In this document: piece by piece, positions 1-64,000 of the stretch
Numbering within the stretch: position 1 is the first letter of the stretch
Layout of the letters: each line of letters starts with the position of its first letter
From: Hyphomonas pacifica
GTDB taxonomy: Bacteria > Pseudomonadota > Alphaproteobacteria > Caulobacterales > Hyphomonadaceae
Assembly (NCBI RefSeq): GCF_000682675.1
Contig: NZ_AWFA01000007.1
Span: 1 to 64,000 of the forward strand
Reading direction: 5' to 3'
Length of the DNA stretch: 64,000 nt
Translations under genes and position numbers: made by a program
Notes under the pieces: generated by a model
Told to the model about the DNA's origin: nothing
Seen by the model: only the letters and a program-made list of their open reading frames with translations
Databases searched by the model: none

Positions 1-1707
1 ATGAATGAGGGAGCCAAAGGGCTCAGGTCAGCCGCAATCGATGAGCACTTTCCTGAATTTGCCGATGGTTCACCAGAATCGCCAAACATAACTCAGGCAA
101 AGGAGTATATCGCTGAGCGCATCACGGAACTCCCAGCCGATTTGTTCGAAATGCGAGAAGGACCTTTGCCAACGGGTATAGCTTCGTCCATCACCAAATT
201 ACTGCCTGATCCGATATATATTCCTGCCGTAAAGAACATCAATGACGACCTTAAGACATCGCAATCGACTTCTTTTGGGCGTCTACTTGGTCTGTTGCTG
301 GAAGACATGGCTCCGGATCTAGATAACATCAATAACGCGTTAAGTGATTTGAGGGCGTTTTTTAATCGCGTTGAGGTGGAGGGTGAGATTGAGGACAATC
401 GCCATCAGAAGGTAAAGGACCTTGAATCTGATATTGAAGCTCGGCTTGCGGAGAATTTTCCAGCAGTCAAAGTCGAACTCGAAGTGCCGCCGCCAGAGCT
501 CAAAGCTATTCTAAACTCAGCGCAGATATTCGTCGATGACGGTTCAAAAGACTCTATAGAGAATAAGGGTGATGGGATTAAACGCTCACTGACGTTCGCG
601 CTACTTCAATGCTATGTAAATCGCTTGTTTGGCGGGCCAGAGGCAGCAGGTGACGGTGTGGCGCCGCGTCCAAATTTATTCTTGTTTGAAGAACCAGAGC
701 TCTACCTCCATCCCAAATCGCAACGTATTCTCTTCGCAACTTTGGAAAAAATTTCTCGCCGTTTTCAGGTTGTGGTGACTACACATTCTCCGCTTTTCTT
801 CGCTCCTGGCATCACAGCTTCATTTGTTCGTATCTCGAAGGAGCGCGCGGACCCCAAACCAATTGGTGTAATTCATGAAGTAAATTTTGATCTCGATCCA
901 GCAAGTGCAGAAGCCTTCAGGCTTGCTAAATTCGAAAATGCTGATGCTGCCTTTTTCAGCCGCCGCGTTGTGCTGTTCGAGGGGGAATCCGATGATGCAT
1001 TCTTCAAGCACGTTTCAAAGACAATCGATGAGGAATGGGATTTTGACTCACAAAATATCGCTATGGTTCAGGTATCCGGAAAAGGGAACTTTGCAAAATT
1101 TCGCCGCTTTTTCGAAGCGTTCGGTATACAAGTCAAAATCGTTGCGGATCTGGATGCCTTTTTTGAAGGCTTCCAGCATTTGGGTGCAGATGGGGTGGAA
1201 GATATTCGCAATACGGCAATCCAAACCATTGACGACCGTGTGGCCGCCCTGAATATTCCGGCGGAGCCAAAAGCGAGGCAAATCAAGGCGAAAGTTAAAA
1301 ATGAATCATGGCAAACGCGTTATGCAGACGCCAAGGCAGCTATCCGATTAGCTCAAGAAAATGGAAATGTTCCGCCTGAGGCACTCGAAACTATAGATAG
1401 CCTATTCGTTTGGGAAGATGACATTGCACGTGGTGAAGTTTGCTTGATTGACGATGCGGCACGGGCGGCGCTGACTCCTTGTATAGATGCGTTGCGTGCG
1501 CAAGGCATTTGCGTGTTATCTAAAGGAGCAATTGAGGATTATTACCCCGATGAGGCGCCGCGTAATGGCCCAAAACCTGAACGTGCACTGGCAGCTATTC
1601 AACTAGTTACTACCGCCGAAGTAGCTCGAGCGTTAAGCGCCCCACTAGTCGAAGGCCGAGAACCGGAACTCGCGGAAATTTGCGCCGAATTGTTTGCTGA
1701 CAGATGA
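1..1707 (+). CDS. OLD-family ATP-dependent nuclease, 5' end cut by window edge
   Basis: Visible part is 568 residues. A Walker B acidic pair lies in FLFEEPELYLHP (about 228-238) and a switch histidine in TTHSPLF (about 260-265). A TOPRIM nuclease domain follows, with its glutamate in LFEGESDD (E327) and a D-x-D in VADLDAFF (D383, D385). No P-loop is seen, so the Walker A half must lie before the window and the ATG at base 1 is probably internal. ATPase plus TOPRIM is the OLD architecture, found in the phage P2 Old exclusion protein and in GajA of Gabija. The gene is visibly more AT-rich than its neighbours, as expected for acquired DNA. It ends 91 bases before an SbcD-like gene on the same strand. 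A role in phage or plasmid defence is inferred from the family; the substrate is unknown. Confidence 0.85.
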   Translation: MNEGAKGLRSAAIDEHFPEFADGSPESPNITQAKEYIAERITELPADLFEMREGPLPTGIASSITKLLPDPIYIPAVKNINDDLKTSQSTSFGRLLGLLLEDMAPDLDNINNALSDLRAFFNRVEVEGEIEDNRHQKVKDLESDIEARLAENFPAVKVELEVPPPELKAILNSAQIFVDDGSKDSIENKGDGIKRSLTFALLQCYVNRLFGGPEAAGDGVAPRPNLFLFEEPELYLHPKSQRILFATLEKISRRFQVVVTTHSPLFFAPGITASFVRISKERADPKPIGVIHEVNFDLDPASAEAFRLAKFENADAAFFSRRVVLFEGESDDAFFKHVSKTIDEEWDFDSQNIAMVQVSGKGNFAKFRRFFEAFGIQVKIVADLDAFFEGFQHLGADGVEDIRNTAIQTIDDRVAALNIPAEPKARQIKAKVKNESWQTRYADAKAAIRLAQENGNVPPEALETIDSLFVWEDDIARGEVCLIDDAARAALTPCIDALRAQGICVLSKGAIEDYYPDEAPRNGPKPERALAAIQLVTTAEVARALSAPLVEGREPELAEICAELFADR

Positions 1708-1798
1708 AAAACATTTGAGCGCCCAAACCATCGCAACGGTTAAGGCGACTTTATAACTTGTTGTTTCGCCAAACGTCGAAACCAGCTAAAGTAGCGCA

Positions 1799-2923
1799 AT
1801 GAATTTTCGTTTCATTCATACTGCTGACTGGCAGTTGGGTCGACCGTTCGCTCAATTCGAATCTGAATTGGCCGCACAGCTGGCTGACGCCAGGCTGGGC
1901 GTCATAGAACGGATTGCAAAGGTCGCCCAAGATGAGGATGTCAAACATGTCTTGGTCGCCGGTGATGTTTGGGACACAGCCTCGCCGTCCGACAAGCTCC
2001 TGCGCCAGCCTCTGGACCGGATGCGCACCACAGATGTTGCGAACTGGTGGCTCCTGCCGGGAAACCATGACCCCGCAGAACCGCATGGTCTTTGGGATCG
2101 ACTACATGCCATTGGTCTGCCGGATAATGTTCGCCCGCTAACGCAGGCGACGCCTGTCTCGCTGTCGGACAATGTCACCCTTCTGCCAGCACCCTGGATG
2201 TCAAAAGCGCCCGGAAGAGATCTGACAGCTGAATTCGGTTCTGTCAGTACGCCGCCGGACACGCTGAGAATCGGCCTCGCCCATGGCGGGACCTGCAGCT
2301 TTTTCGATCAGTCGCCGCAGTCAGCAGCCATCGCAGAAAACCGAGCAGCCACTGCGGGGCTTGACTACCTCGCTTTGGGTGATTGGCACGGCGTACAACA
2401 AGTCGATGAGCGGACTTGGTATGCCGGAACCCCTGAACCGGATCGCTTTCCTAACAACGAGCCCGGATCGGTACTTGTGGTGGAGCTTGCCAAATGCGAA
2501 CTGCCGATCGTGAAGCCGGTTAAAACTGCCCTCTATACTTGGACGCGGGATCGTCTGGATTGCCAAGACGGCGTTGATCCATGCGCGGAGGCGACAGAGC
2601 TCTTTGATGCGCATGGTCCTCGACATCGCCGCCTGAGCCGGCTTGAGCTGCATGGCGCGTTGCGCCTCGATACGAGAATGCGCTTCCTGAACTTTTTAGA
2701 ACAAGAGCGGCAGAGCCTCGCCCATCTCCGACTGAAGAGTTCGGGTCTTCTCAGCTTGGCCGACCCCGACGCGCTCGATGAAATCGATAGAGAAGGCACG
2801 CTGAGAGATACAGCGACAAACATCGTCGCAGTGATGAATGACGAGGATCGGCCCGAAGACGAAAGGGCAACCGCACGCCGTGCGCTGGATTATCTCGCAG
2901 CATTCGCAGCCGGGTCAGCGTGA
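1799..2923 (+). CDS. SbcD/Mre11-like DNA repair metallophosphoesterase
   Basis: A 374-residue calcineurin-like phosphoesterase of the Mre11/SbcD/YhaO type. Metal-binding motifs occur in family order: HTADW (H7, D10), GDVWD (55-59), GNHD (88-91), AHGG (162-165) and GDWHG (194-198). The family provides the Mn-dependent endo/exonuclease subunit that acts with an SMC-like ATPase on DNA ends and hairpins. The partner ATPase starts three bases after this stop, so the two are very probably co-translated. The last 150 residues are less conserved and probably hold the capping and ATPase-binding parts. Cytoplasmic. It could be a housekeeping repair nuclease or the nuclease of a defence operon; the OLD gene and the mobilisation genes nearby favour the latter, but that is inference. 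Confidence 0.9.
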   Translation: MNFRFIHTADWQLGRPFAQFESELAAQLADARLGVIERIAKVAQDEDVKHVLVAGDVWDTASPSDKLLRQPLDRMRTTDVANWWLLPGNHDPAEPHGLWDRLHAIGLPDNVRPLTQATPVSLSDNVTLLPAPWMSKAPGRDLTAEFGSVSTPPDTLRIGLAHGGTCSFFDQSPQSAAIAENRAATAGLDYLALGDWHGVQQVDERTWYAGTPEPDRFPNNEPGSVLVVELAKCELPIVKPVKTALYTWTRDRLDCQDGVDPCAEATELFDAHGPRHRRLSRLELHGALRLDTRMRFLNFLEQERQSLAHLRLKSSGLLSLADPDALDEIDREGTLRDTATNIVAVMNDEDRPEDERATARRALDYLAAFAAGSA

Positions 2924-2926
2924 ACC

Positions 2927-5515
2927 ATGAAACTTCGCGCGCTTCGTGTTCGGAATGTCGGCCCCTTCGGAGAGCAAGGCTGCGCGCTGGAAGGCCTCTC
3001 AGACGGCCTGAACGTCATTCGCGAACGAAATGAAGCGGGCAAATCCACGCTCTTCACCGCGTTGCAGATTGTGCTGTTCGAAAAGCACTCAAGCACAAAA
3101 TCGGCGCTCAAAGAATTTAGACATGACCGGGGCAGCGGCGCTCCGTTCATAGAAATTGACCTCGAAGTCGACACCAGAACCTATCGCATCTCAAAGCAGT
3201 ACCTTTCTGCAGCGTCAGCTGTGGTGACTGACGCTCTGACAAATGAACGCTTGTCGGAAAAACGGGATGCTGAAGACTGGATCGCTCAGCTGATCGGAGG
3301 CGACAAACCAGATGACGGCCCCTCAGGCATGCTCTGGATACGGCAAGGCGATCCCTACTTGCAGCCAAAACCGGAAGGCAGCGCAGGCGAGGCCCTGTTT
3401 TCTGTGCTCGAAGGCCAAGTCGATACGGTTATGGGCGGCCAGCGCGCCGCGAGGGTTCTGGAGCGTGCTGAAAAACGTCTCGCCGAAATCGTCAGTACAA
3501 AACAGATGAATCCAAAGGGCGCTTTCAAGGACGCTATTGGCCGTCTGGATGAACTAGAAGGAGAGAGGTCCGATTTTGCGGTCGCCGTCCAGCAATCCGA
3601 GGCTGATCGAGAGAGATTGCTCAGTGTCTTGAAAGAACGCGACGCCCTCACAAGCGAAGACGATGAAAAGTTTGCTAAAGACCTTGCCGAGGCCCGAAAA
3701 GAGCTGGAAGCCGCAGAAGGCGCTTCAGAGAAAATTCGCGGTCTTCAGTCTGAAGTCGGCGCCTGCGAAACGACGTTGAAAGCTGCGGAAAATGCACTAG
3801 AGCGGTATAGCTCGGATTTGGCGTCCGCAGAGAAACTGCGGGCATCGATTCAGGACAAACAATCCGCGATCGAAAGCATCACGGAGACGATCGAGGAGGG
3901 GGAAGCGCCCCTGGACGATCTTCGGCAACAAGCTGCGTCAGCTGAGACAGCCCTTAAGCAAGCCAGAAAAGACCACCAAGACGCCCTGTCGCGGGACAAG
4001 CGTCGCCGCGAGATTGCGCAGCGACGCTCGCTAACGAAAGCATTAGAGCGCGCCAAAGATCTCGCTTCGCAATTGAAGGCTGCTGAAAAAGAGGCTGGCG
4101 TTTCGCTACCCGATCTGTCCGACCTTGAAGACGCCAACCAGGACATTCTCACATTTGAAGCACAGGCGCGCGTGGCGAGGCCTGAGCTGACAGTGGAAAA
4201 ATCGAACGCACCCGTTCTACTAGACGGCGAGGCGATCGGCGATACGGGCTCTGTTAGGCTCTCGGGGAAAACGAAGCTCAATTATCAGGACCTTGAGCTT
4301 TTGATCGACACCCCAGATGTTCAAGGTGCGGAAGAAAAACTTGCTAAGGCGACAGAACGGCTTGAGAGCTTGTTGGAGTCTTGCGGCGCCAAAGACATTT
4401 CTGACGCACGGCGCCTGCATGAAGAACGCAATTCTGCACAACAATCCGTTGAACGGCTGAAGAATGATCTGAGTACGGTTGCGCCGAATGGCATCGCAAC
4501 GCTCGAAAATGAACTCGCGGCTCTGCCGGACGATGAAGAAGAGGATGACGAGCCTGGCGACCTTGATGCGCTCGCCCGTGCGAGCGAACTTTCGGAAGAA
4601 GAACTGACGCGCATCGTCGCTGAACGCGATACGGCTGCTGAAGGAATTCAAAAGCTTCGAAATCAGGTGACGATTCTCGAAACTCAGATCGAAGGACTCG
4701 AAAGCCAGCTGAGCGACTTGGACACCGTATTAGGCGCTGATGACAAACGCGAGGAGCGCAGGACTGAGTTGAGCGACGCTGTCGTGGAGGCGAGACGGCG
4801 ATGGCGAGAGGCGGAAGATCGCCTTGAAACTGCCGAACGTGATCGCCCATCGCTTGACGGGGCGCAAGCGCGAGTAAAACGACTCGAAGCCGCGGCACAA
4901 AATAGATCGGAGGATCGCCTGCGCTTATCGAAGGCGGAAGGCGAATTGCGTGGTCGGCTGGCGCAGGCCGGTCAAGAAGGGGCCTCGGACAAACTCGCTG
5001 CCGTGGAAGCGGAAATCACCAGATGGCAGGAGCGAATTTCGGCCTTTGAAGAAGAACGAGACGCACTCATCCTTCTCGTCGGCGAACTCTCCAAGGCGCG
5101 CGCGAGCCGGCGTACAAAATTCTTTGCTCCCGTGCGACAGGCAGTCGATCCATTGCTGTCCATGGTCCTTGGCAGTGCATCGCTCGCCTATGATGATCGT
5201 CTTGGGCCGGACGAACTCGAACGCAATGGCATGCGCGAAAAGCTGACCCGTCTTTCTGGCGGCACGCGCGAGCAGATCGCCGTCCTGACCCGCCTCGGCT
5301 TCGCACAGGTTATGGCAGGCAAAGATCGGCACATTCCCATCGTTCTGGACGACGCCCTCGTCTATTCAGACGATGAACGTATTCAGAAGCTTTTCGACGT
5401 CATTAATGTCGTCGCCGCAGACGTCCAGATCATCGCCTTTTCCTGTCGGCAAAAGACCTTCGAAGCGCTCGGTGGCAAAACAATTCACCCAGTAGACTTT
5501 CCGGTGCTGCGATGA
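2927..5515 (+). CDS. SbcC/Rad50-like SMC ATPase (YhaN type)
   Basis: An 862-residue ABC/SMC ATPase. The N-terminal P-loop reads NEAGKST (35-41), followed by charged, Glu/Lys/Ala-rich coiled coil at about 190-400 and 470-710. The C-terminal half-site has the signature LSGGTREQ (about 775) and Walker B/D-loop IVLDDALVYSDD (about 805). No CxxC zinc hook is visible at the apex. Instead residues about 415-460 form a short Gly/Leu/Val-rich segment that looks like a small beta domain. Rad50-type proteins clamp DNA and gate the Mre11-like nuclease, here the gene immediately upstream. The stop overlaps the start of a 142-residue gene (ATGA), so three proteins are probably made together. At 862 residues it is shorter than E. 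coli SbcC (about 1050). Confidence 0.88.
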   Translation: MKLRALRVRNVGPFGEQGCALEGLSDGLNVIRERNEAGKSTLFTALQIVLFEKHSSTKSALKEFRHDRGSGAPFIEIDLEVDTRTYRISKQYLSAASAVVTDALTNERLSEKRDAEDWIAQLIGGDKPDDGPSGMLWIRQGDPYLQPKPEGSAGEALFSVLEGQVDTVMGGQRAARVLERAEKRLAEIVSTKQMNPKGAFKDAIGRLDELEGERSDFAVAVQQSEADRERLLSVLKERDALTSEDDEKFAKDLAEARKELEAAEGASEKIRGLQSEVGACETTLKAAENALERYSSDLASAEKLRASIQDKQSAIESITETIEEGEAPLDDLRQQAASAETALKQARKDHQDALSRDKRRREIAQRRSLTKALERAKDLASQLKAAEKEAGVSLPDLSDLEDANQDILTFEAQARVARPELTVEKSNAPVLLDGEAIGDTGSVRLSGKTKLNYQDLELLIDTPDVQGAEEKLAKATERLESLLESCGAKDISDARRLHEERNSAQQSVERLKNDLSTVAPNGIATLENELAALPDDEEEDDEPGDLDALARASELSEEELTRIVAERDTAAEGIQKLRNQVTILETQIEGLESQLSDLDTVLGADDKREERRTELSDAVVEARRRWREAEDRLETAERDRPSLDGAQARVKRLEAAAQNRSEDRLRLSKAEGELRGRLAQAGQEGASDKLAAVEAEITRWQERISAFEEERDALILLVGELSKARASRRTKFFAPVRQAVDPLLSMVLGSASLAYDDRLGPDELERNGMREKLTRLSGGTREQIAVLTRLGFAQVMAGKDRHIPIVLDDALVYSDDERIQKLFDVINVVAADVQIIAFSCRQKTFEALGGKTIHPVDFPVLR

Positions 5516-5940
5516 ACCCGCTCAACTTCTTCAAGCGTCAGAAAAGCACTCCGGCTAAACGCACGATCTTCAACAGAGGCATTCAATTCGAGATTAGCGA
5601 AGGTGACGCCACGACCATTCGTATTGCCGATGTTGAACAGTCGATTGGAGGCGTTCGACAGCTGACACAAACTGGCGTCAGCGAAATGGTCGATCGAAAA
5701 CACGACCTCGATTATCAGTATGCGCTGTGCCAGCGGCTTATGGCCGAAGGCGACATCTTACCATTTCCTTTCGAGCGCGCAGTCATCCTGCTTCGAAAAG
5801 CCAAGAGGTTAGAGGACGAGCAGGCAATCTGCCGTTACGTTGCTGAATGGTGCAGGAATGCCGAGGAGAATTGGGACGGTCGATCCGCGAAGCATTGGTT
5901 GAGCCCGAAGCTTCAACGGATCGTAGCACGCCTGTCCTAA
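5512..5940 (+). CDS. Hypothetical protein coupled to SbcCD-like pair
   Basis: A 142-residue protein I do not recognise. It begins inside the stop of the SMC ATPase gene with an ATGA overlap, which argues that it is real and made in step with the nuclease complex. It is soluble, with no signal peptide or membrane segment. The first 75 residues are mixed and polar. The second half is helical, rich in Arg, Glu and Leu, and holds two cysteines (about residues 63 and 105) and several tryptophans. It could be an accessory or regulatory subunit of the nuclease-ATPase complex; only gene order supports this. It is the last gene of the operon: the next 438 bases are non-coding. Confidence 0.7.
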   Translation: MNPLNFFKRQKSTPAKRTIFNRGIQFEISEGDATTIRIADVEQSIGGVRQLTQTGVSEMVDRKHDLDYQYALCQRLMAEGDILPFPFERAVILLRKAKRLEDEQAICRYVAEWCRNAEENWDGRSAKHWLSPKLQRIVARLS

Positions 5941-6378
5941 GCCTGACGGTTTGTTTTCATTTTTCACGTGTGGCCGCTCACGGGACAGGACCCGCTTTTT
6001 GTCCACATTTCGATTCCGGGAACTTAACAGCGTCGTGATTGCTCCGTAGCCACAACGGCCAAAATGCTGGGCACTTTTTATGAAGATGTGAAGGTTCGCC
6101 AATGAGAAAACATGAGGTCCGCTTCTGCGTCAGCTTGTAGGCAGTAAATTGCAAATCTTTATGTCTGGTTTGAGGACAGAGCAGTCATTCGCGAAGCTAT
6201 GCTCAAACGGCAGGGAAGGGCCAAGCACAGTCACTCTGTCACTCGAAACTTTCGTGGATCAGATGAGCGATCGCAGCAGTGGATAAAATTTATTGTTGGC
6301 GACGCGTAGTGACAGGGCGACTAGCAACAAGCACTGAATTCACCCGTCACTCTCTCCTTGTCCGGGCATACGCCGTGT
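5941..6378. other. Non-coding stretch after the SbcCD-like operon
   Basis: I see no gene with coding character or a good ribosome-binding site on either strand. Open frames here are short, and the longer plus-strand frame from about 6279 runs antisense to the Xre gene. No strong terminator hairpin with a T-run was found. The stretch is AT-richer than the operon before it and may be a junction between separately acquired pieces. Confidence 0.5.
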
Positions 6379-6627
6379 CTATTTCTTTAGCCGGACACCA
6401 GCGCCGCCATCTATACACTCTTTGGGATCAAGGAAAACAACTCCCCCTTCTTCCAGTGCGCGACGAACAGCTGCGACATTGGCCTCCGTACTCGCTGACG
6501 GTCCGCGGTCACTCTCCATTCTACGTACCGTTGGCACTGATAGCTTCGCGACTTCCGCCAATTTCGGCTGGGTCCAGTCTAGAAGGGCTCGGGCAGCGCG
6601 TAGTTGAGCGGCGGTCAAATTAGGCAT
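6379..6627 (-). CDS. Small Xre-family HTH regulator
   Basis: An 82-residue protein starting MPNLTAAQLRAARALL. Almost all of it is one Cro/C1-type helix-turn-helix: TQPKLAEVAKLSVPTVRRME holds the two central helices, with the typical LRAARALLDWTQ lead-in. The end (GGVVFLDP) is the short beta segment usual in small antitoxin-like or phage-like repressors. The ATG at 6627 is preferred over a longer in-frame start because the domain begins right after it and the extension would run through the operator-like repeat at 6659-6681. It is transcribed away from a twin-arginine hypothetical gene and probably represses one or both genes. No partner toxin is recognisable. Confidence 0.82.
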   Translation of the reverse strand: MPNLTAAQLRAARALLDWTQPKLAEVAKLSVPTVRRMESDRGPSASTEANVAAVRRALEEGGVVFLDPKECIDGGAGVRLKK

Positions 6628-6658
6628 TTTCTTTTTCAGATCATATTTACATAAAACG

Positions 6659-6681
6659 ATCACGTTGCTATATTGCGTGAT
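6659..6681. promoter_or_regulatory. Operator-like inverted repeat between divergent genes
   Basis: Arms ATCACG and CGTGAT are separated by 11 bases, inside the 89-base gap between the Xre gene and the divergent hypothetical gene. Position, symmetry and the AT-rich surroundings fit autorepression by the adjacent Xre protein. The arms are only 6 bases, so chance is possible. Confidence 0.4.
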
Positions 6682-6716
6682 ATCAAACGACTCATGTGTA
6701 CCATAAAGGTAAACCG

Positions 6717-7205
6717 ATGTCCCGACGGCCTTGCGGCGCGGCGAATGCCAATCCATGCGCAAATTCACAGATTTCTCGCAGACAGCTCATCGCCGGTTCA
6801 GCTGCAGCTATCATTGCGCCAGACCTTCCTGCGCAGGCGGACCCGGCGGTTGGTGCTTGCATGTCCTGGTTATGCCTTGAAGCAGAATACTCGGTCCTCA
6901 CGAAACGCTGGCAGGAAATCGAGAGCCATCTACTCCGGCTAGGCTTTTGGTGTCATTCGTCCTCAGACCACCCTGCAAGTAATACTGAAGCAAGAGAATT
7001 GGAAGCGATCGATCGGCAGTTGGATGCCCTGGATGAGAAAAGACAAGAACTTCTCACCTGCCTTCCAGAAATACCGGCCGGCACCCTTCGTGGTATTGCC
7101 TTGAAATTGGACGTTCTCGCAAGCGTCATTCGACCGGGTGAGAACGAGGACGTGTGTAATCTTGTTATGAGCGTCGTATGCGATTTGAAGACGATTAAGA
7201 TGTGA
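6717..7205 (+). CDS. Hypothetical protein with twin-arginine-like signal
   Basis: A 162-residue protein from an ATG with AAAGGT six bases upstream; a GTG 21 bases earlier is less well placed. The N-terminus has a twin-arginine-like stretch, SRRQLIAGSAAAIIAPDLPA (about 21-40), followed by alanine/proline, suggesting Tat-dependent export. The remainder is a helical, Leu/Glu/Arg-rich domain with a heptad-like segment around ELEAIDRQLDALDEKRQELL and several cysteines. I do not recognise a family. It stands alone, divergent from the small Xre regulator, which may control it. Confidence 0.6.
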   Translation: MSRRPCGAANANPCANSQISRRQLIAGSAAAIIAPDLPAQADPAVGACMSWLCLEAEYSVLTKRWQEIESHLLRLGFWCHSSSDHPASNTEARELEAIDRQLDALDEKRQELLTCLPEIPAGTLRGIALKLDVLASVIRPGENEDVCNLVMSVVCDLKTIKM

Positions 7206-7299
7206 ATTCATTATTGGCATCGCGTAGGCTCTGGATCTTTAGGGAACAGCGTGCGTCGCGACGCGAAAAATCCCCGATACGGGTTGGATTCTGGCCGAC

Positions 7300-8091
7300 T
7301 CATCCTCCGAGTTCATCCAGCAGGTTCAGGAAGTCTCCAAGGTCTCCATCACTCATCGCGATCTCTGCGCGAATGAGCAGGCGAAGCCGGTTGGCCTGAT
7401 TTTTCAACCGCTGCTTCTCGGTCATTTCTCTCTCGGTCGCCGCACGGGCGCGACTCTCTTCGGCTTCGGCCAGGAATTTCAGGATTCGCGCCTCGATCTC
7501 CTCATTTTCCAGGCCTGCTTTGGCGAGCCGGGATTTGAGGTTGGTGAGCCCTTTGTCGATCAGCTCTTCGGTTTCATCGCGCAAGGTCGACCCCCGCTTT
7601 GGATTGGCCTGCATCTCCATGATTGCGGACAGCTGATCGCGCAGCTTTGGCAGGAACTCCGACCCGAGACTCGTCAGCGCATCCGATCTTGCTCTTGCTG
7701 GCAGGAGCGCCTTCCTCTCCTTGCCCGATCGCATCTCCACGAACGCCTCGACAATGAACTGACTGGCTTCCACCGCACGGGCCGAGTTGAGGAGCGTGGC
7801 AACCATCACGACGCCATGTTCGGTAAACACCCATGGCGGCGACCGTCTTCCACCCCATTGGCTGCTTGAGATCACATCCTGTGATTTCAAGTCATCGAAT
7901 TGCGCCTTCGTTAGCTGGAACGCCCATCCCTTTGGAAACCGCTCCAGGTGCCGCTTTACGGACTGATTGAGCACACGCGTTTCGACATCGAAAAACCTGG
8001 CGAGGTCTTGATCGAGCACCACCCGCGTACCCGTCACATCGACGATCTGCACGGGCGCACCATGAGGCACGGGTACAAGGTCTTTGCTCAT
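7300..8091 (-). CDS. ORF6N-domain DNA-binding protein
   Basis: About 263 residues. The N-terminal 110 match the ORF6N domain of phage and mobile-element proteins: RVVLDQDLARFFDVETRVLNQ, then KRHLERFPKGWAFQLT, and WVFTEHGVVMVATLLNSARA, the expected order of its conserved blocks. The C-terminal half is a charged coiled coil (about 150-250), probably for oligomerisation. ORF6N proteins are related to KilA-N/BRO proteins, common in prophages and integrative elements, with poorly known function. The ATG at 8091 is chosen over an in-frame TTG at 8151, because a near-perfect palindrome (8110-8130) lies between them and is more natural in a leader. Its neighbour is a conjugation-type relaxase gene reading the same way. 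Confidence 0.8.
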   Translation of the reverse strand: MSKDLVPVPHGAPVQIVDVTGTRVVLDQDLARFFDVETRVLNQSVKRHLERFPKGWAFQLTKAQFDDLKSQDVISSSQWGGRRSPPWVFTEHGVVMVATLLNSARAVEASQFIVEAFVEMRSGKERKALLPARARSDALTSLGSEFLPKLRDQLSAIMEMQANPKRGSTLRDETEELIDKGLTNLKSRLAKAGLENEEIEARILKFLAEAEESRARAATEREMTEKQRLKNQANRLRLLIRAEIAMSDGDLGDFLNLLDELGG

Positions 8092-8109
8092 GATTACGGC
8101 TTTCAACTT

Positions 8110-8130
8110 GAGGTCACAGATTGTGATCTC
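8110..8130. promoter_or_regulatory. Palindrome in leader of ORF6N gene
   Basis: Arms GAGGTCACA and TGTGATCTC flank GAT, complementary except for one G-T position. It sits 19-39 bases upstream of the ORF6N start and has the length and symmetry of a dimer operator. Autoregulation is plausible but not shown. Confidence 0.45.
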
Positions 8131-8151
8131 AAGATTCTGCAGGTTCGCCAA

Positions 8152-8478
8152 GGAGTTGTCGGGCTTCGCGGCAATAGATTGCGCGACCGGTCTTCAAGAC
8201 CGGTCCGGATCCTTGCGGTGATAGGAGCGACAATAGACTCCTCCCGTTCGACAATGCTGAAGACGAAGATGCCCTGCCAAGTGGGTAGGGTGTTCACACC
8301 CCATGCACCTTCGATGCTGACAGACAGCCGAGCGTCCCAGTCTCAAACACCCACAGCTAAAGGAAATCTCGTCCGGAAAAGCCGTGTACGGAAGGATCTG
8401 CTAGCGATTACGAAATTTTCGGCGAGCGGCATACGAGCCAATAACTACGAGCGGATGCGTCGAAGAAATACGTATACG
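8152..8478. other. Intergenic region between relaxase and ORF6N genes
   Basis: This 327-base stretch has no supported gene. It holds the perfect palindrome at 8185-8205, a short hairpin with arms AGGAG and CTCCT near 8227-8245, and a compact palindrome at 8288-8301 (GGGTGT-TC-ACACCC). The density of inverted repeats beside a relaxase gene makes part of an oriT possible, but no nick-site consensus was recognised. Confidence 0.4.
8185..8205. promoter_or_regulatory. Perfect 21-base palindrome
   Basis: Arms GACCGGTCTT and AAGACCGGTC flank a single C, perfectly complementary over 10 bases each side. It lies about 95 bases upstream of the ORF6N start, between that gene and the relaxase gene. With no T-run beside it, an operator or recombinase/nicking-related site is as likely as a terminator for the relaxase operon. 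Confidence 0.5.
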
Positions 8479-9570
8479 TCAGCGTTCGTGTTCAGTGTCA
8501 CGTTCGCCCGGTCTCTGACGTAGGCTGATCCGCAAGCCTTGCATGCTGGATGAAGTTCGCGACGCCTGCGCAATGGCGCTGATCATTTGCTGCACCGAGG
8601 GCAAGGCGCGGGCTGGCGATTGTGTGCGAGCTTCGTGACCTGGCATCGGGCCGTGGCGGGTGCGAGCGCCGATCTGCGCTTGCTGCTGGCGTGCTCTGGT
8701 GAGATCGAAGCCGAGCGTTCTGGCCTCTGCTTGCCAGGCCTGGAACAGTACGGCGCGCTCTCTCGGTCTTTTGGCCTGCCGTGTGCGCAGGGCTGCCAGT
8801 TCCATCCCCTTGGCCGTACGGTAGCCATAAGTGTCGGCCGCGCTTTCGATCGCCTGCCTGCGCTTCGAAAAGGCCCGTTCGATGTCGCGGGGGATCGCGG
8901 CAAGGCGGAAGCTCGTGCCATGGCGCTCGACGGCATGGCCATCGCGCTCGAGTCCATTGGCGAGGTGCGCGCGGTAGATGGCGCCGGCGTCCTTCTGGGC
9001 CTTGTAGAGATTGCGGCTGACGAGACTGCCCCAGCTCCCGTCACGTCGAGGCGCCAGATTGAAGATGAAAGCATGGGTGTGGAGCTGAGGGTCGAGATCA
9101 CGGCTTGTGTGGTGATGGAAGCGGGCAATCGTCAGGCCGGCGACCGGTTCGCGGATCGCGCCGCCCTTGCCACGCCGAGTGAATGCGTGATGGTCTTCGA
9201 GATGGGTGGTGGCAGCACGAACGGCCTGGCGGTGGGCGGCTTCGATCCTGACGCGTTCGGCAGGGGATGAAAGCGCCCACATGACCGAGACCGATTTCGG
9301 GGCCGAGAACGTCATGTCCCAACCGGGGGCGTGCGATTTTCCGATCTGGGTAAGGCGCGTGCTCGTTCTCGGATCGTGCCCGTTGAGAGCGGCTTCGAAA
9401 TCTGCCTTCGAGACGGGGCCTTCAAGCGCGAGCCGTTCAGCGCCTCTGCCGTCCCATTCCCCATCTGCTTCGGCTTCACCCTGGCCTGTATAGTATTCGT
9501 CCTCAGCCATATGCTTGAAATAGCTGACAGCGGCGGCAACGGACTTCCGGGCGGAGATCGATGCGACCAT
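8479..9570 (-). CDS. MobF-family conjugative relaxase (relaxase domain only)
   Basis: A 363-residue TrwC/TraI-type relaxase. It opens MVASISARKS, carries candidate catalytic tyrosines (Y26, Y27 in EYYTG) and the histidine metal site in RFHHHTSRDLDPQLHTHAF (H152-154, H164, H166). The enzyme nicks one oriT strand and stays bound to the 5' end for transfer. TrwC and TraI are about 970-1750 residues with a C-terminal SF1 helicase; here the protein ends soon after the relaxase fold, and no helicase motifs follow in any frame. The ATG overlaps the stop of the coupling-protein gene (TGATG), so it is co-translated. The end is Gln/Arg/Ser-rich and low in complexity. It could be a natural short form or a truncated gene. 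Confidence 0.9.
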   Translation of the reverse strand: MVASISARKSVAAAVSYFKHMAEDEYYTGQGEAEADGEWDGRGAERLALEGPVSKADFEAALNGHDPRTSTRLTQIGKSHAPGWDMTFSAPKSVSVMWALSSPAERVRIEAAHRQAVRAATTHLEDHHAFTRRGKGGAIREPVAGLTIARFHHHTSRDLDPQLHTHAFIFNLAPRRDGSWGSLVSRNLYKAQKDAGAIYRAHLANGLERDGHAVERHGTSFRLAAIPRDIERAFSKRRQAIESAADTYGYRTAKGMELAALRTRQAKRPRERAVLFQAWQAEARTLGFDLTRARQQQAQIGARTRHGPMPGHEARTQSPARALPSVQQMISAIAQASRTSSSMQGLRISLRQRPGERDTEHER

Positions 9571-11375
9571 CAGGTGTCGTGTTCCCGGGAGAATGAATTC
9601 CGGATGCGTTGGGCGACTTCCGGCGACAGGAGCGAGGTGGGGCCGGTTCCCGGCAAATCGGGCAGCGGCGCAATCTCTCGGGCAGGTCTTGTCGTCCAGT
9701 CGGCGAGCACACTGCCGGGGCGCACTTCGCTGAGTTGCGGATAAGGAAGGGTGACTTCGTAGGCATGCTCGCCCGGACCAATGAGGAGCGCGCGGACGCC
9801 TTGCTTGAATGCGCCCAGCCTGTCCGACAGTTCCGACGGTGTGATGACAGGGCGAACTTCCCGCTCCTTTGTCCAGCGTGTCGAAAATTGGCCGCCTGAT
9901 CGTGTCTCGCTCTTGCGGTAGAACTCGACGGTCTGCTGGCCGATCAACCGGCTCGTCGTTTCGGCGCTCTGCCCCAAGTTCATGCGGGTGATGATGTGCG
10001 TGCCGATCATGCCGATCCATGCATCGGCCTGGTCATGGCCGTACGTGTTGCGGATCTGGGAAAGGTCCTGCGCGCCGAGCACCACGCTGATGCCCTTGGA
10101 CCGGCCGACATCCAGCAGGGTCGAGAAATGGGGCAGGCGTTCGAGTTGAGGGAACTCGTCGAGGAAGAGCCAGGTACGCCGTGCGGGGCTTTCCTGCATG
10201 GCTGGCGAAGCCGCGTGAGAGGCGAGAAGACCAATGATGCCGGACAGCCAGGACTTGGTCAGCTGCGGAAAGCGTCCGTCATGCTGAAGCACGATTGGGT
10301 GGCAGGACGGATGGCGCAACCATTCGCGGACAGAGAAGGATCGCCCGTGCGAACTTTTCGGCCAAGCTTCGGCGAGGACGCTCACCACGTTCATATGAGC
10401 TTTGAAGGTCGAGATGATGCTTTGCGTGGTCTTGCTGCTTGGTTCTTTCAGGAACTGGATCGCTTCGGGGTGGTATCGTTCGGCAATACCGAGAAGCGCA
10501 TCCGCGTCGGCGACCACCAGTTTCCGGAGGTCTTTCCAACCCCAGCCACCTCCATGTCTGACCTGGAGTGAGATAATGCAGGCAGTCAGGATCTCGCGCG
10601 CTGCATCTGACCAGATACGGTCCGACCGGCTTTCCGGGATGAGCCGCGCCGCGAGCTCACGCGCTTCCTGAGGGGTCTGGCAGTCGGTTGCGATGTCCCA
10701 TTGCAGTGAGCGGGCATCATGCGGCGCAATGATATTGCCGATCCTGGGCAGCTTCGATGTCATGTCGCCTTTGACATCGAGCACCAGCACCTTGTCGCCG
10801 CGCTCAATGGCCTGAAGCATGAGGTGCAGCATGGCGGTGGTCTTGCCCGCGCCGGTACTGCCCCAGATGAGGAAGTGACGGCTCTCACGGTCGCGGCTGA
10901 TGGGAATGCCGGGCGGAAACTCAAGCCCGGATCCGGACCGGCGGCACTCGCGTCTTGACAGGGACTGGAGCGCTCGTCGTGCGGTTTTGTCCGCAAGGTG
11001 CTTCCGCCCGCGAATGACTTTGGGGGGTGGGCGGGCGGTCATCGTCTGACGGACAAAGCCGATCAGGGCGAGGAGTGATAGTCCCGTCAAAACCGCGACG
11101 GCATTGTGCCGGAGCATGAATTGCCCGGTCGTTCCATAGTGGTCGAGGATGCGTCGACATCTCGGCCAGTCAGCAGATCCGATAGGGTCTCCAATGAGTG
11201 AGGTGATCCGGGCTTTGCCGCATCTCGCCATGAACGAGCTGTCGTGGCGAGCGTAGACGTCCGCCTCGGTATAGGTGCCAGGTGGATATAATTCGAAACC
11301 GAGCTTGTAGGCTCCGGAAGCAGCTGCGCCACACAGGACGGCAAAGGTGAAGAGGATGGGCTTGAGGTGTCTCAT
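9570..11375 (-). CDS. Type IV coupling protein, VirD4/TraD family ATPase
   Basis: About 601 residues. Two membrane segments near the N-terminus (about 7-26 and 90-108) enclose a periplasmic loop. A cytoplasmic ATPase follows, with Walker A GSTGAGKT (172-179) and Walker B-like WLFLDEFPQLERL (about 400). The protein is a hexameric pump that brings the relaxase-DNA complex to a type IV secretion channel. It is preceded by a ribbon-helix-helix gene and overlaps the relaxase gene, a standard mobilisation order. No type IV secretion channel genes are in this window, so transfer would use a channel encoded elsewhere. The ATG at 11375 was chosen; a TTG five codons earlier (11390) would almost touch the upstream stop. 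Confidence 0.9.
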   Translation of the reverse strand: MRHLKPILFTFAVLCGAAASGAYKLGFELYPPGTYTEADVYARHDSSFMARCGKARITSLIGDPIGSADWPRCRRILDHYGTTGQFMLRHNAVAVLTGLSLLALIGFVRQTMTARPPPKVIRGRKHLADKTARRALQSLSRRECRRSGSGLEFPPGIPISRDRESRHFLIWGSTGAGKTTAMLHLMLQAIERGDKVLVLDVKGDMTSKLPRIGNIIAPHDARSLQWDIATDCQTPQEARELAARLIPESRSDRIWSDAAREILTACIISLQVRHGGGWGWKDLRKLVVADADALLGIAERYHPEAIQFLKEPSSKTTQSIISTFKAHMNVVSVLAEAWPKSSHGRSFSVREWLRHPSCHPIVLQHDGRFPQLTKSWLSGIIGLLASHAASPAMQESPARRTWLFLDEFPQLERLPHFSTLLDVGRSKGISVVLGAQDLSQIRNTYGHDQADAWIGMIGTHIITRMNLGQSAETTSRLIGQQTVEFYRKSETRSGGQFSTRWTKEREVRPVITPSELSDRLGAFKQGVRALLIGPGEHAYEVTLPYPQLSEVRPGSVLADWTTRPAREIAPLPDLPGTGPTSLLSPEVAQRIRNSFSREHDT

Positions 11376-11386
11376 GGAACGGGTCC

Positions 11387-11698
11387 TCAACCGGCGGTTC
11401 GACCGCTGAGGGCGAGGAGCAATTGTTCGAACATGGATTCAATGCGTCCAAGCGAGCCGGACTGCTTGTTGACTGTGGTCGAAGCTGCAGCAAGGTCCTG
11501 GGACAGGGCTGCAAGCCTTCGCTCGATCTTCAGGAGGCGTTCGGCCTGCGTGTACGGATCACCGTCTGTCAGGCCCGACAGGATGAGCTCTCGCGCGACG
11601 CCGGTCGGGGTTCCGGACATGCGGCGAGCCCGTACGGTCAGCTGTTTGATATCCGACTCGGCGAGACGGATCGAAAGTGGGCGTGTCTTGTCGGTCAT
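11387..11698 (-). CDS. Ribbon-helix-helix mobilisation accessory protein
   Basis: A 103-residue protein whose start ATG overlaps the stop of the HTH gene before it. The N-terminal 45 residues fit a ribbon-helix-helix DNA-binding fold: LSIRLAESDIKQLTVRARRMSG gives the strand and first helix, then ARELILSGL. The second half is a probable coiled coil (LLKIERRLAALSQDLAAASTTV) ending LLLALSGRTAG. Small proteins of this kind beside relaxase genes (MobC, TraY, MbeC types) bind oriT and help the relaxase nick. That role is inferred from position directly before the coupling-protein and relaxase genes. Confidence 0.75.
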   Translation of the reverse strand: MTDKTRPLSIRLAESDIKQLTVRARRMSGTPTGVARELILSGLTDGDPYTQAERLLKIERRLAALSQDLAAASTTVNKQSGSLGRIESMFEQLLLALSGRTAG

Positions 11699-11958
11699 TG
11701 GGGTGTGCGCTTCCGCTGGTTCTGTGCCTTCTCGCACTCGGCGAGCCAGCGAAGCACGGTGCGACGGCGGTAGCGGACCGCCGTGCCCAGTTTCAGGAAG
11801 GGTGGCCCACCGCCACGGCAACGCCAGGTAGCAAGCGTGCAGATCGGAACGCCGGTCAGCCGGGATACCGAAGGCGTGTCGATGGCTTCATCGAGCCAGT
11901 CGGGATTGTGCTGGAGGATGTCTTCGATTTCGGGAAGGGGATAGGTGGGACTGGACAT
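11695..11958 (-). CDS. Small HTH (excisionase/AlpA-like) protein
   Basis: An 87-residue protein with a winged-helix HTH_17-type fold. VSRLTGVPICTLATWRCRGGGPPFLKLGTAVRYRRRTVLRWLAE shows the helix-turn-helix, the GGGPPF-K-G turn and the strand that forms the wing, as in AlpA/Xis-like and many plasmid or integrative-element regulators. It is the first gene of the four-gene mobilisation operon and overlaps the next by four bases. The 240-base region before it is full of inverted repeats that it may bind. It could act as an excisionase or as a repressor of the mobilisation operon; no integrase is in the window. Confidence 0.78.
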   Translation of the reverse strand: MSSPTYPLPEIEDILQHNPDWLDEAIDTPSVSRLTGVPICTLATWRCRGGGPPFLKLGTAVRYRRRTVLRWLAECEKAQNQRKRTPQ

Positions 11959-12109
11959 GGACTCTACTCCTCTTTTGATGAGTAAAACTCAGCCCAGCAC
12001 ATCTCGAGTAGATAAAAAAGAGCAACAATTACATGTTATTCTGTCTTCCTACCGGGAACTTCCCGCGTTTTCCTGAAAGACCCCGGAAAGGCACTTATTT
12101 CCTTTCTGA
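11959..12109. promoter_or_regulatory. Repeat-rich leader of mobilisation operon; candidate oriT
   Basis: AT-rich, non-coding DNA upstream of the mobilisation operon. It holds a near-contiguous palindrome at 12053-12065 (CGGGAA-C-TTCCCG) and a stem-loop at 12086-12106 (GAAAGG and CCTTTC, 9-base loop). A weaker pair, TACTC/GAGTA, is near the HTH start. Many mobilisation systems place oriT beside such accessory genes. No nick-region consensus was recognised, so promoter/operator DNA is equally possible. Confidence 0.4.
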
Positions 12110-12131
12110 CACACAAAAATAATTTTGTGTG
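12110..12131. promoter_or_regulatory. Palindromic operator candidate, copy 1
   Basis: Arms CACACAAAA and TTTTGTGTG are separated by four bases. A closely matching palindrome lies 43 bases further on, measured centre to centre (about four helical turns). Both are followed by GTGGTA-like bases. The pair sits between the mobilisation operon and the nucleotidyltransferase gene. Confidence 0.6.
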
Positions 12132-12153
12132 GTACAGTTGTTGAATCAATTAT

Positions 12154-12173
12154 CACACAATGGTAATTGTGTG
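12154..12173. promoter_or_regulatory. Palindromic operator candidate, copy 2
   Basis: Arms CACACAAT and ATTGTGTG are separated by four bases, sharing the outer CACACAA/TTGTGTG with copy 1. It ends 27 bases before the TTG start of the nucleotidyltransferase gene, so a bound protein would cover the promoter or block initiation. The regulator is unknown; the HTH protein of the divergent operon is the nearest candidate. Confidence 0.6.
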
Positions 12174-12200
12174 TGGTAAGTGAAATTGGAGTAACACGCC

Positions 12201-13229
12201 TTGGCGTTTAGCAGGCATACACAGGTTGCACAGGCCGCCTACCATGACCTCGTTTCTCTCCTGTTGGACGAGACAGTGACGGACCTGCGCGGGGCACCGA
12301 CCGCCCGTCAGATCAACGGTCGGACCTACTGGTATGATCGCTACAGAATCGGCACTGCGATACACGAGACATATCTCGGTGAGGAAACTCCGGACCTGCT
12401 GGATCGCTTGGAGCGGTACGAAGCCCTGAAGGAAGAGCGTGTTGGACGAAGGCGTGAACGGGCACGCCTCGTGCGGCTCCTTCGAAGCGAGCGGTTTCTC
12501 GGTCTCGATGGCGCAAGCGGCAGCCTCATCTCGGCGCTGGCCAAGGCGGGCACCTTCAGGCTTGGCGGCGTGCTCGTCGGAACGACGGCCTTCAGGTTCT
12601 ATGAGGGTGAGCTTGGGCTCCGCCTGAGTCTGGACCAGACCGCCATGACCAACGACATCGATATAGCGAGCTTCGAGAAACTTTCACTCGCGCTCGGTGA
12701 TACGGTCGAGCCGCCCCTGAATGAAGTTCTTGGCAAGTTCGATTTCGCACCCGTTCCATCGACCGACAGAAATCGCGTCTGGCGCTGGCGCCAGTCAAAT
12801 ACGGAAACCCTGGTCGAATTCCTGACGCCTTCTTTTGAAGAAGAGGAGGGGGTAAGGGACCTGCCTGCCCTGGGGGTCAGCGCGCAATCGCTGCATCATC
12901 TCAATTACCTGATCGCCGAGCCACTGAATGCCGCTGCGGTTTACCGGGAAGGCATCCTTCTGAAAATTCCGCGTCCGGAGCGCTATGCGATCCACAAGCT
13001 GATCGTATCCAGCCGTCGAAACGACGGACCGGAAAGTCTGAAAGCAAGGAAGGACCTTCTTCAGGCCGAACTGCTGATCGAGATCCTGTCCGAAGATCGA
13101 CCGGCGGATCTCGCTGATGCCTATTCGGATGCCATGTCGAGGGGGCCGCGCTGGCGCGAACTAATCGGTCGCAGCCTGATCAGATCGCCGGAATCCAGAA
13201 AGAGAATTGAACTCTCGATCGCGGGATGA
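12201..13229 (+). CDS. Nucleotidyltransferase-fold protein (GSU2403 / NTP_transf_8 type)
   Basis: A 342-residue protein. After an N-terminal helical region with a WYDRYRIG block, the stretch GGVLVGTTAFRFYEGEL (about 122-138) followed by TNDIDIASF (150-158; acidic pair D152/D154) has the pol-beta-like nucleotidyltransferase arrangement of a glycine-rich turn followed by D-x-D. The C-terminal part, with PERYAIHKLIVSSRR, matches the pattern of the GSU2403/NTP_transf_8 family. The substrate is unknown; related folds modify tRNA, proteins or small molecules, and some serve as toxins. Translation starts at TTG with GGAG about 10 bases upstream. It is a single gene behind twin palindromes, divergent from the mobilisation operon, which suggests tight control and cargo-gene status. 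Confidence 0.75.
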   Translation: MAFSRHTQVAQAAYHDLVSLLLDETVTDLRGAPTARQINGRTYWYDRYRIGTAIHETYLGEETPDLLDRLERYEALKEERVGRRRERARLVRLLRSERFLGLDGASGSLISALAKAGTFRLGGVLVGTTAFRFYEGELGLRLSLDQTAMTNDIDIASFEKLSLALGDTVEPPLNEVLGKFDFAPVPSTDRNRVWRWRQSNTETLVEFLTPSFEEEEGVRDLPALGVSAQSLHHLNYLIAEPLNAAAVYREGILLKIPRPERYAIHKLIVSSRRNDGPESLKARKDLLQAELLIEILSEDRPADLADAYSDAMSRGPRWRELIGRSLIRSPESRKRIELSIAG

Positions 13230-13548
13230 GCGAAAAATCTGAACAACCAACCTTGGTCGCGTCCGGAATAGAGTAAGCTCTGCCACTGGTGAAGATCTTG
13301 CGTCCGCCAGAAGACGGCTGATGTCGGCACAAAGCCGCGATCTCCGCAGGTCTGTCTTGGGCGCTTCGGAGAGCTTATGCTCTTGGAGGCTGAAAGTCAG
13401 AATTTGAGCCACGATAAGCAAGACCGATGTTCGAGCAAATTCGACGGCCCTTCACTACAAGAAGTTCTAAATCTTTTGAGTGTAGGTAGTGGAAGTTCAG
13501 ACTAGCGCTACAAAGTTCTCAGTAGCTAAACGCCAACCCCAATGACGG
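13230..13548. other. Non-coding gap
   Basis: About 320 bases between the nucleotidyltransferase and MBL-fold genes. Short minus-strand frames cross it but have no ribosome-binding site and no coding-like composition. No terminator or repeat stands out. Confidence 0.45.
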
Positions 13549-14901
13549 GTGTCCCTACGTGCGATGATGGAAAACTACCGGCACCAACACGCAGTGGGCC
13601 AAGGCTTCTTCCATACAGCAGAGCTCAGAGAGAATGGCCTGCCACGGCTCCGCTATGTCTATGATTGTGGTGCAATGAAGAAGTACGCGGCTGCGCGCGA
13701 CGATCAGATAGACAGCTACATCAAGTCAGTTGTCGCCGATGCCATGATCGACATCCTGTTCCTGTCGCATATCCATTACGATCACGTGAGCGGTGTGGAG
13801 CGACTGCTCGCATCGGGTACAGGCTTGACCGTTGACACAATCGTCCTCCCTCTTCTGAACGAGGCAGATCGACTTATCGCCTACGCACGAGCGATAGGCG
13901 AAGAGCCGGGAGTCGCGGACGATGAATTCTACCGCTCGCTCGTCGCGGATCCCGCCGCAGCACTATCAGCCTTCGGTCCGCGCCAGATCCTATTCGTCAG
14001 CCGTGGGGACCCTGGGGGTGGCGCGCCAGGCAGCGGAGGGACTGACTATCCAGGAGGCCCAGATCAGGAGCGATCGGAAATATACGGGCGTAAGGGCGAG
14101 AGGAGCTTTGAATGGAAGCTAGTAGGCTCCGGTAAATTCAAGCGAATTGATTCAATTCAACAGGCGGACGATGGAGCAACGCCTTCGGTACAGGTCGCCG
14201 TTATCGATGATACTCTGGCATTCTCTATGATGTCAGTGTCAGCCGCCCACGCAGGAGGCACTTCGGCCGTTGCCGAGTGGCTGCTCGCCCCTTTTGTCGA
14301 TCCAATCATCGAGGCAAATCGGCGGAAGTTCATCAAAGCTTTAGCGAAAGCCATGTCGATGAAGGTGCCCGACCTCGAGGTCTGGCTGAAACAAGTCAGT
14401 AATTTGCAGGACCTCATCGTGAACGGCTTGCACTACTTGGTGAAAGCTTATGGCGCTATTGCTCAGGACTTTAACATCACGTCTCTTTGTCTCTATTCAG
14501 GACCAGGGTCGGTGACTCCGGTGCCCCCGCAAACCCATTATGCCGGGTTTGGTGCATGGTGTATGATGGATTCGGATGCTAAACGCATCGCCTGGTTAGC
14601 GACGGGTGATGCAGCGCTCAAGCCTGACAAGCGTTCTGCAGCATTCGCGAAGCATTACGGGCAGCTCCTGAAGGAGGTAGCGACCTTCGCGCTGCCTCAT
14701 CATGGATCTGATTACAACCTGAACTCAGAGCTCATAAAGTCGATCGGCGCGAGCTTCTTTGTTGCGGCGGCGGATAAATATTCGAACTGGAAACATCCGG
14801 GGCCGAAGACTGTGCAGGCCGTCGCGGGCCTCGGGCGCTTCGTCTCAAATGTGACGAGTGCGTCCGCATCCGAAGTAGTTGAGACCGTGACGATATCCTA
14901 A
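13549..14901 (+). CDS. ComEC-like metallo-beta-lactamase-fold hydrolase
   Basis: About 450 residues. The metal site is SHIHYDHVSG (H74, H76, D78, H79), preceded by the strand VYDCG and followed far downstream by ATGDA and LPHHGSD (about 383-387). This spacing is like the nuclease domain of ComEC/Rec2 and related stand-alone hydrolases. There is no signal peptide or membrane segment, so it is cytoplasmic. A large insert (about 115-330) separates the two halves, including a Gly/Pro-rich loop near 158-175 and a helical segment. The start is uncertain: GTG at 13549, or ATG at 13564 or 13567, all without a strong ribosome-binding site. Proteins of this type are frequent in defence islands, but nothing in the adjacent genes fixes a partner. 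Nuclease or phosphodiesterase activity is a family-based guess. Confidence 0.78.
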   Translation: MSLRAMMENYRHQHAVGQGFFHTAELRENGLPRLRYVYDCGAMKKYAAARDDQIDSYIKSVVADAMIDILFLSHIHYDHVSGVERLLASGTGLTVDTIVLPLLNEADRLIAYARAIGEEPGVADDEFYRSLVADPAAALSAFGPRQILFVSRGDPGGGAPGSGGTDYPGGPDQERSEIYGRKGERSFEWKLVGSGKFKRIDSIQQADDGATPSVQVAVIDDTLAFSMMSVSAAHAGGTSAVAEWLLAPFVDPIIEANRRKFIKALAKAMSMKVPDLEVWLKQVSNLQDLIVNGLHYLVKAYGAIAQDFNITSLCLYSGPGSVTPVPPQTHYAGFGAWCMMDSDAKRIAWLATGDAALKPDKRSAAFAKHYGQLLKEVATFALPHHGSDYNLNSELIKSIGASFFVAAADKYSNWKHPGPKTVQAVAGLGRFVSNVTSASASEVVETVTIS

Positions 14902-14913
14902 TTTAAAAGGGAT

Positions 14914-14929
14914 AGCTGGAGAAACAGCT
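14914..14929 (+). terminator. Weak stem-loop after MBL-fold gene
   Basis: Arms AGCTG and CAGCT with a six-base loop lie 13 bases after the stop, followed by only a short TTT. It may contribute to termination; the stem is too short to be certain. Confidence 0.3.
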
Positions 14930-15220
14930 TTGATCTCATCGATCCGTCATGGAAACAGCGGGTAGGCCAAGCGACCACTGGTATCGGCTGTTTGCAGGAA
15001 GCGGTCATTCTCTCGCTGATCTCCAGCATCGCATTTTGGCAAGGAATTGCCGGAGATGTGAAACGCTCCGAGCGGCTTGAAAGAGCGCAAAAGAGACATT
15101 CGGGCAGGTAATGTCGGTGACCGGGATTGGCCCTTTTCGGTCTAAGCTGAGCAGACGTGTTAATGGCGGAGCGTCTTCTCATTCCTGCCGCTTGCGACCC
15201 GCGAGATCAGGATGTCGGCG
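14930..15220. other. Non-coding gap between accessory block and phosphatase gene
   Basis: About 290 bases with no supported gene. Base composition rises sharply in GC just beyond it, where the phosphatase/TonB receptor block begins, so a junction between DNA of different origin may lie here. No terminal repeats were seen. Confidence 0.4.
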
Positions 15221-16756
15221 TCACGTTATGCCCGGCCTGTCGCGGCTAAGCCTTAGCACCTGTTCCGAACGGGCCATGGCATCTGGATCAAGCACGTTGT
15301 CCACGATACGGACGTTGGCGTCCAGGCACTGGCGGCTGAGATCGCACAGCAGGTAGCCATTGCGGCGGTTCTCGAAAAAGAAGGGCTGAGCGAGGCTCTG
15401 GTAGAAAGCGCTTTCGGCGGCGTGGCGCGCATCGCCGCCGCCGCCCGAGGAAATGGCGCCGACGACGAGTTCGCTTGCAAAAGGCTCGCTGCTTGCCGCA
15501 TCTGAAAGGCCGCTCGCATAGAAGGCGTGGATATCGCCGCCGAGGAAAACCGTGCCGGGCAGGCCTCGGGATTTCACTAGGTCGAACAGGCGCGCACGGG
15601 CCGCCGGATAAGCGGTCCAGCGATCCGAGCTGTAATGTGGTGCGCCTTCGATCGTGCGCAGATAGGAGGTCATCTGCGTGGTCTGGGTGATAAAGTTCCA
15701 GGCCGCGCCGGAAACGCCGAAACCGCGACCCAGCCAGGTCTCCTGCGTCTGCCCCAGCATGGTGCGGGCGGGGTCTGATGCGTCGCAGGTGACCCAGCTC
15801 GGGGTTTCTCCGTCCGGCCCCCGGCAGGGGTGATCGGAACGATACTGGCGCGTGTCGAGCAGGTCGAACTGGGCCAGGTCGCCGAAGACGGCGCGCTGAT
15901 AAAGTTGCATGGATCCATCATGCGCTGGGCGAGAACGGCGGCGGATGGGCATGTGCTCGTAATAGGCCTGGTAGGCGGCGCAGCGCCGAGCCGCCCAGCT
16001 TGTCGCGGTGTGGCCCTCTGGCGTGTGCCCATCGCGGTAATCGTTCACCACTTCATGGTCGTCCCAGATGACGAGCCAGGGCGCGACCGCATGGGCGGCT
16101 TGCAGGTGCGGGTCGGTTTTGGCTGCCGCATGATAGGCGCGATAGCTCTTCAGGTTATTGGCTTCCGGCGCCGGCATGCGCCGGACCGGCATGGTCCAGG
16201 GCGTTTCATAAATATAGTCGCCGACATGCAGGATAAGGTCGGGCGCCTGCTCGGCCATGTCGCGGTAAGCGCCGTAATAGCCGACCGAATAGCTCTGGCA
16301 GCTGGCCACGGCGAAGCGCAGCTGGTCCAGGGGAGAGCCGATGACCGGCGAGGTGCGCGTACGGCCTGTCGGGCTGACGGCGTCACCAGTGTGGAACCGA
16401 TAGAAATAGTCCCGGCTGGGCCGCAGACCGCCAACTTCCACATGGACACTGTGCGCGAATGCGGAGCGCGCAAGCGCGCGGCCGGAAGCGGCGATGCGGC
16501 TGAAATCCTCGGTCTCGCTGACCTCCCAACCCACCGCGATATCGCCCTGCAACACGTCATCCTCGAACGGCGCGGGCGCAAGCCGGGTCCAGAGCACGAA
16601 GCCATCGGCCAGCGGATCGCCTGAGGCGACGCCCAGCGTGAAAGGATAGGCATCGAAGCACGCGCGTCCTGACGGCAAACTCTGGCAGCCCGCGAGCAAG
16701 AACCCTGACGAGAGGGCCGATTTGAGAAGCCAGCGACGGTCGAAGTTCTGGGACAT
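15221..16756 (-). CDS. phoD: PhoD-family alkaline phosphatase/phosphodiesterase
   Basis: A 511-residue secreted enzyme. The N-terminus combines a twin-arginine-like start (RRWLLKS) with a lipobox-like LLAGC (about 20-24), so it may be a Tat-exported lipoprotein. The next domain (FTLGVASGDPLADGFVLWTRLAP) is the typical PhoD N-terminal domain. The metallophosphatase core holds FAVASCQSYSVGYY, LILHVGDYIYE and WDDHEVVNDY, then GGDIHAFY near the end. PhoD enzymes need Ca/Fe and release phosphate from mono- and diesters outside the cytoplasm. It is followed 75 bases upstream by a TonB-dependent receptor gene in the same direction, suggesting joint expression and uptake of a phosphate-containing compound. 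Confidence 0.93.
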   Translation of the reverse strand: MSQNFDRRWLLKSALSSGFLLAGCQSLPSGRACFDAYPFTLGVASGDPLADGFVLWTRLAPAPFEDDVLQGDIAVGWEVSETEDFSRIAASGRALARSAFAHSVHVEVGGLRPSRDYFYRFHTGDAVSPTGRTRTSPVIGSPLDQLRFAVASCQSYSVGYYGAYRDMAEQAPDLILHVGDYIYETPWTMPVRRMPAPEANNLKSYRAYHAAAKTDPHLQAAHAVAPWLVIWDDHEVVNDYRDGHTPEGHTATSWAARRCAAYQAYYEHMPIRRRSRPAHDGSMQLYQRAVFGDLAQFDLLDTRQYRSDHPCRGPDGETPSWVTCDASDPARTMLGQTQETWLGRGFGVSGAAWNFITQTTQMTSYLRTIEGAPHYSSDRWTAYPAARARLFDLVKSRGLPGTVFLGGDIHAFYASGLSDAASSEPFASELVVGAISSGGGGDARHAAESAFYQSLAQPFFFENRRNGYLLCDLSRQCLDANVRIVDNVLDPDAMARSEQVLRLSRDRPGIT

Positions 16757-16830
16757 GGCGCGATCCTGTTGACGTCGATGCGGGACGGGCCGAAGCCCGT
16801 CCCTCCCGAGGGGAATCTCCTGACTGAAGA

Positions 16831-18993
16831 TCAGTAGGAGGCCGTCAGGCGCACGCCGTAAAGACGGGGCGGCCCAAGCACTTCCGCGTCGACGATGAAG
16901 TTCGACGGGATCTGGACATATTCCTCATCGAAGAGGTTCGAGCCGAACAGCTCCACCTGCCAGCGATCATCAGCGCTGCGCAGTCCGACCACCGCGTTGA
17001 ACAGGCCATATTCCTCGACGCTGAGATCAGGCTCATTGCCCGCGCCCGAGAAGTACTGGCCGGTCCAGCCATAATTGGCGTTTGCAAACACTTCCGCATT
17101 GCCACCCAGGACCGGGTACCAAGCCTGAGCGGCGATGGAGTACTGGTTCTCGGGCGAGTTGCCGAGGCGGTTTCCGGTATTGCCCGCCGATCCCGGGATT
17201 TCGAAGCTGTCGAACTCGGTGTTCAGATATCCATAAGTGGCGTCCACGCTGAAATAGTCGCTGAACTGCCAGCCAGCCTCGAATTCGATACCCTGGATCG
17301 TGGCGTCGGCAGCGTTCTGCACGGTGCCGAAGAAGGTCAGGCGGTTGAAGACAAATTCCTGCTTGCCCTCATAGCTCTGGTCGAAGGCCGTGACGTTCAG
17401 ATAGCCACGCCCATCGGCGAATAAGGTACGTACGCCGATCTCGAAGGATTTGATCTTTTCCTCCTCGAAGGGCTGCTGGAATTCCGCCAGGCTGTCATCG
17501 GTGGTGTTGAAGCCACCGGCAGTGAAGCCCTCGGAGTAAGAACCGTAGAGGGTCAGATCCTCGTTCGGACGCCAGGTGATCACCGCGCGCGGCGTGACGG
17601 CGTCGAAATCCTCGCTAAGACCCTGGGCGTTGAAGTTGGCGCTTGAATTGTTGAGGTTCCGGAAGTCCAGAGAGCCGGTCCGCTCCTCAAAGGTGTAGCG
17701 AAGGCCACCGGAGAGTTCGACTGTCGGCGTCAACTCATAGGTCGCGTCGGCGTAAACCGCATAGGCTTCGGTCTCTGCGCCCTGGAAGTAGATCTCGCTC
17801 AGGATCACCGCACCCGTGCCCGCGGCGCGGCGCTGGCGGTATGTGGCAGCCTCGGAATCCTCGCTGAGATAGTAGACCCCGGCGATGACATTAAGCGGCC
17901 CGTCATAGTCGCTGGTGAAGCGGAATTCCTGGGACCAGGTCTGCGGCTTTTCGATTTCAGTGTTCACCTGCTGGAAGCCGAAGGGTAGCAGCGTGTAGCT
18001 CAGGCCGTTGAAGCTGAAATCCTCGCGTGCATCGGATTGGCGATAGCCCGTGATGGACAGGAACTCGCCCGCATCGGTCTGGTAGGAGGCGCGAAGCGAC
18101 AGGCCGAAGATGTCACGCTCGAAGCCTTGCGGCACGCCGACGGCGGAGGTGCGTCGGTCGCCATCGTCCTGAACGTCGATCGTGGAGATGGTACGGCCCG
18201 AATTCTCGTCATGCTGGTAGTCCGCCGACAGCACCGCGTCGAACTGCGCATTCGGTGCCCAGCGGAGCGCGCCACGAACGCCCGTGGCGTTGAAACCGTT
18301 CTGCTCCTGGCCAGTGAGAATGTCGCGGCCATAGCCGTCACGGTCCTCATAAGACATCGAGAACTTGCCGGCCAGCGTGTCCGTAATCGGACCATTGATC
18401 GCGCCGCGCGCTTCGAATGCGCCGAGGTTTCCGAAGCCGATCTGCCCCTTGGCGGTGAATTCATCGAATGACGGTTCAGCCGTGCGCAGGATGATCGCGC
18501 CGGAAGCCACGTTCCGACCGAAAAACGTGCCTTGGGGGCCGCGAAGCACTTCAACGCTCTGAAGATCGAACAGGTCGATATCACCCGCGCTCGGGCGGGG
18601 AATGAACACCTCGTCGATGAAAACGGCCACCGGCTCGTTGGTGCCGAGGGCGCCCAGCGTGTTGGCACCCCCACGTATCGCGAAGATTGGCTGGGTGTCG
18701 GAGAAATTGGTGGCGAGGAAGTTCGGTGTCACGCGCGAGATGTCAGTGATGGAGTCGATGTCGAAGTCTTCCAGCGCCTCGGCAGAAAAGGCGGTGATGG
18801 CGGCGGGCGTGTCCTGCAATGAGGTCTCGCGCTTCAGCGCGGTGACGACGACCGGCTGGATGCGGAGCGTGGACTCCTCTTTCGCGGCAACGTCGACAGA
18901 TTCTGCCTCCTGTGAGGTCGCCATCGGCGCCGATAGTGACAGGGCGATGAAGCTTGCGGCGCTGAGCGCTGCAAAGCGTGTGTTGGCAGGCAT
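16831..18993 (-). CDS. TonB-dependent outer-membrane receptor (no signalling domain)
   Basis: About 720 residues. A cleavable signal peptide (about 1-28) is followed by a TonB-box-like region (PVVVTALKRETSLQDTPAA), a plug domain with FAIRGGANT and VEVLRGPQGTFFGRN, and a 22-strand-type beta-barrel ending in LYGVRLTASY with the usual terminal aromatic residue. The ATG at 18993 is chosen over upstream frame because the signal peptide starts there. It lacks the N-terminal STN domain of transducing receptors, unlike its close paralogue at 20848-23352. It imports a scarce nutrient using TonB energy. Convergence with a FecIR pair and an adjacent PhoD gene suggests it is a sigma-factor target; the ligand is unknown. 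Confidence 0.93.
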   Translation of the reverse strand: MPANTRFAALSAASFIALSLSAPMATSQEAESVDVAAKEESTLRIQPVVVTALKRETSLQDTPAAITAFSAEALEDFDIDSITDISRVTPNFLATNFSDTQPIFAIRGGANTLGALGTNEPVAVFIDEVFIPRPSAGDIDLFDLQSVEVLRGPQGTFFGRNVASGAIILRTAEPSFDEFTAKGQIGFGNLGAFEARGAINGPITDTLAGKFSMSYEDRDGYGRDILTGQEQNGFNATGVRGALRWAPNAQFDAVLSADYQHDENSGRTISTIDVQDDGDRRTSAVGVPQGFERDIFGLSLRASYQTDAGEFLSITGYRQSDAREDFSFNGLSYTLLPFGFQQVNTEIEKPQTWSQEFRFTSDYDGPLNVIAGVYYLSEDSEAATYRQRRAAGTGAVILSEIYFQGAETEAYAVYADATYELTPTVELSGGLRYTFEERTGSLDFRNLNNSSANFNAQGLSEDFDAVTPRAVITWRPNEDLTLYGSYSEGFTAGGFNTTDDSLAEFQQPFEEEKIKSFEIGVRTLFADGRGYLNVTAFDQSYEGKQEFVFNRLTFFGTVQNAADATIQGIEFEAGWQFSDYFSVDATYGYLNTEFDSFEIPGSAGNTGNRLGNSPENQYSIAAQAWYPVLGGNAEVFANANYGWTGQYFSGAGNEPDLSVEEYGLFNAVVGLRSADDRWQVELFGSNLFDEEYVQIPSNFIVDAEVLGPPRLYGVRLTASY

Positions 18994-19228
18994 GGTGTTC
19001 CCCTCGTATGAAACCCGAATGATCTGGCGCGGGATGGCAAAGCGAGGGGTCGCGCCGTTTCCCACCTCATGATTTGGGAGAGGCCCTCGACCGCGCAGAT
19101 TGGTTATCGATTCATAAAAATTTCACATTGGAAGGGCCCGGCCGAACTTTTTCGTAGCCAGATTGTTTGCGCCGACGCCTCTTCATGTTCATGGACAGGC
19201 AAGCGCGACTGGCAGGCAGTAAAGACAC

Positions 19229-19756
19229 ATGGCGGAACAAGACGAAGAGACGCCCGGGCGTGCTGCTTCGCCCGAGGCGTTGTTCCGGGCCTATGGACCG
19301 GTCCTGCGCCGCTATCTCGTCTCACGCACCGGCAATGAGGCCGACGCCAGTGACCTCGCCCAGGAAGCCTTCATTCGCTTCTCGCGGGTGCCCGATGCGC
19401 AAGCGATCGAGAATCCTCAAGCGTATCTCTTCCGGATCGCGGCAAATCTCGCGGGAAAATTCCTCAGATCCCGCGGCTCGCAGCCCCGCGCGGTTGATCT
19501 CGATGATGTGGCCGAAACCGCAGAGGCAAGCGACGGCGACGCCTTCGAGCGTTCTATTGAGGCCCGTTCGGCAATCGCAAGGCTGGACGAGATTCTCGGC
19601 CAGTTGCCCCCGCTCTATCGCGCCGTCCTCCTGCTTAGGAAGCGCGACGGTCACAGCCATGCCGAAATCGCGGAAAAGCTCGGAATCTCAACGCACACCG
19701 TGCACCATTATTTGACGAAGGCGCTTGCGCGATGCCGTGAAGACTGGGCGGAATAA
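19229..19756 (+). CDS. ECF sigma factor, FecI-like
   Basis: A 175-residue extracytoplasmic-function sigma factor. Region 2 (about 18-85) holds DASDLAQEAFIRFSR and NPQAYLFRIAANLAGKFLR. Region 4 (about 120-172) holds LPPLYRAVLLLRKRDGHSHAEIAEKLGISTHTVHHYLTKAL, the helix-turn-helix that reads the -35 element. It is followed five bases later by the FecR gene and flanked by two TonB-dependent receptor genes, the FecI/FecR/FecA arrangement. By analogy it is held inactive by FecR until the STN receptor binds its ligand. It is divergent from the receptor at 16831, with a 235-base gap that should contain its own promoter and the target promoter. Confidence 0.93.
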   Translation: MAEQDEETPGRAASPEALFRAYGPVLRRYLVSRTGNEADASDLAQEAFIRFSRVPDAQAIENPQAYLFRIAANLAGKFLRSRGSQPRAVDLDDVAETAEASDGDAFERSIEARSAIARLDEILGQLPPLYRAVLLLRKRDGHSHAEIAEKLGISTHTVHHYLTKALARCREDWAE

Positions 19757-19760
19757 GACA

Positions 19761-20837
19761 ATGACAGATCAGTCCAACACGATAGAACATCTTCGCGAGG
19801 AGGCCGCCGGCTGGGCGGTCAGGCTGGACGCTGGCCCACTTTCCGACGACGAACGCCGCGAATTGGCCCGTTGGCTGCAAGGATCGCCCGCCCATGTGGA
19901 CGAGTTCCTGACAGCTTGCGTCATGTTCGATCTGATGAGCGATACCGAAGATCGCGCGGCTATTGATTTCGCCGATCTCATGGTTCCGGCTGAAGAACCT
20001 GTCGTGTCGCTCCAGGCCGAGCGCGCACGTCGTGGATTTCTCGCGCGCCATGTGCAATCGATCAGCGCCGTGGCCGCCGCGCTCGCCGTGGCCGTGGTCA
20101 GCCTGGCCCTGCTGCGCGAGCCGGCAGCTCTTCCGACGTTGGAACCCACGCCCATTCTGGCCGCGACAGCCTTCGGAGAAACCGACACGCTGGCGCTTGA
20201 GGATGGCTCGACTCTGGCGATGAACACTGAAACCGAGCTGCGCGTCACGCTGAGTGACAGCGCCCGCACCGTGTCCCTGAGCACCGGAGAAGTCTTCGCC
20301 GACGTCGCGCATGCGCCGGATCGTCCTTTCCGCGTGCTCGCCGGAGACACGCCTGTCGAGGCGCTCGGGACGGCGTTCAACGTGCGCTACCTTGACGGCA
20401 ATCTGCGCGTGGATGTGCGTGAGGGTGTGGTCCTGGTCGGTGCAGGCGACCCGATCGAGCGCGCCGCCTATACAGAGGCGCTGCAGACCGGCCCGGTGCA
20501 GCTTGAGGACGGTCGGGTCCTGCTCGGCGCCGGGCAGTGGATGGCGCTCGACATCGGCTCAACTGAGCCACGACTGGGTCGCATCGATCTTGCCAATGTC
20601 GCGGCCTGGCAGGAGGGGCGGCTGGTCTTCGAGAATACGCCGCTGGCCGACATCGCCGCCGAGTTCAATCGCTACAATCGAACGCGCCTTTTGATCGCTG
20701 ATGCGGATCTGGCAGGTGAGCGCGTCTCCGCTGTCTTTGACGCCCGCGATCCGGAGGCCCTTATTGCCTCGCTGGAACTGACGGGTCAGGCGCGCGCGGA
20801 GCGTCGCGGCGGTGAGATCAGGCTGGTGCGCGACTAA
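19761..20837 (+). CDS. FecR-family anti-sigma regulator
   Basis: A 358-residue inner-membrane protein. The N-terminal cytoplasmic part (EEAAGWAVRLDAGPLSDDERRELARWL, 14-40) is the DUF4880/sigma-binding domain. A single membrane helix spans about 101-118. The periplasmic FecR domain follows (FGETDTLALEDGSTLAMNTETEL, then RVLAGDTPVEALGTAFNVRY), and the tail (about 280-358, NYNRTRLL-like with SLELTG) resembles the STN-interacting C-terminus. It carries the signal from the ligand-bound STN receptor to the ECF sigma factor encoded just upstream. It ends ten bases before the convergent end of the STN receptor gene. Confidence 0.93.
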   Translation: MTDQSNTIEHLREEAAGWAVRLDAGPLSDDERRELARWLQGSPAHVDEFLTACVMFDLMSDTEDRAAIDFADLMVPAEEPVVSLQAERARRGFLARHVQSISAVAAALAVAVVSLALLREPAALPTLEPTPILAATAFGETDTLALEDGSTLAMNTETELRVTLSDSARTVSLSTGEVFADVAHAPDRPFRVLAGDTPVEALGTAFNVRYLDGNLRVDVREGVVLVGAGDPIERAAYTEALQTGPVQLEDGRVLLGAGQWMALDIGSTEPRLGRIDLANVAAWQEGRLVFENTPLADIAAEFNRYNRTRLLIADADLAGERVSAVFDARDPEALIASLELTGQARAERRGGEIRLVRD

Positions 20838-20847
20838 GGTCCGGACC

Positions 20848-23352
20848 CTAGCGCTTCAGCCTCAACCGCACGCCATAGAGCCGCGGCGGGCCGAGATACT
20901 CTGACTGTACAACAAAGTCCGACGGGATCAGGACATAGTCCTCGTCCAGCAGGTTCGATCCGAACAGCTCCAGAGCGACGCCGCCGTCGGCGGAACGCAG
21001 ACCGATTGTCCCGCCGAACAACCCATATCCTTCAATCAGGAGGTCGGGATCGTTTGTGGCGCCGGTGAAGTAGGCATCGGTATAGCTGATATCCGTCCGG
21101 CCATAGAGTTGCGCGCGACCCTCCAGCAACAGCCATTCGCCTTCCAGCCCCAGAGCGAACTGGTGGCGTGGAGATGAGCCGAGGCGATTGCCTGTATTGC
21201 CCGGCCCATCGCCGATCCGGAAGTCGTCATAGCGCGCATCGAGATAGCCGTAGGACAGGCTCGCCGACACAACGTCATTCAATCGCCAGCCGGCCTCGAT
21301 CTCGACACCCTCAAGTGTCGCCTCGGCGGCGTTCACAATGGTGCCGAAGCCGGTATCGGGTGTGAGCACGAATTCCTGCTTGTCGTCATAATCCTGGTGG
21401 AAGGCCGCCAGATTTAGATAGCCGCGCCTGCCGGAAAGATTGAATTTCGCGCCGATCTCATAGGACGTGATGGTTTCCGGTCCGAAGGGCGCGGAGAATT
21501 CCTCGATCGTATCGGCTTCGGTGTTGAAGCCGCCGGCCGTGAAGCCGCGCGTGGCTGAGGCATAGTAGGTCGCGTCTTCGCTCGGCCGCCAGACCAGCGC
21601 GGCGCGCGGGGTGAGCGCATCGAAGCTCTCATCCAGTCCCGAGGACGAAAAGGACGCCGTCGGCAGCATAGCGTCATTGAAGTCGAGTGAGGCCGTGCGC
21701 GTTTCCACGCTGTAGCGAAGACCTGCGGTCAGATCGACCGTATCGGAGAGCCGCCATGTGCCATCGGCGTAGGCGGCATAGGCTTCGGTCTCGACATTCT
21801 GATCGACACGCAGTTCGGCAATCAGGCGACCTGCGCCCGCCGCAAACCGCTCACGGTCCACGATGCGATTTGAGTCCTCGGCAAGGAGATAGAGCCCCGC
21901 GACGAAGTTAAATGTGCCGGTCTCGGTGCTGACGAAACGAAACTCCTGCGTCAGCGAGGAGGGGCTTTCAGAAATATGATCGACCTGCTGAAATCCTGAG
22001 TTCAGTAAAGCGAAATTCAGCCCGCTGAAGCCGAACGCCTCATCGCTCTCGGACAGTCGCGCGCCAGTGATGGATATCCAGTCTCCTGCGGGCGTGCTGT
22101 AGGTCAGCCGCAGTGAGCCACCGAAAATCGCTCGTTCGAAACGTTGGTCGATACCGAGCTGTGAGGTGCGCCGATTCCGGTCGCCTTGCCCGATCACCGA
22201 CAGTGTGCGCCCGCCATTGCGGTCAGAGGCATAGTCGGCAGACAGCAGAGCTTCGAAACGGGAGTTCGGCTGCCAGAGCAGCGCGCCGCGCACAGATGTG
22301 CGCGCAAGATCATCCTGCTCGCGTCCCGAGAGCAGGTCGCGGCCATACCCACTGCGCTCGACGCGCGAGAGGCTGAGTTTCCCGGCAAAATCATCGCTGA
22401 GCGGGCCGTTGAGTGATCCGCGCAGACCATAGGCATCCAGATTTCCGACTTCCGCGCTGAAGCGTGCCTCGAACGTGTCGAGTGAGGGCGCTTCGGTCGT
22501 CAGGATGATCGCTCCGGCCGCCGCATTGCGCCCGAAGAATGTGCCTTGCGGCCCGCGCAGCACTTCGACGCGCTCCACATCGAACAGGTCGAAATCGGCT
22601 GAGGAAAATCGCGGCAGGTAAATTTCGTCCACATAGATCACGATCGGCTTGCTCGTTGCGATCGCCGAAAACGTATTCGAGCCGCCGCGAATGGCGAAAA
22701 TGGGCTGGGTGTTGTTGAAGGTCGAGCCGACAAAGTTCGGTGTCAGACGCGCCACGTCACGCAGGTTCTGAAGGCCTGAGAGCTCCAGTTCCGGCGCGGA
22801 AAAGCTGGTGATCGGCGCTGGCACATCCTGCAATTCCTCGTCACGTTTCAGCGCCGAGACGATGACTGGCGCCTGGCGCAGCGCCCGATCAGGTTCGGGC
22901 GGTGGCAACAGGCTTGGCTTGGGCTGTGGGACTGGGCGGCTGGGTTCAGGGCGCGGCTCCGGAGAGCGCGGTGGAGAAAAACGCCAGGGCGCGGCCACGG
23001 CAATCGTTCGTGCATTCACGAAACGATACTCAAGCCCGGTCCCCGCCAGCAGCGCGTCCAGTGCACTTTCCAGTGTATATTGCCCGTTCAATGCGGCGCT
23101 ATGATGAGGACCTGCATCCTCGCTGAAAACGATGATCTGATAGCCGGTTTGCTCAGCCAACGCATTCAGGGCGGACTCAAGCCGGCCAGCCTCTGTCTGG
23201 ATGTCGATCGTCATCTCGTCAGCACGAGGGAGCTGGGCAGCGGCATCGATCCAGCCGCTGAGGCAAATGCACGCCGCTGTCAGGAGCGCCCTGCCGGTGC
23301 TCCTTTTCGTGCCCTCTCCCCGACGATTATCTTGCACTGAGACGACCTCCAT
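20848..23352 (-). CDS. TonB-dependent transducer receptor with N-terminal STN domain
   Basis: An 834-residue receptor. A signal peptide (about 20-40) is followed by a secretin/TonB short N-terminal (STN) domain (about 47-118, with AEQTGYQIIVFSED and LDALLAGTGLEYRF). A proline-rich linker (about 125-155, repeated PEP/PRP) comes next, then a TonB-box region (PVIVSALKRDEELQDVPAP), a plug (FAIRGGSNT; VEVLRGPQGTFFGRN) and a beta-barrel ending RLYGVRLRLKR. STN-bearing receptors both import a ligand and signal through FecR to an ECF sigma factor; the FecR gene converges on this one. Plug and barrel are clearly paralogous to the receptor at 16831-18993. The proline-rich spacer is longer than in FecA and could let the STN domain reach FecR. 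Confidence 0.94.
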   Translation of the reverse strand: MEVVSVQDNRRGEGTKRSTGRALLTAACICLSGWIDAAAQLPRADEMTIDIQTEAGRLESALNALAEQTGYQIIVFSEDAGPHHSAALNGQYTLESALDALLAGTGLEYRFVNARTIAVAAPWRFSPPRSPEPRPEPSRPVPQPKPSLLPPPEPDRALRQAPVIVSALKRDEELQDVPAPITSFSAPELELSGLQNLRDVARLTPNFVGSTFNNTQPIFAIRGGSNTFSAIATSKPIVIYVDEIYLPRFSSADFDLFDVERVEVLRGPQGTFFGRNAAAGAIILTTEAPSLDTFEARFSAEVGNLDAYGLRGSLNGPLSDDFAGKLSLSRVERSGYGRDLLSGREQDDLARTSVRGALLWQPNSRFEALLSADYASDRNGGRTLSVIGQGDRNRRTSQLGIDQRFERAIFGGSLRLTYSTPAGDWISITGARLSESDEAFGFSGLNFALLNSGFQQVDHISESPSSLTQEFRFVSTETGTFNFVAGLYLLAEDSNRIVDRERFAAGAGRLIAELRVDQNVETEAYAAYADGTWRLSDTVDLTAGLRYSVETRTASLDFNDAMLPTASFSSSGLDESFDALTPRAALVWRPSEDATYYASATRGFTAGGFNTEADTIEEFSAPFGPETITSYEIGAKFNLSGRRGYLNLAAFHQDYDDKQEFVLTPDTGFGTIVNAAEATLEGVEIEAGWRLNDVVSASLSYGYLDARYDDFRIGDGPGNTGNRLGSSPRHQFALGLEGEWLLLEGRAQLYGRTDISYTDAYFTGATNDPDLLIEGYGLFGGTIGLRSADGGVALELFGSNLLDEDYVLIPSDFVVQSEYLGPPRLYGVRLRLKR

Positions 23353-23654
23353 GGTGGCACTCTGGCAGCAGGATGTGACAGTCGTCTAACGCGTTTCATC
23401 GCTCTCGGGTTTTGGCCTCTTTCTGTGGCTGTTTGGCCACCATGCCGTTGAAACGTCTGGACTTCATCGCAAGACGGACGCTCCCCGAAGGATCGTCACG
23501 GTCAACTATCGGCGAATTTCGGACGCAAATCATGCAATCCTCCAACGTCCGCATCCGGGATCAAGCCTCCATTTGATGGGGGCCGCTTGATCGCTTGGAT
23601 GTGACCAAACATGCTCGGTCGGGTCGAGCCGCGTGATGTCTGATTTGGAGCGAT

Positions 23655-23784
23655 TATGCCAAAAGTGCGAGGGGGACGAGACCCGATCTCCTGGCGGGAA
23701 CGGCTACTTGACTAACGTTCTGTAACTAGCCAGCAGGCTTTTGGAGTGGTGAGAGTCATCCGAAATCATGCGAAAAGTGCAGAG
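23655..23784 (+). repeat. Pair of short direct repeats beside tRNA fragment
   Basis: ATGCCAAAAGTGCGAG at 23655 and ATGCGAAAAGTGCAGAG at 23768 share a 13-base core with one mismatch, 113 bases apart. They could be arm-type recombinase sites next to the tRNA scar. Two copies are few, so chance similarity cannot be excluded. Confidence 0.4.
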
Positions 23785-23930
23785 TCCGTATACGGTGCAA
23801 AAGGCCACTCCGTGGTAACCATGGTAACTTTTTTGAACTTGACCCGACAAAATGTATCAATTGGAGACAAAGTAAGCACAGTTTTTATTGATCTTTCTCA
23901 AACTTCTGCAACGTCAAACACCCCCTGTTT

Positions 23931-23976
23931 CCGATTCCTAATCTGTAGGTCACGCGTTCGAATCGCGTCGGGATCG
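23931..23976 (+). other. tRNA 3'-half fragment (anticodon loop CCT, Arg-like): probable att scar
   Basis: The last 46 bases read as the 3' half of a tRNA. The anticodon loop TTCCTAA gives anticodon CCT (Arg). It is followed by a TCTGT half-stem, variable loop AGGTC, a perfect 5-bp T stem around loop TTCGAAT (ACGCG / CGCGT, 23952-23968), the 3' acceptor strand CGGGATC and discriminator G. The 5' half is missing: no matching acceptor or D-arm is found within 80 bases upstream, and the anticodon 5' strand pairs poorly. Such fragments are made when an element integrates into a tRNA gene by recombination in the anticodon arm. The intact gene would lie at the far end of the element, outside this window. 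Confidence 0.7.
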
Positions 23977-24102
23977 ACAGTCTGAATGTGCAGGAAATCA
24001 CTGTGTTCACGAAGAAAAATCCTCAGAACAACAAGGATTAACCTTATTTGAAGGCCCATTCTGTATGCCATTCTGCGGGGACCACCAGAGAATTTAGACA
24101 TC

Positions 24103-25176
24103 ATGAGCGATACCAAGGCACCTGTGTTTAGCTGTCCGGAAGAGCAGAAGGTCTTTTCCCGGGTGTACAAGTATGCCGACATGGCTACGCGCCTGATGGA
24201 AGAATTCAAAACCCCGCCATTTCCTAACACGTACGCCCTTATGTATGCCTACGCAGCAGGCGAGAATGACGACATCGCCCTCATAGTCGATGAGATGCTG
24301 GAGAAAGGTGATCTGTCCCCCTATGAGATAGACAACGTCTATAGTCGGCATCTCTGCCCTATGCAGGATCAGGCAAAGCGGGAGAAAATTGGTCAGAGGG
24401 TGGACGAGCAGATCTCCAGCGTGCTCGACCTTGTTGGAACAGGCGTTGAAAATTCTGACCAGTTTGAAAACGTGCTGAAGCAAATCGGTAACGGGATCGG
24501 CGAGAGCACCTCCCTCGACCAGCTGTCCGCCGCCATTACCAATCTGATGTCCGAAAACCAGAGAATGGCCAACCAAAGCCGGAAGTTGAACGAAGGCCTC
24601 AAGGAATCCCGCGAGCAAATAGAATTGCTTCGCAGGGAACTGGAAGATGTGCGCAATGAGAGCATGCGCGACCCCCTTACAACCGTTCACAATCGCCGCG
24701 CCTTCGACATGAAGCTGGTAGCGGAACTTGAAGTTGCCCAGAAAAACGGTAGCCATCTCTGCCTTGCAATTGCGGACCTTGACCATTTCAAGCGGGTTAA
24801 TGACAGCTTTGGTCACCGCATTGGCGATGAGGTTCTGAAGATCTTCGCCGCCATTATCTCCGAAAACATCAAGGGCCAGGATTTGGTCGCCCGCTATGGT
24901 GGGGAAGAATTCGCCATCATTCTCCCCGCGACCGATATTCAGTCTGCTGCGCAGCTGATCGACCGCATCCGGCTACAGACCTTTCAGAGGAAACTTGTTC
25001 TGAAGGGATCAAAGAAACCACTGGGTGATGTAAGTGCCTCCTTTGGCATTGCCCAGTTCGTACCCGGAATGACCCCTGCCGATCTGGTAGAACTGGCAGA
25101 CCAGAGACTTTATCTGGCCAAGAGCCAAGGCAGAAATCGCGTCCAGGCAGAAGGTCTCAAAACAAGCGCCGCCTGA
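24103..25176 (+). CDS. Diguanylate cyclase (GGDEF domain)
   Basis: A 357-residue soluble protein. The C-terminal GGDEF domain has SMRDPLTTVHNRRAF (187-201), ADLDHFKRVNDSFGH and active-site GGEEF (266-270), so it should make cyclic di-GMP. The inhibitory-site position, normally RxxD, reads KGQD (257-260), so product inhibition may be weak. The N-terminal ~180 residues are helical (DMATRLMEEFKTPPFPNTYALMYAYAAGE), then a coiled coil before the domain; no PAS, GAF or membrane segment is seen. It stands alone between the tRNA scar and the convergent flagellar block. Cyclic di-GMP usually controls the swim/attach switch, so a link to the flagellum is plausible but not proven by position. Confidence 0.92.
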   Translation: MSDTKAPVFSCPEEQKVFSRVYKYADMATRLMEEFKTPPFPNTYALMYAYAAGENDDIALIVDEMLEKGDLSPYEIDNVYSRHLCPMQDQAKREKIGQRVDEQISSVLDLVGTGVENSDQFENVLKQIGNGIGESTSLDQLSAAITNLMSENQRMANQSRKLNEGLKESREQIELLRRELEDVRNESMRDPLTTVHNRRAFDMKLVAELEVAQKNGSHLCLAIADLDHFKRVNDSFGHRIGDEVLKIFAAIISENIKGQDLVARYGGEEFAIILPATDIQSAAQLIDRIRLQTFQRKLVLKGSKKPLGDVSASFGIAQFVPGMTPADLVELADQRLYLAKSQGRNRVQAEGLKTSAA

Positions 25177-25199
25177 CTGATCAAATCCCAAGTGGCCCT

Positions 25200-25544
25200 T
25201 TATCGGCGCAAGGCGCTACCCATAGCGGTCAATTGGTCTTGAGAGTTCAGAATGCGTTTCAAGTTTTCCTTAGCATCCGCTACGCACACCTGCGCCTGTT
25301 CAATCAGGTCGCACTGCTCTGCGGCGTTGGCTAGCAGGCGCTGAACATGGCCGTTACGTGAGGAAAGACTGAGCGACTGGAAATCTCTTCCCGATCCGTC
25401 GGCGGCCTCCAGCTGAGCCTGTAAATTAGCGAGCCCTACTTGTAGAGTACGCAGCCGAGCTTGCGCGATTGCCAAGTCCTGTTCTGCCTTTTGCCGCTTC
25501 AGGGCCACCAACTTCAGGAGAACGCGGTTCTGCTTTGGCATCAT
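25200..25544 (-). CDS. fliJ: FliJ-like flagellar export chaperone
   Basis: A 114-residue, almost entirely helical protein of FliJ size, with charged coiled coil throughout (KRQKAEQDLAIAQARLRTLQ, LANLQAQLEAADG). FliJ is the soluble stalk protein of the export ATPase complex and works with FliI and FliH. Sequence conservation in this family is low, so the call rests on length, coiled coil and context. It is the last gene of the export-apparatus operon, and its start overlaps the stop of flhB (ATGA). Two adjacent ATGs (25544, 25541) are both possible starts. Confidence 0.6.
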   Translation of the reverse strand: MMPKQNRVLLKLVALKRQKAEQDLAIAQARLRTLQVGLANLQAQLEAADGSGRDFQSLSLSSRNGHVQRLLANAAEQCDLIEQAQVCVADAKENLKRILNSQDQLTAMGSALRR

Positions 25545-26623
25545 TGCCCCCTGGTTTGATTGCGAACCCTGTCAACAAAGCTGATGGCTGCCGCAACGGC
25601 TGCGAAATGCTCCGCATGGATCTCTTCGTCTATATCCACCAGGCGATAAATCGAGCGCGTAGAAGGAGGATCGCGATAAATGGGGATATCATTTTCCATG
25701 GCGACTTCCCTGATCTTGGCGGCCAAATAGTCAACCCCCTTGGCGACACAAATCGGGGCTCGGCCCTCTTCAGGCGCCCATTTGAGCGCGACAGCATAAT
25801 GTTCCGGGTTCACCATGACGACGGTAGCACCTTTGACATTCTTCATCATCTGATTGCGGCTTATGCTGGACGCCTTTTCGCGCCGCTTCTGTTTGAGCTG
25901 GGGGTCGCCTTCGCTTTGCTTCTGCTCTTTCTTAACTTCCTCGCGGGACATTTTCAGCTTGTTTGAATGCAATTGGCGCTGCAGCGGGAAGTCGATAGCC
26001 GCCAAGGCAAACTGAAATACGCCGAAGATCAGAAAAAGGCCCAGAACCTGAGCAAAGGTAAAGTCAAAAAAATGCGCCAGCTCCAGCGCGCTGCTGGCAT
26101 AGTAATGCTGCGCGAAATTGTAGAGAAAGACTGCGGCGAGACCTCCAGCGAAGAGCATCTTCGCCATGTCCTTCACAAAGTCCAGGAGACCTTTCGGGCC
26201 ATATTTCTTTTTCAGGTTCTCTGCAGGTGAAATTTTGTTGAACTCCATCTTGATCTTCTTCGTTGAGAAGGTGACCGCCTGCTGAATGATCAGAGCTCCC
26301 GTTACGAGCACGACCATGATGATCATCAAGGGAAGGATCTGCAGAAAGATCTGCATCACCCAAGACTTTGTCGCCTGCCCTCCCTCAGTGAAAACATCAT
26401 CCGCATAACTGTCGGCATGATACATCATGGATGAGAAGGAGTTGAACAGAGCCCCCGCGATGACAGAACTGAAGACGATCGCGGAAATAATGATGCCTGC
26501 GAAGAGCGCGAACGTGTTTGCTTCCTTGGACTGGGGAACATTCCCTTCGCGACGCGCTTCACGGCGCCGCTGCTCCGTTGCTTCGAACTCCTTCTCGCCA
26601 CCGCCTGATTGGTCTTCCGCCAT
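25541..26623 (-). CDS. flhB: Flagellar export switch protein FlhB
   Basis: A 360-residue inner-membrane protein. Four membrane segments lie at about 37-60, 92-115, 155-175 and 190-212, followed by the cytoplasmic export-switch domain. The self-cleavage motif is NPEH (272-275) where NPTH is usual; the following YAVALKW and the DIPIYRDP block are intact. FlhB changes export specificity from rod/hook to filament when cleaved between Asn and Pro, working with the FliK ruler. It overlaps fliJ and ends eight bases after the fliR stop region, within an operon encoding the export gate. The Thr-to-Glu change may alter cleavage rate; Asn, Pro and His are kept. Confidence 0.97.
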   Translation of the reverse strand: MAEDQSGGGEKEFEATEQRRREARREGNVPQSKEANTFALFAGIIISAIVFSSVIAGALFNSFSSMMYHADSYADDVFTEGGQATKSWVMQIFLQILPLMIIMVVLVTGALIIQQAVTFSTKKIKMEFNKISPAENLKKKYGPKGLLDFVKDMAKMLFAGGLAAVFLYNFAQHYYASSALELAHFFDFTFAQVLGLFLIFGVFQFALAAIDFPLQRQLHSNKLKMSREEVKKEQKQSEGDPQLKQKRREKASSISRNQMMKNVKGATVVMVNPEHYAVALKWAPEEGRAPICVAKGVDYLAAKIREVAMENDIPIYRDPPSTRSIYRLVDIDEEIHAEHFAAVAAAISFVDRVRNQTRGQ

Positions 26624-26630
26624 ATCTAAT

Positions 26631-27386
26631 TCACCAATCTACAAATTCCGATGCCCTGTTCATCCACACAACCAGCATGGTCGAAATCGAAATTGCAAGC
26701 AGCACGAATCCCGCCCCAATCATGAAGGGAGCCCCCACGAACGCAACCATCAGCGACGGCAAGGCCTTGTTTATGAAGCCAAGCGAGATGTTGTAGAGCA
26801 GGTTGATGGCCACAAATGGCCAGGCGATAAGTATGGCAAACTTGATGGAGTCAAAAATTCCCTCGATAATAAATGCTCTGTCGAATAGCTGAACCGCGCC
26901 GACCGGTATTTCCGAATAGATCTCAGCCAGCCTGACAAACACATTCACGTGATAGTCCGCAGACAGCAGTAAGGCCGCGCCGGCCATGGCCAACATGTTG
27001 GAAACAATGGTCTGCGCCTCTGTTTCAAGCGCCACCCCCAACATTTGCGACAAGCCAATTGACTGTGCAATGAAGGCTCCAGCGGTACTGAGTATCCAAA
27101 TAGACAGACGAAGCAAAACACCCAAGCCGAAGCCAATAATCGACTCCGCGCCCAGCATCCCTACATACCCTCCCAGCGATATGCCTGAAGGGACACTGAC
27201 CAAGCCAGAGGTCGCAAAAGCTGTAGCCAGACTCAACAGGAGCGCAAGACGTACACGTACAGGAACAGTCTGCTCGCCAATCCCCGGCATCAGGAAAACG
27301 ATAAAGGACAGCCTCGCAACGACCAACATGTACAGCGTGATCCAAGCTGTAAGCGTCGCCCCCAAAGGCAGGCCATCCGGCATCAT
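26631..27386 (-). CDS. fliR: Flagellar export gate protein FliR
   Basis: A 251-residue inner-membrane protein with about six hydrophobic segments, the expected size and topology. Recognisable FliR features are the N-terminal ARLSFIVFLMPGIGEQTVPVRVR region and the AQSIGLSQMLGVALE segment near 120. FliR forms the export gate core with FliP and FliQ inside the MS ring. Its ATG overlaps the flhA stop (ATGA), and flhB follows seven bases later. A second in-frame ATG directly follows the first. Confidence 0.95.
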   Translation of the reverse strand: MMPDGLPLGATLTAWITLYMLVVARLSFIVFLMPGIGEQTVPVRVRLALLLSLATAFATSGLVSVPSGISLGGYVGMLGAESIIGFGLGVLLRLSIWILSTAGAFIAQSIGLSQMLGVALETEAQTIVSNMLAMAGAALLLSADYHVNVFVRLAEIYSEIPVGAVQLFDRAFIIEGIFDSIKFAILIAWPFVAINLLYNISLGFINKALPSLMVAFVGAPFMIGAGFVLLAISISTMLVVWMNRASEFVDW

Positions 27387-29461
27387 ACTACGCCGACAAT
27401 ATAGGGTTTGCTCTTGGAGCCAATTTCCTCATAAGCCAAAACGGAGTTGCGGATACCCTTGCTGGCCAGAACCGTCTGCAGAAAACGCCGACGACGTGAT
27501 GAGGTCGCCAAAGAGGCAACAACCCCCTTCTGGGCCATCTCATTCAGCTTCGCCTGTACAGAATTCGTCAACTCACCAAAAAGCTCAGGCGGTAGAGCAA
27601 TGTCAGAGCCGCCATCGTCGCGCGAGACTTCATGCTCATTGAAGCGCTGCTCCCAGTTCGTGGACAGCTGCAAGAGAGGCAACCGCCCCTGACTGTCTTG
27701 CAAGCGGTCCACAATCTGAAAACCAAGCCGCTGACGAACCAACTCTACAATTCGGGATGGCGAATTGGTCTGGGCTTTCACTTCGGCCACGGTCTCAATG
27801 ATCAGGAACAGGTTCCGGATGGACACACGCTCTTCTAGCAGCAACCGCAGCACAGACAGCAGCAATTCAGGCGTCACCTTGCCGGGGATGTATTCATCAA
27901 GAAAACGCCTGTTGGCAGCCGCGCGATCTTTATCACTTATCTGTGTCAGGGCATCCAGCGTGTCGATCATCACCATGCGTGTAAAGACAAGAGAGAAGTT
28001 TGCCTGAATGACTTCAAGCATGTGCGTGGCAAGCACTTCGGTCGGCTCGATGGCGGGAATGCCTGCGGCAGACAATTCCTGCTTCTTGTTATTCGGCAGC
28101 CAGCGGGCAGCAGCCTTATAAACAGGCTCCTTGACCTTTTCGCCCTTCAGATGTGGCAATTGTGCATCTTCCATAAGCGCCAGCAATGAGCCGGGACGCA
28201 CCATACCACTGTCCACACGAACGCCCTGAATCCGGATGCGGTATTCATTCTTGTTCAGCGTGGGATTGTCCGTCATCCGTATGGATGGAAGAACGAAGCC
28301 ATACTCTTCGGCAATATAGCGGCGTATCTTGTCGATACGACTTTCAAATCCGCCTGCACCCTGAAGGACCATTCCGACAAGATCTGGTGCCACCTCAAGA
28401 TGGATTTCATCCGAATGGATGGAGTCTCCAATGACCAGGCCGGCCTGGGGCTCTTCTGCCTCTGACAAGGAAGCGTCCGCAGCCTTTTCCTGCTCACGCT
28501 TGCGTATGTAAACGGAAGCCGTTGCAAAAGCAGCTGCCGCAATCATGAAGGGCACAAAAGGCAAGCCAGGAAACAGGGCGAAGACCGCCAAAATACCGGC
28601 CACAATCATAAGGGAGGTTGCGTTGCCCCCGAGCTGAGCGCCAAGTGCGAGATCAATTGCGCCATCATCGCGGCCCTTGGCAAGCAGCAGGGCGGCCGAA
28701 ACAGACACGATGACGGCCGGAATCTGAGAAACTAGACCGTCTCCAACCGTCAGAATCGAGTAATTACTGAGAGCTTCAGTAAAGCTGAGTCCATGCGCGA
28801 CAATGCCAAAGCCAATTCCGGCCACCAGGTTCAGGGCCGTGATCAGGAGACCTGCAACGGCATCGCCTTTCACGAATTTTGACGCACCATCAAGCGAGCC
28901 GAGGAAAGCGGCTTCTTCCTGTTCCTTCTGGCGGCGGATACGCGCTTCTTCATGACTGATCGCGCCAACCGCAAGGTCTGAGTCGATCGCCATCTGTTTA
29001 CCTGGCATAGCGTCCAGGGCAAACCGGGCGCCGACTTCAGCCATCCGGCCGGCCCCCTTTGTGATCACCATGAAGTTCACAATAATCAGAACACCAAACA
29101 CCACGAGACCCACAAACAGGTTTCCGCCCATGATGAACATGGCGAACCCTTCAATCACCCCCCCAGCCGCATCGGTACCGGTATGTCCCTCGCTGATGAT
29201 CAGCTTGGTTGAGGAGACATTCAACGCCAGCCGCAGGATTAGCCCCGCCAGCAGAACGCTGGGAAAGGACGAAAAGTCCAAAGGCTTTTCGATGAAGATC
29301 GTTGTGGTGAAGATAAGAATTGCGAAGGCAAAGGAAATCGTCAGACCAACATCCATGATCCAGGCCGGCACGGGCAGGATCATGACCAGGATGACCATCA
29401 TAAGGCCAATGGCCAGAATGGCGGTTGGCTTGGAAAGGTCGAAAAATCGGGATGTCGGCAT
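27383..29461 (-). CDS. flhA: Flagellar export protein FlhA
   Basis: A 692-residue protein of normal FlhA length. The N-terminal half (about 15-310) holds eight membrane segments, with the conserved FHIPEP-type loop represented by MPGKQMAIDSDL between them. The C-terminal cytoplasmic domain (about 330-692) binds substrates and chaperones. FlhA forms the nonameric ring of the flagellar type III export apparatus and couples proton motive force to export. It lies between fliQ and fliR, overlapping fliR by four bases. A run of seven C on the plus strand (29158-29164) sits in its glycine-rich N-terminal region. Confidence 0.97.
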   Translation of the reverse strand: MPTSRFFDLSKPTAILAIGLMMVILVMILPVPAWIMDVGLTISFAFAILIFTTTIFIEKPLDFSSFPSVLLAGLILRLALNVSSTKLIISEGHTGTDAAGGVIEGFAMFIMGGNLFVGLVVFGVLIIVNFMVITKGAGRMAEVGARFALDAMPGKQMAIDSDLAVGAISHEEARIRRQKEQEEAAFLGSLDGASKFVKGDAVAGLLITALNLVAGIGFGIVAHGLSFTEALSNYSILTVGDGLVSQIPAVIVSVSAALLLAKGRDDGAIDLALGAQLGGNATSLMIVAGILAVFALFPGLPFVPFMIAAAAFATASVYIRKREQEKAADASLSEAEEPQAGLVIGDSIHSDEIHLEVAPDLVGMVLQGAGGFESRIDKIRRYIAEEYGFVLPSIRMTDNPTLNKNEYRIRIQGVRVDSGMVRPGSLLALMEDAQLPHLKGEKVKEPVYKAAARWLPNNKKQELSAAGIPAIEPTEVLATHMLEVIQANFSLVFTRMVMIDTLDALTQISDKDRAAANRRFLDEYIPGKVTPELLLSVLRLLLEERVSIRNLFLIIETVAEVKAQTNSPSRIVELVRQRLGFQIVDRLQDSQGRLPLLQLSTNWEQRFNEHEVSRDDGGSDIALPPELFGELTNSVQAKLNEMAQKGVVASLATSSRRRRFLQTVLASKGIRNSVLAYEEIGSKSKPYIVGVV

Positions 29462-29468
29462 GGTCGGC

Positions 29469-29732
29469 CTACTGCGAGATCATGGGAAGAACAGTGTTAT
29501 TGAAAAAATCGAGGCATACACGCGTCATGTAGCCAAGCGACAGAAAGAACACGATGACCACGGCCAGGATCTTCGGAACAAAGGTCAGCGTCATTTCCTG
29601 AATTGAGGTAAGAGCCTGTAGCAGGCCGATGACAAATCCCAACACCAGCGTTATGGCAAGGATTGGCAAAGCCATCATCGCGGCAGCCCACAAGGCACCG
29701 CGCAGGACCTCAAATATGGCAAGCTCGGTCAT
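29469..29732 (-). CDS. fliQ: Flagellar export gate protein FliQ
   Basis: An 87-residue protein with two hydrophobic segments (about 14-38 and 50-72), including ALTSIQEMTLTFVPKILAV, typical of FliQ. Four copies of FliQ join FliP and FliR in the export gate. It lies eight bases upstream of flhA in the export operon. Confidence 0.94.
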   Translation of the reverse strand: MTELAIFEVLRGALWAAAMMALPILAITLVLGFVIGLLQALTSIQEMTLTFVPKILAVVIVFFLSLGYMTRVCLDFFNNTVLPMISQ

Positions 29733-29744
29733 CCCCCGCCCCGA

Positions 29745-30041
29745 TCAGACAGGCATACGTAGTAATTCCTGGTAGGCTTCGACGACCTTATCACGCACCG
29801 TTACAGCCGCATCCAGAACGAGTTCCGCCTGGGCCAGCGCCTCGACCATGGCATGCGGATCTGCGCCGGAAACAGCCGTCTGCATGGCCGCTTGCTCAGC
29901 TTCCTGAAGGGCGGCCTTGAAGGTAGAAAACCCATCTGCAATTCCGGACTTTCCAGCCGTCTCCTTGGCCAGCGCCTCCGCGCCGGCACCTGGCTTTACC
30001 GAACCGAGCGCAGCATATGCGCTGAAGCTGACATTAGACAT
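29745..30041 (-). CDS. fliE: MS ring-rod junction protein FliE
   Basis: A 98-residue protein of FliE size. The C-terminal helix VEALAQAELVLDAAVTVRDKVVEAYQELLRMPV contains the family block that joins the MS ring to the rod; the N-terminus is polar. FliE is the first rod component exported and connects FliF to FlgB. It sits between flgC and fliQ, the common alphaproteobacterial order. Confidence 0.92.
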   Translation of the reverse strand: MSNVSFSAYAALGSVKPGAGAEALAKETAGKSGIADGFSTFKAALQEAEQAAMQTAVSGADPHAMVEALAQAELVLDAAVTVRDKVVEAYQELLRMPV

Positions 30042-30052
30042 TCTGATCCCCG

Positions 30053-30433
30053 CTAACGCTTAAGAACGTCAAGTAGTGATTGGTACATGCTCCGCGCCTG
30101 GCGGAACGAATTCAGATTGGCTTCATAGCTGCGGTTTGCTTCGCGCATATCCGCCATCTCTGTCACCAGGGAAACATTTGAGACCGTGATGTAACCCTCA
30201 CCGTCTGCCAACGGATTGGCGGGATCGTATTGGCGCTCGCCTTCGCTCTGGTCCAACTGAACCCGCGTCGCCATGAAGGCAGCGCCGGAGGATTGCTCCT
30301 CAACGGTCAGAATCTTACGGCGATAACCCGGCGTATCGGCATTGGAGATATTCTGTGAGGAAACATCTATCCGCTTTGTCTGCAACTGCATGCCAGACAA
30401 GGCTTGCATCATGGTGGCTTTAAGTGAGTCCAT
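30053..30433 (-). CDS. flgC: Proximal rod protein FlgC
   Basis: A 126-residue rod protein. The N-terminal helix has the axial-protein motif SSQNISNADTPGYRRK (25-40), and the C-terminal helix MADMREANRSYEANLNSFRQARSMYQSLLDVLKR matches FlgC. FlgB, FlgC and FlgF form the proximal rod on top of FliE. It is spaced 11 bases after flgB and followed by fliE. Confidence 0.96.
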   Translation of the reverse strand: MDSLKATMMQALSGMQLQTKRIDVSSQNISNADTPGYRRKILTVEEQSSGAAFMATRVQLDQSEGERQYDPANPLADGEGYITVSNVSLVTEMADMREANRSYEANLNSFRQARSMYQSLLDVLKR

Positions 30434-30444
30434 GTCCTAGTCTC

Positions 30445-30807
30445 CTAGCCCTTCTTGCCAATGGCAGTGCGCAATAAATCCAGCGACTTGGTGTAAACTG
30501 ACAAGGCCAGCTCATGTTGGCTCTGCGCATCAGCTGCCTTGAACATCTCAAGTTCGAGATTGACCGAGTTACCGTTTGGCGAGGTGTAGTCGTCACTCTG
30601 GCTTGTCTTGAACTGTAGGAAGTCAGGATCTTCTGCCCCTCTGCTTGCCGCGCGGGCAAGAAAGTCCTGAAAGCCTTCGATCTCGGTGGCCTTGTATCCC
30701 GGATCATTTGCGTGCGCGATATTGGTCGCCGAAACCTTCTGGGTCTCTGCGGCATGCCGCGCCATCGCGCTGTAGACATTCAGAACGTCGAGATTGAGAA
30801 TCGACAC
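30445..30807 (-). CDS. flgB: Proximal rod protein FlgB
   Basis: About 120 residues from a GTG start that has GGGGG seven bases upstream; a longer in-frame GTG at 30828 lacks such a site and was rejected. The N-terminus SILNLDVLNVYSAMARHAA and the motif ATNIAHANDPGYKATEIEGF (about 28-47) identify a rod protein; the C-terminal helix is AQSQHELALSVYTKSLDLLRTAIGKK. It is the first gene of the minus-strand rod/export operon, divergent from fliI across an 82-base gap. Confidence 0.93.
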   Translation of the reverse strand: MSILNLDVLNVYSAMARHAAETQKVSATNIAHANDPGYKATEIEGFQDFLARAASRGAEDPDFLQFKTSQSDDYTSPNGNSVNLELEMFKAADAQSQHELALSVYTKSLDLLRTAIGKKG

Positions 30808-30889
30808 AGAATCACCCCCGGTTAACACTTTGGAAAAAATGCCGGTTTAATTTGAAGAAATAGTTAACGAATGAGCAGGATTTGTTTAC

Positions 30890-32221
30890 GTGTTGACCCC
30901 AGCCCCAAACTTTCCTGATCGCACCTACAAGATCTGGGGAACCGTCCGCGACGTCTCCCCCGGTATGCTGAGTCTGGCCGGCATAAGCGAATTTGCCCGG
31001 CTGGGAAACGAAATCCGCGTGATGACCGCCAAGGGCGATGTGTATGGTGAAGTGCTTTCCATCTCGGGTGATAGCGTCACAGCCATGCTCTACGGAGACT
31101 CTGACGCCATCCATATTGGGGACCGGGTCACCCTGGAGCAACAAGCCTTTGTGGAGCCAGGTGATCACTGGCTGGGCAAGATTGTTGATTATCGCGGCCT
31201 CGTTGTGGGCGAGGATACGAAGCATACCGCCATGAATACACGGCCAAGGCCCCTGAGAGGGTCGCCACCCGCCAATACAGCGCGCAAGAGCTTGGGAGAC
31301 AGATTGTCCACGGGCTGGATGATTACGGATACGATTTTACCCATCTGCCGCGGTCAGCGCTTGGGCCTCTTCGCTGGTTCTGGCGTTGGCAAGTCCACCT
31401 TTCTCGGATCTCTTGCAAGCGGCGTTAAAGCCGACCGTGTCGTTATTGCGCTGGTGGGAGAGCGTAGCCGGGAAGTAAACGAGTTTGTCCACAAGACATT
31501 ACCCAAATCGGTCCTGTCCAAGACGGTGATTGTTGCTGCCACAGCGAATGAACCTCCTGGTGCGAAAAAGCGCGCCGCTCTGTGCGCCGTTGCTGCTGCA
31601 GAGCATTTCCGAGATGAGGGCCATCAGGTCTTGTTCCTGTTTGATTCGATCACACGCTTTGCTGAGGCCCATAGGGAGGTTTCACTCGCAGCTGGCGAAA
31701 CGCCCGCCCTGAATGCCTTCCCCCCCTCAACAGTAAGGGCGATTGCCGAAGTGGCGGAACGCACAGGACCTGGGACATCCAGTCAGGGAGATATCACAGC
31801 CATCTTTTCCGTACTTGTCGCAGGTTCCGATATGGAAGAGCCCGTTGCGGACATGGTTCGCGGCTTACTTGATGGCCATATCATTCTCTCCCGGGAGATT
31901 TCCGAGCGCGGGCGCTATCCTGCAATTGATGTACTGCGAAGCGTGTCTCGCTCATTGCCACATGCAGCAAGCGACACGGAGAATGATCTGATCAAGGATT
32001 ACCGGCGTACAGTAGCGCTATATGAAGAGATTGCCCCAATGCTGCGTGCTAACCTTTATGAGAAGGGTCACGACATGGCTGGCGATCGCGCCATCGCCCT
32101 GTGGCCAAATCTGGATGCCTTCGTCTCCACAGCGAATACGGCACAAATACCGCAAGCCTTTGAAGTGCTTCAGAACCTGTTAAGTCCCAAAGCGCCCAAG
32201 CAGAAGGTGGAATCCGTCTAA
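30890..32221 (+). CDS. fliI: Flagellar export ATPase FliI
   Basis: A 443-residue F1-beta-like ATPase. Walker A is GSGVGKST (163-170), followed by VIALVGERSREVNEF, Walker B LFLFDSITRFAEAHREV, and the family block GDITAIFSVLVAGSDMEEPVADMVRGLLDGHIILSR. Cytoplasmic; it works with FliH and FliJ to deliver export substrates. It starts at GTG after a GCAGGA site. It is monocistronic in appearance and divergent from flgB, while the DUF1217 gene ends three bases away in the opposite direction. No fliO is seen anywhere in the locus. Confidence 0.97.
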   Translation: MLTPAPNFPDRTYKIWGTVRDVSPGMLSLAGISEFARLGNEIRVMTAKGDVYGEVLSISGDSVTAMLYGDSDAIHIGDRVTLEQQAFVEPGDHWLGKIVDYRGLVVGEDTKHTAMNTRPRPLRGSPPANTARKSLGDRLSTGWMITDTILPICRGQRLGLFAGSGVGKSTFLGSLASGVKADRVVIALVGERSREVNEFVHKTLPKSVLSKTVIVAATANEPPGAKKRAALCAVAAAEHFRDEGHQVLFLFDSITRFAEAHREVSLAAGETPALNAFPPSTVRAIAEVAERTGPGTSSQGDITAIFSVLVAGSDMEEPVADMVRGLLDGHIILSREISERGRYPAIDVLRSVSRSLPHAASDTENDLIKDYRRTVALYEEIAPMLRANLYEKGHDMAGDRAIALWPNLDAFVSTANTAQIPQAFEVLQNLLSPKAPKQKVESV

Positions 32222-32223
32222 CG

Positions 32224-33060
32224 CTATAGTCGGCTGAGGAAGAGGTTCTGACTGGCGATACTACCATAGCCTGACGCACCGTTCAGAAGGGTTAGCGCAA
32301 CAGACGCAGATGACATGGACGATTTGACTTGGGAAACTGTATCCATGGCGTGGAACCTTTGGATCGCCTTCTCCACCATATCGGCCTTCGACAAGTCAGA
32401 CACTTTGCTGATGGAGAAAACGCTAAAGACACGTTCTTTAAGAATCTTGGCCTGCTGATCAATGTCAAGTTTACGCATCTCGGTGGGAAGACTTAATGCC
32501 GTCTCCAAAACAGTGCGCACAGGAACATCCCCCAAGAGTTTGTACAATATGGCGGACTCGCTGACCCCCTCCTCCGCCATGGATGCGATCTTGTCCTTAT
32601 AGTTGAGGCTAAGGCGCATGTTGTTGTCAACTTCGCCAACCGCTGACCGAAAGGATGCTATTTCAAAATCATCAGCCAGCTGCGTGCGGGTATCTTCTGG
32701 CAAGGAGATTTTGCCATCCTTTACCGCAAATGACTTGGCAAAATTCGTGTAAGATGGATTGTTCAACCGCTTCAAAAAGGTACTGTCAGGATCGGCGGCC
32801 TCTTCCATCACATGGCGGACAAAACCGACTTTCCATTCTTCTCCGTCCAAATCAAATGCCGTTAGCGCTATCCGCATCAACCTTCTATCAGAGAGAAAGT
32901 CTTCCATCGCCACAGGTGAAGACATTTGCCGCAAGAAGTATTCGCGGTCGTTGCGGACAGTTGCAGAGTCAGAAAAGCCTTCGAGTTGCTTGTCAAAGGT
33001 GGATTCAAGAAACTTCCACCCCCCATAACCGGACAAGGGAATGACCGGCTGGTAGACCAT
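32224..33060 (-). CDS. DUF1217 family flagellar-associated protein
   Basis: About 278 residues, soluble and helical, with no signal peptide. The N-terminal MVYQPVIPLSGYGGWKFLEST and the repeated FL-x-Y/R-spaced helical segments fit DUF1217, a family confined largely to alphaproteobacterial flagellar gene clusters. Function is not established; with FlbT and FlaF encoded immediately upstream it may act in flagellin regulation or rod/hook assembly. The ATG overlaps the flbT stop region (TGAGATG), so it is translated after flbT. Further upstream in-frame sequence would intrude into flbT and was excluded. Confidence 0.72.
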   Translation of the reverse strand: MVYQPVIPLSGYGGWKFLESTFDKQLEGFSDSATVRNDREYFLRQMSSPVAMEDFLSDRRLMRIALTAFDLDGEEWKVGFVRHVMEEAADPDSTFLKRLNNPSYTNFAKSFAVKDGKISLPEDTRTQLADDFEIASFRSAVGEVDNNMRLSLNYKDKIASMAEEGVSESAILYKLLGDVPVRTVLETALSLPTEMRKLDIDQQAKILKERVFSVFSISKVSDLSKADMVEKAIQRFHAMDTVSQVKSSMSSASVALTLLNGASGYGSIASQNLFLSRL

Positions 33061-33061
33061 C

Positions 33062-33496
33062 TCAAGCGACCTGGGCTTGCAAGTTTTGCTGAGACTTTTG
33101 CTCTGCAACTTTCAGAAGCTCTGCCTCGATGGCAATGATGTTGCGCAAATGACAGAGCGCTGAGTAATAGTTCCCGCGCTCGAGCATTGAACGCAAAACA
33201 CTGAGCAGGCTCGTATCAATTGTTTCGAAAACATCTTCCAGCCGCCGGCATTCATTCATGATGGCAGGCAGCACGTCTTCTTCCAGCAGATCACCTGTAA
33301 TGATCAGCTGTATGGCATAGTATATGCGCTTTGTTGGTGTATCCACTTCCGAAGGTTTCAGGGCATCCCGACAGCGCAGCACACGGGCATCATCATCTGC
33401 GATGCGGACGGTGGAGGGCCTGTCGCCATTCTCCAACACTGCACCATTTACAACGAAGCGCTCACCCGCGGCGAGCTTAAGAACCAGACCCGACAT
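33062..33496 (-). CDS. flbT: Flagellin mRNA regulator FlbT
   Basis: A 144-residue protein with the FlbT features MSGLVLKLAAGERFVVNGAVLENG at the start and PTKRIYYAIQLIITGD in the middle. In Caulobacter FlbT binds the flagellin mRNA 5' leader and limits flagellin synthesis before the hook is complete. It overlaps flaF (TAATG) and follows the flagellin gene in the same transcription direction, as in Caulobacter and rhizobia. Cytoplasmic. Confidence 0.95.
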   Translation of the reverse strand: MSGLVLKLAAGERFVVNGAVLENGDRPSTVRIADDDARVLRCRDALKPSEVDTPTKRIYYAIQLIITGDLLEEDVLPAIMNECRRLEDVFETIDTSLLSVLRSMLERGNYYSALCHLRNIIAIEAELLKVAEQKSQQNLQAQVA

Positions 33497-33885
33497 TACA
33501 GCACCGCCATATCTTCGACTGCCCTAGTCTGACCTGCCAGACCCTCCATTATAATCTCATTGATTTCTACGAGTTCGGACACGTCGGCCTTGCGCGACAA
33601 CACATGATAACTGATCATGCGGACCGATTCAGCAAGAGTGATCAAATTGGCTTTGAGCGACGGATCCAACTGATTAGCCTCGCTCATCACATCGGTGGAA
33701 ATAAGCTGCCAGAGTTGAAGGTTGCGATCGATCGCATCAACCCAGACAACCGGAGACGGCCTATCTGTCTGAGCAACTGCCTTGAGCGCCTGCGTGATCT
33801 CTTGGAACAGGGCGTATTCTATCTGCTCATCGCTTGCAGTTCGGTTCGTAACCTCACCATACGCCTTGTAAGCAAGTTGTTGCAT
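33496..33885 (-). CDS. flaF: Flagellin synthesis regulator FlaF
   Basis: A 129-residue helical protein with the family pattern AYKAYGEVTNRTASDEQIEYALFQEITQAL and W-x-x-AIDRNLQLWQLISTDV. FlaF acts as the positive partner of FlbT and as a flagellin chaperone/secretion factor in Caulobacter. It lies between the flagellin gene (67 bases upstream in transcription) and flbT, which it overlaps. Cytoplasmic. Confidence 0.95.
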   Translation of the reverse strand: MQQLAYKAYGEVTNRTASDEQIEYALFQEITQALKAVAQTDRPSPVVWVDAIDRNLQLWQLISTDVMSEANQLDPSLKANLITLAESVRMISYHVLSRKADVSELVEINEIIMEGLAGQTRAVEDMAVL

Positions 33886-33915
33886 GCACCTTCTCTTGGC
33901 CTCTTGATAAGCAGA

Positions 33916-33939
33916 CCCAGGCGCCTGTCAGCGCCCGGG
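33916..33939 (-). terminator. Strong stem-loop between flagellin and flaF genes
   Basis: A 9-bp GC-rich stem (CCCAGGCGC / GCGCCCGGG, one G-T pair) with a six-base loop lies 13 bases after the flagellin stop. No T-run follows on the minus strand, so it may stabilise the flagellin mRNA 3' end or attenuate transcription into flaF-flbT rather than act as a full terminator. Confidence 0.55.
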
Positions 33940-33951
33940 CCTTAGGTGATA

Positions 33952-35529
33952 TTATCTGAACAGCGACAGAAGCGTCTGCGGGTTGGAGTTTGCAATCGTC
34001 AGGGCCTGAACGCCGAGTTGTTGCTGAACCTGCAAAGCCTGAAGCTTGGCGGATGCCGCCTCAATGTCTGCATCAACCATTGCGCCGATACCGGATGTCA
34101 TTGAGTCGATCAGGGTTTGAACGAATTTCGACTGGCCTTCGATCTGGGTTTGAGCCGAGCCGAAAGATGTTGCAGCACTGATTGCCGTGTCGAGCAGGGA
34201 CTCGATTGTGTTCAGGGCAGTTGTTGCGTCAGCAGATGTCGCAACGCTAAGCCCTGCGATGGCACCGAGGCCACCCGCGCTAACAGCAGCATTTTGCGAA
34301 GCCAGACCAGCCACATTCACTTCAACATCACCGCCATCAGCAGCCAGTGTGATCGTTGCTGCGCCGGAGCTCGGATCAGCCGCATCCGTAACCGTTACAG
34401 TCAGGTCGTCTACACTACCGGCATCGATCAGGGATTTGAGTCCAGCAGCTACGTCATTCACCGTATCATCGGCTTGAGCCGTATAGGTGTAATCCGCGCC
34501 GCCCACATTGATCGTGAAGGTATCACCTGTGGAAATCTTGCCGCCTGCGATCGTAACACCAATGCTGTCGCCATTTTTGATAACGGACTCATCTGTCGTT
34601 GCGGCCAGTGCAGACTCGTCGAAGGTAACATCTGTACCATTGGCGGCAAGATTGATTACAGCATCATCCGAAGTCGGATCAGAACCGGGAGTCACAGTTA
34701 CGACAAGGTCCGTGACACCGCCAGCATCAATCAGAGTCTTCAGGCCAGCAGCCACGTCATTGACGGTGTCATCCGTCACGGCCGTATAGGTATAGTCAGA
34801 TCCACCAACATTGATGGTGAATTTGTCGCCCGCAGAAATCGCACCCGCTGTGATCGTGACGTCCGCATCATTACCATCGGTAATCGTACCGCTTTGCGAA
34901 GTGGCCAGGAAGCCTGCATCACCGCTTTGCTTGTCGACCGTATTAGTAGTAGCGGCGTCAGCCGTGGAAACATAACCGGCGTCGGTTACTGCCTTGGCTG
35001 CTGCGTCAACAGCAGCGTTGGTCTGCAGGTCATTGCGGCTAACCGTGATATGCGTAGCCGTGACAGAGCCGTCGGAACCACGGTCCAGAGAGGCCAAAAC
35101 GTTTACACTGTCAGTTCCTTTAAGCAGATTCTGACCGTTGAACTGAGCCGCGCTGACAATGTTGCTGATCGCCGTGCGCTTAGCATCAATGTCCGTCTGG
35201 ATCTTTGCGCGGTCGTCTGCGTTCAGATCTTCCTGTGCAGAAACGATGAGTTCCTTCATGTCCTGAAGTAGCTGGGTCACTTCTTCGGAAGCGGCACGTG
35301 CAACGCCCACCGTTGAAGAACCTTTGTTCAAAGAGTCGGTGATCTGCTTGAAGCTTTCCACGTCCGTCGACATCACTGTCGAGATGGCCCAGATAGCTGC
35401 GTTGTCCTTGGCGTTGGAAACTTTCTTGCCGGTTGAAATTTCGGACTGAACGGTTTCCAGATTGCTGTTGATGCTGCGCAGGGTCTGCAGGGCGACCATT
35501 GCGCTATTATTGGTTAGAATGCTGGACAT
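33952..35529 (-). CDS. fliC: Flagellin with enlarged, duplicated central domain
   Basis: A 525-residue flagellin. The conserved N-terminus (SSILTNNSAMVALQTLRSIN and following helices to about 150) and the C-terminus (DIEAASAKLQALQVQQQLGVQALTIANSNPQTLLSLFR) form the filament core. Alphaproteobacterial flagellins are often 270-400 residues; here the variable region is expanded by two tandem units of about 101 residues (about 214-313 and 315-414), sharing GDxFTINVGGxDYTYTA and DDTVNDVAAGLKxLIDAG. This insert should project from the filament surface. It is followed by flaF and flbT, which regulate it. Only one flagellin gene is in the window. Confidence 0.97.
   Translation of the reverse strand: MSSILTNNSAMVALQTLRSINSNLETVQSEISTGKKVSNAKDNAAIWAISTVMSTDVESFKQITDSLNKGSSTVGVARAASEEVTQLLQDMKELIVSAQEDLNADDRAKIQTDIDAKRTAISNIVSAAQFNGQNLLKGTDSVNVLASLDRGSDGSVTATHITVSRNDLQTNAAVDAAAKAVTDAGYVSTADAATTNTVDKQSGDAGFLATSQSGTITDGNDADVTITAGAISAGDKFTINVGGSDYTYTAVTDDTVNDVAAGLKTLIDAGGVTDLVVTVTPGSDPTSDDAVINLAANGTDVTFDESALAATTDESVIKNGDSIGVTIAGGKISTGDTFTINVGGADYTYTAQADDTVNDVAAGLKSLIDAGSVDDLTVTVTDAADPSSGAATITLAADGGDVEVNVAGLASQNAAVSAGGLGAIAGLSVATSADATTALNTIESLLDTAISAATSFGSAQTQIEGQSKFVQTLIDSMTSGIGAMVDADIEAASAKLQALQVQQQLGVQALTIANSNPQTLLSLFR
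34288..34890 (-). repeat. Tandem ~303-base duplication inside flagellin gene
   Basis: Two in-frame units, about 34591-34890 and 34288-34587, encode near-matching segments of the flagellin surface domain. The first parts (about 60 codons) are most alike; the ends have diverged. It looks like an ancient in-frame duplication that could still expand or contract by recombination. Confidence 0.8.
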
Positions 35530-35558
35530 CTATTATACCCCTATTCGTCAGGCTTTCG

Positions 35559-35573
35559 GCAACGCCGAGCCCC
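35559..35573 (-). promoter_or_regulatory. Possible sigma-54-type promoter of flagellin gene
   Basis: On the minus strand the sequence has GG, ten bases, then GC, with TTGC at the -12 side. The -24 side matches the sigma-54 consensus only at GG. Its distance to the flagellin ATG (about 30 bases) leaves room for a short leader with the AGGGG ribosome site. Late flagellar genes in Caulobacter relatives use sigma-54, but this match is weak. Confidence 0.27.
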
Positions 35574-35669
35574 GGTTCGATCATACGTCGTCCTGACGTC
35601 GGGAAACCCCGTAACCCCTCTTGGTTGTGTATGACCAATAAGCACTACGGGTGTAAAATCAGTTAACCA

Positions 35670-36053
35670 TCATGCCTTCCTTGAATAGCCGCCTGTCGCA
35701 TGCGTGAACGGCGTCTGTCCTCCATTGGACTGATAGGCCCCGACATAAGATTCCTGCGAGGCATTTCCCACGCGGGTGAGAATGCTCTGAAGGCCATTTT
35801 GCACGGCGAGAAAATGGATCGCATTCTCCCTGGCCATACCAACAATTCCTTCAATCTGATGTCTAATGGGTACTTCCCGAAGGTAATCGATGCCATTCTG
35901 CAGAAGACCATCAAAGGCATTCATAGCAGCTATTTTTTCCTGGCTCATTTCGGCCAAGCGGTGAGCCTGTCCGGACACCAACAATTGTCGCTCTGCCATG
36001 AGCACAGTCTCGACCTGATCCAGAATATCTTGAGCGTTGATGGTATCAGTCAT
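35670..36053 (-). CDS. FlgN-like flagellar chaperone candidate
   Basis: A 127-residue helical protein from the ATG at 36053; a longer reading lacks support. QDILDQVETVLMAERQLLVSGQAHRLAEMSQEKIAAM resembles the FlgN pattern of a long N-terminal helix pair, and the end is a Gly/Ser/Gln-rich tail. FlgN-type chaperones hold the hook-filament junction proteins FlgK and FlgL before export. It overlaps the rod-binding protein gene by eight bases. Sequence identity within this family is low, so the call rests on size, helices and place. Confidence 0.6.
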   Translation of the reverse strand: MTDTINAQDILDQVETVLMAERQLLVSGQAHRLAEMSQEKIAAMNAFDGLLQNGIDYLREVPIRHQIEGIVGMARENAIHFLAVQNGLQSILTRVGNASQESYVGAYQSNGGQTPFTHATGGYSRKA

Positions 36054-36366
36054 TTTGCACTCCTTCCTGCGCAACCCCGCCGCACAGTGGGGTACTATTT
36101 GCGAAGGGGGTCAGTCCCAGCGGGTGCGTTTTCGCCAGATCTTCTGCAATCGATTCCACAATCATGCGCGAGAAGGCCGATGCGGCTTCTCCACCTGATT
36201 GTGTGAATGCCTTTTCAAGGCCGGCATGGCTCAACATTTCAGCCCATAAGAGCTTTTCAAATTTCAAACCGATATCCGCAGCCTTCCTACCATCATCAGA
36301 TGGTGCGGGCCTCTCCTCTTTCGGGCTTATCCCGAGGCCGGAGCTAATAACTGCAATATCCGACAT
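36046..36366 (-). CDS. flgJ: Rod-binding protein (FlgJ N-domain / CheL-like)
   Basis: A 106-residue protein matching the rod-binding domain: ADIGLKFEKLLWAEMLSHAGLEKAF and GGEAASAFSRMIVESIAEDLA are its two conserved helices. As in other alphaproteobacteria, the muramidase half of enterobacterial FlgJ is missing; the Caulobacter counterpart is called CheL. It caps the growing rod in the periplasm, with peptidoglycan opening done by a separate enzyme. It is first in a two-gene unit with the FlgN-like gene and divergent from fliK. Confidence 0.8.
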   Translation of the reverse strand: MSDIAVISSGLGISPKEERPAPSDDGRKAADIGLKFEKLLWAEMLSHAGLEKAFTQSGGEAASAFSRMIVESIAEDLAKTHPLGLTPFANSTPLCGGVAQEGVQND

Positions 36367-36449
36367 ACTTCGATCCCCATTCTTGAGTCCCCAGTCCTCG
36401 CCGGACATAGAAACTTAAGGCTTATTTTACGAGTGTTGAGGCAATTACG

Positions 36450-36477
36450 GTTAAGAGATACCTAATCCGGATTAACA
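36450..36477. promoter_or_regulatory. Shared element GGTTAAGA-N15-TTAAC, copy 1
   Basis: Lies between the divergent cheL and fliK genes, ending just before the fliK ATG. The same outer bases with the same 28-base length occur between fliF and the second fliL. The two TTAA cores are 21 bases apart, two helical turns. TTAA(C) is the half-site of the CtrA cell-cycle regulator, whose usual spacing is 11 bases. Confidence 0.4.
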
Positions 36478-36478
36478 A

Positions 36479-37867
36479 ATGCCGCTTTCCCCGAGCACAG
36501 ATTCAGCACTGACGACGCAGATACGCGCCGGACAGGGAAATACTGTGACAGTTCCGGACGAATCTAATGGCAAGGCGTTTTTGCTTCACCTTGCAACCCT
36601 TGGCGAGGAAGCTGCAAACGACATTGATCCTAAGCCGGAAACGCGGCCGCAGGGTGACCAGACGGAGACGGCGCAGCTCGCGCTCCCGTTGCTGAAAGTC
36701 TCCGATGATAGGGGAGGCAATCCTCCGCCTTCAGTTGAGAATCTTGCAAAACTTACGTCATCACACACTCCAGAGATCGCAGCCGACCCGGAAGATGTGG
36801 CAGCCCATCTATTACATCCACTGCAGCAAGATGTGACTGCCTCTAAGGGCCTCTCCACTACGCTAGCTGAACCGCAAATCGACGAAGTTAGAACAGATCT
36901 TGCCGAACAGCGTACATCCCTCCAAACGGCCAATACAGTACCTGATAAAGCAGTTACGACTGTTCCTCAGGATACTGAAACCCTGGAACTCGACACGGAA
37001 GATGAGCGCAAGCAAGCTGAAGTTCAGCCCCCCCTTGCCAATCCGGCAGCAATTCAGGCTACCAGCCTGAATTCTGACGCAGCGCTCGAGGACATGTCTG
37101 ACCAGACCATCACCATGGAAACGGCGTCCAGACCTGAAACGAAAACTGTCTCAATACCTGCCCCCCTCGACACCCAGAAGCCTCGGATTCCGGCGAAGAG
37201 TGAAGTCTCCACCCAGACCCTCAAAGCCATACCGTCCGCAGAAGATCCTGTTGCCTCAGATATCCTCACAAAGGAAGGTATATCCTCGCTGACTGCCGAA
37301 GTCGCGGAACCAGGAACTCAAAAGAAGGTAGCCGATAGTAGCTTACAGCTCAGCCCTAATATCATGCAGACGATAACCGCATCGCAGCCCCCAGTACCAT
37401 CCTCGGCAGTTGCGACGATAACACCCCAGCCGACATCATCCGGTGCCTATATCGCAGCACCAGCGGATATCCCAACAATTGTGTCGCAAGAACTCTCTAC
37501 CGATAACAAGCATAATAAAATCAGCGTTCAACTTGATCCACCTGAACTTGGCCGCGTTTCCATTGAGTTCAAGTTTGACTCTCAGGGCCTGCAGCACGTT
37601 CTTGTTACAGCCGACTCAGCCGAGGCCGTAAGGCGTATACGAACCTTCCATCAGGATCTTGTTTCCGTTTTGGAGCAAAATGGTCTAACCAGTCAGGACA
37701 TGACTTTCCGGGAACAGTCTTCTGGACAGAATTCTTCGCGTTCACACGCAGATCATTCTACACAGACCTTAACTGACAGGGACATTCAGAACAGTAAAGC
37801 CAATGTTGTCTCTGTCACAGAGCCACCTGCCCGAACCATATCCACGGGTCTAGATATACGACTCTAG
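36479..37867 (+). CDS. fliK: Flagellar hook-length control protein FliK
   Basis: A 462-residue protein. The N-terminal 320 residues are Pro/Thr/Gln/Ser-rich and poorly ordered, as in FliK molecular rulers. The C-terminal domain (about 335-420) has NKISVQLDPPELGRVSIEFKFDSQGLQHVLVTADSAEAVRRIR, the conserved Flg_hook fold that contacts FlhB to switch export. It starts at ATG, divergent from cheL, with flgD 12 bases downstream. It contains a run of seven C (37028-37034). Confidence 0.93.
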   Translation: MPLSPSTDSALTTQIRAGQGNTVTVPDESNGKAFLLHLATLGEEAANDIDPKPETRPQGDQTETAQLALPLLKVSDDRGGNPPPSVENLAKLTSSHTPEIAADPEDVAAHLLHPLQQDVTASKGLSTTLAEPQIDEVRTDLAEQRTSLQTANTVPDKAVTTVPQDTETLELDTEDERKQAEVQPPLANPAAIQATSLNSDAALEDMSDQTITMETASRPETKTVSIPAPLDTQKPRIPAKSEVSTQTLKAIPSAEDPVASDILTKEGISSLTAEVAEPGTQKKVADSSLQLSPNIMQTITASQPPVPSSAVATITPQPTSSGAYIAAPADIPTIVSQELSTDNKHNKISVQLDPPELGRVSIEFKFDSQGLQHVLVTADSAEAVRRIRTFHQDLVSVLEQNGLTSQDMTFREQSSGQNSSRSHADHSTQTLTDRDIQNSKANVVSVTEPPARTISTGLDIRL

Positions 37868-37879
37868 GAGCAGAAATCT

Positions 37880-38548
37880 ATGAGCACAATTGATTCAGCC
37901 AGCGCCGCACAAGCCAGCAGCAATACGGCGTCTGCGTCCCCAGCAACGCAGAAATTCGGAGAAGAATTCACGAGCTTCATCAAGCTTCTCACGGCCCAGG
38001 TTCAGAACCAGGACCCCCTCGCACCGATGGACTCAACCCAGTTTGTGGATCAGCTTGCAACATTCTCCTCTCTCGAACAGCAGGTCCGGACCAATGATAG
38101 TCTTGGTGGAATTTCTTCTCTAATCGGAGAGTTGCATACCATGTTTGCCGCTGAGTGGCTGGGAGAGAAGGTCACGATCGAGTCTTCCTGGATCCCCTAT
38201 TCCGGCTCAGAGATAGAGTATCTGGACAACGCCCCAACAGATGCTGACAAGGCCTATCTGACAGTACGCGATCCGGATGGCGAACTTGTGTGGACCGAAA
38301 TTCTGGATCTCGATGAAGACGTGCATCGCTGGAATGGACAGACCAGTTCCGGTGATCCTGCAGCAGCCGACATGGTATACGAGTTTAACATCGATTATTA
38401 TCGTGACACGGAGTATCTAGGCTTGGGTGCACCTCAGATCATCACGCAAATCACAGATGTAGGTACGGAAAATGGCGCCCTGCGGTTTGGGACTGACTCC
38501 CACCTGACGGCAGACCTTTACAGCGTGCAGAAATACAAGACTGAATAG
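37880..38548 (+). CDS. flgD: Hook-cap protein FlgD
   Basis: A 222-residue protein. The N-terminus holds the FlgD signature FIKLLTAQVQNQDPLAPMDSTQFVDQLATFSSLEQQV (about 32-68), followed by beta-rich domains including GELVWTEILDLDEDVHRWNGQ. FlgD caps the growing hook so that FlgE polymerises. It follows fliK by 12 bases with a good AGGAG site. Downstream lies a decayed transposase, then the convergent fliL operon. Confidence 0.96.
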   Translation: MSTIDSASAAQASSNTASASPATQKFGEEFTSFIKLLTAQVQNQDPLAPMDSTQFVDQLATFSSLEQQVRTNDSLGGISSLIGELHTMFAAEWLGEKVTIESSWIPYSGSEIEYLDNAPTDADKAYLTVRDPDGELVWTEILDLDEDVHRWNGQTSSGDPAAADMVYEFNIDYYRDTEYLGLGAPQIITQITDVGTENGALRFGTDSHLTADLYSVQKYKTE

Positions 38549-38597
38549 CCCCTAGATTTGCAGACGCCTTCTTCCCTGGATTTGAGGCAAGGATGCC

Positions 38598-38960
38598 ATG
38601 ATGGGTAAGGGTAAATTTAGCGACGCGTTCAAATGGGATGCGGTGACCCAGGTCACCGAGGAGCGGCATATTTTAAAAGACCCCGCGTAGATGCAAAGTG
38701 AGCTACGCGTTCGTCACAATTCATCACCCGCTGTTTTCGGTGCGGGCGATGTATCGCTGCCTGCGCCCCACCTGAGCGGTTTCTATGCCTAGCAGACCGA
38801 ACTGATCCGCAGGACCTACAAGACCCGCGCAGAAGTCCGCTTGGACGTGTTCGATTACATAGAAATGTTCTACAATCTGAAGCGTGAACATGTGAGGATC
38901 GGGATGCTATCGCCCGCCGAGTTCGAAAGGTAGCAGGACATGAAAGCCGAAGGCGTCTAG
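38598..38960 (+). pseudogene. Decayed IS3-family transposase ends
   Basis: Two fragments in the same direction, with the middle lost. The first 31 codons (MMGKGKFSDAFKWDAVTQVT then a stop) match the N-terminus of an IS3 orfA. From 38832 the end of orfB is recognisable: EVRLDVFDYIEMFYNLKREH and IGMLSPAEFER, then stop codons at 38931 and 38958. Most of both reading frames has gone, so it is inactive. It lies between flgD and fliL without disrupting a flagellar gene. No clean terminal inverted repeats were found. Confidence 0.85.
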
Positions 38961-39029
38961 AAAACACGTGTATATTCAAGCCCCTAGCCGAATCCTCTGA
39001 GGAATAGATCCTGAAGACCAAAACCTGTC

Positions 39030-39545
39030 TTAAAGGTCTTGCCTCGCCATATCCAGTATCAGCACATTATGTATGCCTTCCGGGATCTCATTCTGGAGGT
39101 TTCTAAGGATCATGGACCGAAGAGTTTCATAATTGTCCACATCCGTGATCGAATCCATCGTCTTGCCACCGCTGCTAAGCTTCACCAGTGTAGTCATGAT
39201 GTTGTCTCTAAGAACAGGCTCTTTTGAGAACAACTCCTGCGAGATGGATGTATCGATCTCGAGGTTCAAGTTCAAAATAACAAGGCTTTTCACCCGGTCG
39301 TCCTCAATCATGGGCACAACGAACTCGCGGCTGAACTTGTAAAACGTTACTTCTCCTGCTGCGGCCTCGCCATGCTTGGATTTACCATCTTTGCCTGCTT
39401 TTTTCTCCGCATCATGCCCTTTTGTCATATCTCCGTGTCCTGCACTTTGAGGCGCAGGGGCACTTGACTTAAGAAAGTATGCCGTTCCGCCGCCGGCTAG
39501 AATGCACAGCAGAGCAACAATGGCTGGTACGATCTGTTTCACCAT
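39030..39545 (-). CDS. fliL: FliL-family flagellar protein (copy A)
   Basis: A 171-residue protein with one N-terminal membrane helix (about 6-25), a charged Lys/Gly/Ala-rich linker (about 35-65) and a periplasmic FliL domain (about 66-171) with EFVVPMIEDDRVKSLVILNLNLEID. FliL surrounds and stabilises MotAB stators at the basal body. It is the last gene of the operon fliM-motA-unknown-flgF-flgG-flgA-flgH-fliL. A second, shorter fliL occurs at 56149. Confidence 0.85.
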   Translation of the reverse strand: MVKQIVPAIVALLCILAGGGTAYFLKSSAPAPQSAGHGDMTKGHDAEKKAGKDGKSKHGEAAAGEVTFYKFSREFVVPMIEDDRVKSLVILNLNLEIDTSISQELFSKEPVLRDNIMTTLVKLSSGGKTMDSITDVDNYETLRSMILRNLQNEIPEGIHNVLILDMARQDL

Positions 39546-39551
39546 ATCCCC

Positions 39552-40256
39552 CTAAAATGGCACAACCCGGTCAAGAATTTTCTGCCCTGCTTTGGGTTGG
39601 GCGGCCGAGGTTGCATCTCCGCTGTTCAGATATGACAGCTGCGCATCGGCAATCTTGTCGTACGTTACTGTATTCGTGCGGGTAATGTCTTGTGCACGTA
39701 TGACCCCGCTAACCGTAAGGACACGGACCTCGTTGCTGACGCGAGTCTGCTGGTACCCCTGAATCACAAGGTTTCCGTTTGGCTCAAGTGCCACAACGCG
39801 TGCCGCCAATGTGAAGGCAATCTTCTCTGCCCTGTTCATGGCGCCACTACCGCCCAAGGAAGAGCTACGACCATAATCAACGCCGGGGGAGAGGCTAGCA
39901 CCGCCGGGCAGAACTCCATTCGCCCATTCCGGAAGTCCGAACAACGCATCAACGCTTAACTTACCGCTCGTGTCACGATTTCGCGAGAGAGATGTCTGCA
40001 TACTGGCGCGATCATCCATTTCCACGACCACTGTCAGCAAATCACCAACCTCTTTCGCACGCCGCATGCTGAGCAGGGCGTTAGGCGCAGTCGTCCACAG
40101 AGAAGGATTATTCTGCCCCGCTGGTTCAGTATCCATATCCATGGCCACCGGATAATAAGCCGGAGGTGGAGGCGCCATCATGACTTTTTCGGCGGGCGCG
40201 CTGGCGCATGCCACAAGACCCAGGACTGCAACAGACAAACAGATGCACTGCTTCAT
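39552..40256 (-). CDS. flgH: L-ring lipoprotein FlgH
   Basis: A 234-residue outer-membrane lipoprotein with signal peptide and lipobox LVAC (14-17). The mature domain shows FlgH features: NPSLWTTAPNALLSMRRAKEVGDLLTVVVEMDD near 50-80, and GNLVIQGYQQTRVSNEVRVLTVSGVIRAQDI near the end. It forms the L ring, the outer-membrane bushing around the rod. Its ATG overlaps the flgA stop (ATGA), and fliL follows six bases on. Confidence 0.96.
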   Translation of the reverse strand: MKQCICLSVAVLGLVACASAPAEKVMMAPPPPAYYPVAMDMDTEPAGQNNPSLWTTAPNALLSMRRAKEVGDLLTVVVEMDDRASMQTSLSRNRDTSGKLSVDALFGLPEWANGVLPGGASLSPGVDYGRSSSLGGSGAMNRAEKIAFTLAARVVALEPNGNLVIQGYQQTRVSNEVRVLTVSGVIRAQDITRTNTVTYDKIADAQLSYLNSGDATSAAQPKAGQKILDRVVPF

Positions 40257-40660
40257 TGTACCAATACCCAGCCACCTTCCTGAACAATTCCGCTAACGAT
40301 CTTCTTTGAACTCAAATTCAGTACGGATATGGACTCGTTCTCCGTCGCCTCGCCCATCGCCCTACCGGTCGTCGTGATCTCAAGTCCTCCGCTGACGAAC
40401 TTTACAGTTACAACCTGATTTCTTCGGATCAGCCGAGCCGGGCGCGTATCGTCGAGTGTAATTTCCTGTCCAACATAGACCGTGCGGCGGACTTCCCTGC
40501 CCATGACAGGGTTGTCGGCAGAAACGGCGTCTCCGGCCTCTGTGGAAATGTTAGCCGGGTTCACAGTATCCCCGGCCCGTATGACTTCTGTCGCGACCAG
40601 CGAAGATGCACCCATGAAATGGGCCATCAAGCCGATGCCTACTGCAAAACCTGGTCCCAT
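40253..40660 (-). CDS. flgA: P-ring assembly chaperone FlgA
   Basis: A 135-residue protein with an N-terminal signal peptide (about 1-24) and a SAF-type domain (TEVIRAGDTVNPANI, then VMGREVRRTVYVGQEITLDDTRPARLIRRNQVVTV). It is shorter than the 219-residue enterobacterial FlgA, as is usual in alphaproteobacteria. It helps the P ring (FlgI) assemble in the periplasm. It lies between flgG and flgH, overlapping flgH. Confidence 0.92.
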   Translation of the reverse strand: MGPGFAVGIGLMAHFMGASSLVATEVIRAGDTVNPANISTEAGDAVSADNPVMGREVRRTVYVGQEITLDDTRPARLIRRNQVVTVKFVSGGLEITTTGRAMGEATENESISVLNLSSKKIVSGIVQEGGWVLVQ

Positions 40661-40664
40661 TTTG

Positions 40665-41450
40665 TTACCTCACCCGTGTGGTCGCGGCCAGCATTTCATC
40701 CGATGCAGTGATGACCTTGGAGTTCAATTCATAGCCACGTTGGGCTTCAATCAGTTCGGAAATTTCCTGCACGACATCAACGCTGGAATCCTCAAGGTAG
40801 CCTTGTCGGATCGACCCTATACCTTCTGTTCCTGGGACAAGCCTGTTGGCTGCCCCGGAGGCCTCTGTTTCCCTGAAGAGGTTGTCGCCCATGGCCTCAA
40901 GCCCCTTCTCATTCACGAAGCGCACCAGCGACAGGGTTCCAAGAGGTTGGCCATCCGTCTCCGTATCAAAATAGGCAACGACCTCACCATCCCGGCTGAT
41001 CGAAATACTCCGGGCATCTTCAGGAATGACAATCCCGTCGGACAAAGGAAACCCGTCCATCGTGACAATCTTACCATCTGCGCTGCGGTTTAGCTTGCCG
41101 TCTCGCGTGTAGGCAGAATCACCTGAGGGCAATGTGATTTCGAGATAGCCTGTCCCATCGATGGCAAGATCCAGCTCAGCGCCCGTCTGGCGCAAGCTGC
41201 CTTGCTTTATCTCCATCGAAACAGAAGATGGCTTCACGCCTGTCCCCAGCTGGATGCCCGCTGGAACAACCGTACCAACTTGAGATGTGATGGTACCGGG
41301 TGTCAAAAACTGCTGATACATAAGATCAGAAAACTCAGCAGTTCGCGGACGATATGCCGCTGTACTCATGTTGGCGATATTGTTGGAAATCACCTCAACG
41401 CGCATTTGTTGGGCGGCCATTCCTGTGGCCGCAATCTGCAATGATTTCAT
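40665..41450 (-). CDS. flgG: Distal rod protein FlgG
   Basis: A 261-residue rod protein of normal length. It begins MKSLQIAATGMAAQQMRVEV with the ISNNIANMSTAAYRPRTAEF motif, has the FlgG repeat-like middle, and ends ELIEAQRGYELNSKVITASDEMLAATTRVR. It forms the distal rod. It follows flgF in the operon and precedes flgA. Confidence 0.97.
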   Translation of the reverse strand: MKSLQIAATGMAAQQMRVEVISNNIANMSTAAYRPRTAEFSDLMYQQFLTPGTITSQVGTVVPAGIQLGTGVKPSSVSMEIKQGSLRQTGAELDLAIDGTGYLEITLPSGDSAYTRDGKLNRSADGKIVTMDGFPLSDGIVIPEDARSISISRDGEVVAYFDTETDGQPLGTLSLVRFVNEKGLEAMGDNLFRETEASGAANRLVPGTEGIGSIRQGYLEDSSVDVVQEISELIEAQRGYELNSKVITASDEMLAATTRVR

Positions 41451-41478
41451 TTCAACCCCCTAACGCTGTGCGCGAATA

Positions 41479-42192
41479 TTAAAGCTGTCGAATAGTCTTG
41501 ATAAGTTGGTTGATCCGGTCGTCTTCTTTTTCGATGAGTGTCTGACCGGCTTCATATGCCCTTTGAACCTCGATCAATCTCGACACTTCGAGAATTGAAG
41601 ATACGTTGGACTGCTCCAGAGCACCCTGCAGAAGATTGGGCTCCTCGACCTGCTGATACCCTTGAGACACCTTGAACATGGTTCCCGCCTCCTGTTGCAA
41701 CCCATCCTCGACTATCACGACACCGATTTTTCCAAAGATTTCTTCGCCTGCGCTGATCGTTCCATCAGGTGCAATAGATATCTGAGCTACCTCTTCAGGT
41801 AGCGTTATGGCGCCCCCCCCGGCACCCATGACGCGGTTTCCGAATGCGTCGATCAGATTTCCGTCCGAAGAGAGTTGAAAGGCGCCTGCCCGCGTTAGTC
41901 TTTCACCCGCTGGCGTATCCAGAACGAAAAAGCCTTGGCCCTGTATGGCAAGATCGAATTGTCCCCCGGTGTACTTCAAAGATCCTTGGGAAAGATCAAA
42001 ATTATGTCCCGCCAAGCTGCCCATGGACAGGCTCTCTGATTGCTGTCCCACTGCGGCAAGATGTTCGACAAAAACGGCATGGTTTGACTTGAAGCCTGTT
42101 GTACTCGCATTGGCAATATTGTTTGCGACAACCTGCATTTCCTTCAGAAGGCCGTCCTGCCGCGTAAGTGCTGTGTATATGGCGTTAGACAT
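41479..42192 (-). CDS. flgF: Proximal rod protein FlgF
   Basis: A 237-residue rod protein. It begins MSNAIYTALTRQDGLLKEMQVVANNIANASTTGFKS and ends with the axial-protein helix RLIEVQRAYEAGQTLIEKEDDRINQLIKTIRQL. The ATG at 42192 overlaps the stop of the large unknown gene upstream (TGATG). It contains a G8 run (plus-strand C8 at 41813-41820) coding for Gly-Gly. Confidence 0.95.
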   Translation of the reverse strand: MSNAIYTALTRQDGLLKEMQVVANNIANASTTGFKSNHAVFVEHLAAVGQQSESLSMGSLAGHNFDLSQGSLKYTGGQFDLAIQGQGFFVLDTPAGERLTRAGAFQLSSDGNLIDAFGNRVMGAGGGAITLPEEVAQISIAPDGTISAGEEIFGKIGVVIVEDGLQQEAGTMFKVSQGYQQVEEPNLLQGALEQSNVSSILEVSRLIEVQRAYEAGQTLIEKEDDRINQLIKTIRQL

Positions 42193-43898
42193 CAGGGCAT
42201 TTCCCAAGCATTTGAATTCAATGAAGCCTCAATCAGAGCAAGTTCATCAGGTATCGCAGCCAATTCTATTGTACGGCTATTTGCTCCCATGGCACGCGCC
42301 CGCATTCCAAGGATCGATTCAATCCGATCCCTGTATTCCTGATCATCAATTCGTTCTACAGTAGAGTATATGCTTGAAGGCAACATCCACTTCCCTGCTG
42401 CAGCATCACATTCAATCAACGCAACAAGAGTCCCGACATCCAGAGGCACGTGGGCACCGGCCTGCTGAAGCCAGGCCTTATCCTGAGTCATGATGGCACT
42501 CATGCTCGCAAGGCGCGCAACATCTGGGTTTTCCGGCACTTCGCGGGACAGAACGCGCAAGGTTTCAAAATCGGCCATCCGGAATGCGAGGGCCGCCTGC
42601 TCTGAAACTTGTCCGCTTGAAGCCTGCGCCCCCCCCCCAAATAAATCTGCCAGACTCTTCAGGCCAAGATTTGCTGCCTGTTCTGAAGCAGCAGTAAATA
42701 TATCCCCGCTTTCGGGGCGCTCTTCGAGTAATGCCCTATTTTCCGCAAGCGCGCTAATGGCGGCAAGGTTTGCAGGCCCTTCCGTATCAAGAAGGTCTTT
42801 ACGTAAACGTGCCTCAAACTGCTCGCTCAACAAATCACGCATCTCGGGCGCGCGTAGTGTTGAGAGTTTTGCCAGTTGTGTGAGCAGCGCATAGTCAGAT
42901 GTATCGTCCAAATCATTCAGCATTGTCTGAATACTGGCCCGCACATTGGCGTTCTCAGGCAAACGTTGCACATCTTGCAACGCATTGTCGACCAGCTCGC
43001 CCTGAAGTGATGGATCGACCGGAAACCCAAAACGCACCAATGCCGCTGCAGCTTGAGAGCGAACCTCCGGATAAGCCAGATACTGACGAATGGCGGCCTC
43101 ATCACGATCTAACAAGGCCTTGCCAAATGAAAGACCACGAGAGCGTTGAATAACTGATGGTTCAAAGTCAGCCAGAAGCTTCTCGGCCAGAAGCTTGTGC
43201 TTCATCCGGTCGAGAAGAGGAATCAAGTTAGACGCTAACTGAATCTTGATCTGGTGCGGCAGCCTGCGGAACGTCACCAATTGCCTGTCCAAAAGATCCG
43301 CACCTGCTGGATTCAGAAGGGAGAGCTGCGCGGCCGCCAACCAAAGACTGTTCGTATTTCCGCATTCTGTTGCTGCCTGGAATATGTCAATATCGGGAAC
43401 TTCAGCATCTTCAAGAAGACGTGAAAGCGCCATCAGAAACCTGCTTTCTTCATCCTCCACCCGGCTCAGCTCCAGACGGGCTTCAGCATACAGTCCTGTC
43501 GCTATATATGCCTTCGCCAAGTTCACAGGCGGGATCACGCCATTGCCAGCTAGGCGCTGTTGTCTCCACAGAAGAAAGTCTTCGTAAGTCCTGAAGTCCA
43601 CGAAGTCGTGAAAATCATACACGCTGGCCATCGGGCATCCAGCTTTAGTCAGAGATAGCCCACTATCCTCAGCCTGCTGAAGGCGGCCTCTGAACAATTG
43701 ATCTGGTGCGGCGTGATTTGCTTCTGTAGGCAGAAGGAGCCCCTCATCAAGGGCCTCGTCAACAAAATCCCGAAAGTGCTCTGACAGCCTGTCCGCATCC
43801 ATTTTGGAAGCATCGGCTTCAGACGGTTGTTCACCAAACGCCGAAGCGCCGACCATCATGGCCAGCGTCAGAAGCAGGGGGAGATGGGAACGTCTCAA
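42192..43898 (-). CDS. Large secreted helical protein of unknown function in motA-flgF operon
   Basis: A 568-residue protein I do not recognise. A clear signal peptide (about 1-22, RRSHLPLLLTLAMMVGASAFG) indicates export to the periplasm. The mature part is almost entirely helical and Ala/Leu/Glu/Arg-rich, with short repeat-like helices resembling TPR/HEAT-type solenoids; two cysteines are at about 88 and 183. It starts at TTG overlapping the motA stop and overlaps flgF, so it is made with a stator protein and a rod protein. Rhizobial motility operons encode periplasmic MotC next to motA/motB, which is one possible analogy. A G10 tract about codon 421 could cause frameshifts. A motility role is inferred from position only. 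Confidence 0.8.
   Translation of the reverse strand: MRRSHLPLLLTLAMMVGASAFGEQPSEADASKMDADRLSEHFRDFVDEALDEGLLLPTEANHAAPDQLFRGRLQQAEDSGLSLTKAGCPMASVYDFHDFVDFRTYEDFLLWRQQRLAGNGVIPPVNLAKAYIATGLYAEARLELSRVEDEESRFLMALSRLLEDAEVPDIDIFQAATECGNTNSLWLAAAQLSLLNPAGADLLDRQLVTFRRLPHQIKIQLASNLIPLLDRMKHKLLAEKLLADFEPSVIQRSRGLSFGKALLDRDEAAIRQYLAYPEVRSQAAAALVRFGFPVDPSLQGELVDNALQDVQRLPENANVRASIQTMLNDLDDTSDYALLTQLAKLSTLRAPEMRDLLSEQFEARLRKDLLDTEGPANLAAISALAENRALLEERPESGDIFTAASEQAANLGLKSLADLFGGGAQASSGQVSEQAALAFRMADFETLRVLSREVPENPDVARLASMSAIMTQDKAWLQQAGAHVPLDVGTLVALIECDAAAGKWMLPSSIYSTVERIDDQEYRDRIESILGMRARAMGANSRTIELAAIPDELALIEASLNSNAWEMP
42629..42638. repeat. C10/G10 homopolymer in the unknown secreted gene
   Basis: Ten C on the plus strand, ten G on the coding strand, encoding Gly-Gly-Gly about 420 codons into the 568-codon gene. 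Runs of this length slip during replication; a gain or loss of one base would truncate the protein. It is the longest homopolymer I found in this window. Confidence 0.85.
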
Positions 43899-44761
43899 GC
43901 GACCTGTTTCAACCCCCGAATAGCTTCTTCAACTTCATTGAAGGTTGGCCGCACACGGGTGGGAGCGTGTCTGCGAGCAACTTCGACACAAATGTTCACC
44001 GGATTCTTGTGCAGATTAGAGACAAGAACCTCGCCAATCATGGAGTAGAAATTGTGCTCTTCAATGCGAATAGACTTCACCCGATTTGCAAACGGGCCGA
44101 CCACTCCATAGGCGAGAAACACACCCAAGAATGTACCGACCAGAGCACCGCCAATCATGCCGCCAAGAATTTCCGGCGGCTTATCAATGGAAGACATGGT
44201 CTTGATCACCCCTAAAACGGCCGCCACGATCCCAAGCGCCGGCAAAGCATCTGCCATGTTCTGCAGAGCATGTGAACCGTGGAGCTTTTCCTCAAGAAGG
44301 CTATCCAGTTGCTTCTCCAGCAGCTCTTCAACCTGATGCACATTGTCAAAGTTCATGATCATGGAACGGATCGTGTCGCAGATCATTTCAATCGCGCTCT
44401 CATCCTTCAGGATCTTGGGATAGCGCGCAAATATTTCGGAATCTTGCGGTGCTTCGATATGATTTTCGATATCGACAGGGTTTTTCTTTAGAATATTGAG
44501 AAGCTCATGCATCAGGCACAAAAGGTCCTGGTAATCAGACTTCTTCCACTTAGGCCCTTTGAAAGCAGCCACGACATCCCCAAAGGAATGTTTGATCGTG
44601 GTCATGTCATTACCAGCAAGGAATGCACCGACCGCAGCTCCGCCGATCATCATCAACTCGAATGGTAGCGCATGTGTGATGATTTCGAGATGCCCCCCTG
44701 CGAGAATATACCCACCGAAGACCATGATGATTGTTACAGCCAGCCCAATTACCGCGTTCAC
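43895..44761 (-). CDS. motA: Flagellar stator protein MotA
   Basis: A 288-residue inner-membrane protein. Membrane helices lie at about 3-22, 33-52, 170-190 and 205-225, with the cytoplasmic loop (about 70-160) that meets the rotor. The helix ADALPALGIVAAVLGVIKTM carries the conserved proline (P174) near the ion path. It starts at GTG after an excellent AAAGGAG site. MotB is encoded separately, divergently, 1.1 kb away on the plus strand. It is followed by the unknown secreted protein gene (overlap of four bases). Confidence 0.97.
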   Translation of the reverse strand: MNAVIGLAVTIIMVFGGYILAGGHLEIITHALPFELMMIGGAAVGAFLAGNDMTTIKHSFGDVVAAFKGPKWKKSDYQDLLCLMHELLNILKKNPVDIENHIEAPQDSEIFARYPKILKDESAIEMICDTIRSMIMNFDNVHQVEELLEKQLDSLLEEKLHGSHALQNMADALPALGIVAAVLGVIKTMSSIDKPPEILGGMIGGALVGTFLGVFLAYGVVGPFANRVKSIRIEEHNFYSMIGEVLVSNLHKNPVNICVEVARRHAPTRVRPTFNEVEEAIRGLKQVA

Positions 44762-44805
44762 TTGTCAAGCTCCTTTCACCCCATCGCTTGTAGCGAGAGC
44801 TGATC

Positions 44806-45741
44806 TCAGATTTCTGCAATCTCTTTGATGATGTCTTCAGGTACAGGCGCGTGCAGTTTTAGTGCCCGCAGCCCTTGCCAGGCCCCAAGTTCCCCCTGAC
44901 TTATAGGCAAAGAGCCATTCACGGTCTCCGCACACAAATCAAGCTTGTTCATTTTGACTTCCGGCAGGGTGATGATCTGCCCCACTTCAAGTCTTGAGCA
45001 CTCCCCGATCGTCATCGGGATGGAATGCAAAACAGCATCCAGGACCACTGTGGACCCCCGTACACGTTTACGGAGCGTCTCGCGCCCATCCTGACCCGAT
45101 TGTGGATGCGGAAGACTCTCCTTATGTAGCCTTCGCACAAGCTTTTGAATGTCGCTCAAAAGGAAAGCCAAATAAACTTCCGGCAGACTTTCATCTCCTT
45201 CAAGCAACCAACTATCTTCATCTCCGCTACCACCTAGCATGTAATGCGTGAACAGATAGGATGTCTCATCCTCCAGGGCATGGCTGCCCGCGATCAGGTC
45301 TGTCAGTTTGGCTGAACCAGCTGCAACGAAATCTTTCGACATGCAGGTACTGGCACTTGCCCACAGATTACGCGCGGCATGCTCTGACATAAGGCGGAGG
45401 AACAGGTCTGGCGCATTCTTCATGCTGCCAGCATCCTGACGTAACCGACACGCAGCATATTTTGCAGCGGCACTCCGATCCAACGCGACAGCCCGCACGA
45501 TGGAGGATTGAGCCCCAAAAGGGAGAAAAGCATAGGCTTTACCGAGATAGGAGGCGGCTTCACCTCCCATAAGGACTTTACGGTTAATGAGCTTGGGTGT
45601 GACAGACTGGGAATAAACATCCTGAGCCCACTGCGCGACAGTTATCGAGAGCGTGCGCCAAAGGGCCTCACACTCCCGAACGGATGGGGGAATACCGCCC
45701 CCAGCCCCTATCTTTTTCCGCAGTACAGAAGACAAATCCAA
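44806..45741 (-). CDS. fliM: Divergent flagellar motor switch protein FliM
   Basis: About 311 residues. The C-terminal 80 (VVLDAVLHSIPMTIGECSRLEVGQIITLPEVKMNKLDLC) match the FliM/FliN SpoA domain, with a helical middle domain before it. The usual N-terminal CheY-binding peptide (EIDALL-like) is absent: the protein begins DLSSVLRKKIGAGGG. The start codon is uncertain; the best in-frame choice is TTG at 45741, without a strong ribosome site, and an in-frame stop lies only 39 bases upstream of it, so little extension is possible. It heads the operon with motA and is divergent from motB. FliN is encoded elsewhere (53600). Confidence 0.78.
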   Translation of the reverse strand: MDLSSVLRKKIGAGGGIPPSVRECEALWRTLSITVAQWAQDVYSQSVTPKLINRKVLMGGEAASYLGKAYAFLPFGAQSSIVRAVALDRSAAAKYAACRLRQDAGSMKNAPDLFLRLMSEHAARNLWASASTCMSKDFVAAGSAKLTDLIAGSHALEDETSYLFTHYMLGGSGDEDSWLLEGDESLPEVYLAFLLSDIQKLVRRLHKESLPHPQSGQDGRETLRKRVRGSTVVLDAVLHSIPMTIGECSRLEVGQIITLPEVKMNKLDLCAETVNGSLPISQGELGAWQGLRALKLHAPVPEDIIKEIAEI

Positions 45742-45892
45742 CCCGCACTTCTTTATAAAGTCCCTTCGGGAAGAAATTCAGTAATTTGGTTGCTGAATAG
45801 TTACCAAGGTGGGCGCAAACCACTTCGCCGTATTATCCAAGAATTGATTCAGGCCTGTTAGAAAAGGCATTCTTGAATTTGGGCGGACTCTC

Positions 45893-46753
45893 ATGGCTGA
45901 TCATTCGGTAGCGAACACTCAACCGATTATTATCAAGCGTAAGAAAGTGGTCCAAGGTGACGGCCACCATGGCGGTGCCTGGAAAGTTGCCTATGCTGAC
46001 TTCGTGACAGCCATGATGGCGTTCTTTCTGCTAATGTGGTTGCTGAACGCTACCACAGAAGAACAACGCAAGGGTATTGCCGACTATTTCAATCCGACTA
46101 TCCCTATCAGCCGAATTTCCGGCGGTGGATCTGAGGGCCTAAATGGCTCCTCCATCTTCTCTGAAGAGACATACGCCAAGATGGGCACAGGGGGCACACG
46201 CCAGCAAACTATTGACTCTCCTCATGGCGACATACAGCACCGAAAAGATGCGAGCAGTGGTGAAGTGGCCGAAAATCTTCGCAACCTCAGAGCAGAGTTG
46301 AGCCAGGACTCCAAACGCCTTTCCGAGCACCTTCTTATCAAGATGTCGCCGGAAGGTATGGTCTTGGAGATTATCGACTCAGACAGCTCACCCCTCTTTG
46401 CGGTCGGCAACAGCCAACCCACTCCCCTGCTTGAAGAATTATTGGGCTCGATTGCTGGCTCACTTTCCGAATTCCGCAACGACATAAAGATTGTGGGGCA
46501 TACAGATAGCCTTCAGTACCGGGTTGACGCCAATTACGACAACTGGAACCTCTCCACCGACCGCGCAAACACGATTCGCAAACTACTTCTTGAACAGGGC
46601 CTTATGCCATCTCGTTTACGTGAGGTATCAGGTAGAGCAGATACTGACCCCCTAGCCCCTGAAGATCCGTCCGCGTCGCAGAACCGCCGTATCTCTATCG
46701 TCATCCTGACGGAAGGCGAAGAGACAAGTAAATCAAGGTTATCCGCTTATTAA
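45893..46753 (+). CDS. motB: Flagellar stator protein MotB
   Basis: A 286-residue protein with one membrane helix (about 33-52, AYADFVTAMMAFFLLMWLL) containing the ion-binding aspartate (D36). A linker and plug follow, then an OmpA-like peptidoglycan-binding domain (about 165-275, IVGHTDSLQYR and NWNLSTDRANTIRKLLLEQG). The N-terminal HHGGAWKVAYADF is typical of proton-type alphaproteobacterial MotB. It is divergent from fliM-motA with a 151-base gap and starts a plus-strand run with flgE, flgK, flgL and flgI. Confidence 0.97.
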   Translation: MADHSVANTQPIIIKRKKVVQGDGHHGGAWKVAYADFVTAMMAFFLLMWLLNATTEEQRKGIADYFNPTIPISRISGGGSEGLNGSSIFSEETYAKMGTGGTRQQTIDSPHGDIQHRKDASSGEVAENLRNLRAELSQDSKRLSEHLLIKMSPEGMVLEIIDSDSSPLFAVGNSQPTPLLEELLGSIAGSLSEFRNDIKIVGHTDSLQYRVDANYDNWNLSTDRANTIRKLLLEQGLMPSRLREVSGRADTDPLAPEDPSASQNRRISIVILTEGEETSKSRLSAY

Positions 46754-46798
46754 GAAATGCGCTCCACAGATAGAGTATATCTGTCGTAGGAGTCGACT

Positions 46799-48103
46799 AT
46801 GAGCATTTCTTCATCCCTCAATGCGGGGGTAATGGGGCTGAACTCGAATTCGAGCCGCCTTTCCGCAATTTCTGACAATATCGCCAACTCATCGACCTAC
46901 GGCTACAAGCGTAGCAAGGTCGATTTTTCCAGCATGGTTCTCAAGCAGCAATCTGCCGCTTATGCCGCGGGTGGTGTACGCGTGACATCCTTCAAAGATA
47001 TTTCGGCAACTGGCTCTCTGGTTTCCACCGGTAATGCAACAGACATCGCGGTCTCAGGCCGCGGACTTGTTCCGGTTACGGATGGTGCAGGCATAAATGC
47101 TCTCTCTTCCGAGCGCGGCCTCATGTTGCTGCCAACGGGCTCCTTTTACGCTGATGAAAACGGAAACCTTCGTACTCAGAGCGGGCTCTTCCTGTTGGGC
47201 TGGCCTGCCAACTCCGACGGCGAAATTGGAAATGTCAGCCGCAATAGCGGCACAAGCCTGGAGCCTGTAAACATCTCAGCCTCCCAGTACACAGCCTCGC
47301 CGACGTCGAGCATCGACCTGGGCATCAACCTGCCCGCCGATGCGACGACAGAAGACGGCAACGGCGAAAGCTACATGCTGCCGATCGAGTATTTTGACAA
47401 TCTGGGCCGCGCTCAAACGCTCAGCTTCAAATTCACACCAAATGTTCCAGCCACCGGCGCCAGCAACAATTGGTCTGTAGAGGTATTTGATAGTGCGGGT
47501 GACCCACTGACCTCGCTTGGCGACTTAGACATTACATTCGCTGACAGTCCAACCAATGGCGGCCGTATTGATACGGTAACGGCGTCCGGCGGCGTTTCCT
47601 ATGACGCGGCAAGCGGGGTGGTCTCCATGACACTCCCGCATGGCAATGTAGATGTCTTCATCGGCCGTCCCAGCGACTCTGCCGGCATTACACAGCTCTC
47701 CGCGCCCTTCTCGCCCACCAATGTGAGCAAGGACGGCGCCCCTATTGGTGACCTACAATCTGTCGAGATTGATGAAAAAGGCTACCTGCAGGCAGTCTAC
47801 AATACCGGCTTCCGCCGCACACTGTACCAAATCCCGGTAGGTGACGTGCCGAATATGAACGGCCTGCAAGCCCTTGATGGTCAAGCCTACTCTGTTTCTT
47901 CCGAAAGCGGTAACCTCTATCTCTGGGATGCAGGCACAGGTCCAGTTGGGACCATTGAAGGCTATGCGCTGATGGAATCCACAACGGACATCGCGGAAGA
48001 GCTTACGGACCTCATTGAAACGCAACGTGCTTACTCATCAAATGCGAAGATTGTTCAGACCGTTGATGAAATGCTTCAGGAAACCACAAATCTGAAGCGC
48101 TGA
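46799..48103 (+). CDS. flgE: Flagellar hook protein FlgE
   Basis: A 434-residue axial protein. The N-terminus MSISSSLNAGVMGLNSNSSRLSAISDNIANSSTYGYKRSKVDF and the C-terminal helix ELTDLIETQRAYSSNAKIVQTVDEMLQETTNLKR are hook-type, with beta domains between. It polymerises under the FlgD cap to form the hook. It has a GGAG site and follows motB by 45 bases. Confidence 0.96.
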   Translation: MSISSSLNAGVMGLNSNSSRLSAISDNIANSSTYGYKRSKVDFSSMVLKQQSAAYAAGGVRVTSFKDISATGSLVSTGNATDIAVSGRGLVPVTDGAGINALSSERGLMLLPTGSFYADENGNLRTQSGLFLLGWPANSDGEIGNVSRNSGTSLEPVNISASQYTASPTSSIDLGINLPADATTEDGNGESYMLPIEYFDNLGRAQTLSFKFTPNVPATGASNNWSVEVFDSAGDPLTSLGDLDITFADSPTNGGRIDTVTASGGVSYDAASGVVSMTLPHGNVDVFIGRPSDSAGITQLSAPFSPTNVSKDGAPIGDLQSVEIDEKGYLQAVYNTGFRRTLYQIPVGDVPNMNGLQALDGQAYSVSSESGNLYLWDAGTGPVGTIEGYALMESTTDIAEELTDLIETQRAYSSNAKIVQTVDEMLQETTNLKR

Positions 48104-48131
48104 TCCGCAAGACTAAGGGGCGGGTGGTCCT

Positions 48132-49580
48132 TTGAGTATTTCCCACGCCATCAACGCGGCACAATCCGGCCTCAGGGTTTCAGGCCTGAGGGCGGATATT
48201 GTCGCCACGAACGTCGCAAACGCTTCAACGCCGGGCTATGTCCGGCGTTCCGTTTTGTTGGGCGAGACCCTGGTGGGTTCTCGCACCAACGGCGTAGCCT
48301 CTACAGGCATCAGCCGCTCAGAGGACGCTGCCCTTACGGCGCAAAGACGCAGCCTGTCCAGCGATGTGGCGCAAGCCAGTCTTCTCTCCAGCACGTGGCA
48401 GGTTCTGTCTTCCCGGTTCGGGGATACCGCAGACGGCACCGGCCTCTTCAGCAAATTATCAAAATTTGAATCCGCCCTGTCCTCCGCCGTCGCCTCACCT
48501 GAGTCTGGCACCCAGCTTTCTGCCCTCCTCAATTCCGCAAAGGCGGTAACACAGGAGCTGAACAATCTGTCGGGGCTTGTGCGCCAACAGCGGGCTGAAG
48601 CTGATCGCGAGATTGCCGATGGGGTCGAATTCGTCAACTCGGCCCTCAAACAGGTTGAGGACTATAACAATCGCCTGTCGGGTATGGATCGTTCTACATC
48701 TCAGGCAGCAGCCCTCATCGACGAGCGCCAGCGAATACTTGATACGATTGCAGAGTATCTGCCGATTGATGTCATTCCCCGCAACAATGGCAAAGTAGAT
48801 GTTGTAACGCGCGAGGGCGTTTACCTCGTCGCCGGCACTGCCCAGCAACTGGAATTTACCCCCTCCAACGTTTTTTCCGCATCCGCTACGCTTGAGAATG
48901 GAAACCTTTCAGGCCTTAGAGTCGGTGATCTCGACCTGACTCCCGGCGCGTCTAGCTATGCAGCAATCTCCAGCGGTATGTTTGGCGCGCTCTTTACACT
49001 GCGAGACACAGACCTCCCTGCCTTTGGGGAGCAGCTTGACACAATCGCGCAAGACCTGATCTCTCGTTTGTCTGACGATTCAATTGATCCGACCAAATTG
49101 CCAGGCGAGTTTGGTATCTACGTTGATACAGGTACGCCAGGAGAAACCGGTCTTGCAGGGCGCATTGCCCTGAACGCCAGCATCGACCCAGGTCAGGGTG
49201 GAGATATCTGGCGACTACGCGATGGTGTCGGAGCCGCCAGCGAAGGGCCACAGGGTAACAGCACCTTACTTACCGCCATGCATAATGCCATTAGATCCGT
49301 GAACACCGTCAATACCGGGGGGATTCAAGGCAAGTTTTCCATGTCTGAACTGGTCGCTCATGTCGCCTCCCTAACCGGGCAATCACGTGTGTCGAATGAG
49401 GCTGTTCTGTCATCAGCGTCAACGCAACACGACCTCATGGCACAGGCGGAACTCTCTGAAACCGGTGTGGATGTAGATGAGCAGATGCAGGAGCTGCTGT
49501 TGATTGAGCAGGCCTATGCCGCCAATGCACGTGTCATCGAAATCGCAAACCAAATGCTCCAGAAACTAATGGAGATCTAA
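48132..49580 (+). CDS. flgK: Hook-filament junction protein FlgK
   Basis: A 482-residue protein from a TTG start (SISHAINAAQSGLRVSGLRADIVATNVANASTPGYVRR). The C-terminal helix DEQMQELLLIEQAYAANARVIEIANQMLQKLMEI is typical of FlgK. It joins hook to filament with FlgL, encoded two bases downstream. It is probably the client of the FlgN-like chaperone. Confidence 0.94.
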   Translation: MSISHAINAAQSGLRVSGLRADIVATNVANASTPGYVRRSVLLGETLVGSRTNGVASTGISRSEDAALTAQRRSLSSDVAQASLLSSTWQVLSSRFGDTADGTGLFSKLSKFESALSSAVASPESGTQLSALLNSAKAVTQELNNLSGLVRQQRAEADREIADGVEFVNSALKQVEDYNNRLSGMDRSTSQAAALIDERQRILDTIAEYLPIDVIPRNNGKVDVVTREGVYLVAGTAQQLEFTPSNVFSASATLENGNLSGLRVGDLDLTPGASSYAAISSGMFGALFTLRDTDLPAFGEQLDTIAQDLISRLSDDSIDPTKLPGEFGIYVDTGTPGETGLAGRIALNASIDPGQGGDIWRLRDGVGAASEGPQGNSTLLTAMHNAIRSVNTVNTGGIQGKFSMSELVAHVASLTGQSRVSNEAVLSSASTQHDLMAQAELSETGVDVDEQMQELLLIEQAYAANARVIEIANQMLQKLMEI

Positions 49581-49581
49581 T

Positions 49582-50562
49582 ATGGACCGTCTCGCCATCT
49601 CATCCGGGCTGATGACAGCTACTCTCAGCAAGAACATTTCTGAACTGAGGCAACAGATAGGCACAACTTCGACAGAGGCCACCACCGGTCGTTACCAAGA
49701 CCTGACACTACACATGTCGGGCCGCATCGGGAAGGCCATGCTGGGCCAGAAAGCCCTGACTGACCTGTACACGGAACGCGATGTTCTGAACCTTCGCGCC
49801 TCACGTCTGAATTTGCTGCAAATCAGCCTCACAAATTTGCAGGACAGTGCAACCGGTATTGCCGCTGATATGCTCAATGCCATCGGCACAGATCATGATA
49901 TTGGTATCAAAACCACAGCACGAGATGCCAAGACAGCGCTTGACACCATCTTCTCTGCCCTGAACGTTAGATATGGTGAGCGTTTCCTCTTCTCCGGCGA
50001 TGCAACAGCCTCACAGCCCTTCCCGGACTCGTCCGTCCTGATGAACGACGTCGAGCAAATGGCCAGCACGGCGACGGATACTGCAGATTTCCAGACTCAG
50101 CTAGGCGCCTATTTTGACTCCCCTACCGGTGGCTGGCTGCAAAATGTCTACAAAGGCAGCACAATAGCCTCTGATCCGGAAAGTGTCTCAGCCGATCACA
50201 GTGCGATCAAATCCCTGATCTCCGACCTTGCCGTTCTCGCAGCCTCGGGTCCTGACGGGACTTTGTCAGAGCTGACTGGCTACAAGGACCTTGTTCAAAC
50301 AATATCCCTGAAGCTGACCTCCAGTGAAACAGGCATCACGGACCTCAGAGCAGATCTTGGGGTTTTTGAGGAACGCATCTCCACAAATCTCAAGAATCTT
50401 GCGACAGAAGAAACCTTGTTGACAGAGGCCTTCAATCAGATGACCGCACGCGATCAATATGAAGCCGCAACGGAACTCCAGTCGCTCCAATCAATGCTGG
50501 AAGCTTCATACCTCATCACGGCACGCCTCTCAAAACTCTCACTGACAAACTATCTGGGCTAA
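49582..50562 (+). CDS. flgL: Hook-filament junction protein FlgL
   Basis: A 326-residue flagellin-like protein. The N-terminus (ISSGLMTATLSKNISELRQQIGTTSTEATTGRYQDL) and C-terminus (EAATELQSLQSMLEASYLITARLSKLSLTNYLG) share the flagellin core pattern without its variable domain. It sits two bases after flgK and five before flgI. Confidence 0.94.
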   Translation: MDRLAISSGLMTATLSKNISELRQQIGTTSTEATTGRYQDLTLHMSGRIGKAMLGQKALTDLYTERDVLNLRASRLNLLQISLTNLQDSATGIAADMLNAIGTDHDIGIKTTARDAKTALDTIFSALNVRYGERFLFSGDATASQPFPDSSVLMNDVEQMASTATDTADFQTQLGAYFDSPTGGWLQNVYKGSTIASDPESVSADHSAIKSLISDLAVLAASGPDGTLSELTGYKDLVQTISLKLTSSETGITDLRADLGVFEERISTNLKNLATEETLLTEAFNQMTARDQYEAATELQSLQSMLEASYLITARLSKLSLTNYLG

Positions 50563-50566
50563 AAGC

Positions 50567-51676
50567 ATGCTGCGAAAACTGATCTTACTCGCCGGGTTCT
50601 GTCTATGCGCACTCACTCAGACTCCAGCAACTGAAGCCCAAACCAGACTTCGGGATGTTGTGGATGTCGAGGGCGTCCGTCAGAACGACCTGATCGGTTA
50701 CGGCATCGTGGTTGGCCTAAATGGTACGGGTGATACAGTTCGAAACTCTCCCTATACGGAAGACACGCTCACCTACATGCTGGAGCGTCTTGGTGTAAAT
50801 GTTCAGGGTGAGGACATTAAGCCGAACAATGCAGCGGCAGTTCTTGTCACAGCCACCCTTCCCTCCTTTGCTCGAAATGGCTCTACAATTGATGTGTCTG
50901 TGTCCTCCATTGGTGACGCCAAGAGTCTGGAAGGTGGCACACTCATCCTTACGCCCCTTAAGGGTGCCGACAATGAGGTATACGCGGTTTCCCAAGGCAG
51001 CATTATTGTCTCCGGCCTGGATGTGCAGGCACAGGCCGCCCGCGAAACGCGCGGCACGCCGACAACAGGCGCGATCCCAAACGGGGCTCGCGTAGAACGC
51101 GAAATTAGCTATGATTTCAATCGTCGCGAAAGCTTGGTGCTAGCGCTTCGTGACCCTGACTTTACGACGGCCGCCCGGATTGAAGATGCCATCAATGGCG
51201 CTTATGGAGCGCAGGTCGCCTTCATGCGTGACCCGGGAACAGTTGATCTGGACCTGCGGGGCATTCAGGGCTCCCCGTCACGCATCCTTGCAGACATCGA
51301 GAACCTTCCCGTTAGCGTGTCGGTACCCGCACGTATCGTCATTGACGAAAAATCCGGAACAATTGTCTTGGGTGAAGATGTGACCATTTCCAAAGTGGCG
51401 ATTGCGCAAGGAAATATCTCCATCAAGGTCGTTGAGAGCCCTGTTGTTTCCCAGCCGAATCCTTTTGCCAGCGGGGAATCCATCACTCTCCCCCGCTCCA
51501 GCATCACCATCGGCCAAACCGGCAGCAAGAATATTGCCATGCTGGAACCAAATGTAACGCTCTCGGAGCTTATCTCCGGCCTCAATGCCCTTGGCGTCAC
51601 GCCTCAGGAAACAGCAGATATTATTCGCACTATGAAAGCAGCCGGTGCACTGCATGCGGATCTAATCATCCGCTAA
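50567..51676 (+). CDS. flgI: Flagellar P-ring protein FlgI
   Basis: A 369-residue periplasmic protein with a signal peptide (about 1-25, LILLAGFCLCALTQTPATEA). The mature part has the highly conserved RLRDVVDVEGVRQNDLIGYGIVVGLNGTGDTVRNSPYT. It forms the P ring around the rod, aided by FlgA. It ends the motB-flgE-flgK-flgL-flgI run and converges on fliG with a 48-base gap. Confidence 0.97.
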   Translation: MLRKLILLAGFCLCALTQTPATEAQTRLRDVVDVEGVRQNDLIGYGIVVGLNGTGDTVRNSPYTEDTLTYMLERLGVNVQGEDIKPNNAAAVLVTATLPSFARNGSTIDVSVSSIGDAKSLEGGTLILTPLKGADNEVYAVSQGSIIVSGLDVQAQAARETRGTPTTGAIPNGARVEREISYDFNRRESLVLALRDPDFTTAARIEDAINGAYGAQVAFMRDPGTVDLDLRGIQGSPSRILADIENLPVSVSVPARIVIDEKSGTIVLGEDVTISKVAIAQGNISIKVVESPVVSQPNPFASGESITLPRSSITIGQTGSKNIAMLEPNVTLSELISGLNALGVTPQETADIIRTMKAAGALHADLIIR

Positions 51677-51724
51677 AGACAGAAAATAATTGCCAGTTAT
51701 TTGAAAACTGAAGGCAGAGCGCCC

Positions 51725-52834
51725 TTAGACGGCTTCTGCCTCATCTGTCTTTCCAATGCTGATGCCACCTTGGCGCTTGAGCATCATCAGGGACATGAGA
51801 AACTGCCTCTGCACTTTCTCGGCCTTTTCTGCAGACATCTGGGCAATATCTTCCATTTGCAGTCGATATTGGTCTGCCAAGCGCGAAGAAATATTCCCCA
51901 GAAGATATTCCGATACACCTGCTCCGCCATTTCTCAAACTGGCCAGAAGCTGAGTCATGCTGTCTTCGCCTAACTCACGGAACACAACCGGCACGATACT
52001 GCGCGGCAGGATTTCAGGAAGGCTATCAATTGTGAACATGACACGCTCAATGCTGCGCATCTTACTTTCATGTTCATTGTTGAGAAACGCGATAACCCGG
52101 TCCCTTTTGTCACCCGGAATGAGACTCAGAATTTCACCTACAGCCTCAAGGTGGCTGGTATCGTCTTGCGTCTCAGCTTCCGTATTATTGAGGAGCTCCA
52201 TCTCAACCATATGCGCCAGCACTGAATAAATTTCCTGATCCGGAGCCTCATCCTCCACCAGATGACCGATAACCGGATCCAAAAGTTCGTTATCCAGAAA
52301 TCCGATAATTTCAGACGCGACAGAAACATCTAGCTTCCGCAAAAGCAGCGCAATTATGTTGGGGGTTAGCGTCTGGAAATATGTTGCAACCTGCCGCGCA
52401 TCATGCCGTTCAAGGCGTGACCAGGTGTCATCAGACTCAGGATCTGCGTCATCCGCCTCATTAGACAAGCCATAAATCTGCTCATACCGGCCCTGATCAA
52501 GGACATTGGCAATGATTTCGCGAGCCTTGTTCTGTCCGCCAGCAAATGATCCGCTCGCTGCGCGCATCTCCTTCAGGAAATCCATGGCAATCTCGGCCAG
52601 TTCCTGCTTATCCAGAACGGAGATGGTTTCCAAAGCGGCTGCAACTCGTGACATCGTGCGATCGTCGAGCTTCTCAACAATAGGCCGAGCTTCAGCCTCC
52701 CCAAGCACGGCAATAACAACCGCTGCCCTCTGCGCACGGGTTAGATGAGTCACACGAGCGCTGCCCGCCGGCTGAATGGCGTTTGTTGCAGCAGGTCGCG
52801 GCACAGCTTGCTTCTGCTCTAAGGCAATACTCAT
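51725..52834 (-). CDS. fliG: Flagellar motor switch protein FliG
   Basis: A 369-residue cytoplasmic rotor protein. RAAVVIAVLGEAEARPIVEKLDDRTMSRVA starts the N-domain, the middle ARM-like domain includes HDARQVATYFQTLTPNIIALLL, and the C-domain carries the charged torque helix LPRSIVPVVFRELGEDSMTQLLASLRNGG. FliG binds FliF and FliM and interacts with MotA. The order fliF-fliH-fliN-fliP-fliG places it last; the ATG overlaps the fliP stop. Confidence 0.94.
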   Translation of the reverse strand: MSIALEQKQAVPRPAATNAIQPAGSARVTHLTRAQRAAVVIAVLGEAEARPIVEKLDDRTMSRVAAALETISVLDKQELAEIAMDFLKEMRAASGSFAGGQNKAREIIANVLDQGRYEQIYGLSNEADDADPESDDTWSRLERHDARQVATYFQTLTPNIIALLLRKLDVSVASEIIGFLDNELLDPVIGHLVEDEAPDQEIYSVLAHMVEMELLNNTEAETQDDTSHLEAVGEILSLIPGDKRDRVIAFLNNEHESKMRSIERVMFTIDSLPEILPRSIVPVVFRELGEDSMTQLLASLRNGGAGVSEYLLGNISSRLADQYRLQMEDIAQMSAEKAEKVQRQFLMSLMMLKRQGGISIGKTDEAEAV

Positions 52835-53616
52835 CCCGTATACCCTCTCAGTAGCGCTTCAGTAATCTTCAACCAGCCATCGGCCAGAACTATGAATCCT
52901 ACCTTAAACGGCAGAGAAACCACAGTCGGCGGCACCATCATCATGCCCACAGCCATCAGGACAGATGAAACGACCAGATCAATGACCAGGAAAGGCAGGA
53001 AAATCACAAACCCGATTTGAAAGGCGTGTTTGATCTCTGACAGCATGAAGGCAGTGGACAAGAGTGCAAAGGTTGGCTCTTCACCCTCCACCACAGGACG
53101 GTTCACAGCATCTGCAAGGACCGGAATTGTCTCTGGGTCGACACGAGCCGTCATGAACTCCCGAAAGGGTGTCGTCGCGGCTGTCCATGCCTGCGCCTCA
53201 TTGATCGTACCATCCATATAGGGGGATATCCCTTCCCTCCATGCTTCCATGAAGGTTGGCTCCATCACGAAAAAAGTCAGGAACATAGCAAGTGCCATGA
53301 TCAACATGTTTGGCGGGGCCTGTTGCACGCCGATTGCCTGACGGAGAAACGAGAAGACAATGATCATGAATGGCAGGCATGTCACCATCATCGCAATTCC
53401 CGGCACTAGGCTGAGGATTGTGACGAGTACAAACAGGACAACAACGGAACCGCTCAGGCCTCCCTCGCCATTGTTTGACAGAAAACCGTCTGCAATGGAG
53501 GATAACTGATTGGGATCCGCCTCCTGCGCATTAGCAGGACTGACGAGAATGAGCAGCAAACCGAGTAAGATCAGACCTATGAGTGGACGTGGCAAAACGT
53601 CATGTACTCTTGGCAT
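52831..53616 (-). CDS. fliP: Flagellar export gate protein FliP
   Basis: A 261-residue protein with an N-terminal signal-like segment (LIGLILLGLLLILVSPANA), as in many FliP proteins. The FliP signatures are PGIAMMVTCLPFMIIVFSFLRQAIGVQQAPPNMLI and SEIKHAFQIGFVIFLPFLVIDLVVSSVLMAVGMMM. It forms the export pore with FliQ and FliR, encoded 23 kb away. It overlaps fliN by 17 bases and fliG by four. Confidence 0.97.
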   Translation of the reverse strand: MPRVHDVLPRPLIGLILLGLLLILVSPANAQEADPNQLSSIADGFLSNNGEGGLSGSVVVLFVLVTILSLVPGIAMMVTCLPFMIIVFSFLRQAIGVQQAPPNMLIMALAMFLTFFVMEPTFMEAWREGISPYMDGTINEAQAWTAATTPFREFMTARVDPETIPVLADAVNRPVVEGEEPTFALLSTAFMLSEIKHAFQIGFVIFLPFLVIDLVVSSVLMAVGMMMVPPTVVSLPFKVGFIVLADGWLKITEALLRGYTG

Positions 53617-53923
53617 CAGGATCCTCCGCGATCTCCGTGATCTTTATTCCAAGGCCTCCTTCATCCGTTTCTATCAGTTCACCCCGTGCGATAAGACGAT
53701 TATCAACCGTTAAAGATACGGGGTCTTCAATCCGCGCGGACAATGCAATCACGGAATCAGGTCGCAACTCCAAAATCTCTGAAACCGTCAAACGTTTTTG
53801 GCCGATAGAAACCACAACATTCACAGGCACATTGTAAATCGAACGATATACTTTTCCGACAGCAGAAGACTCATCCTGCTCGATCATATTTTCTTCAGTC
53901 GGCGTGATTTCTGGAAGTGCCAT
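53600..53923 (-). CDS. fliN: Flagellar motor switch protein FliN
   Basis: A 107-residue protein. The C-terminal SpoA domain (YRSIYNVPVNVVVSIGQKRLTVSEILELRPDSVIALSARIEDPVSL) is typical of FliN; the N-terminus is acidic. The ATG at 53923 gives the standard length. FliN makes the lower C ring and binds FliH. It lies two bases after fliH and overlaps fliP. Confidence 0.95.
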   Translation of the reverse strand: MALPEITPTEENMIEQDESSAVGKVYRSIYNVPVNVVVSIGQKRLTVSEILELRPDSVIALSARIEDPVSLTVDNRLIARGELIETDEGGLGIKITEIAEDPDAKST

Positions 53924-53925
53924 GA

Positions 53926-54495
53926 CTAGGAATCCTCTTTGCTGAGCTGCACGGCCTGAACACGACTGACACATGCAGCCAGAAGGCCATCAAAATCCAT
54001 TTCAAGGCCTCCGGTTACCCAGGAAACTTCGACCGTTTGACCTGACATGTTCCGCTGTGGAACGATCGTGCATACACTGGAAATTCGATCTGACTGCTGA
54101 AGGATATTTTGTAAGTCCTCCGCCAAGGCCTCACCCGCCTTGATTTCCATCCGGTTGCCCCCCTCTGGCAGAAGCTCTGGCAGTTGCCGGGCGATTTCAT
54201 CCGCCAGGCATGCCTTGGAGAGTTCCGGGAAAAGCTTTTCAGCAATGGCAATCACCCATTGTTTCGTCTGATGCAGAACTCGCTCATTGGCGGCGGCGAC
54301 CTCATCAGATAATCGCTTCATCAGAAGTGCTACATTCGGATCAAGTTCGGGTTTGGTAGCGACTGGTTCTTCTGAAGGAAGTGCATGCTGGGGAGGGGGT
54401 GCACTGATCTCATGTGTAGCAGCTTCCTCCAAGGCGCTGCTACCATAGTGCGCCTCATCAAAGCGGGGCAGGCTGGCGAACGGAGACTCACTCAT
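53926..54495 (-). CDS. fliH: FliH-like export ATPase regulator (FlbE type)
   Basis: A 189-residue cytoplasmic protein. The N-terminus is Pro/Ala/Glu-rich and disordered, followed by a long helix (VALLMKRLSDEVAAANERVLHQTKQWVIAIAEKLFPEL) and a C-terminal domain (EVSWVTGGLEMDFDGLLAACVSRVQAV) of the FliH/FlbE kind. FliH links FliI to FliN at the C ring. Overlap with fliF (8 bases) and position before fliN support the call; sequence conservation alone is weak. The ATG at 54495 is chosen. Confidence 0.75.
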   Translation of the reverse strand: MSESPFASLPRFDEAHYGSSALEEAATHEISAPPPQHALPSEEPVATKPELDPNVALLMKRLSDEVAAANERVLHQTKQWVIAIAEKLFPELSKACLADEIARQLPELLPEGGNRMEIKAGEALAEDLQNILQQSDRISSVCTIVPQRNMSGQTVEVSWVTGGLEMDFDGLLAACVSRVQAVQLSKEDS

Positions 54496-56017
54496 TAACA
54501 AGCGCCTTCCGGTCCTCATTCAGCCACTCCTGAAGCAGGTTGGCTGTCTCATCCTGGCGTTCGCGCGTGTAGGATCTGAGGTAGTCCAGCGGATCAAGGG
54601 CATCACCCGTTAATTCGGCACTCGACTGACCAGCTCCTGTAAGAGCCAAATCTGCGCCCGAAACTGGTTTGGAACGCTGTGACAGCAAGGGTCGTAGCAC
54701 GCCAAAAGCTAGCACAATAACGACCAGCCCCAGAAGAACAGCCTGGAGCCCAGTCCAGAAATACCGCTCCAGCAAACGCTCCGCCAAGCTTGGCGCTGGC
54801 GTCAGCTCGGCAACTTCCATTTCCTGAAAAGGCATAAGCTCAACCGTCAGAGAGTCGCCCCGATCCGCGTTCAAGCCGGCTCCCGACAGGATCAATTGTT
54901 CAAAGTCAGAAACAAGGCTACGTGTCAGGGCCGCTGCATCGGGTGAGCCTTCCTCAATGCCAAGCACTTGCCCATTCAACAGTACAGCGACTGATACGCG
55001 CTCAATCTCGCCCGGCAAAGTTTCTGTTTCTTTCCGGGTCTCATTAATATCGTAAGCGACACTCTCCGTGGAATTTCGTACTGTACTGGAAGAGCTGCCG
55101 CCCTGCCCACCAGCACCCTGCGGTAAGTTGCTGGCCACAGTTACGCCACTGTCTGGACCCCCGCTGGATTCGCTGACATCATTGCTTGTCCGATTACGGA
55201 CAACACGAGAGTTGGGATCATACACAACTTCGGAAACACGTTGCCGCTGACGATTTACATCGACCGTCACAGATACCCTGGCATTCCCCGGCCCAACACG
55301 TGCCTCCAGCAAGCGCATTATTTTCTGCTCCAGTCGGTTTGACTGGCTTTCGGCGACGATGCCGGGCTCTTCCATCTTGTCAACATTCGGGCCTACAAGC
55401 ATTCCCCGCTTGGGGTCTATGACTGCAACATCTTTTGGGTCCAGCCCTGAGACCGCCAAAGCCACCAGATACTGAATGGCTTCAGCCTGACTGGCACTTA
55501 TCTGACCACTCGAAACCAGCGTGACGGAGGCCGTCTGAGGGGGACTGGAACGGGAAAAGCCCGATCTCAGACTGGTTCCGATATGCACCCGCGCAGACGC
55601 AACTCCAGGAATGGCAAGAATGGTACGGGTCAGCTCCCCTTCTTTGGCCCTCCAATATGCTGCATTGTACATTTCCGATGTAACAGAGAATCCATTCACA
55701 TCATCCAGAAGCTCATATCCGCGCACGGATTGCTGGGGAAGACCGTCCTTGGCGAGGGAAAAGCGTACCGAATCACGCTCTGATTGGGGAATGAAAATCG
55801 CTTCGCCTCGAATTGCGTATTCAACACCGCGTTTTTCCAGTTCCTCGATCACCTCCCCCGTGTGCATCGGGTCAAGGCCGGAATACAGAAGCGCCATGGG
55901 CTGCTTGACTGCACCCTGAACGAGCATCGTCATCGCGAGGACAACACCTGCGACTGCGCCAGCAAGCGCAAGCTTCTGCGCCATGGAAAGCGCTTTAAGT
56001 GTTTCCACCAACTTCAT
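54488..56017 (-). CDS. fliF: Flagellar MS-ring protein FliF
   Basis: A 509-residue protein with membrane helices at about 15-35 and 425-448. The periplasmic ring-building motifs include LYSGLDPMHTGEVIEELEKRGVEYAI and RAKEGELTRTILAIPGVASARVHI, and a Ser/Gly-rich loop lies near 280-320. The C-terminal tail that binds FliG ends YTRERQDETANLLQEWLNEDRKALVNE. It is the first gene of the fliF-fliH-fliN-fliP-fliG operon, divergent from the second fliL. Confidence 0.97.
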   Translation of the reverse strand: MKLVETLKALSMAQKLALAGAVAGVVLAMTMLVQGAVKQPMALLYSGLDPMHTGEVIEELEKRGVEYAIRGEAIFIPQSERDSVRFSLAKDGLPQQSVRGYELLDDVNGFSVTSEMYNAAYWRAKEGELTRTILAIPGVASARVHIGTSLRSGFSRSSPPQTASVTLVSSGQISASQAEAIQYLVALAVSGLDPKDVAVIDPKRGMLVGPNVDKMEEPGIVAESQSNRLEQKIMRLLEARVGPGNARVSVTVDVNRQRQRVSEVVYDPNSRVVRNRTSNDVSESSGGPDSGVTVASNLPQGAGGQGGSSSSTVRNSTESVAYDINETRKETETLPGEIERVSVAVLLNGQVLGIEEGSPDAAALTRSLVSDFEQLILSGAGLNADRGDSLTVELMPFQEMEVAELTPAPSLAERLLERYFWTGLQAVLLGLVVIVLAFGVLRPLLSQRSKPVSGADLALTGAGQSSAELTGDALDPLDYLRSYTRERQDETANLLQEWLNEDRKALVNE

Positions 56018-56055
56018 ATGACCAAAACCCCGGTCCCAACTCCACCTACCCTATT

Positions 56056-56083
56056 GGTTAAGATTTTCCGTGAAATTGTTAAC
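56056..56083. promoter_or_regulatory. Shared element GGTTAAGA-N15-TTAAC, copy 2
   Basis: Lies between the divergent fliF and second fliL genes, about 40 bases upstream of the fliF start. It is the same length with the same outer bases as the copy at 36450-36477. Candidate binding site for a shared flagellar regulator, possibly CtrA. Confidence 0.4.
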
Positions 56084-56148
56084 GCTTCCTTTACCCAGAC
56101 ATTAATAATCAGCTCTGGGTGCAAATTCTTTATGGGGAAGGGTAAATT

Positions 56149-56649
56149 GTGGCTTCTGACTCCGATACGACTGTCCCGGAAAGGGGTTCGTCGGGCGGTG
56201 GGTTAATGCAACTCATCGTGTTAGGCGGCGCCTGCGCAATAGGTGGATTTGCTACAGTCTTCTTTGTGTCACCAAAAGCCAGTCCCATCGCTCTTGCATG
56301 TGTGTCCGACTCCTCTGAGGCTGCAGGTCACAATGCCCTGGCGCTTGAGGATCACGCCTATGTAGAGTTGCAGGATATTCTCGTTACGATAGGAAATGCA
56401 CCTGCTACACGCTACGTGAAGATCAAGATGTCCGTGATCTCTGACAAGGATCACGTTAACGCGGTCAAGAAAGCCGAGCCTATGCTGGTAGATGCGTTCG
56501 TTGGATATTTGAGAGCGTTGCAGCTCTCGGAATTCGAATCCGCCGATTTCTATCCGAAGATGAGAGAACAACTCTCCCGAAGATCAGAGATCGTGCTGGG
56601 TGCGGACGCTTCCAATGGCGTGCTGATAACCGAATTCCTTTTGCGTTAA
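56149..56649 (+). CDS. fliL: FliL-family flagellar protein (copy B)
   Basis: A 166-residue protein from a GTG start with GGGGAAGGG just upstream. The N-terminus is cytoplasmic, with a membrane helix at about 19-40 and a periplasmic domain at about 65-166 (YVELQDILVTIGN; RYVKIKMSVISDKDHVNAVKKAEPMLVDAFVGYLRAL), the FliL pattern. In many alphaproteobacteria fliL is followed by fliM; here the following genes encode an unknown coiled-coil protein and MotE. It is distinct in sequence from fliL copy A, so the two may serve different stator or rod contacts. Confidence 0.82.
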   Translation: MASDSDTTVPERGSSGGGLMQLIVLGGACAIGGFATVFFVSPKASPIALACVSDSSEAAGHNALALEDHAYVELQDILVTIGNAPATRYVKIKMSVISDKDHVNAVKKAEPMLVDAFVGYLRALQLSEFESADFYPKMREQLSRRSEIVLGADASNGVLITEFLLR

Positions 56650-56650
56650 G

Positions 56651-57169
56651 ATGATGCCTTTACAGCCCTCAGATATCGCACTCTTCCTGGTCTCATTCGC
56701 GGCCTGCATCTACTGTGCCATTCTCAGCCGTCGGTTGAAGGCCCTGCAGAACACGCGCAATGGCCTGGGCGCGACGATCCGCGCCATGTCTGAATCCGTG
56801 GCGGCGGTATCTTCCGCACGCAATGAGACACAGACCCAGGCCAAAGAGATCGCGGTCCGGCTAAGCGCACTGCTTCAGGAAGCCTCCGAAGCGACGATAA
56901 GCCTGTCTGAACTCAAGCACGCCATTGAAGTGAAAGAGGCCGAAACATCCCGTCGCTATCAATCTGCTGAAGCGGACCTCAGAAAGACCATGCGCGATGC
57001 AGTAACGCAGTCTGGCAGCCGTATCATGGAAATCAAACAACTGATTGAGCGTCTCGAAACACTAACTGGACGCGCGGTATCAAATTTCAACAGCTCGGAA
57101 TTCCTTTTCGACGAAGAGGAACAGGGCATCCAGAAAAAGGTTTATGAGAGCTATGGGCAAAAACGGTAA
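56651..57169 (+). CDS. Membrane-anchored coiled-coil protein (DUF6468-like) between fliL and motE
   Basis: A 172-residue protein with an N-terminal membrane helix (about 8-26, IALFLVSFAACIYCAILSRR), then a long amphipathic coiled coil (about 28-150) and an acidic C-terminus. Its placement between fliL and motE matches a small alphaproteobacterial family that I believe is DUF6468; that name is from memory. Function unknown. It starts one base after the fliL stop and overlaps motE by 26 bases, so all three are co-translated and probably act together at the motor. Confidence 0.65.
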   Translation: MMPLQPSDIALFLVSFAACIYCAILSRRLKALQNTRNGLGATIRAMSESVAAVSSARNETQTQAKEIAVRLSALLQEASEATISLSELKHAIEVKEAETSRRYQSAEADLRKTMRDAVTQSGSRIMEIKQLIERLETLTGRAVSNFNSSEFLFDEEEQGIQKKVYESYGQKR

Positions 57170-57764
57170 CGGACGCACCAACGTCTTGCTCACAATTGGT
57201 GTGCTCTTCACGTTAGCCGGCGGAACACGCTGGCTGCCTCAAGCCTTTGCGACAACCGAGCATGACAAGGCACAGGCGAGCCTGGCACCAACCGCCCTGC
57301 CTACAGCCTATAGTGTGGATTCAACAGACAAGGTCCGGAACATTTGCTTCAGCGACGACATGGCCGAGGCCTTGGAGCAAGATCAGAAGAATATCGAACA
57401 GCGTATCGCTGACCTGCGGGATGAAGAGATCCAAGTTCAAAACCGGAAGCTGGAGCTGGACCAGCAGGCAGAAGACCTGAAGGCTATCCAGGTGGAACTG
57501 GACCAGAAATGGCAAAAAATGTCTGAAACAGCCAATCAGGACATTCAGCATCTGGCACAGATGTATGGAGCCATGAAGCCCGATCAGGCGGCCAGCATCT
57601 TCAATCAGATGGACCCAGGCTTCGCGGCCGGCTTTCTACGGCTCATTCCCAGCGACCAGGCGGGTCTAATCATGGCCAACATGCAGAGCGATAAAGCCTA
57701 CATTGTCAGTGTAAAGCTGGCATCGCAAAACAAGGATGTCCGCGAAGCCCTGGCCAATCCATAA
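57144..57764 (+). CDS. motE: MotE-like chaperone of the flagellar motor
   Basis: A 206-residue secreted protein with an N-terminal signal/anchor (about 13-32), a coiled coil (about 75-130, EEIQVQNRKLELDQQAEDLKAIQVELDQ) and the conserved MgtE-N/MotE domain (MYGAMKPDQAASIFNQMDPGFAAGFLRLIPSDQAGLIMANM). In Sinorhizobium MotE is the chaperone of the periplasmic motility protein MotC. This makes a MotC-like partner plausible, perhaps the unknown protein of 42192-43898. Two ATGs (57144, 57153) are possible starts. Confidence 0.82.
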   Translation: MRAMGKNGNGRTNVLLTIGVLFTLAGGTRWLPQAFATTEHDKAQASLAPTALPTAYSVDSTDKVRNICFSDDMAEALEQDQKNIEQRIADLRDEEIQVQNRKLELDQQAEDLKAIQVELDQKWQKMSETANQDIQHLAQMYGAMKPDQAASIFNQMDPGFAAGFLRLIPSDQAGLIMANMQSDKAYIVSVKLASQNKDVREALANP

Positions 57765-57786
57765 GGCTTCCGTATCTCAAAGTGCC

Positions 57787-57936
57787 TCAGAGTGGTTTGT
57801 CTTCGTCTTCCAGAATCCGGTAAGAGGCCCCGTCAAGGTCTTCATACTGGCCCGAATTCACCGACCAGATAAAAGCGGCGAGCCCCGCAGCGCCGAGACA
57901 AAGCGCGACCGGGATAAGATAGATAATGATTTCCAT
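57787..57936 (-). CDS. ccoS: cbb3 oxidase assembly protein CcoS
   Basis: A 49-residue protein with one N-terminal membrane helix: MEIIIYLIPVALCLGAAGLA then AFIWSVNSGQYEDLDGASYR, the usual CcoS pattern. Its ATG overlaps the ccoI stop (TAATG). CcoS is required for cofactor insertion into the catalytic subunit of cbb3 oxidase. It is the last gene of the ccoNOQP-ccoGHIS series and converges on motE with a 22-base gap. Confidence 0.93.
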   Translation of the reverse strand: MEIIIYLIPVALCLGAAGLAAFIWSVNSGQYEDLDGASYRILEDEDKPL

Positions 57937-60152
57937 TAGCTCCGGCCTCCGGCTTCAATACGCAACGCATTAAGCGTCACGATAAGGGAGGAGGCCGACA
58001 TGGCAATGGCGGCCACCAGCGGCGTCACGTGGCCGGTAACGGCGATCGGCACCGCAATAACATTGTAGATGGCAGCCAAGCCGAAATTCTGCCGTGTAAT
58101 GTTCTGCGCGCGTTTGGCCGTCTCCAGGATGAAGGGCACTTTTTCCGGGCCGCCACTATACACCGCATCACTGGCAGACTGGCTGATATCCATGGCTGTG
58201 CCAGGTGCAAGTGCCGCATGAGCCAAGGACAGCGCACCGGCATCGTTCAGACCATCTCCGACCATCAGGACATTATGACCCTCAGCGCGCAGCGCTTCGA
58301 GGCGCTTCACTTTCACGGCTGGTGATGCAGAAGCGGTCCAGCGGTTGATGCCCACATCACGGGAAACTGCCGCAACCGCTTCTTCTCGATCGCCGGACAG
58401 AACTTCCAGTTCGTAGCCCTTTGCCTGAAGCGTCTCGACCGTCTTGCGCGTGCCAGCCTGAGCGGTATCGCGGAAATCAAATCGCACTGGCGCATCATCG
58501 CCGCAGGTGAACCACAGGACAGGGCCTTTGGCAGCGTCCTGTGGTGCTCCCGTCCAGTCTGCAGATCCCAATCTACAGATCTTACCGTCAATCTCCGCTT
58601 CAAGACCAAGCCCGGGCTGTTCCTTTACATTGGCTGCCATATGACCCGGCCCTGCCGCGGCGACCAGTGCGCGCGACAACGGGTGACGGCTGGCCCGCGC
58701 CAAAGACGCTGCCATGACCAGTATGTCAGCAGGAATACTGTCTACATCCATCAATTCAGGCTCACCGAGGGTCAGCGTACCTGTCTTGTCGAAAACAATG
58801 TGATCAATTTCCGACAGACGCTCCAATGCATCTCCGGATTTGAGGAAGACACCCTTCCTGAACAGGCGACCAGAGGCCACGACTTGGGCCACAGGTGCTG
58901 CCAGCGCCAAGGCGCAGGGACATGTGATGATCAACGTCGTTACGGCGATCATGATGGCATGTTCAACGCCCGCTCCCAGCATCAGCCAACCCAGGAAGGC
59001 CAATGCTGCAGTCGTATGCACGAAAGGCACATACAGGCTGACAGCACGATCTGCTATCTTGCGATAGCCGCTGCGGCGCTGCTCCCCTGCCTCCATCATG
59101 CGAGCAATATCTGAGAGGAGGGAATCTTCCGTACCAGCCAAAGCCTGCCCCGTAAGAGGTGCACCAAGATTGACGGAACCTGCAAACAGCGTGCTGCCAG
59201 CACTTGCAAGCCGCGGCAGGCTTTCGCCGGTCACAAGGCTCTCATCAATTTCGCTGGCACCGTCCAGAATGGTCATGTCCACGACCGCCCGCTCACCTGC
59301 GGCAAGCAAAAGTTTGTCACCCGCCACAACCTCTGCAGCCCTAACGGCATTTACCTCGCCATTGGCAGACAGTCGATTGACGGAGCGATTTTGTAGCGAG
59401 GCCAAATCAAGGGCCGCCGAATACGCCCGGCGCCGCAGACGGGCATCCAGAAAGCGGCCGATAAGCAAAAAGAAGAGCAACATGACGCACGCATCAAAAT
59501 AGGCGTGCTCTGCTCCTTTGATTGTGGCCCAGACGCTGACTGAAAACGCCAGAATGACCGCCAGCGAGATAGGCACATCCATGTTGGCCTTGCCCTTGCG
59601 CAGGACAGACCATGCAGAACTGAAGAAGTGTCGTCCTGAGAAGATAATTGCTGGCAGGGCAATCAGGCCTGAGATCGCATGCAGGCCGCGTCGGGTCGCC
59701 TCGCCCATTTCACCATGCCCGCCCCAGACAGAGACAGACAGCAGCATTATGTTCGCCGCCGCAAAGCCAGCAACACCCATGGCGACCAGCAGCTTGCGCT
59801 CTTCTGCCTTGTGCAGATCCGCATCGTTCGCCTCAGCACGAGCAGACACACCATAACCCAGATCCCGCACGGTTTGCGCAACCCGGTTAGGATCGAGTGA
59901 TCCAGTCCAACGGACGTCTGTTGCCCCTGTGGACAAATTCATGCGCGCCGCCGTGACGCCCGGCAGCGCTTGGAGAGCCCCCTCAATCTTGGAGAGGCAC
60001 CCTCCACACTTTGCCCCGCGCACAGATAGGGAGAGGGCTTTTTCCCGGCCAGTTTCGCGTACAAAGGCCGAAAAGTCGCTCGCACGGTCTTCTGTCGGCG
60101 GCGCGAGCCCCGACGGACACCCCCTCTCCAGCGGGTCAGCCATCATGCTCAT
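57936..60152 (-). CDS. ccoI: Copper-exporting P1B-type ATPase CcoI for cbb3 oxidase
   Basis: A 738-residue P-type ATPase. The N-terminal metal-binding domain has GAKCGGC (C49, C52). It has about eight membrane helices, the CPC ion site (TLIITCPCALALAAP), the phosphorylation site DKTGTLTLGE, and the hinge MVGDGLNDAGAL. CcoI (FixI) delivers copper to the periplasm for cbb3 oxidase assembly. Its start overlaps the ccoH stop and its end overlaps ccoS. Several ATGs occur at the N-terminus; the first, overlapping ccoH, was chosen. Confidence 0.96.
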   Translation of the reverse strand: MSMMADPLERGCPSGLAPPTEDRASDFSAFVRETGREKALSLSVRGAKCGGCLSKIEGALQALPGVTAARMNLSTGATDVRWTGSLDPNRVAQTVRDLGYGVSARAEANDADLHKAEERKLLVAMGVAGFAAANIMLLSVSVWGGHGEMGEATRRGLHAISGLIALPAIIFSGRHFFSSAWSVLRKGKANMDVPISLAVILAFSVSVWATIKGAEHAYFDACVMLLFFLLIGRFLDARLRRRAYSAALDLASLQNRSVNRLSANGEVNAVRAAEVVAGDKLLLAAGERAVVDMTILDGASEIDESLVTGESLPRLASAGSTLFAGSVNLGAPLTGQALAGTEDSLLSDIARMMEAGEQRRSGYRKIADRAVSLYVPFVHTTAALAFLGWLMLGAGVEHAIMIAVTTLIITCPCALALAAPVAQVVASGRLFRKGVFLKSGDALERLSEIDHIVFDKTGTLTLGEPELMDVDSIPADILVMAASLARASRHPLSRALVAAAGPGHMAANVKEQPGLGLEAEIDGKICRLGSADWTGAPQDAAKGPVLWFTCGDDAPVRFDFRDTAQAGTRKTVETLQAKGYELEVLSGDREEAVAAVSRDVGINRWTASASPAVKVKRLEALRAEGHNVLMVGDGLNDAGALSLAHAALAPGTAMDISQSASDAVYSGGPEKVPFILETAKRAQNITRQNFGLAAIYNVIAVPIAVTGHVTPLVAAIAMSASSLIVTLNALRIEAGGRS

Positions 60153-60661
60153 CGTATCAGCAGCGTTTTGCTCGCAGTGAAGAGAGTTTCACCCTCAGCC
60201 TCTGCCTGGACAGTGGCTTGCAAGGTCCATTTTCCAGCCGGTAGCTCAACCGGCAGGTCTGCCACATAATCCCCATTGCCAATCGAGGACAGCTCTATTG
60301 GTGTGTCGAGTGTCGCATTTGCAGCATGTTTCAGGAGAGCGCCAACATGCATAGTGCTGAGCGCGTTTCCTTTGGCGTCTTCGAGATGGAAGCGGACAAC
60401 ACCGTCCTCAAGACCCGCCTGGGCCTGCCAGCCCAGTTCACTCTGGGCTTGGCGTGCAGCCAGGGTCGAGTTGTAATTTAGCCCCTGCAAATAGGATTTT
60501 TCAACATCCTCACCTGGAAAAGACGTGATCGCCTTTTCCAGAAAAATGCCATTCACCACAAACATGAGCCCGAAAAAGCCCATGAAATACATCAATACAT
60601 GGCGCCCTTTTAGACGCTTACCGGAAGACGGTTCGCTGGAAGTCATATCCTGAACACTCAT
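60149..60661 (-). CDS. ccoH: cbb3 oxidase assembly protein CcoH (FixH)
   Basis: A 170-residue protein with one N-terminal membrane helix (about 22-44, HVLMYFMGFFGLMFVVNGIFL) and a periplasmic FixH domain (YLQGLNYNSTLAARQAQSELGW, a highly characteristic CcoH block). It is needed for stable cbb3 assembly, working with CcoI. It overlaps ccoG by one base (TAATG) and ccoI by four. Confidence 0.94.
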   Translation of the reverse strand: MSVQDMTSSEPSSGKRLKGRHVLMYFMGFFGLMFVVNGIFLEKAITSFPGEDVEKSYLQGLNYNSTLAARQAQSELGWQAQAGLEDGVVRFHLEDAKGNALSTMHVGALLKHAANATLDTPIELSSIGNGDYVADLPVELPAGKWTLQATVQAEAEGETLFTASKTLLIR

Positions 60662-62130
60662 TACTTAGCTCCTTGGAACGGTACGCTATTCCGTGTCGTT
60701 TCGCCAGTTTCCGGATCTGTCGTCTCAAAGATGAGTGTACGACGCGGTTCTCCAGCGGGCGCGGTTACCAGAAGACGGTACCGGTCCACGCCATAGGCAT
60801 CTACAGGTAGCTCGAACTCGCCATCCAGATCATCTTCCATGCCAATGACCGAGACAGTTGCACCCTCAATACCAGATACTTTCAGGATGAGCGTACGGGC
60901 ATCTGTATCCTTGTTGACGACTTTCAGCGCATAGCCATTACGATAGTCACCAGAGGACAGACGCACAAAGGGTGGAGACCTGTCTTTCAGGACGTTCACT
61001 TCGAAAGTAGACTTCGTCATCAGGCCAAACACCATGATGCCACCGATGACCGCCATCAGAGCCGCATAAAGAATCGTGCGCACGCGGAACGGGTGCCATC
61101 TCGGCGGCTTGCGGCCTTCCACGCGCGCCGTTACAGCGGTGTCGGTGTCATAGGCAATAAGGCCTTTAGGCCGACCAATACGCACCATCATTTCATCGCA
61201 GGCATCAATACAGAGTGCACAATGGATACATTCCAGCTGTGACCCATCGCGGATGTCGATACCCATCGGGCAGACCTGCACACACTGATTACAGTCAATG
61301 CAATCACCCCGGCCTTCCCAGTCTTGGTCCTTACGCTTAGGACCACGTGGCTCACCGCGGTCATAGCGATATGTTACATTCAGGGCATCCTCATCTGTCA
61401 GGGCCCCCTGAATACGCGGCCACGGGCACATATAGGTACAAACCTGCTCGCGCATCATGCCGGCCAGGAAATAGGTCGTCATGGTCAGGATGCCGGCAAA
61501 CCAATAAGCAGACAGCGGCGCTTCGCCAGTGAACCACCCCTTCGCCACAGTAGGCGCGTCATGCCAGTAAAGAATGAAGGCACCACCCGTCCAGAAGGCG
61601 ATAATCAGCCAGACAATATGCTTGCCCAGCTTGCGCCAGACTTTGTTGAAGCTCCAAGGTGCCTTGTCGAGCCGCATACGGGCCGCACGGTCACCCTCAA
61701 AGGCGCGCTCAACCCAGATATAAAGATCTGTCCAAACAGTTTGCGGACAGGTGTATCCACACCACACTCGTCCGAATAGAGACGTTACAAGGAATAAAAA
61801 CAAGGCAGCAAGGATCAGCAAACCTGCAATATAATAAGCCTCTTGCGGCCAGATCTGTATCCAAAAGAAATAGAATTTCTCTCCAGCAAAATCCGCAAGA
61901 ACCGCCTGATTGGGAATACCCTCTCCCCTATCCCAGCGGATCCACGGTACAATGTAATAGGCCCCCAAGGTTAGTGCCATGACGATCCACTTGATCGTCC
62001 GGAACTTGCCGTGCGCGAGTTTTGGATAAATCTGACGCCGCTTGGCATAAAGATCCTCGTGTTGAGGGGGCGCCGGTGCCGACGCCCCCTCTTTCGAGGT
62101 CTTGTTATGGGGACCTAAAAGTTCAACCAT
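60661..62130 (-). CDS. ccoG: cbb3 oxidase accessory ferredoxin-type protein CcoG (FixG/RdxA)
   Basis: A 489-residue inner-membrane protein with five or so membrane helices. The cytoplasmic iron-sulphur domain has two clusters: CIDCNQCVQVCPMGID and CIHCALCIDACDEMM. A CGYTCPQTVWTDLY motif precedes them. The C-terminus is an Ig-like periplasmic domain (LIL-KVSGIEGATVSVIG). CcoG is proposed to reduce Cu(II) for CcoI during cbb3 assembly. It lies between ccoP and ccoH. Confidence 0.96.
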   Translation of the reverse strand: MVELLGPHNKTSKEGASAPAPPQHEDLYAKRRQIYPKLAHGKFRTIKWIVMALTLGAYYIVPWIRWDRGEGIPNQAVLADFAGEKFYFFWIQIWPQEAYYIAGLLILAALFLFLVTSLFGRVWCGYTCPQTVWTDLYIWVERAFEGDRAARMRLDKAPWSFNKVWRKLGKHIVWLIIAFWTGGAFILYWHDAPTVAKGWFTGEAPLSAYWFAGILTMTTYFLAGMMREQVCTYMCPWPRIQGALTDEDALNVTYRYDRGEPRGPKRKDQDWEGRGDCIDCNQCVQVCPMGIDIRDGSQLECIHCALCIDACDEMMVRIGRPKGLIAYDTDTAVTARVEGRKPPRWHPFRVRTILYAALMAVIGGIMVFGLMTKSTFEVNVLKDRSPPFVRLSSGDYRNGYALKVVNKDTDARTLILKVSGIEGATVSVIGMEDDLDGEFELPVDAYGVDRYRLLVTAPAGEPRRTLIFETTDPETGETTRNSVPFQGAK

Positions 62131-62138
62131 TTGATCCT

Positions 62139-63023
62139 CTATTCTCCGCCACCCAGAGAGTGGACATAGACTGCCAGGGCCTTGATGGAGGCATCGTCAA
62201 GACGGCCCTCCCAGGCTGGCATGTGAGAATTACGGGCATTGTAAATCGTGTTGTAAATATCGTCGCGATTGCCGCCGAACAGCCAGTCGGCATCGGTGAG
62301 ATTTGGTGCCCCGACATTACGCATACCCTTGCCGTTTTCACCATGGCAGCTTGCACATTGCTGGGCAAAGATTGGGGTAGCACGCTCTACTGCAGCACCG
62401 TCGGCCTCACGGCCAGACAGATCCACAACATACTCTACCAGATCATCAATCTGGCCCGCTTCAAGAAGACCATCACGGCCAAAGCGCGGCATCATGGAAA
62501 ATCTTGTGTCAAGATTCTCGGGATCACGAATACCATGCGTGATCGTGTACTGAATGCCATCCAGCGTCCCGTCCCAAAGCCAGACATCATCTGCGAGAGT
62601 TGGGTAGCCTTTGGCACCGCGCCCACCAGAGCCGTGGCAGGTAGCACAATTGTCACCGAACAGACTGTCACCCATGGCAAGGGCAAACTGCTGAAGTTCA
62701 CGATCAGTCTCGATCTGCTCCAAGCTAGCATCCAGTAAGATTGCTGAACTTGCAGCTCGCTTGTCACGCAGCTCCTGAACAGCAACCGCAACATTGTCAC
62801 GGTCGGACTGGTTACGCAGACCCGGTGTGTTGGTGCCCATACCCGGTAGTGCCGGAATGGCGGGCATCAGGATCATGTAAATGATCGCCCAGACAATCGT
62901 GGCATACCAGACGATCAGCCACCAGCGAGGCAAGGGCGTATTCAGCTCCTTGATTCCGTCCCATGAGTGGCCCGTGGTTTCGGTGCCGCTATGGGTGTCG
63001 ATGTCTTTATTTTGATCAGTCAT
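62139..63023 (-). CDS. ccoP: cbb3 oxidase dihaem cytochrome c subunit CcoP
   Basis: A 294-residue protein from the ATG at 63023, which overlaps ccoQ by eight bases. The N-terminus has a membrane helix (about 33-53) and the conserved DGIKELNTPLPRWWL block. Two haem c sites follow: CATCH (126-130) and CASCH (223-227), each with downstream methionine ligands (SMMPRF; HMPAWEG). CcoP passes electrons to CcoO and CcoN. Confidence 0.96.
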   Translation of the reverse strand: MTDQNKDIDTHSGTETTGHSWDGIKELNTPLPRWWLIVWYATIVWAIIYMILMPAIPALPGMGTNTPGLRNQSDRDNVAVAVQELRDKRAASSAILLDASLEQIETDRELQQFALAMGDSLFGDNCATCHGSGGRGAKGYPTLADDVWLWDGTLDGIQYTITHGIRDPENLDTRFSMMPRFGRDGLLEAGQIDDLVEYVVDLSGREADGAAVERATPIFAQQCASCHGENGKGMRNVGAPNLTDADWLFGGNRDDIYNTIYNARNSHMPAWEGRLDDASIKALAVYVHSLGGGE

Positions 63024-63177
63024 CGTTAGGTTCCTTATCGGAAAGAGGCATCCGGGCCGCAGCGTCAAATTTCTCCTGATTACGCGGCCACAGGGCGTAG
63101 GCTAGAACACCTGCAAACAACAACACGAAGTAGATCATGCCGCCTGTTTGAGCGAAACTCGAAAGCATCTCATACAT
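63016..63177 (-). CDS. ccoQ: cbb3 oxidase small subunit CcoQ
   Basis: A 53-residue protein: MYEMLSSFAQTGGMIYFVLL with one membrane helix, then the WPRNQEKFDAAARMPLSDKE motif of CcoQ/FixQ. It is placed between ccoO and ccoP in the standard order and overlaps ccoP. It stabilises CcoP in the complex. Confidence 0.93.
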   Translation of the reverse strand: MYEMLSSFAQTGGMIYFVLLFAGVLAYALWPRNQEKFDAAARMPLSDKEPNDD

Positions 63178-63188
63178 GGCAAGTCTCC

Positions 63189-63959
63189 TTAGCGACGGTT
63201 CTTCAGATCACCGGCCTCATAGGTGGAGAAATCCACCAGTGTGCCAGTCATCTGCAGGTAGGCTACGAGGGCATCCATTTCGGTGATCCGGGTTGGATCG
63301 CCATCATAATCGCGGGCCTCAACAGTGCCTTCGCGACCGGATGCTGCCGTATAGGCTTCAACCAGGCCATCGACATCGTCATATCCGAGATTGTCCGGAT
63401 CCGCCTGGGCAACAAGGTGCACCTTGGCATTTTCGATCATCTCATCTGTGTACGGCACACCAACCAGGCGCTCTGTCTTCAGGCGATCTTTGATGCCATC
63501 AAACTTCAGCGTTTTGTCTGCCAGGAAGGCATAAGGCGGCATGACAGACTCCGGCACAACAGAGCGAGGGTCCTTCAGGTGGTCAACCTGCCATTCGGCA
63601 GAATACTTGCCACCCACGCGGGCCAGGTCAGGACCTGTCCGCTTGGAACCCCACTGGAAAGGATGGTCGTACATGCTCTCTGCAGCCAGAGAGTAGTGAC
63701 CATACCGCTCCACCTCATCACGCAGTGGACGGACCATCTGGCTATGACAGACATAACATCCTTCACGGACGTAGATATCACGACCAGCCAGCTCCAGCGG
63801 CGTATAGGGCCGCATTCCGTCCACACGCTCGATCGTGTTGTCCATGTACATCAGGGGTACCATCTGAATGATCCCGCCGATGGACACGACGATGAGTATG
63901 CAGATTGTAAGGAGCAGGGAATGACGCTCCAAAACGACGTGCTTATTCATAAGTCCCAT
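63189..63959 (-). CDS. ccoO: cbb3 oxidase monohaem cytochrome c subunit CcoO
   Basis: A 256-residue protein of normal length. It has an N-terminal membrane helix (about 14-38), one haem c site CYVCH (68-72) and the conserved [20 protein letters not shown] block. CcoO receives electrons from CcoP and passes them to CcoN. The ATG has GGAG eight bases upstream and follows the ccoN stop closely. Confidence 0.97.
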
Positions 63960-63972
63960 GGGTCAGCTCCTT

Positions 63973-64000
63973 CTATTCGGCCGGCTGCAGGACAGGCTGG
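63973..64000 (-). CDS. ccoN: C-terminal codons of ccoN (cut by window edge)
   Basis: The last eight codons before the edge read QPVLQPAE then TAG, 13 bases upstream of ccoO. The frame and position fit the end of the catalytic subunit gene ccoN, which precedes ccoO in all known cbb3 operons. Too short to confirm by sequence alone. Confidence 0.5.

Follow-up and report, generated by a model that had tools for sequence, protein, structure and literature searches.

Genes at the contig start

The stretch analysed here (the window) comprises 64,000 nucleotides of the Hyphomonas pacifica genome and starts at base 1 of contig NZ_AWFA01000007.1 (C7), in a 3.42-Mb assembly of 93 contigs. Its first four genes lie on the same strand and code for an OLD-family nuclease, an Mre11-like protein, a Rad50-like ATPase and a protein of 142 residues (Table 1). 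All four open reading frames of the first-pass annotation were confirmed, together with the spacing it had described, a 3-base gap between the Mre11-like and Rad50-like genes and an ATGA overlap joining the latter to the 142-residue gene. These last three genes are called the trio below, and MR designates the Mre11-like and Rad50-like pair of this divergent family. The gap from the OLD gene to the Mre11-like gene is 91 bp. Scanning for promoters and terminators gave signals no better than chance.

Table 1. Features at the start of the window, with coordinates, strand and the evidence for each assignment
Feature	Position	Strand	Length (aa)	Evidence
OLD-family nuclease, 5' end missing	1-1707	+	568	Pfam PF20469, PF13175; PADLOC Old
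Mre11/SbcD-like metallophosphoesterase, variant metal site	1799-2923	+	374	Pfam PF00149; motifs
Rad50/SbcC/YhaN-like ABC ATPase, no zinc hook	2927-5515	+	862	Pfam AAA_23, AAA_27; AF2; PDB
142-aa protein, third gene of the trio	5512-5940	+	142	L032 homologue; substitution pattern
TrwC (MOBF) relaxase, near the trio	8479-10020	-		Pfam PF08751, 264.7 bits
TrwB/TraD-type conjugative coupling protein	9570-11390	-		Pfam PF10412, 254 bits; overlaps the called relaxase frame

Both domains that identify an OLD nuclease are recognized above the Pfam cut-off in the first gene product, namely an ABC ATPase domain (AAA_15, PF13175, 64 bits) and an OLD-type TOPRIM domain (OLD-like_TOPRIM, PF20469, 65.6 bits), and the PADLOC Old family matches at 5.2e-65. 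The AAA_15 match covers profile positions 196-372 only; the gene product retains the TOPRIM domain and the C-terminal half of the ATPase domain, whose N-terminal half is missing because contig C7 begins inside the gene. The 5' part with the Walker A motif therefore lies beyond the contig end, and no clear separate N-terminal OLD half was found on any other contig of the genome. The GajB UvrD-like helicase that would define Gabija does not follow the OLD gene in the window, where the trio comes next. The G+C content is about 48% over the OLD gene and 55-59% over the trio, a contrast that fits separate origins.

The same three genes occur in the same order on JANQMY010000071.1 (L032), a contig of an alphaproteobacterial MAG, with amino acid identities to the window of 79% (Mre11-like), 70% (Rad50-like) and 68% (142-residue protein), and with the same ATGA overlap. 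DNA homology between the two loci spans exactly positions 1805-5924 of the window and ends there, leaving out the OLD gene. Judged by this homology, the trio is a transferable unit. The L032 trio has a serine recombinase upstream and no OLD neighbour, so OLD is not an obligate partner, and we rejected it as a fixed fourth member. The TrwC relaxase and the TrwB/TraD-type coupling protein that follow the trio in the window also place it in a mobile-element context.

The called TrwC frame, with 513 aa, looks short for a relaxase-helicase, and the mobilisation module at 8479-11390 may be truncated. An ORF at 7300-8151, located between trio and relaxase, resembles an ORF6N-domain phage-type antirepressor. 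Adjoining the conjugation genes, the segment 12201-14901 holds a 342-aa nucleotidyltransferase-like ORF and then a 450-aa ORF in which SHIHYDH fits the MBL-type HxHxDH motif; the two may form a further conflict or defence pair.

The 142-residue protein has no match in Pfam, NCBIfam or PADLOC, no credible match in PHROGs or the PDB, and none among plasmids or viral sequences; its AF2 model (pLDDT 48) displays C-terminal helices only. Its gene differs from the L032 homologue at 34, 25 and 85 sites of codon positions 1, 2 and 3, and this preponderance of third-position differences marks a real coding sequence for a selected protein. The family is very rare, with two members (window and L032) after a scan of genome contigs and searches of the class and order; among 385 genomes of the class, L032 held the one other homologue. 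Weak matches in L029-L031 and L132 look like chance, with no comparable small gene there. The co-occurrence of this family with the MR pair, for which the first-pass annotation suggested a search, is thus seen in L032, if in two members only, and the protein reaches beyond close strains, since L032 is a distant alphaproteobacterium. No other MR pair examined has the gene, which therefore cannot define the system; with two members, a role as defining subunit was rejected. Its product probably serves the MR complex of a particular lineage as a subunit or regulator.

The absence of the N-terminal part of OLD from the assembly would be explained if the OLD gene and the trio had lost their function and were left over at the margin of an element in decay, but the gene is cut just where the contig begins, and the trio is intact with divergence biased to third positions, which makes decay highly improbable.

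The MR pair and related systems

The Mre11-like protein matches the Metallophos family (PF00149) at 35.9 bits, above the Pfam cut-off, and the NCBIfam model sbcd at 49.2 bits, under the cut-off of 77.65 that would mark a canonical member. Its metal-site residues are D10, Q12, D56, N89, H162, D195 and H197. While D56, N89, H162 and H197 are kept, Q12 and D195 stand where canonical Mre11 has histidines that act as metal ligands. The window protein thus carries D-x-Q and G-D-W-H instead of the canonical motifs D-x-H and G-H-x-H; in a set of 38 Mre11-like proteins, D-x-Q is the majority form and GDWH replaces GHxH almost throughout. This variant metal site could imply an altered or lost nuclease function.

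The Rad50-like protein matches AAA_23 and AAA_27 above the Pfam cut-offs, the latter (PF13514) with 30.9 bits against a gathering score of 22 and over residues 1-68 only, in keeping with a YhaN-like ATPase. Its AF2 model (mean pLDDT 81) displays a Rad50-type ABC head with a long coiled coil, and Foldseek returned Rad50 of the MRN complex as the best PDB match (7zr1, E 3e-19). At the apex of the coiled coil, six short strands (residues ~418-461) are modelled in place of the zinc hook, and the CxxC hook motif is found in none of 40 Rad50-like family members. The missing hook, the altered metal motifs and the sbcd score under the cut-off together assign MR to a divergent SbcCD/YhaN-like family distinct from canonical SbcCD; the label SbcCD given at first was therefore too close.

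With SbcCD and Mre11-Rad50, MR shares the combination of a metallophosphoesterase and a Rad50-fold ABC ATPase in a single operon. It differs in lacking the hook, in its apical beta domain, in its low sbcd score and in the replacement of two of seven metal-ligand positions (Q for H in most members, and D for the other H in nearly all). The arrangement of an SbcD-like nuclease beside a YhaN-like ATPase also recalls pairs of the YhaO-YhaN type, a likeness that rests on the AAA_27 match; MR is set apart from these by its occurrence on mobile elements, adjoining defence genes.

Lamassu (LmuABC), reviewed in PMC10586767, similarly combines a Rad50-like ATPase, a nuclease and a small protein, is accessory and occurs in a defence context. 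Here, however, the ATPase has 862 aa as against ~650, the nuclease is Mre11-like and LmuA is missing: PADLOC detected nothing like LmuA among the products of the trio and the OLD gene, and the operon has no further gene. The 142-residue protein matches no PADLOC family and is encoded last, not in the middle as the small LmuC-type component is. MR, alone or with the 142-residue protein, could still provide defence by itself, in the manner of Lamassu or Wadjet, with OLD a separate system of the same island. The retention of the trio without OLD in L032, the weak similarity of the Rad50-like protein to LmuB (PADLOC, 4.8e-14) and the space for a separate promoter in the gap behind OLD agree with an independent role. 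Its sole effector would have to be the Mre11-like nuclease, though, the 142-residue gene is missing at all other MR loci, and stand-alone MR pairs often lie amid metabolic genes, so that we consider a self-contained system unlikely.

Distribution and partners of MR

Searches for MR detected it in 8 of 61 relatives, 6 of 42 congeners, 17 of 385 genomes of the class (~4% of Alphaproteobacteria) and 16 of 398 genomes of the phylum. Such patchy presence among relatives shows MR and the trio to be accessory and not a core locus conserved in most relatives; a core repair locus was rejected for this reason. Among plasmids, tblastn with the Rad50-like query matched 117 records; none reached 60% identity, and most of the matches were partial. 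The H. pacifica genome itself holds a second MR pair on contig C28 (L021, G000:C28:2191-9489), with a nuclease 40% identical to that of the window and in convergent orientation to a SIR2-HerA defence pair; a small Phd/YefM-type antitoxin-like ORF (C28 9515-9718) lies just upstream of its Mre11-like gene. A phage origin of MR was considered and set aside, with one closer match on a viral contig (40% identity, L146) and the others weaker.

Several unrelated families of known or candidate defence genes adjoin MR. OLD/GajA-family genes do so at five loci (window, L020, L067, L095 and L090), one of which, L090, has a full Gabija (A and B) including GajB. OLD, which the first-pass annotation had suggested as a neighbour or partner of the trio, is one of several exchangeable partners of MR. 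HerA occurs beside MR together with SIR2 (C28 copy, L025) or with DUF4297 (L026, L086). This grouping recalls archaeal HerA-NurA with Mre11-Rad50, except that HerA here pairs with SIR2 or DUF4297 and not with NurA. Other neighbours are PDC-S06 (L066, and L085 by a homologous gene), PDC-S37/Hhe (L082, L084, L101, L144), operons of multi-ubiquitin, E2, ThiF-JAB and DUF6527 proteins (L016, L018), and a RecB-like/helicase fusion with a methyltransferase (L088). Each of the six MR loci that could be evaluated in the genus adjoins a defence system, of four kinds in all: OLD in the window and L020, SIR2-HerA on C28, ubiquitin-like operons in L016 and L018, and PDC-S37 in L101. MR and partner are mostly co-directional with gaps of 2-131 bp; the exceptions are convergent (C28), on the opposite strand (L101), 394 bp apart (L025) or separated by an opposite-strand gene (L090).

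Some of these loci show further particulars. The PDC-S37/Hhe family lies directly upstream of MR in L082 and L084 as against directly downstream in L144, where a Hhe-like protein of 1939 aa (793-6612) belongs to a proteobacterium outside the class. MR is directly downstream of the ubiquitin-like operons in two congeners (L016 3880-8004; L018 9103-16635), and the operon of L018 begins with a UvrD-PDDEXK helicase-nuclease. In Vitreoscilla (L093 9234-10379), a second metallophosphoesterase gene comes right after the Rad50-like gene.

The first-pass annotation had proposed to look for enrichment beside defence genes. With PADLOC at 1e-20, 138 MR-neighbour genes include five Old/GajA and four HerA matches. 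For 135 control genes, taken far from MR in the same genomes, neither is among the 25 families listed of 27; these controls matched mainly kinase (PD-T4-6), mad3 and MkoA-type families. Genes around MR were called by a simple codon-position rule, the large PDC-S37 proteins were omitted from the neighbour scan because of their size, and plasmid loci were hand-picked from match lists before their neighbours were seen.

Within one tight clade (L020, L085 and L066), the ATPases are 82-88% identical, yet the partners differ: L020 carries OLD where L085 and L066 carry PDC-S06. DNA homology between L020 and L085 covers 6868-10657 and ends within the MR pair (6862-10709), while that between L066 and L085, one on a chromosome and the other on a plasmid, extends through the shared PDC-S06 over 6.3 kb at 85% identity. 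Identity between the OLD proteins of L020 and L067 is as low as ~25%. The MR tree of 39 rows, with good support for 27 of 36 inner branches, requires a minimum of 15 changes of partner type. MR is a module with exchangeable partners.

Recognised defence neighbours are lacking at 22 of the 39 tree rows and at 11 of 12 additional loci sampled across the phylum. Stand-alone pairs among ordinary genes are thus common, as would be expected if MR were an accessory DNA-repair or plasmid-maintenance exonuclease, substituting for SbcCD on mobile elements, with its defence neighbours as hitch-hiking cargo. TrwC/TrwB, VirD4, TrbE or a DUF3363 relaxase beside or near MR agree with this, and the H. pacifica genome has no other evident SbcC-like ATPase once both MR copies and the proteins matching SMC, RecN and RecF in size are set aside. 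Such a role is less easily reconciled with the recurrence, across unrelated lineages, of a small set of defence families placed tightly beside MR in the same direction, with the joint homology of MR and PDC-S06 across chromosome and plasmid, and with the many congeners, the majority, that have no MR. We regard a repair or maintenance role as possible, although on the doubtful side.

Proposed role of MR

The position of MR beside unrelated anti-phage systems suggests that it serves immunity and not ordinary repair, as a DNA-end sensor or processor common to these systems. We favour, at a probability of roughly 55%, a reading of the trio as a variant of a mobile hookless MR module that would act as a DNA-end sensing and processing accessory recruited by defence systems. 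The earlier proposal of an anti-phage or anti-plasmid module is in part sustained, as the trio is transferable, is not core and belongs to a family repeatedly found beside defence genes. In such a module, the Rad50-like ATPase and the Mre11-like nuclease would assemble into a complex. This complex would bind incoming phage or plasmid DNA at its ends or at abnormal structures, and would nick or trim them. The processed end would then be handed to, or would license, the adjoining effector: OLD in the window, and elsewhere Gabija, SIR2- or DUF4297-HerA, PDC-S06 or PDC-S37/Hhe. MR would be an exchangeable accessory and not a dedicated system.

Gabija and HerA-DUF4297 have been described as functioning without MR, which counts against this role. 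Since defence genes concentrate on mobile elements, some of the adjacency may moreover be hitch-hiking. An association of MR with defence partners was not found in the searchable literature; an earlier description of MR pairs in the ABC-ATPase classification or Lamassu structure papers is possible. Experiments have demonstrated a comparable recurrent acquisition by unrelated immune systems for a two-gene nuclease-protease module (PMC12799240), although the proteins there are different, an MBL-fold nuclease and a trypsin-like protease.

More tentatively, and with the odds against it, hookless MR pairs may constitute a general plug-in of immunity, a mobile DNA-end sensor and processor common to systems of unrelated mechanism (OLD/Gabija, HerA with SIR2 or DUF4297, PDC-S06, PDC-S37/Hhe and ubiquitin-like operons). 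It would supply or gate the DNA signal by which the swapped effector is switched on, with the 142-residue protein as one adaptor. If so, one repair-type machine would be a common accessory of bacterial immunity, a parallel to Lamassu, for which a derivation from Rad50-Mre11 has been proposed, and to the recurrently acquired nuclease-protease pairs. Immune genes as yet unknown could then be found by searching next to MR pairs, and plasmid genes annotated only as 'DNA repair exonuclease' or 'AAA family ATPase' would gain a hypothesis for their function.
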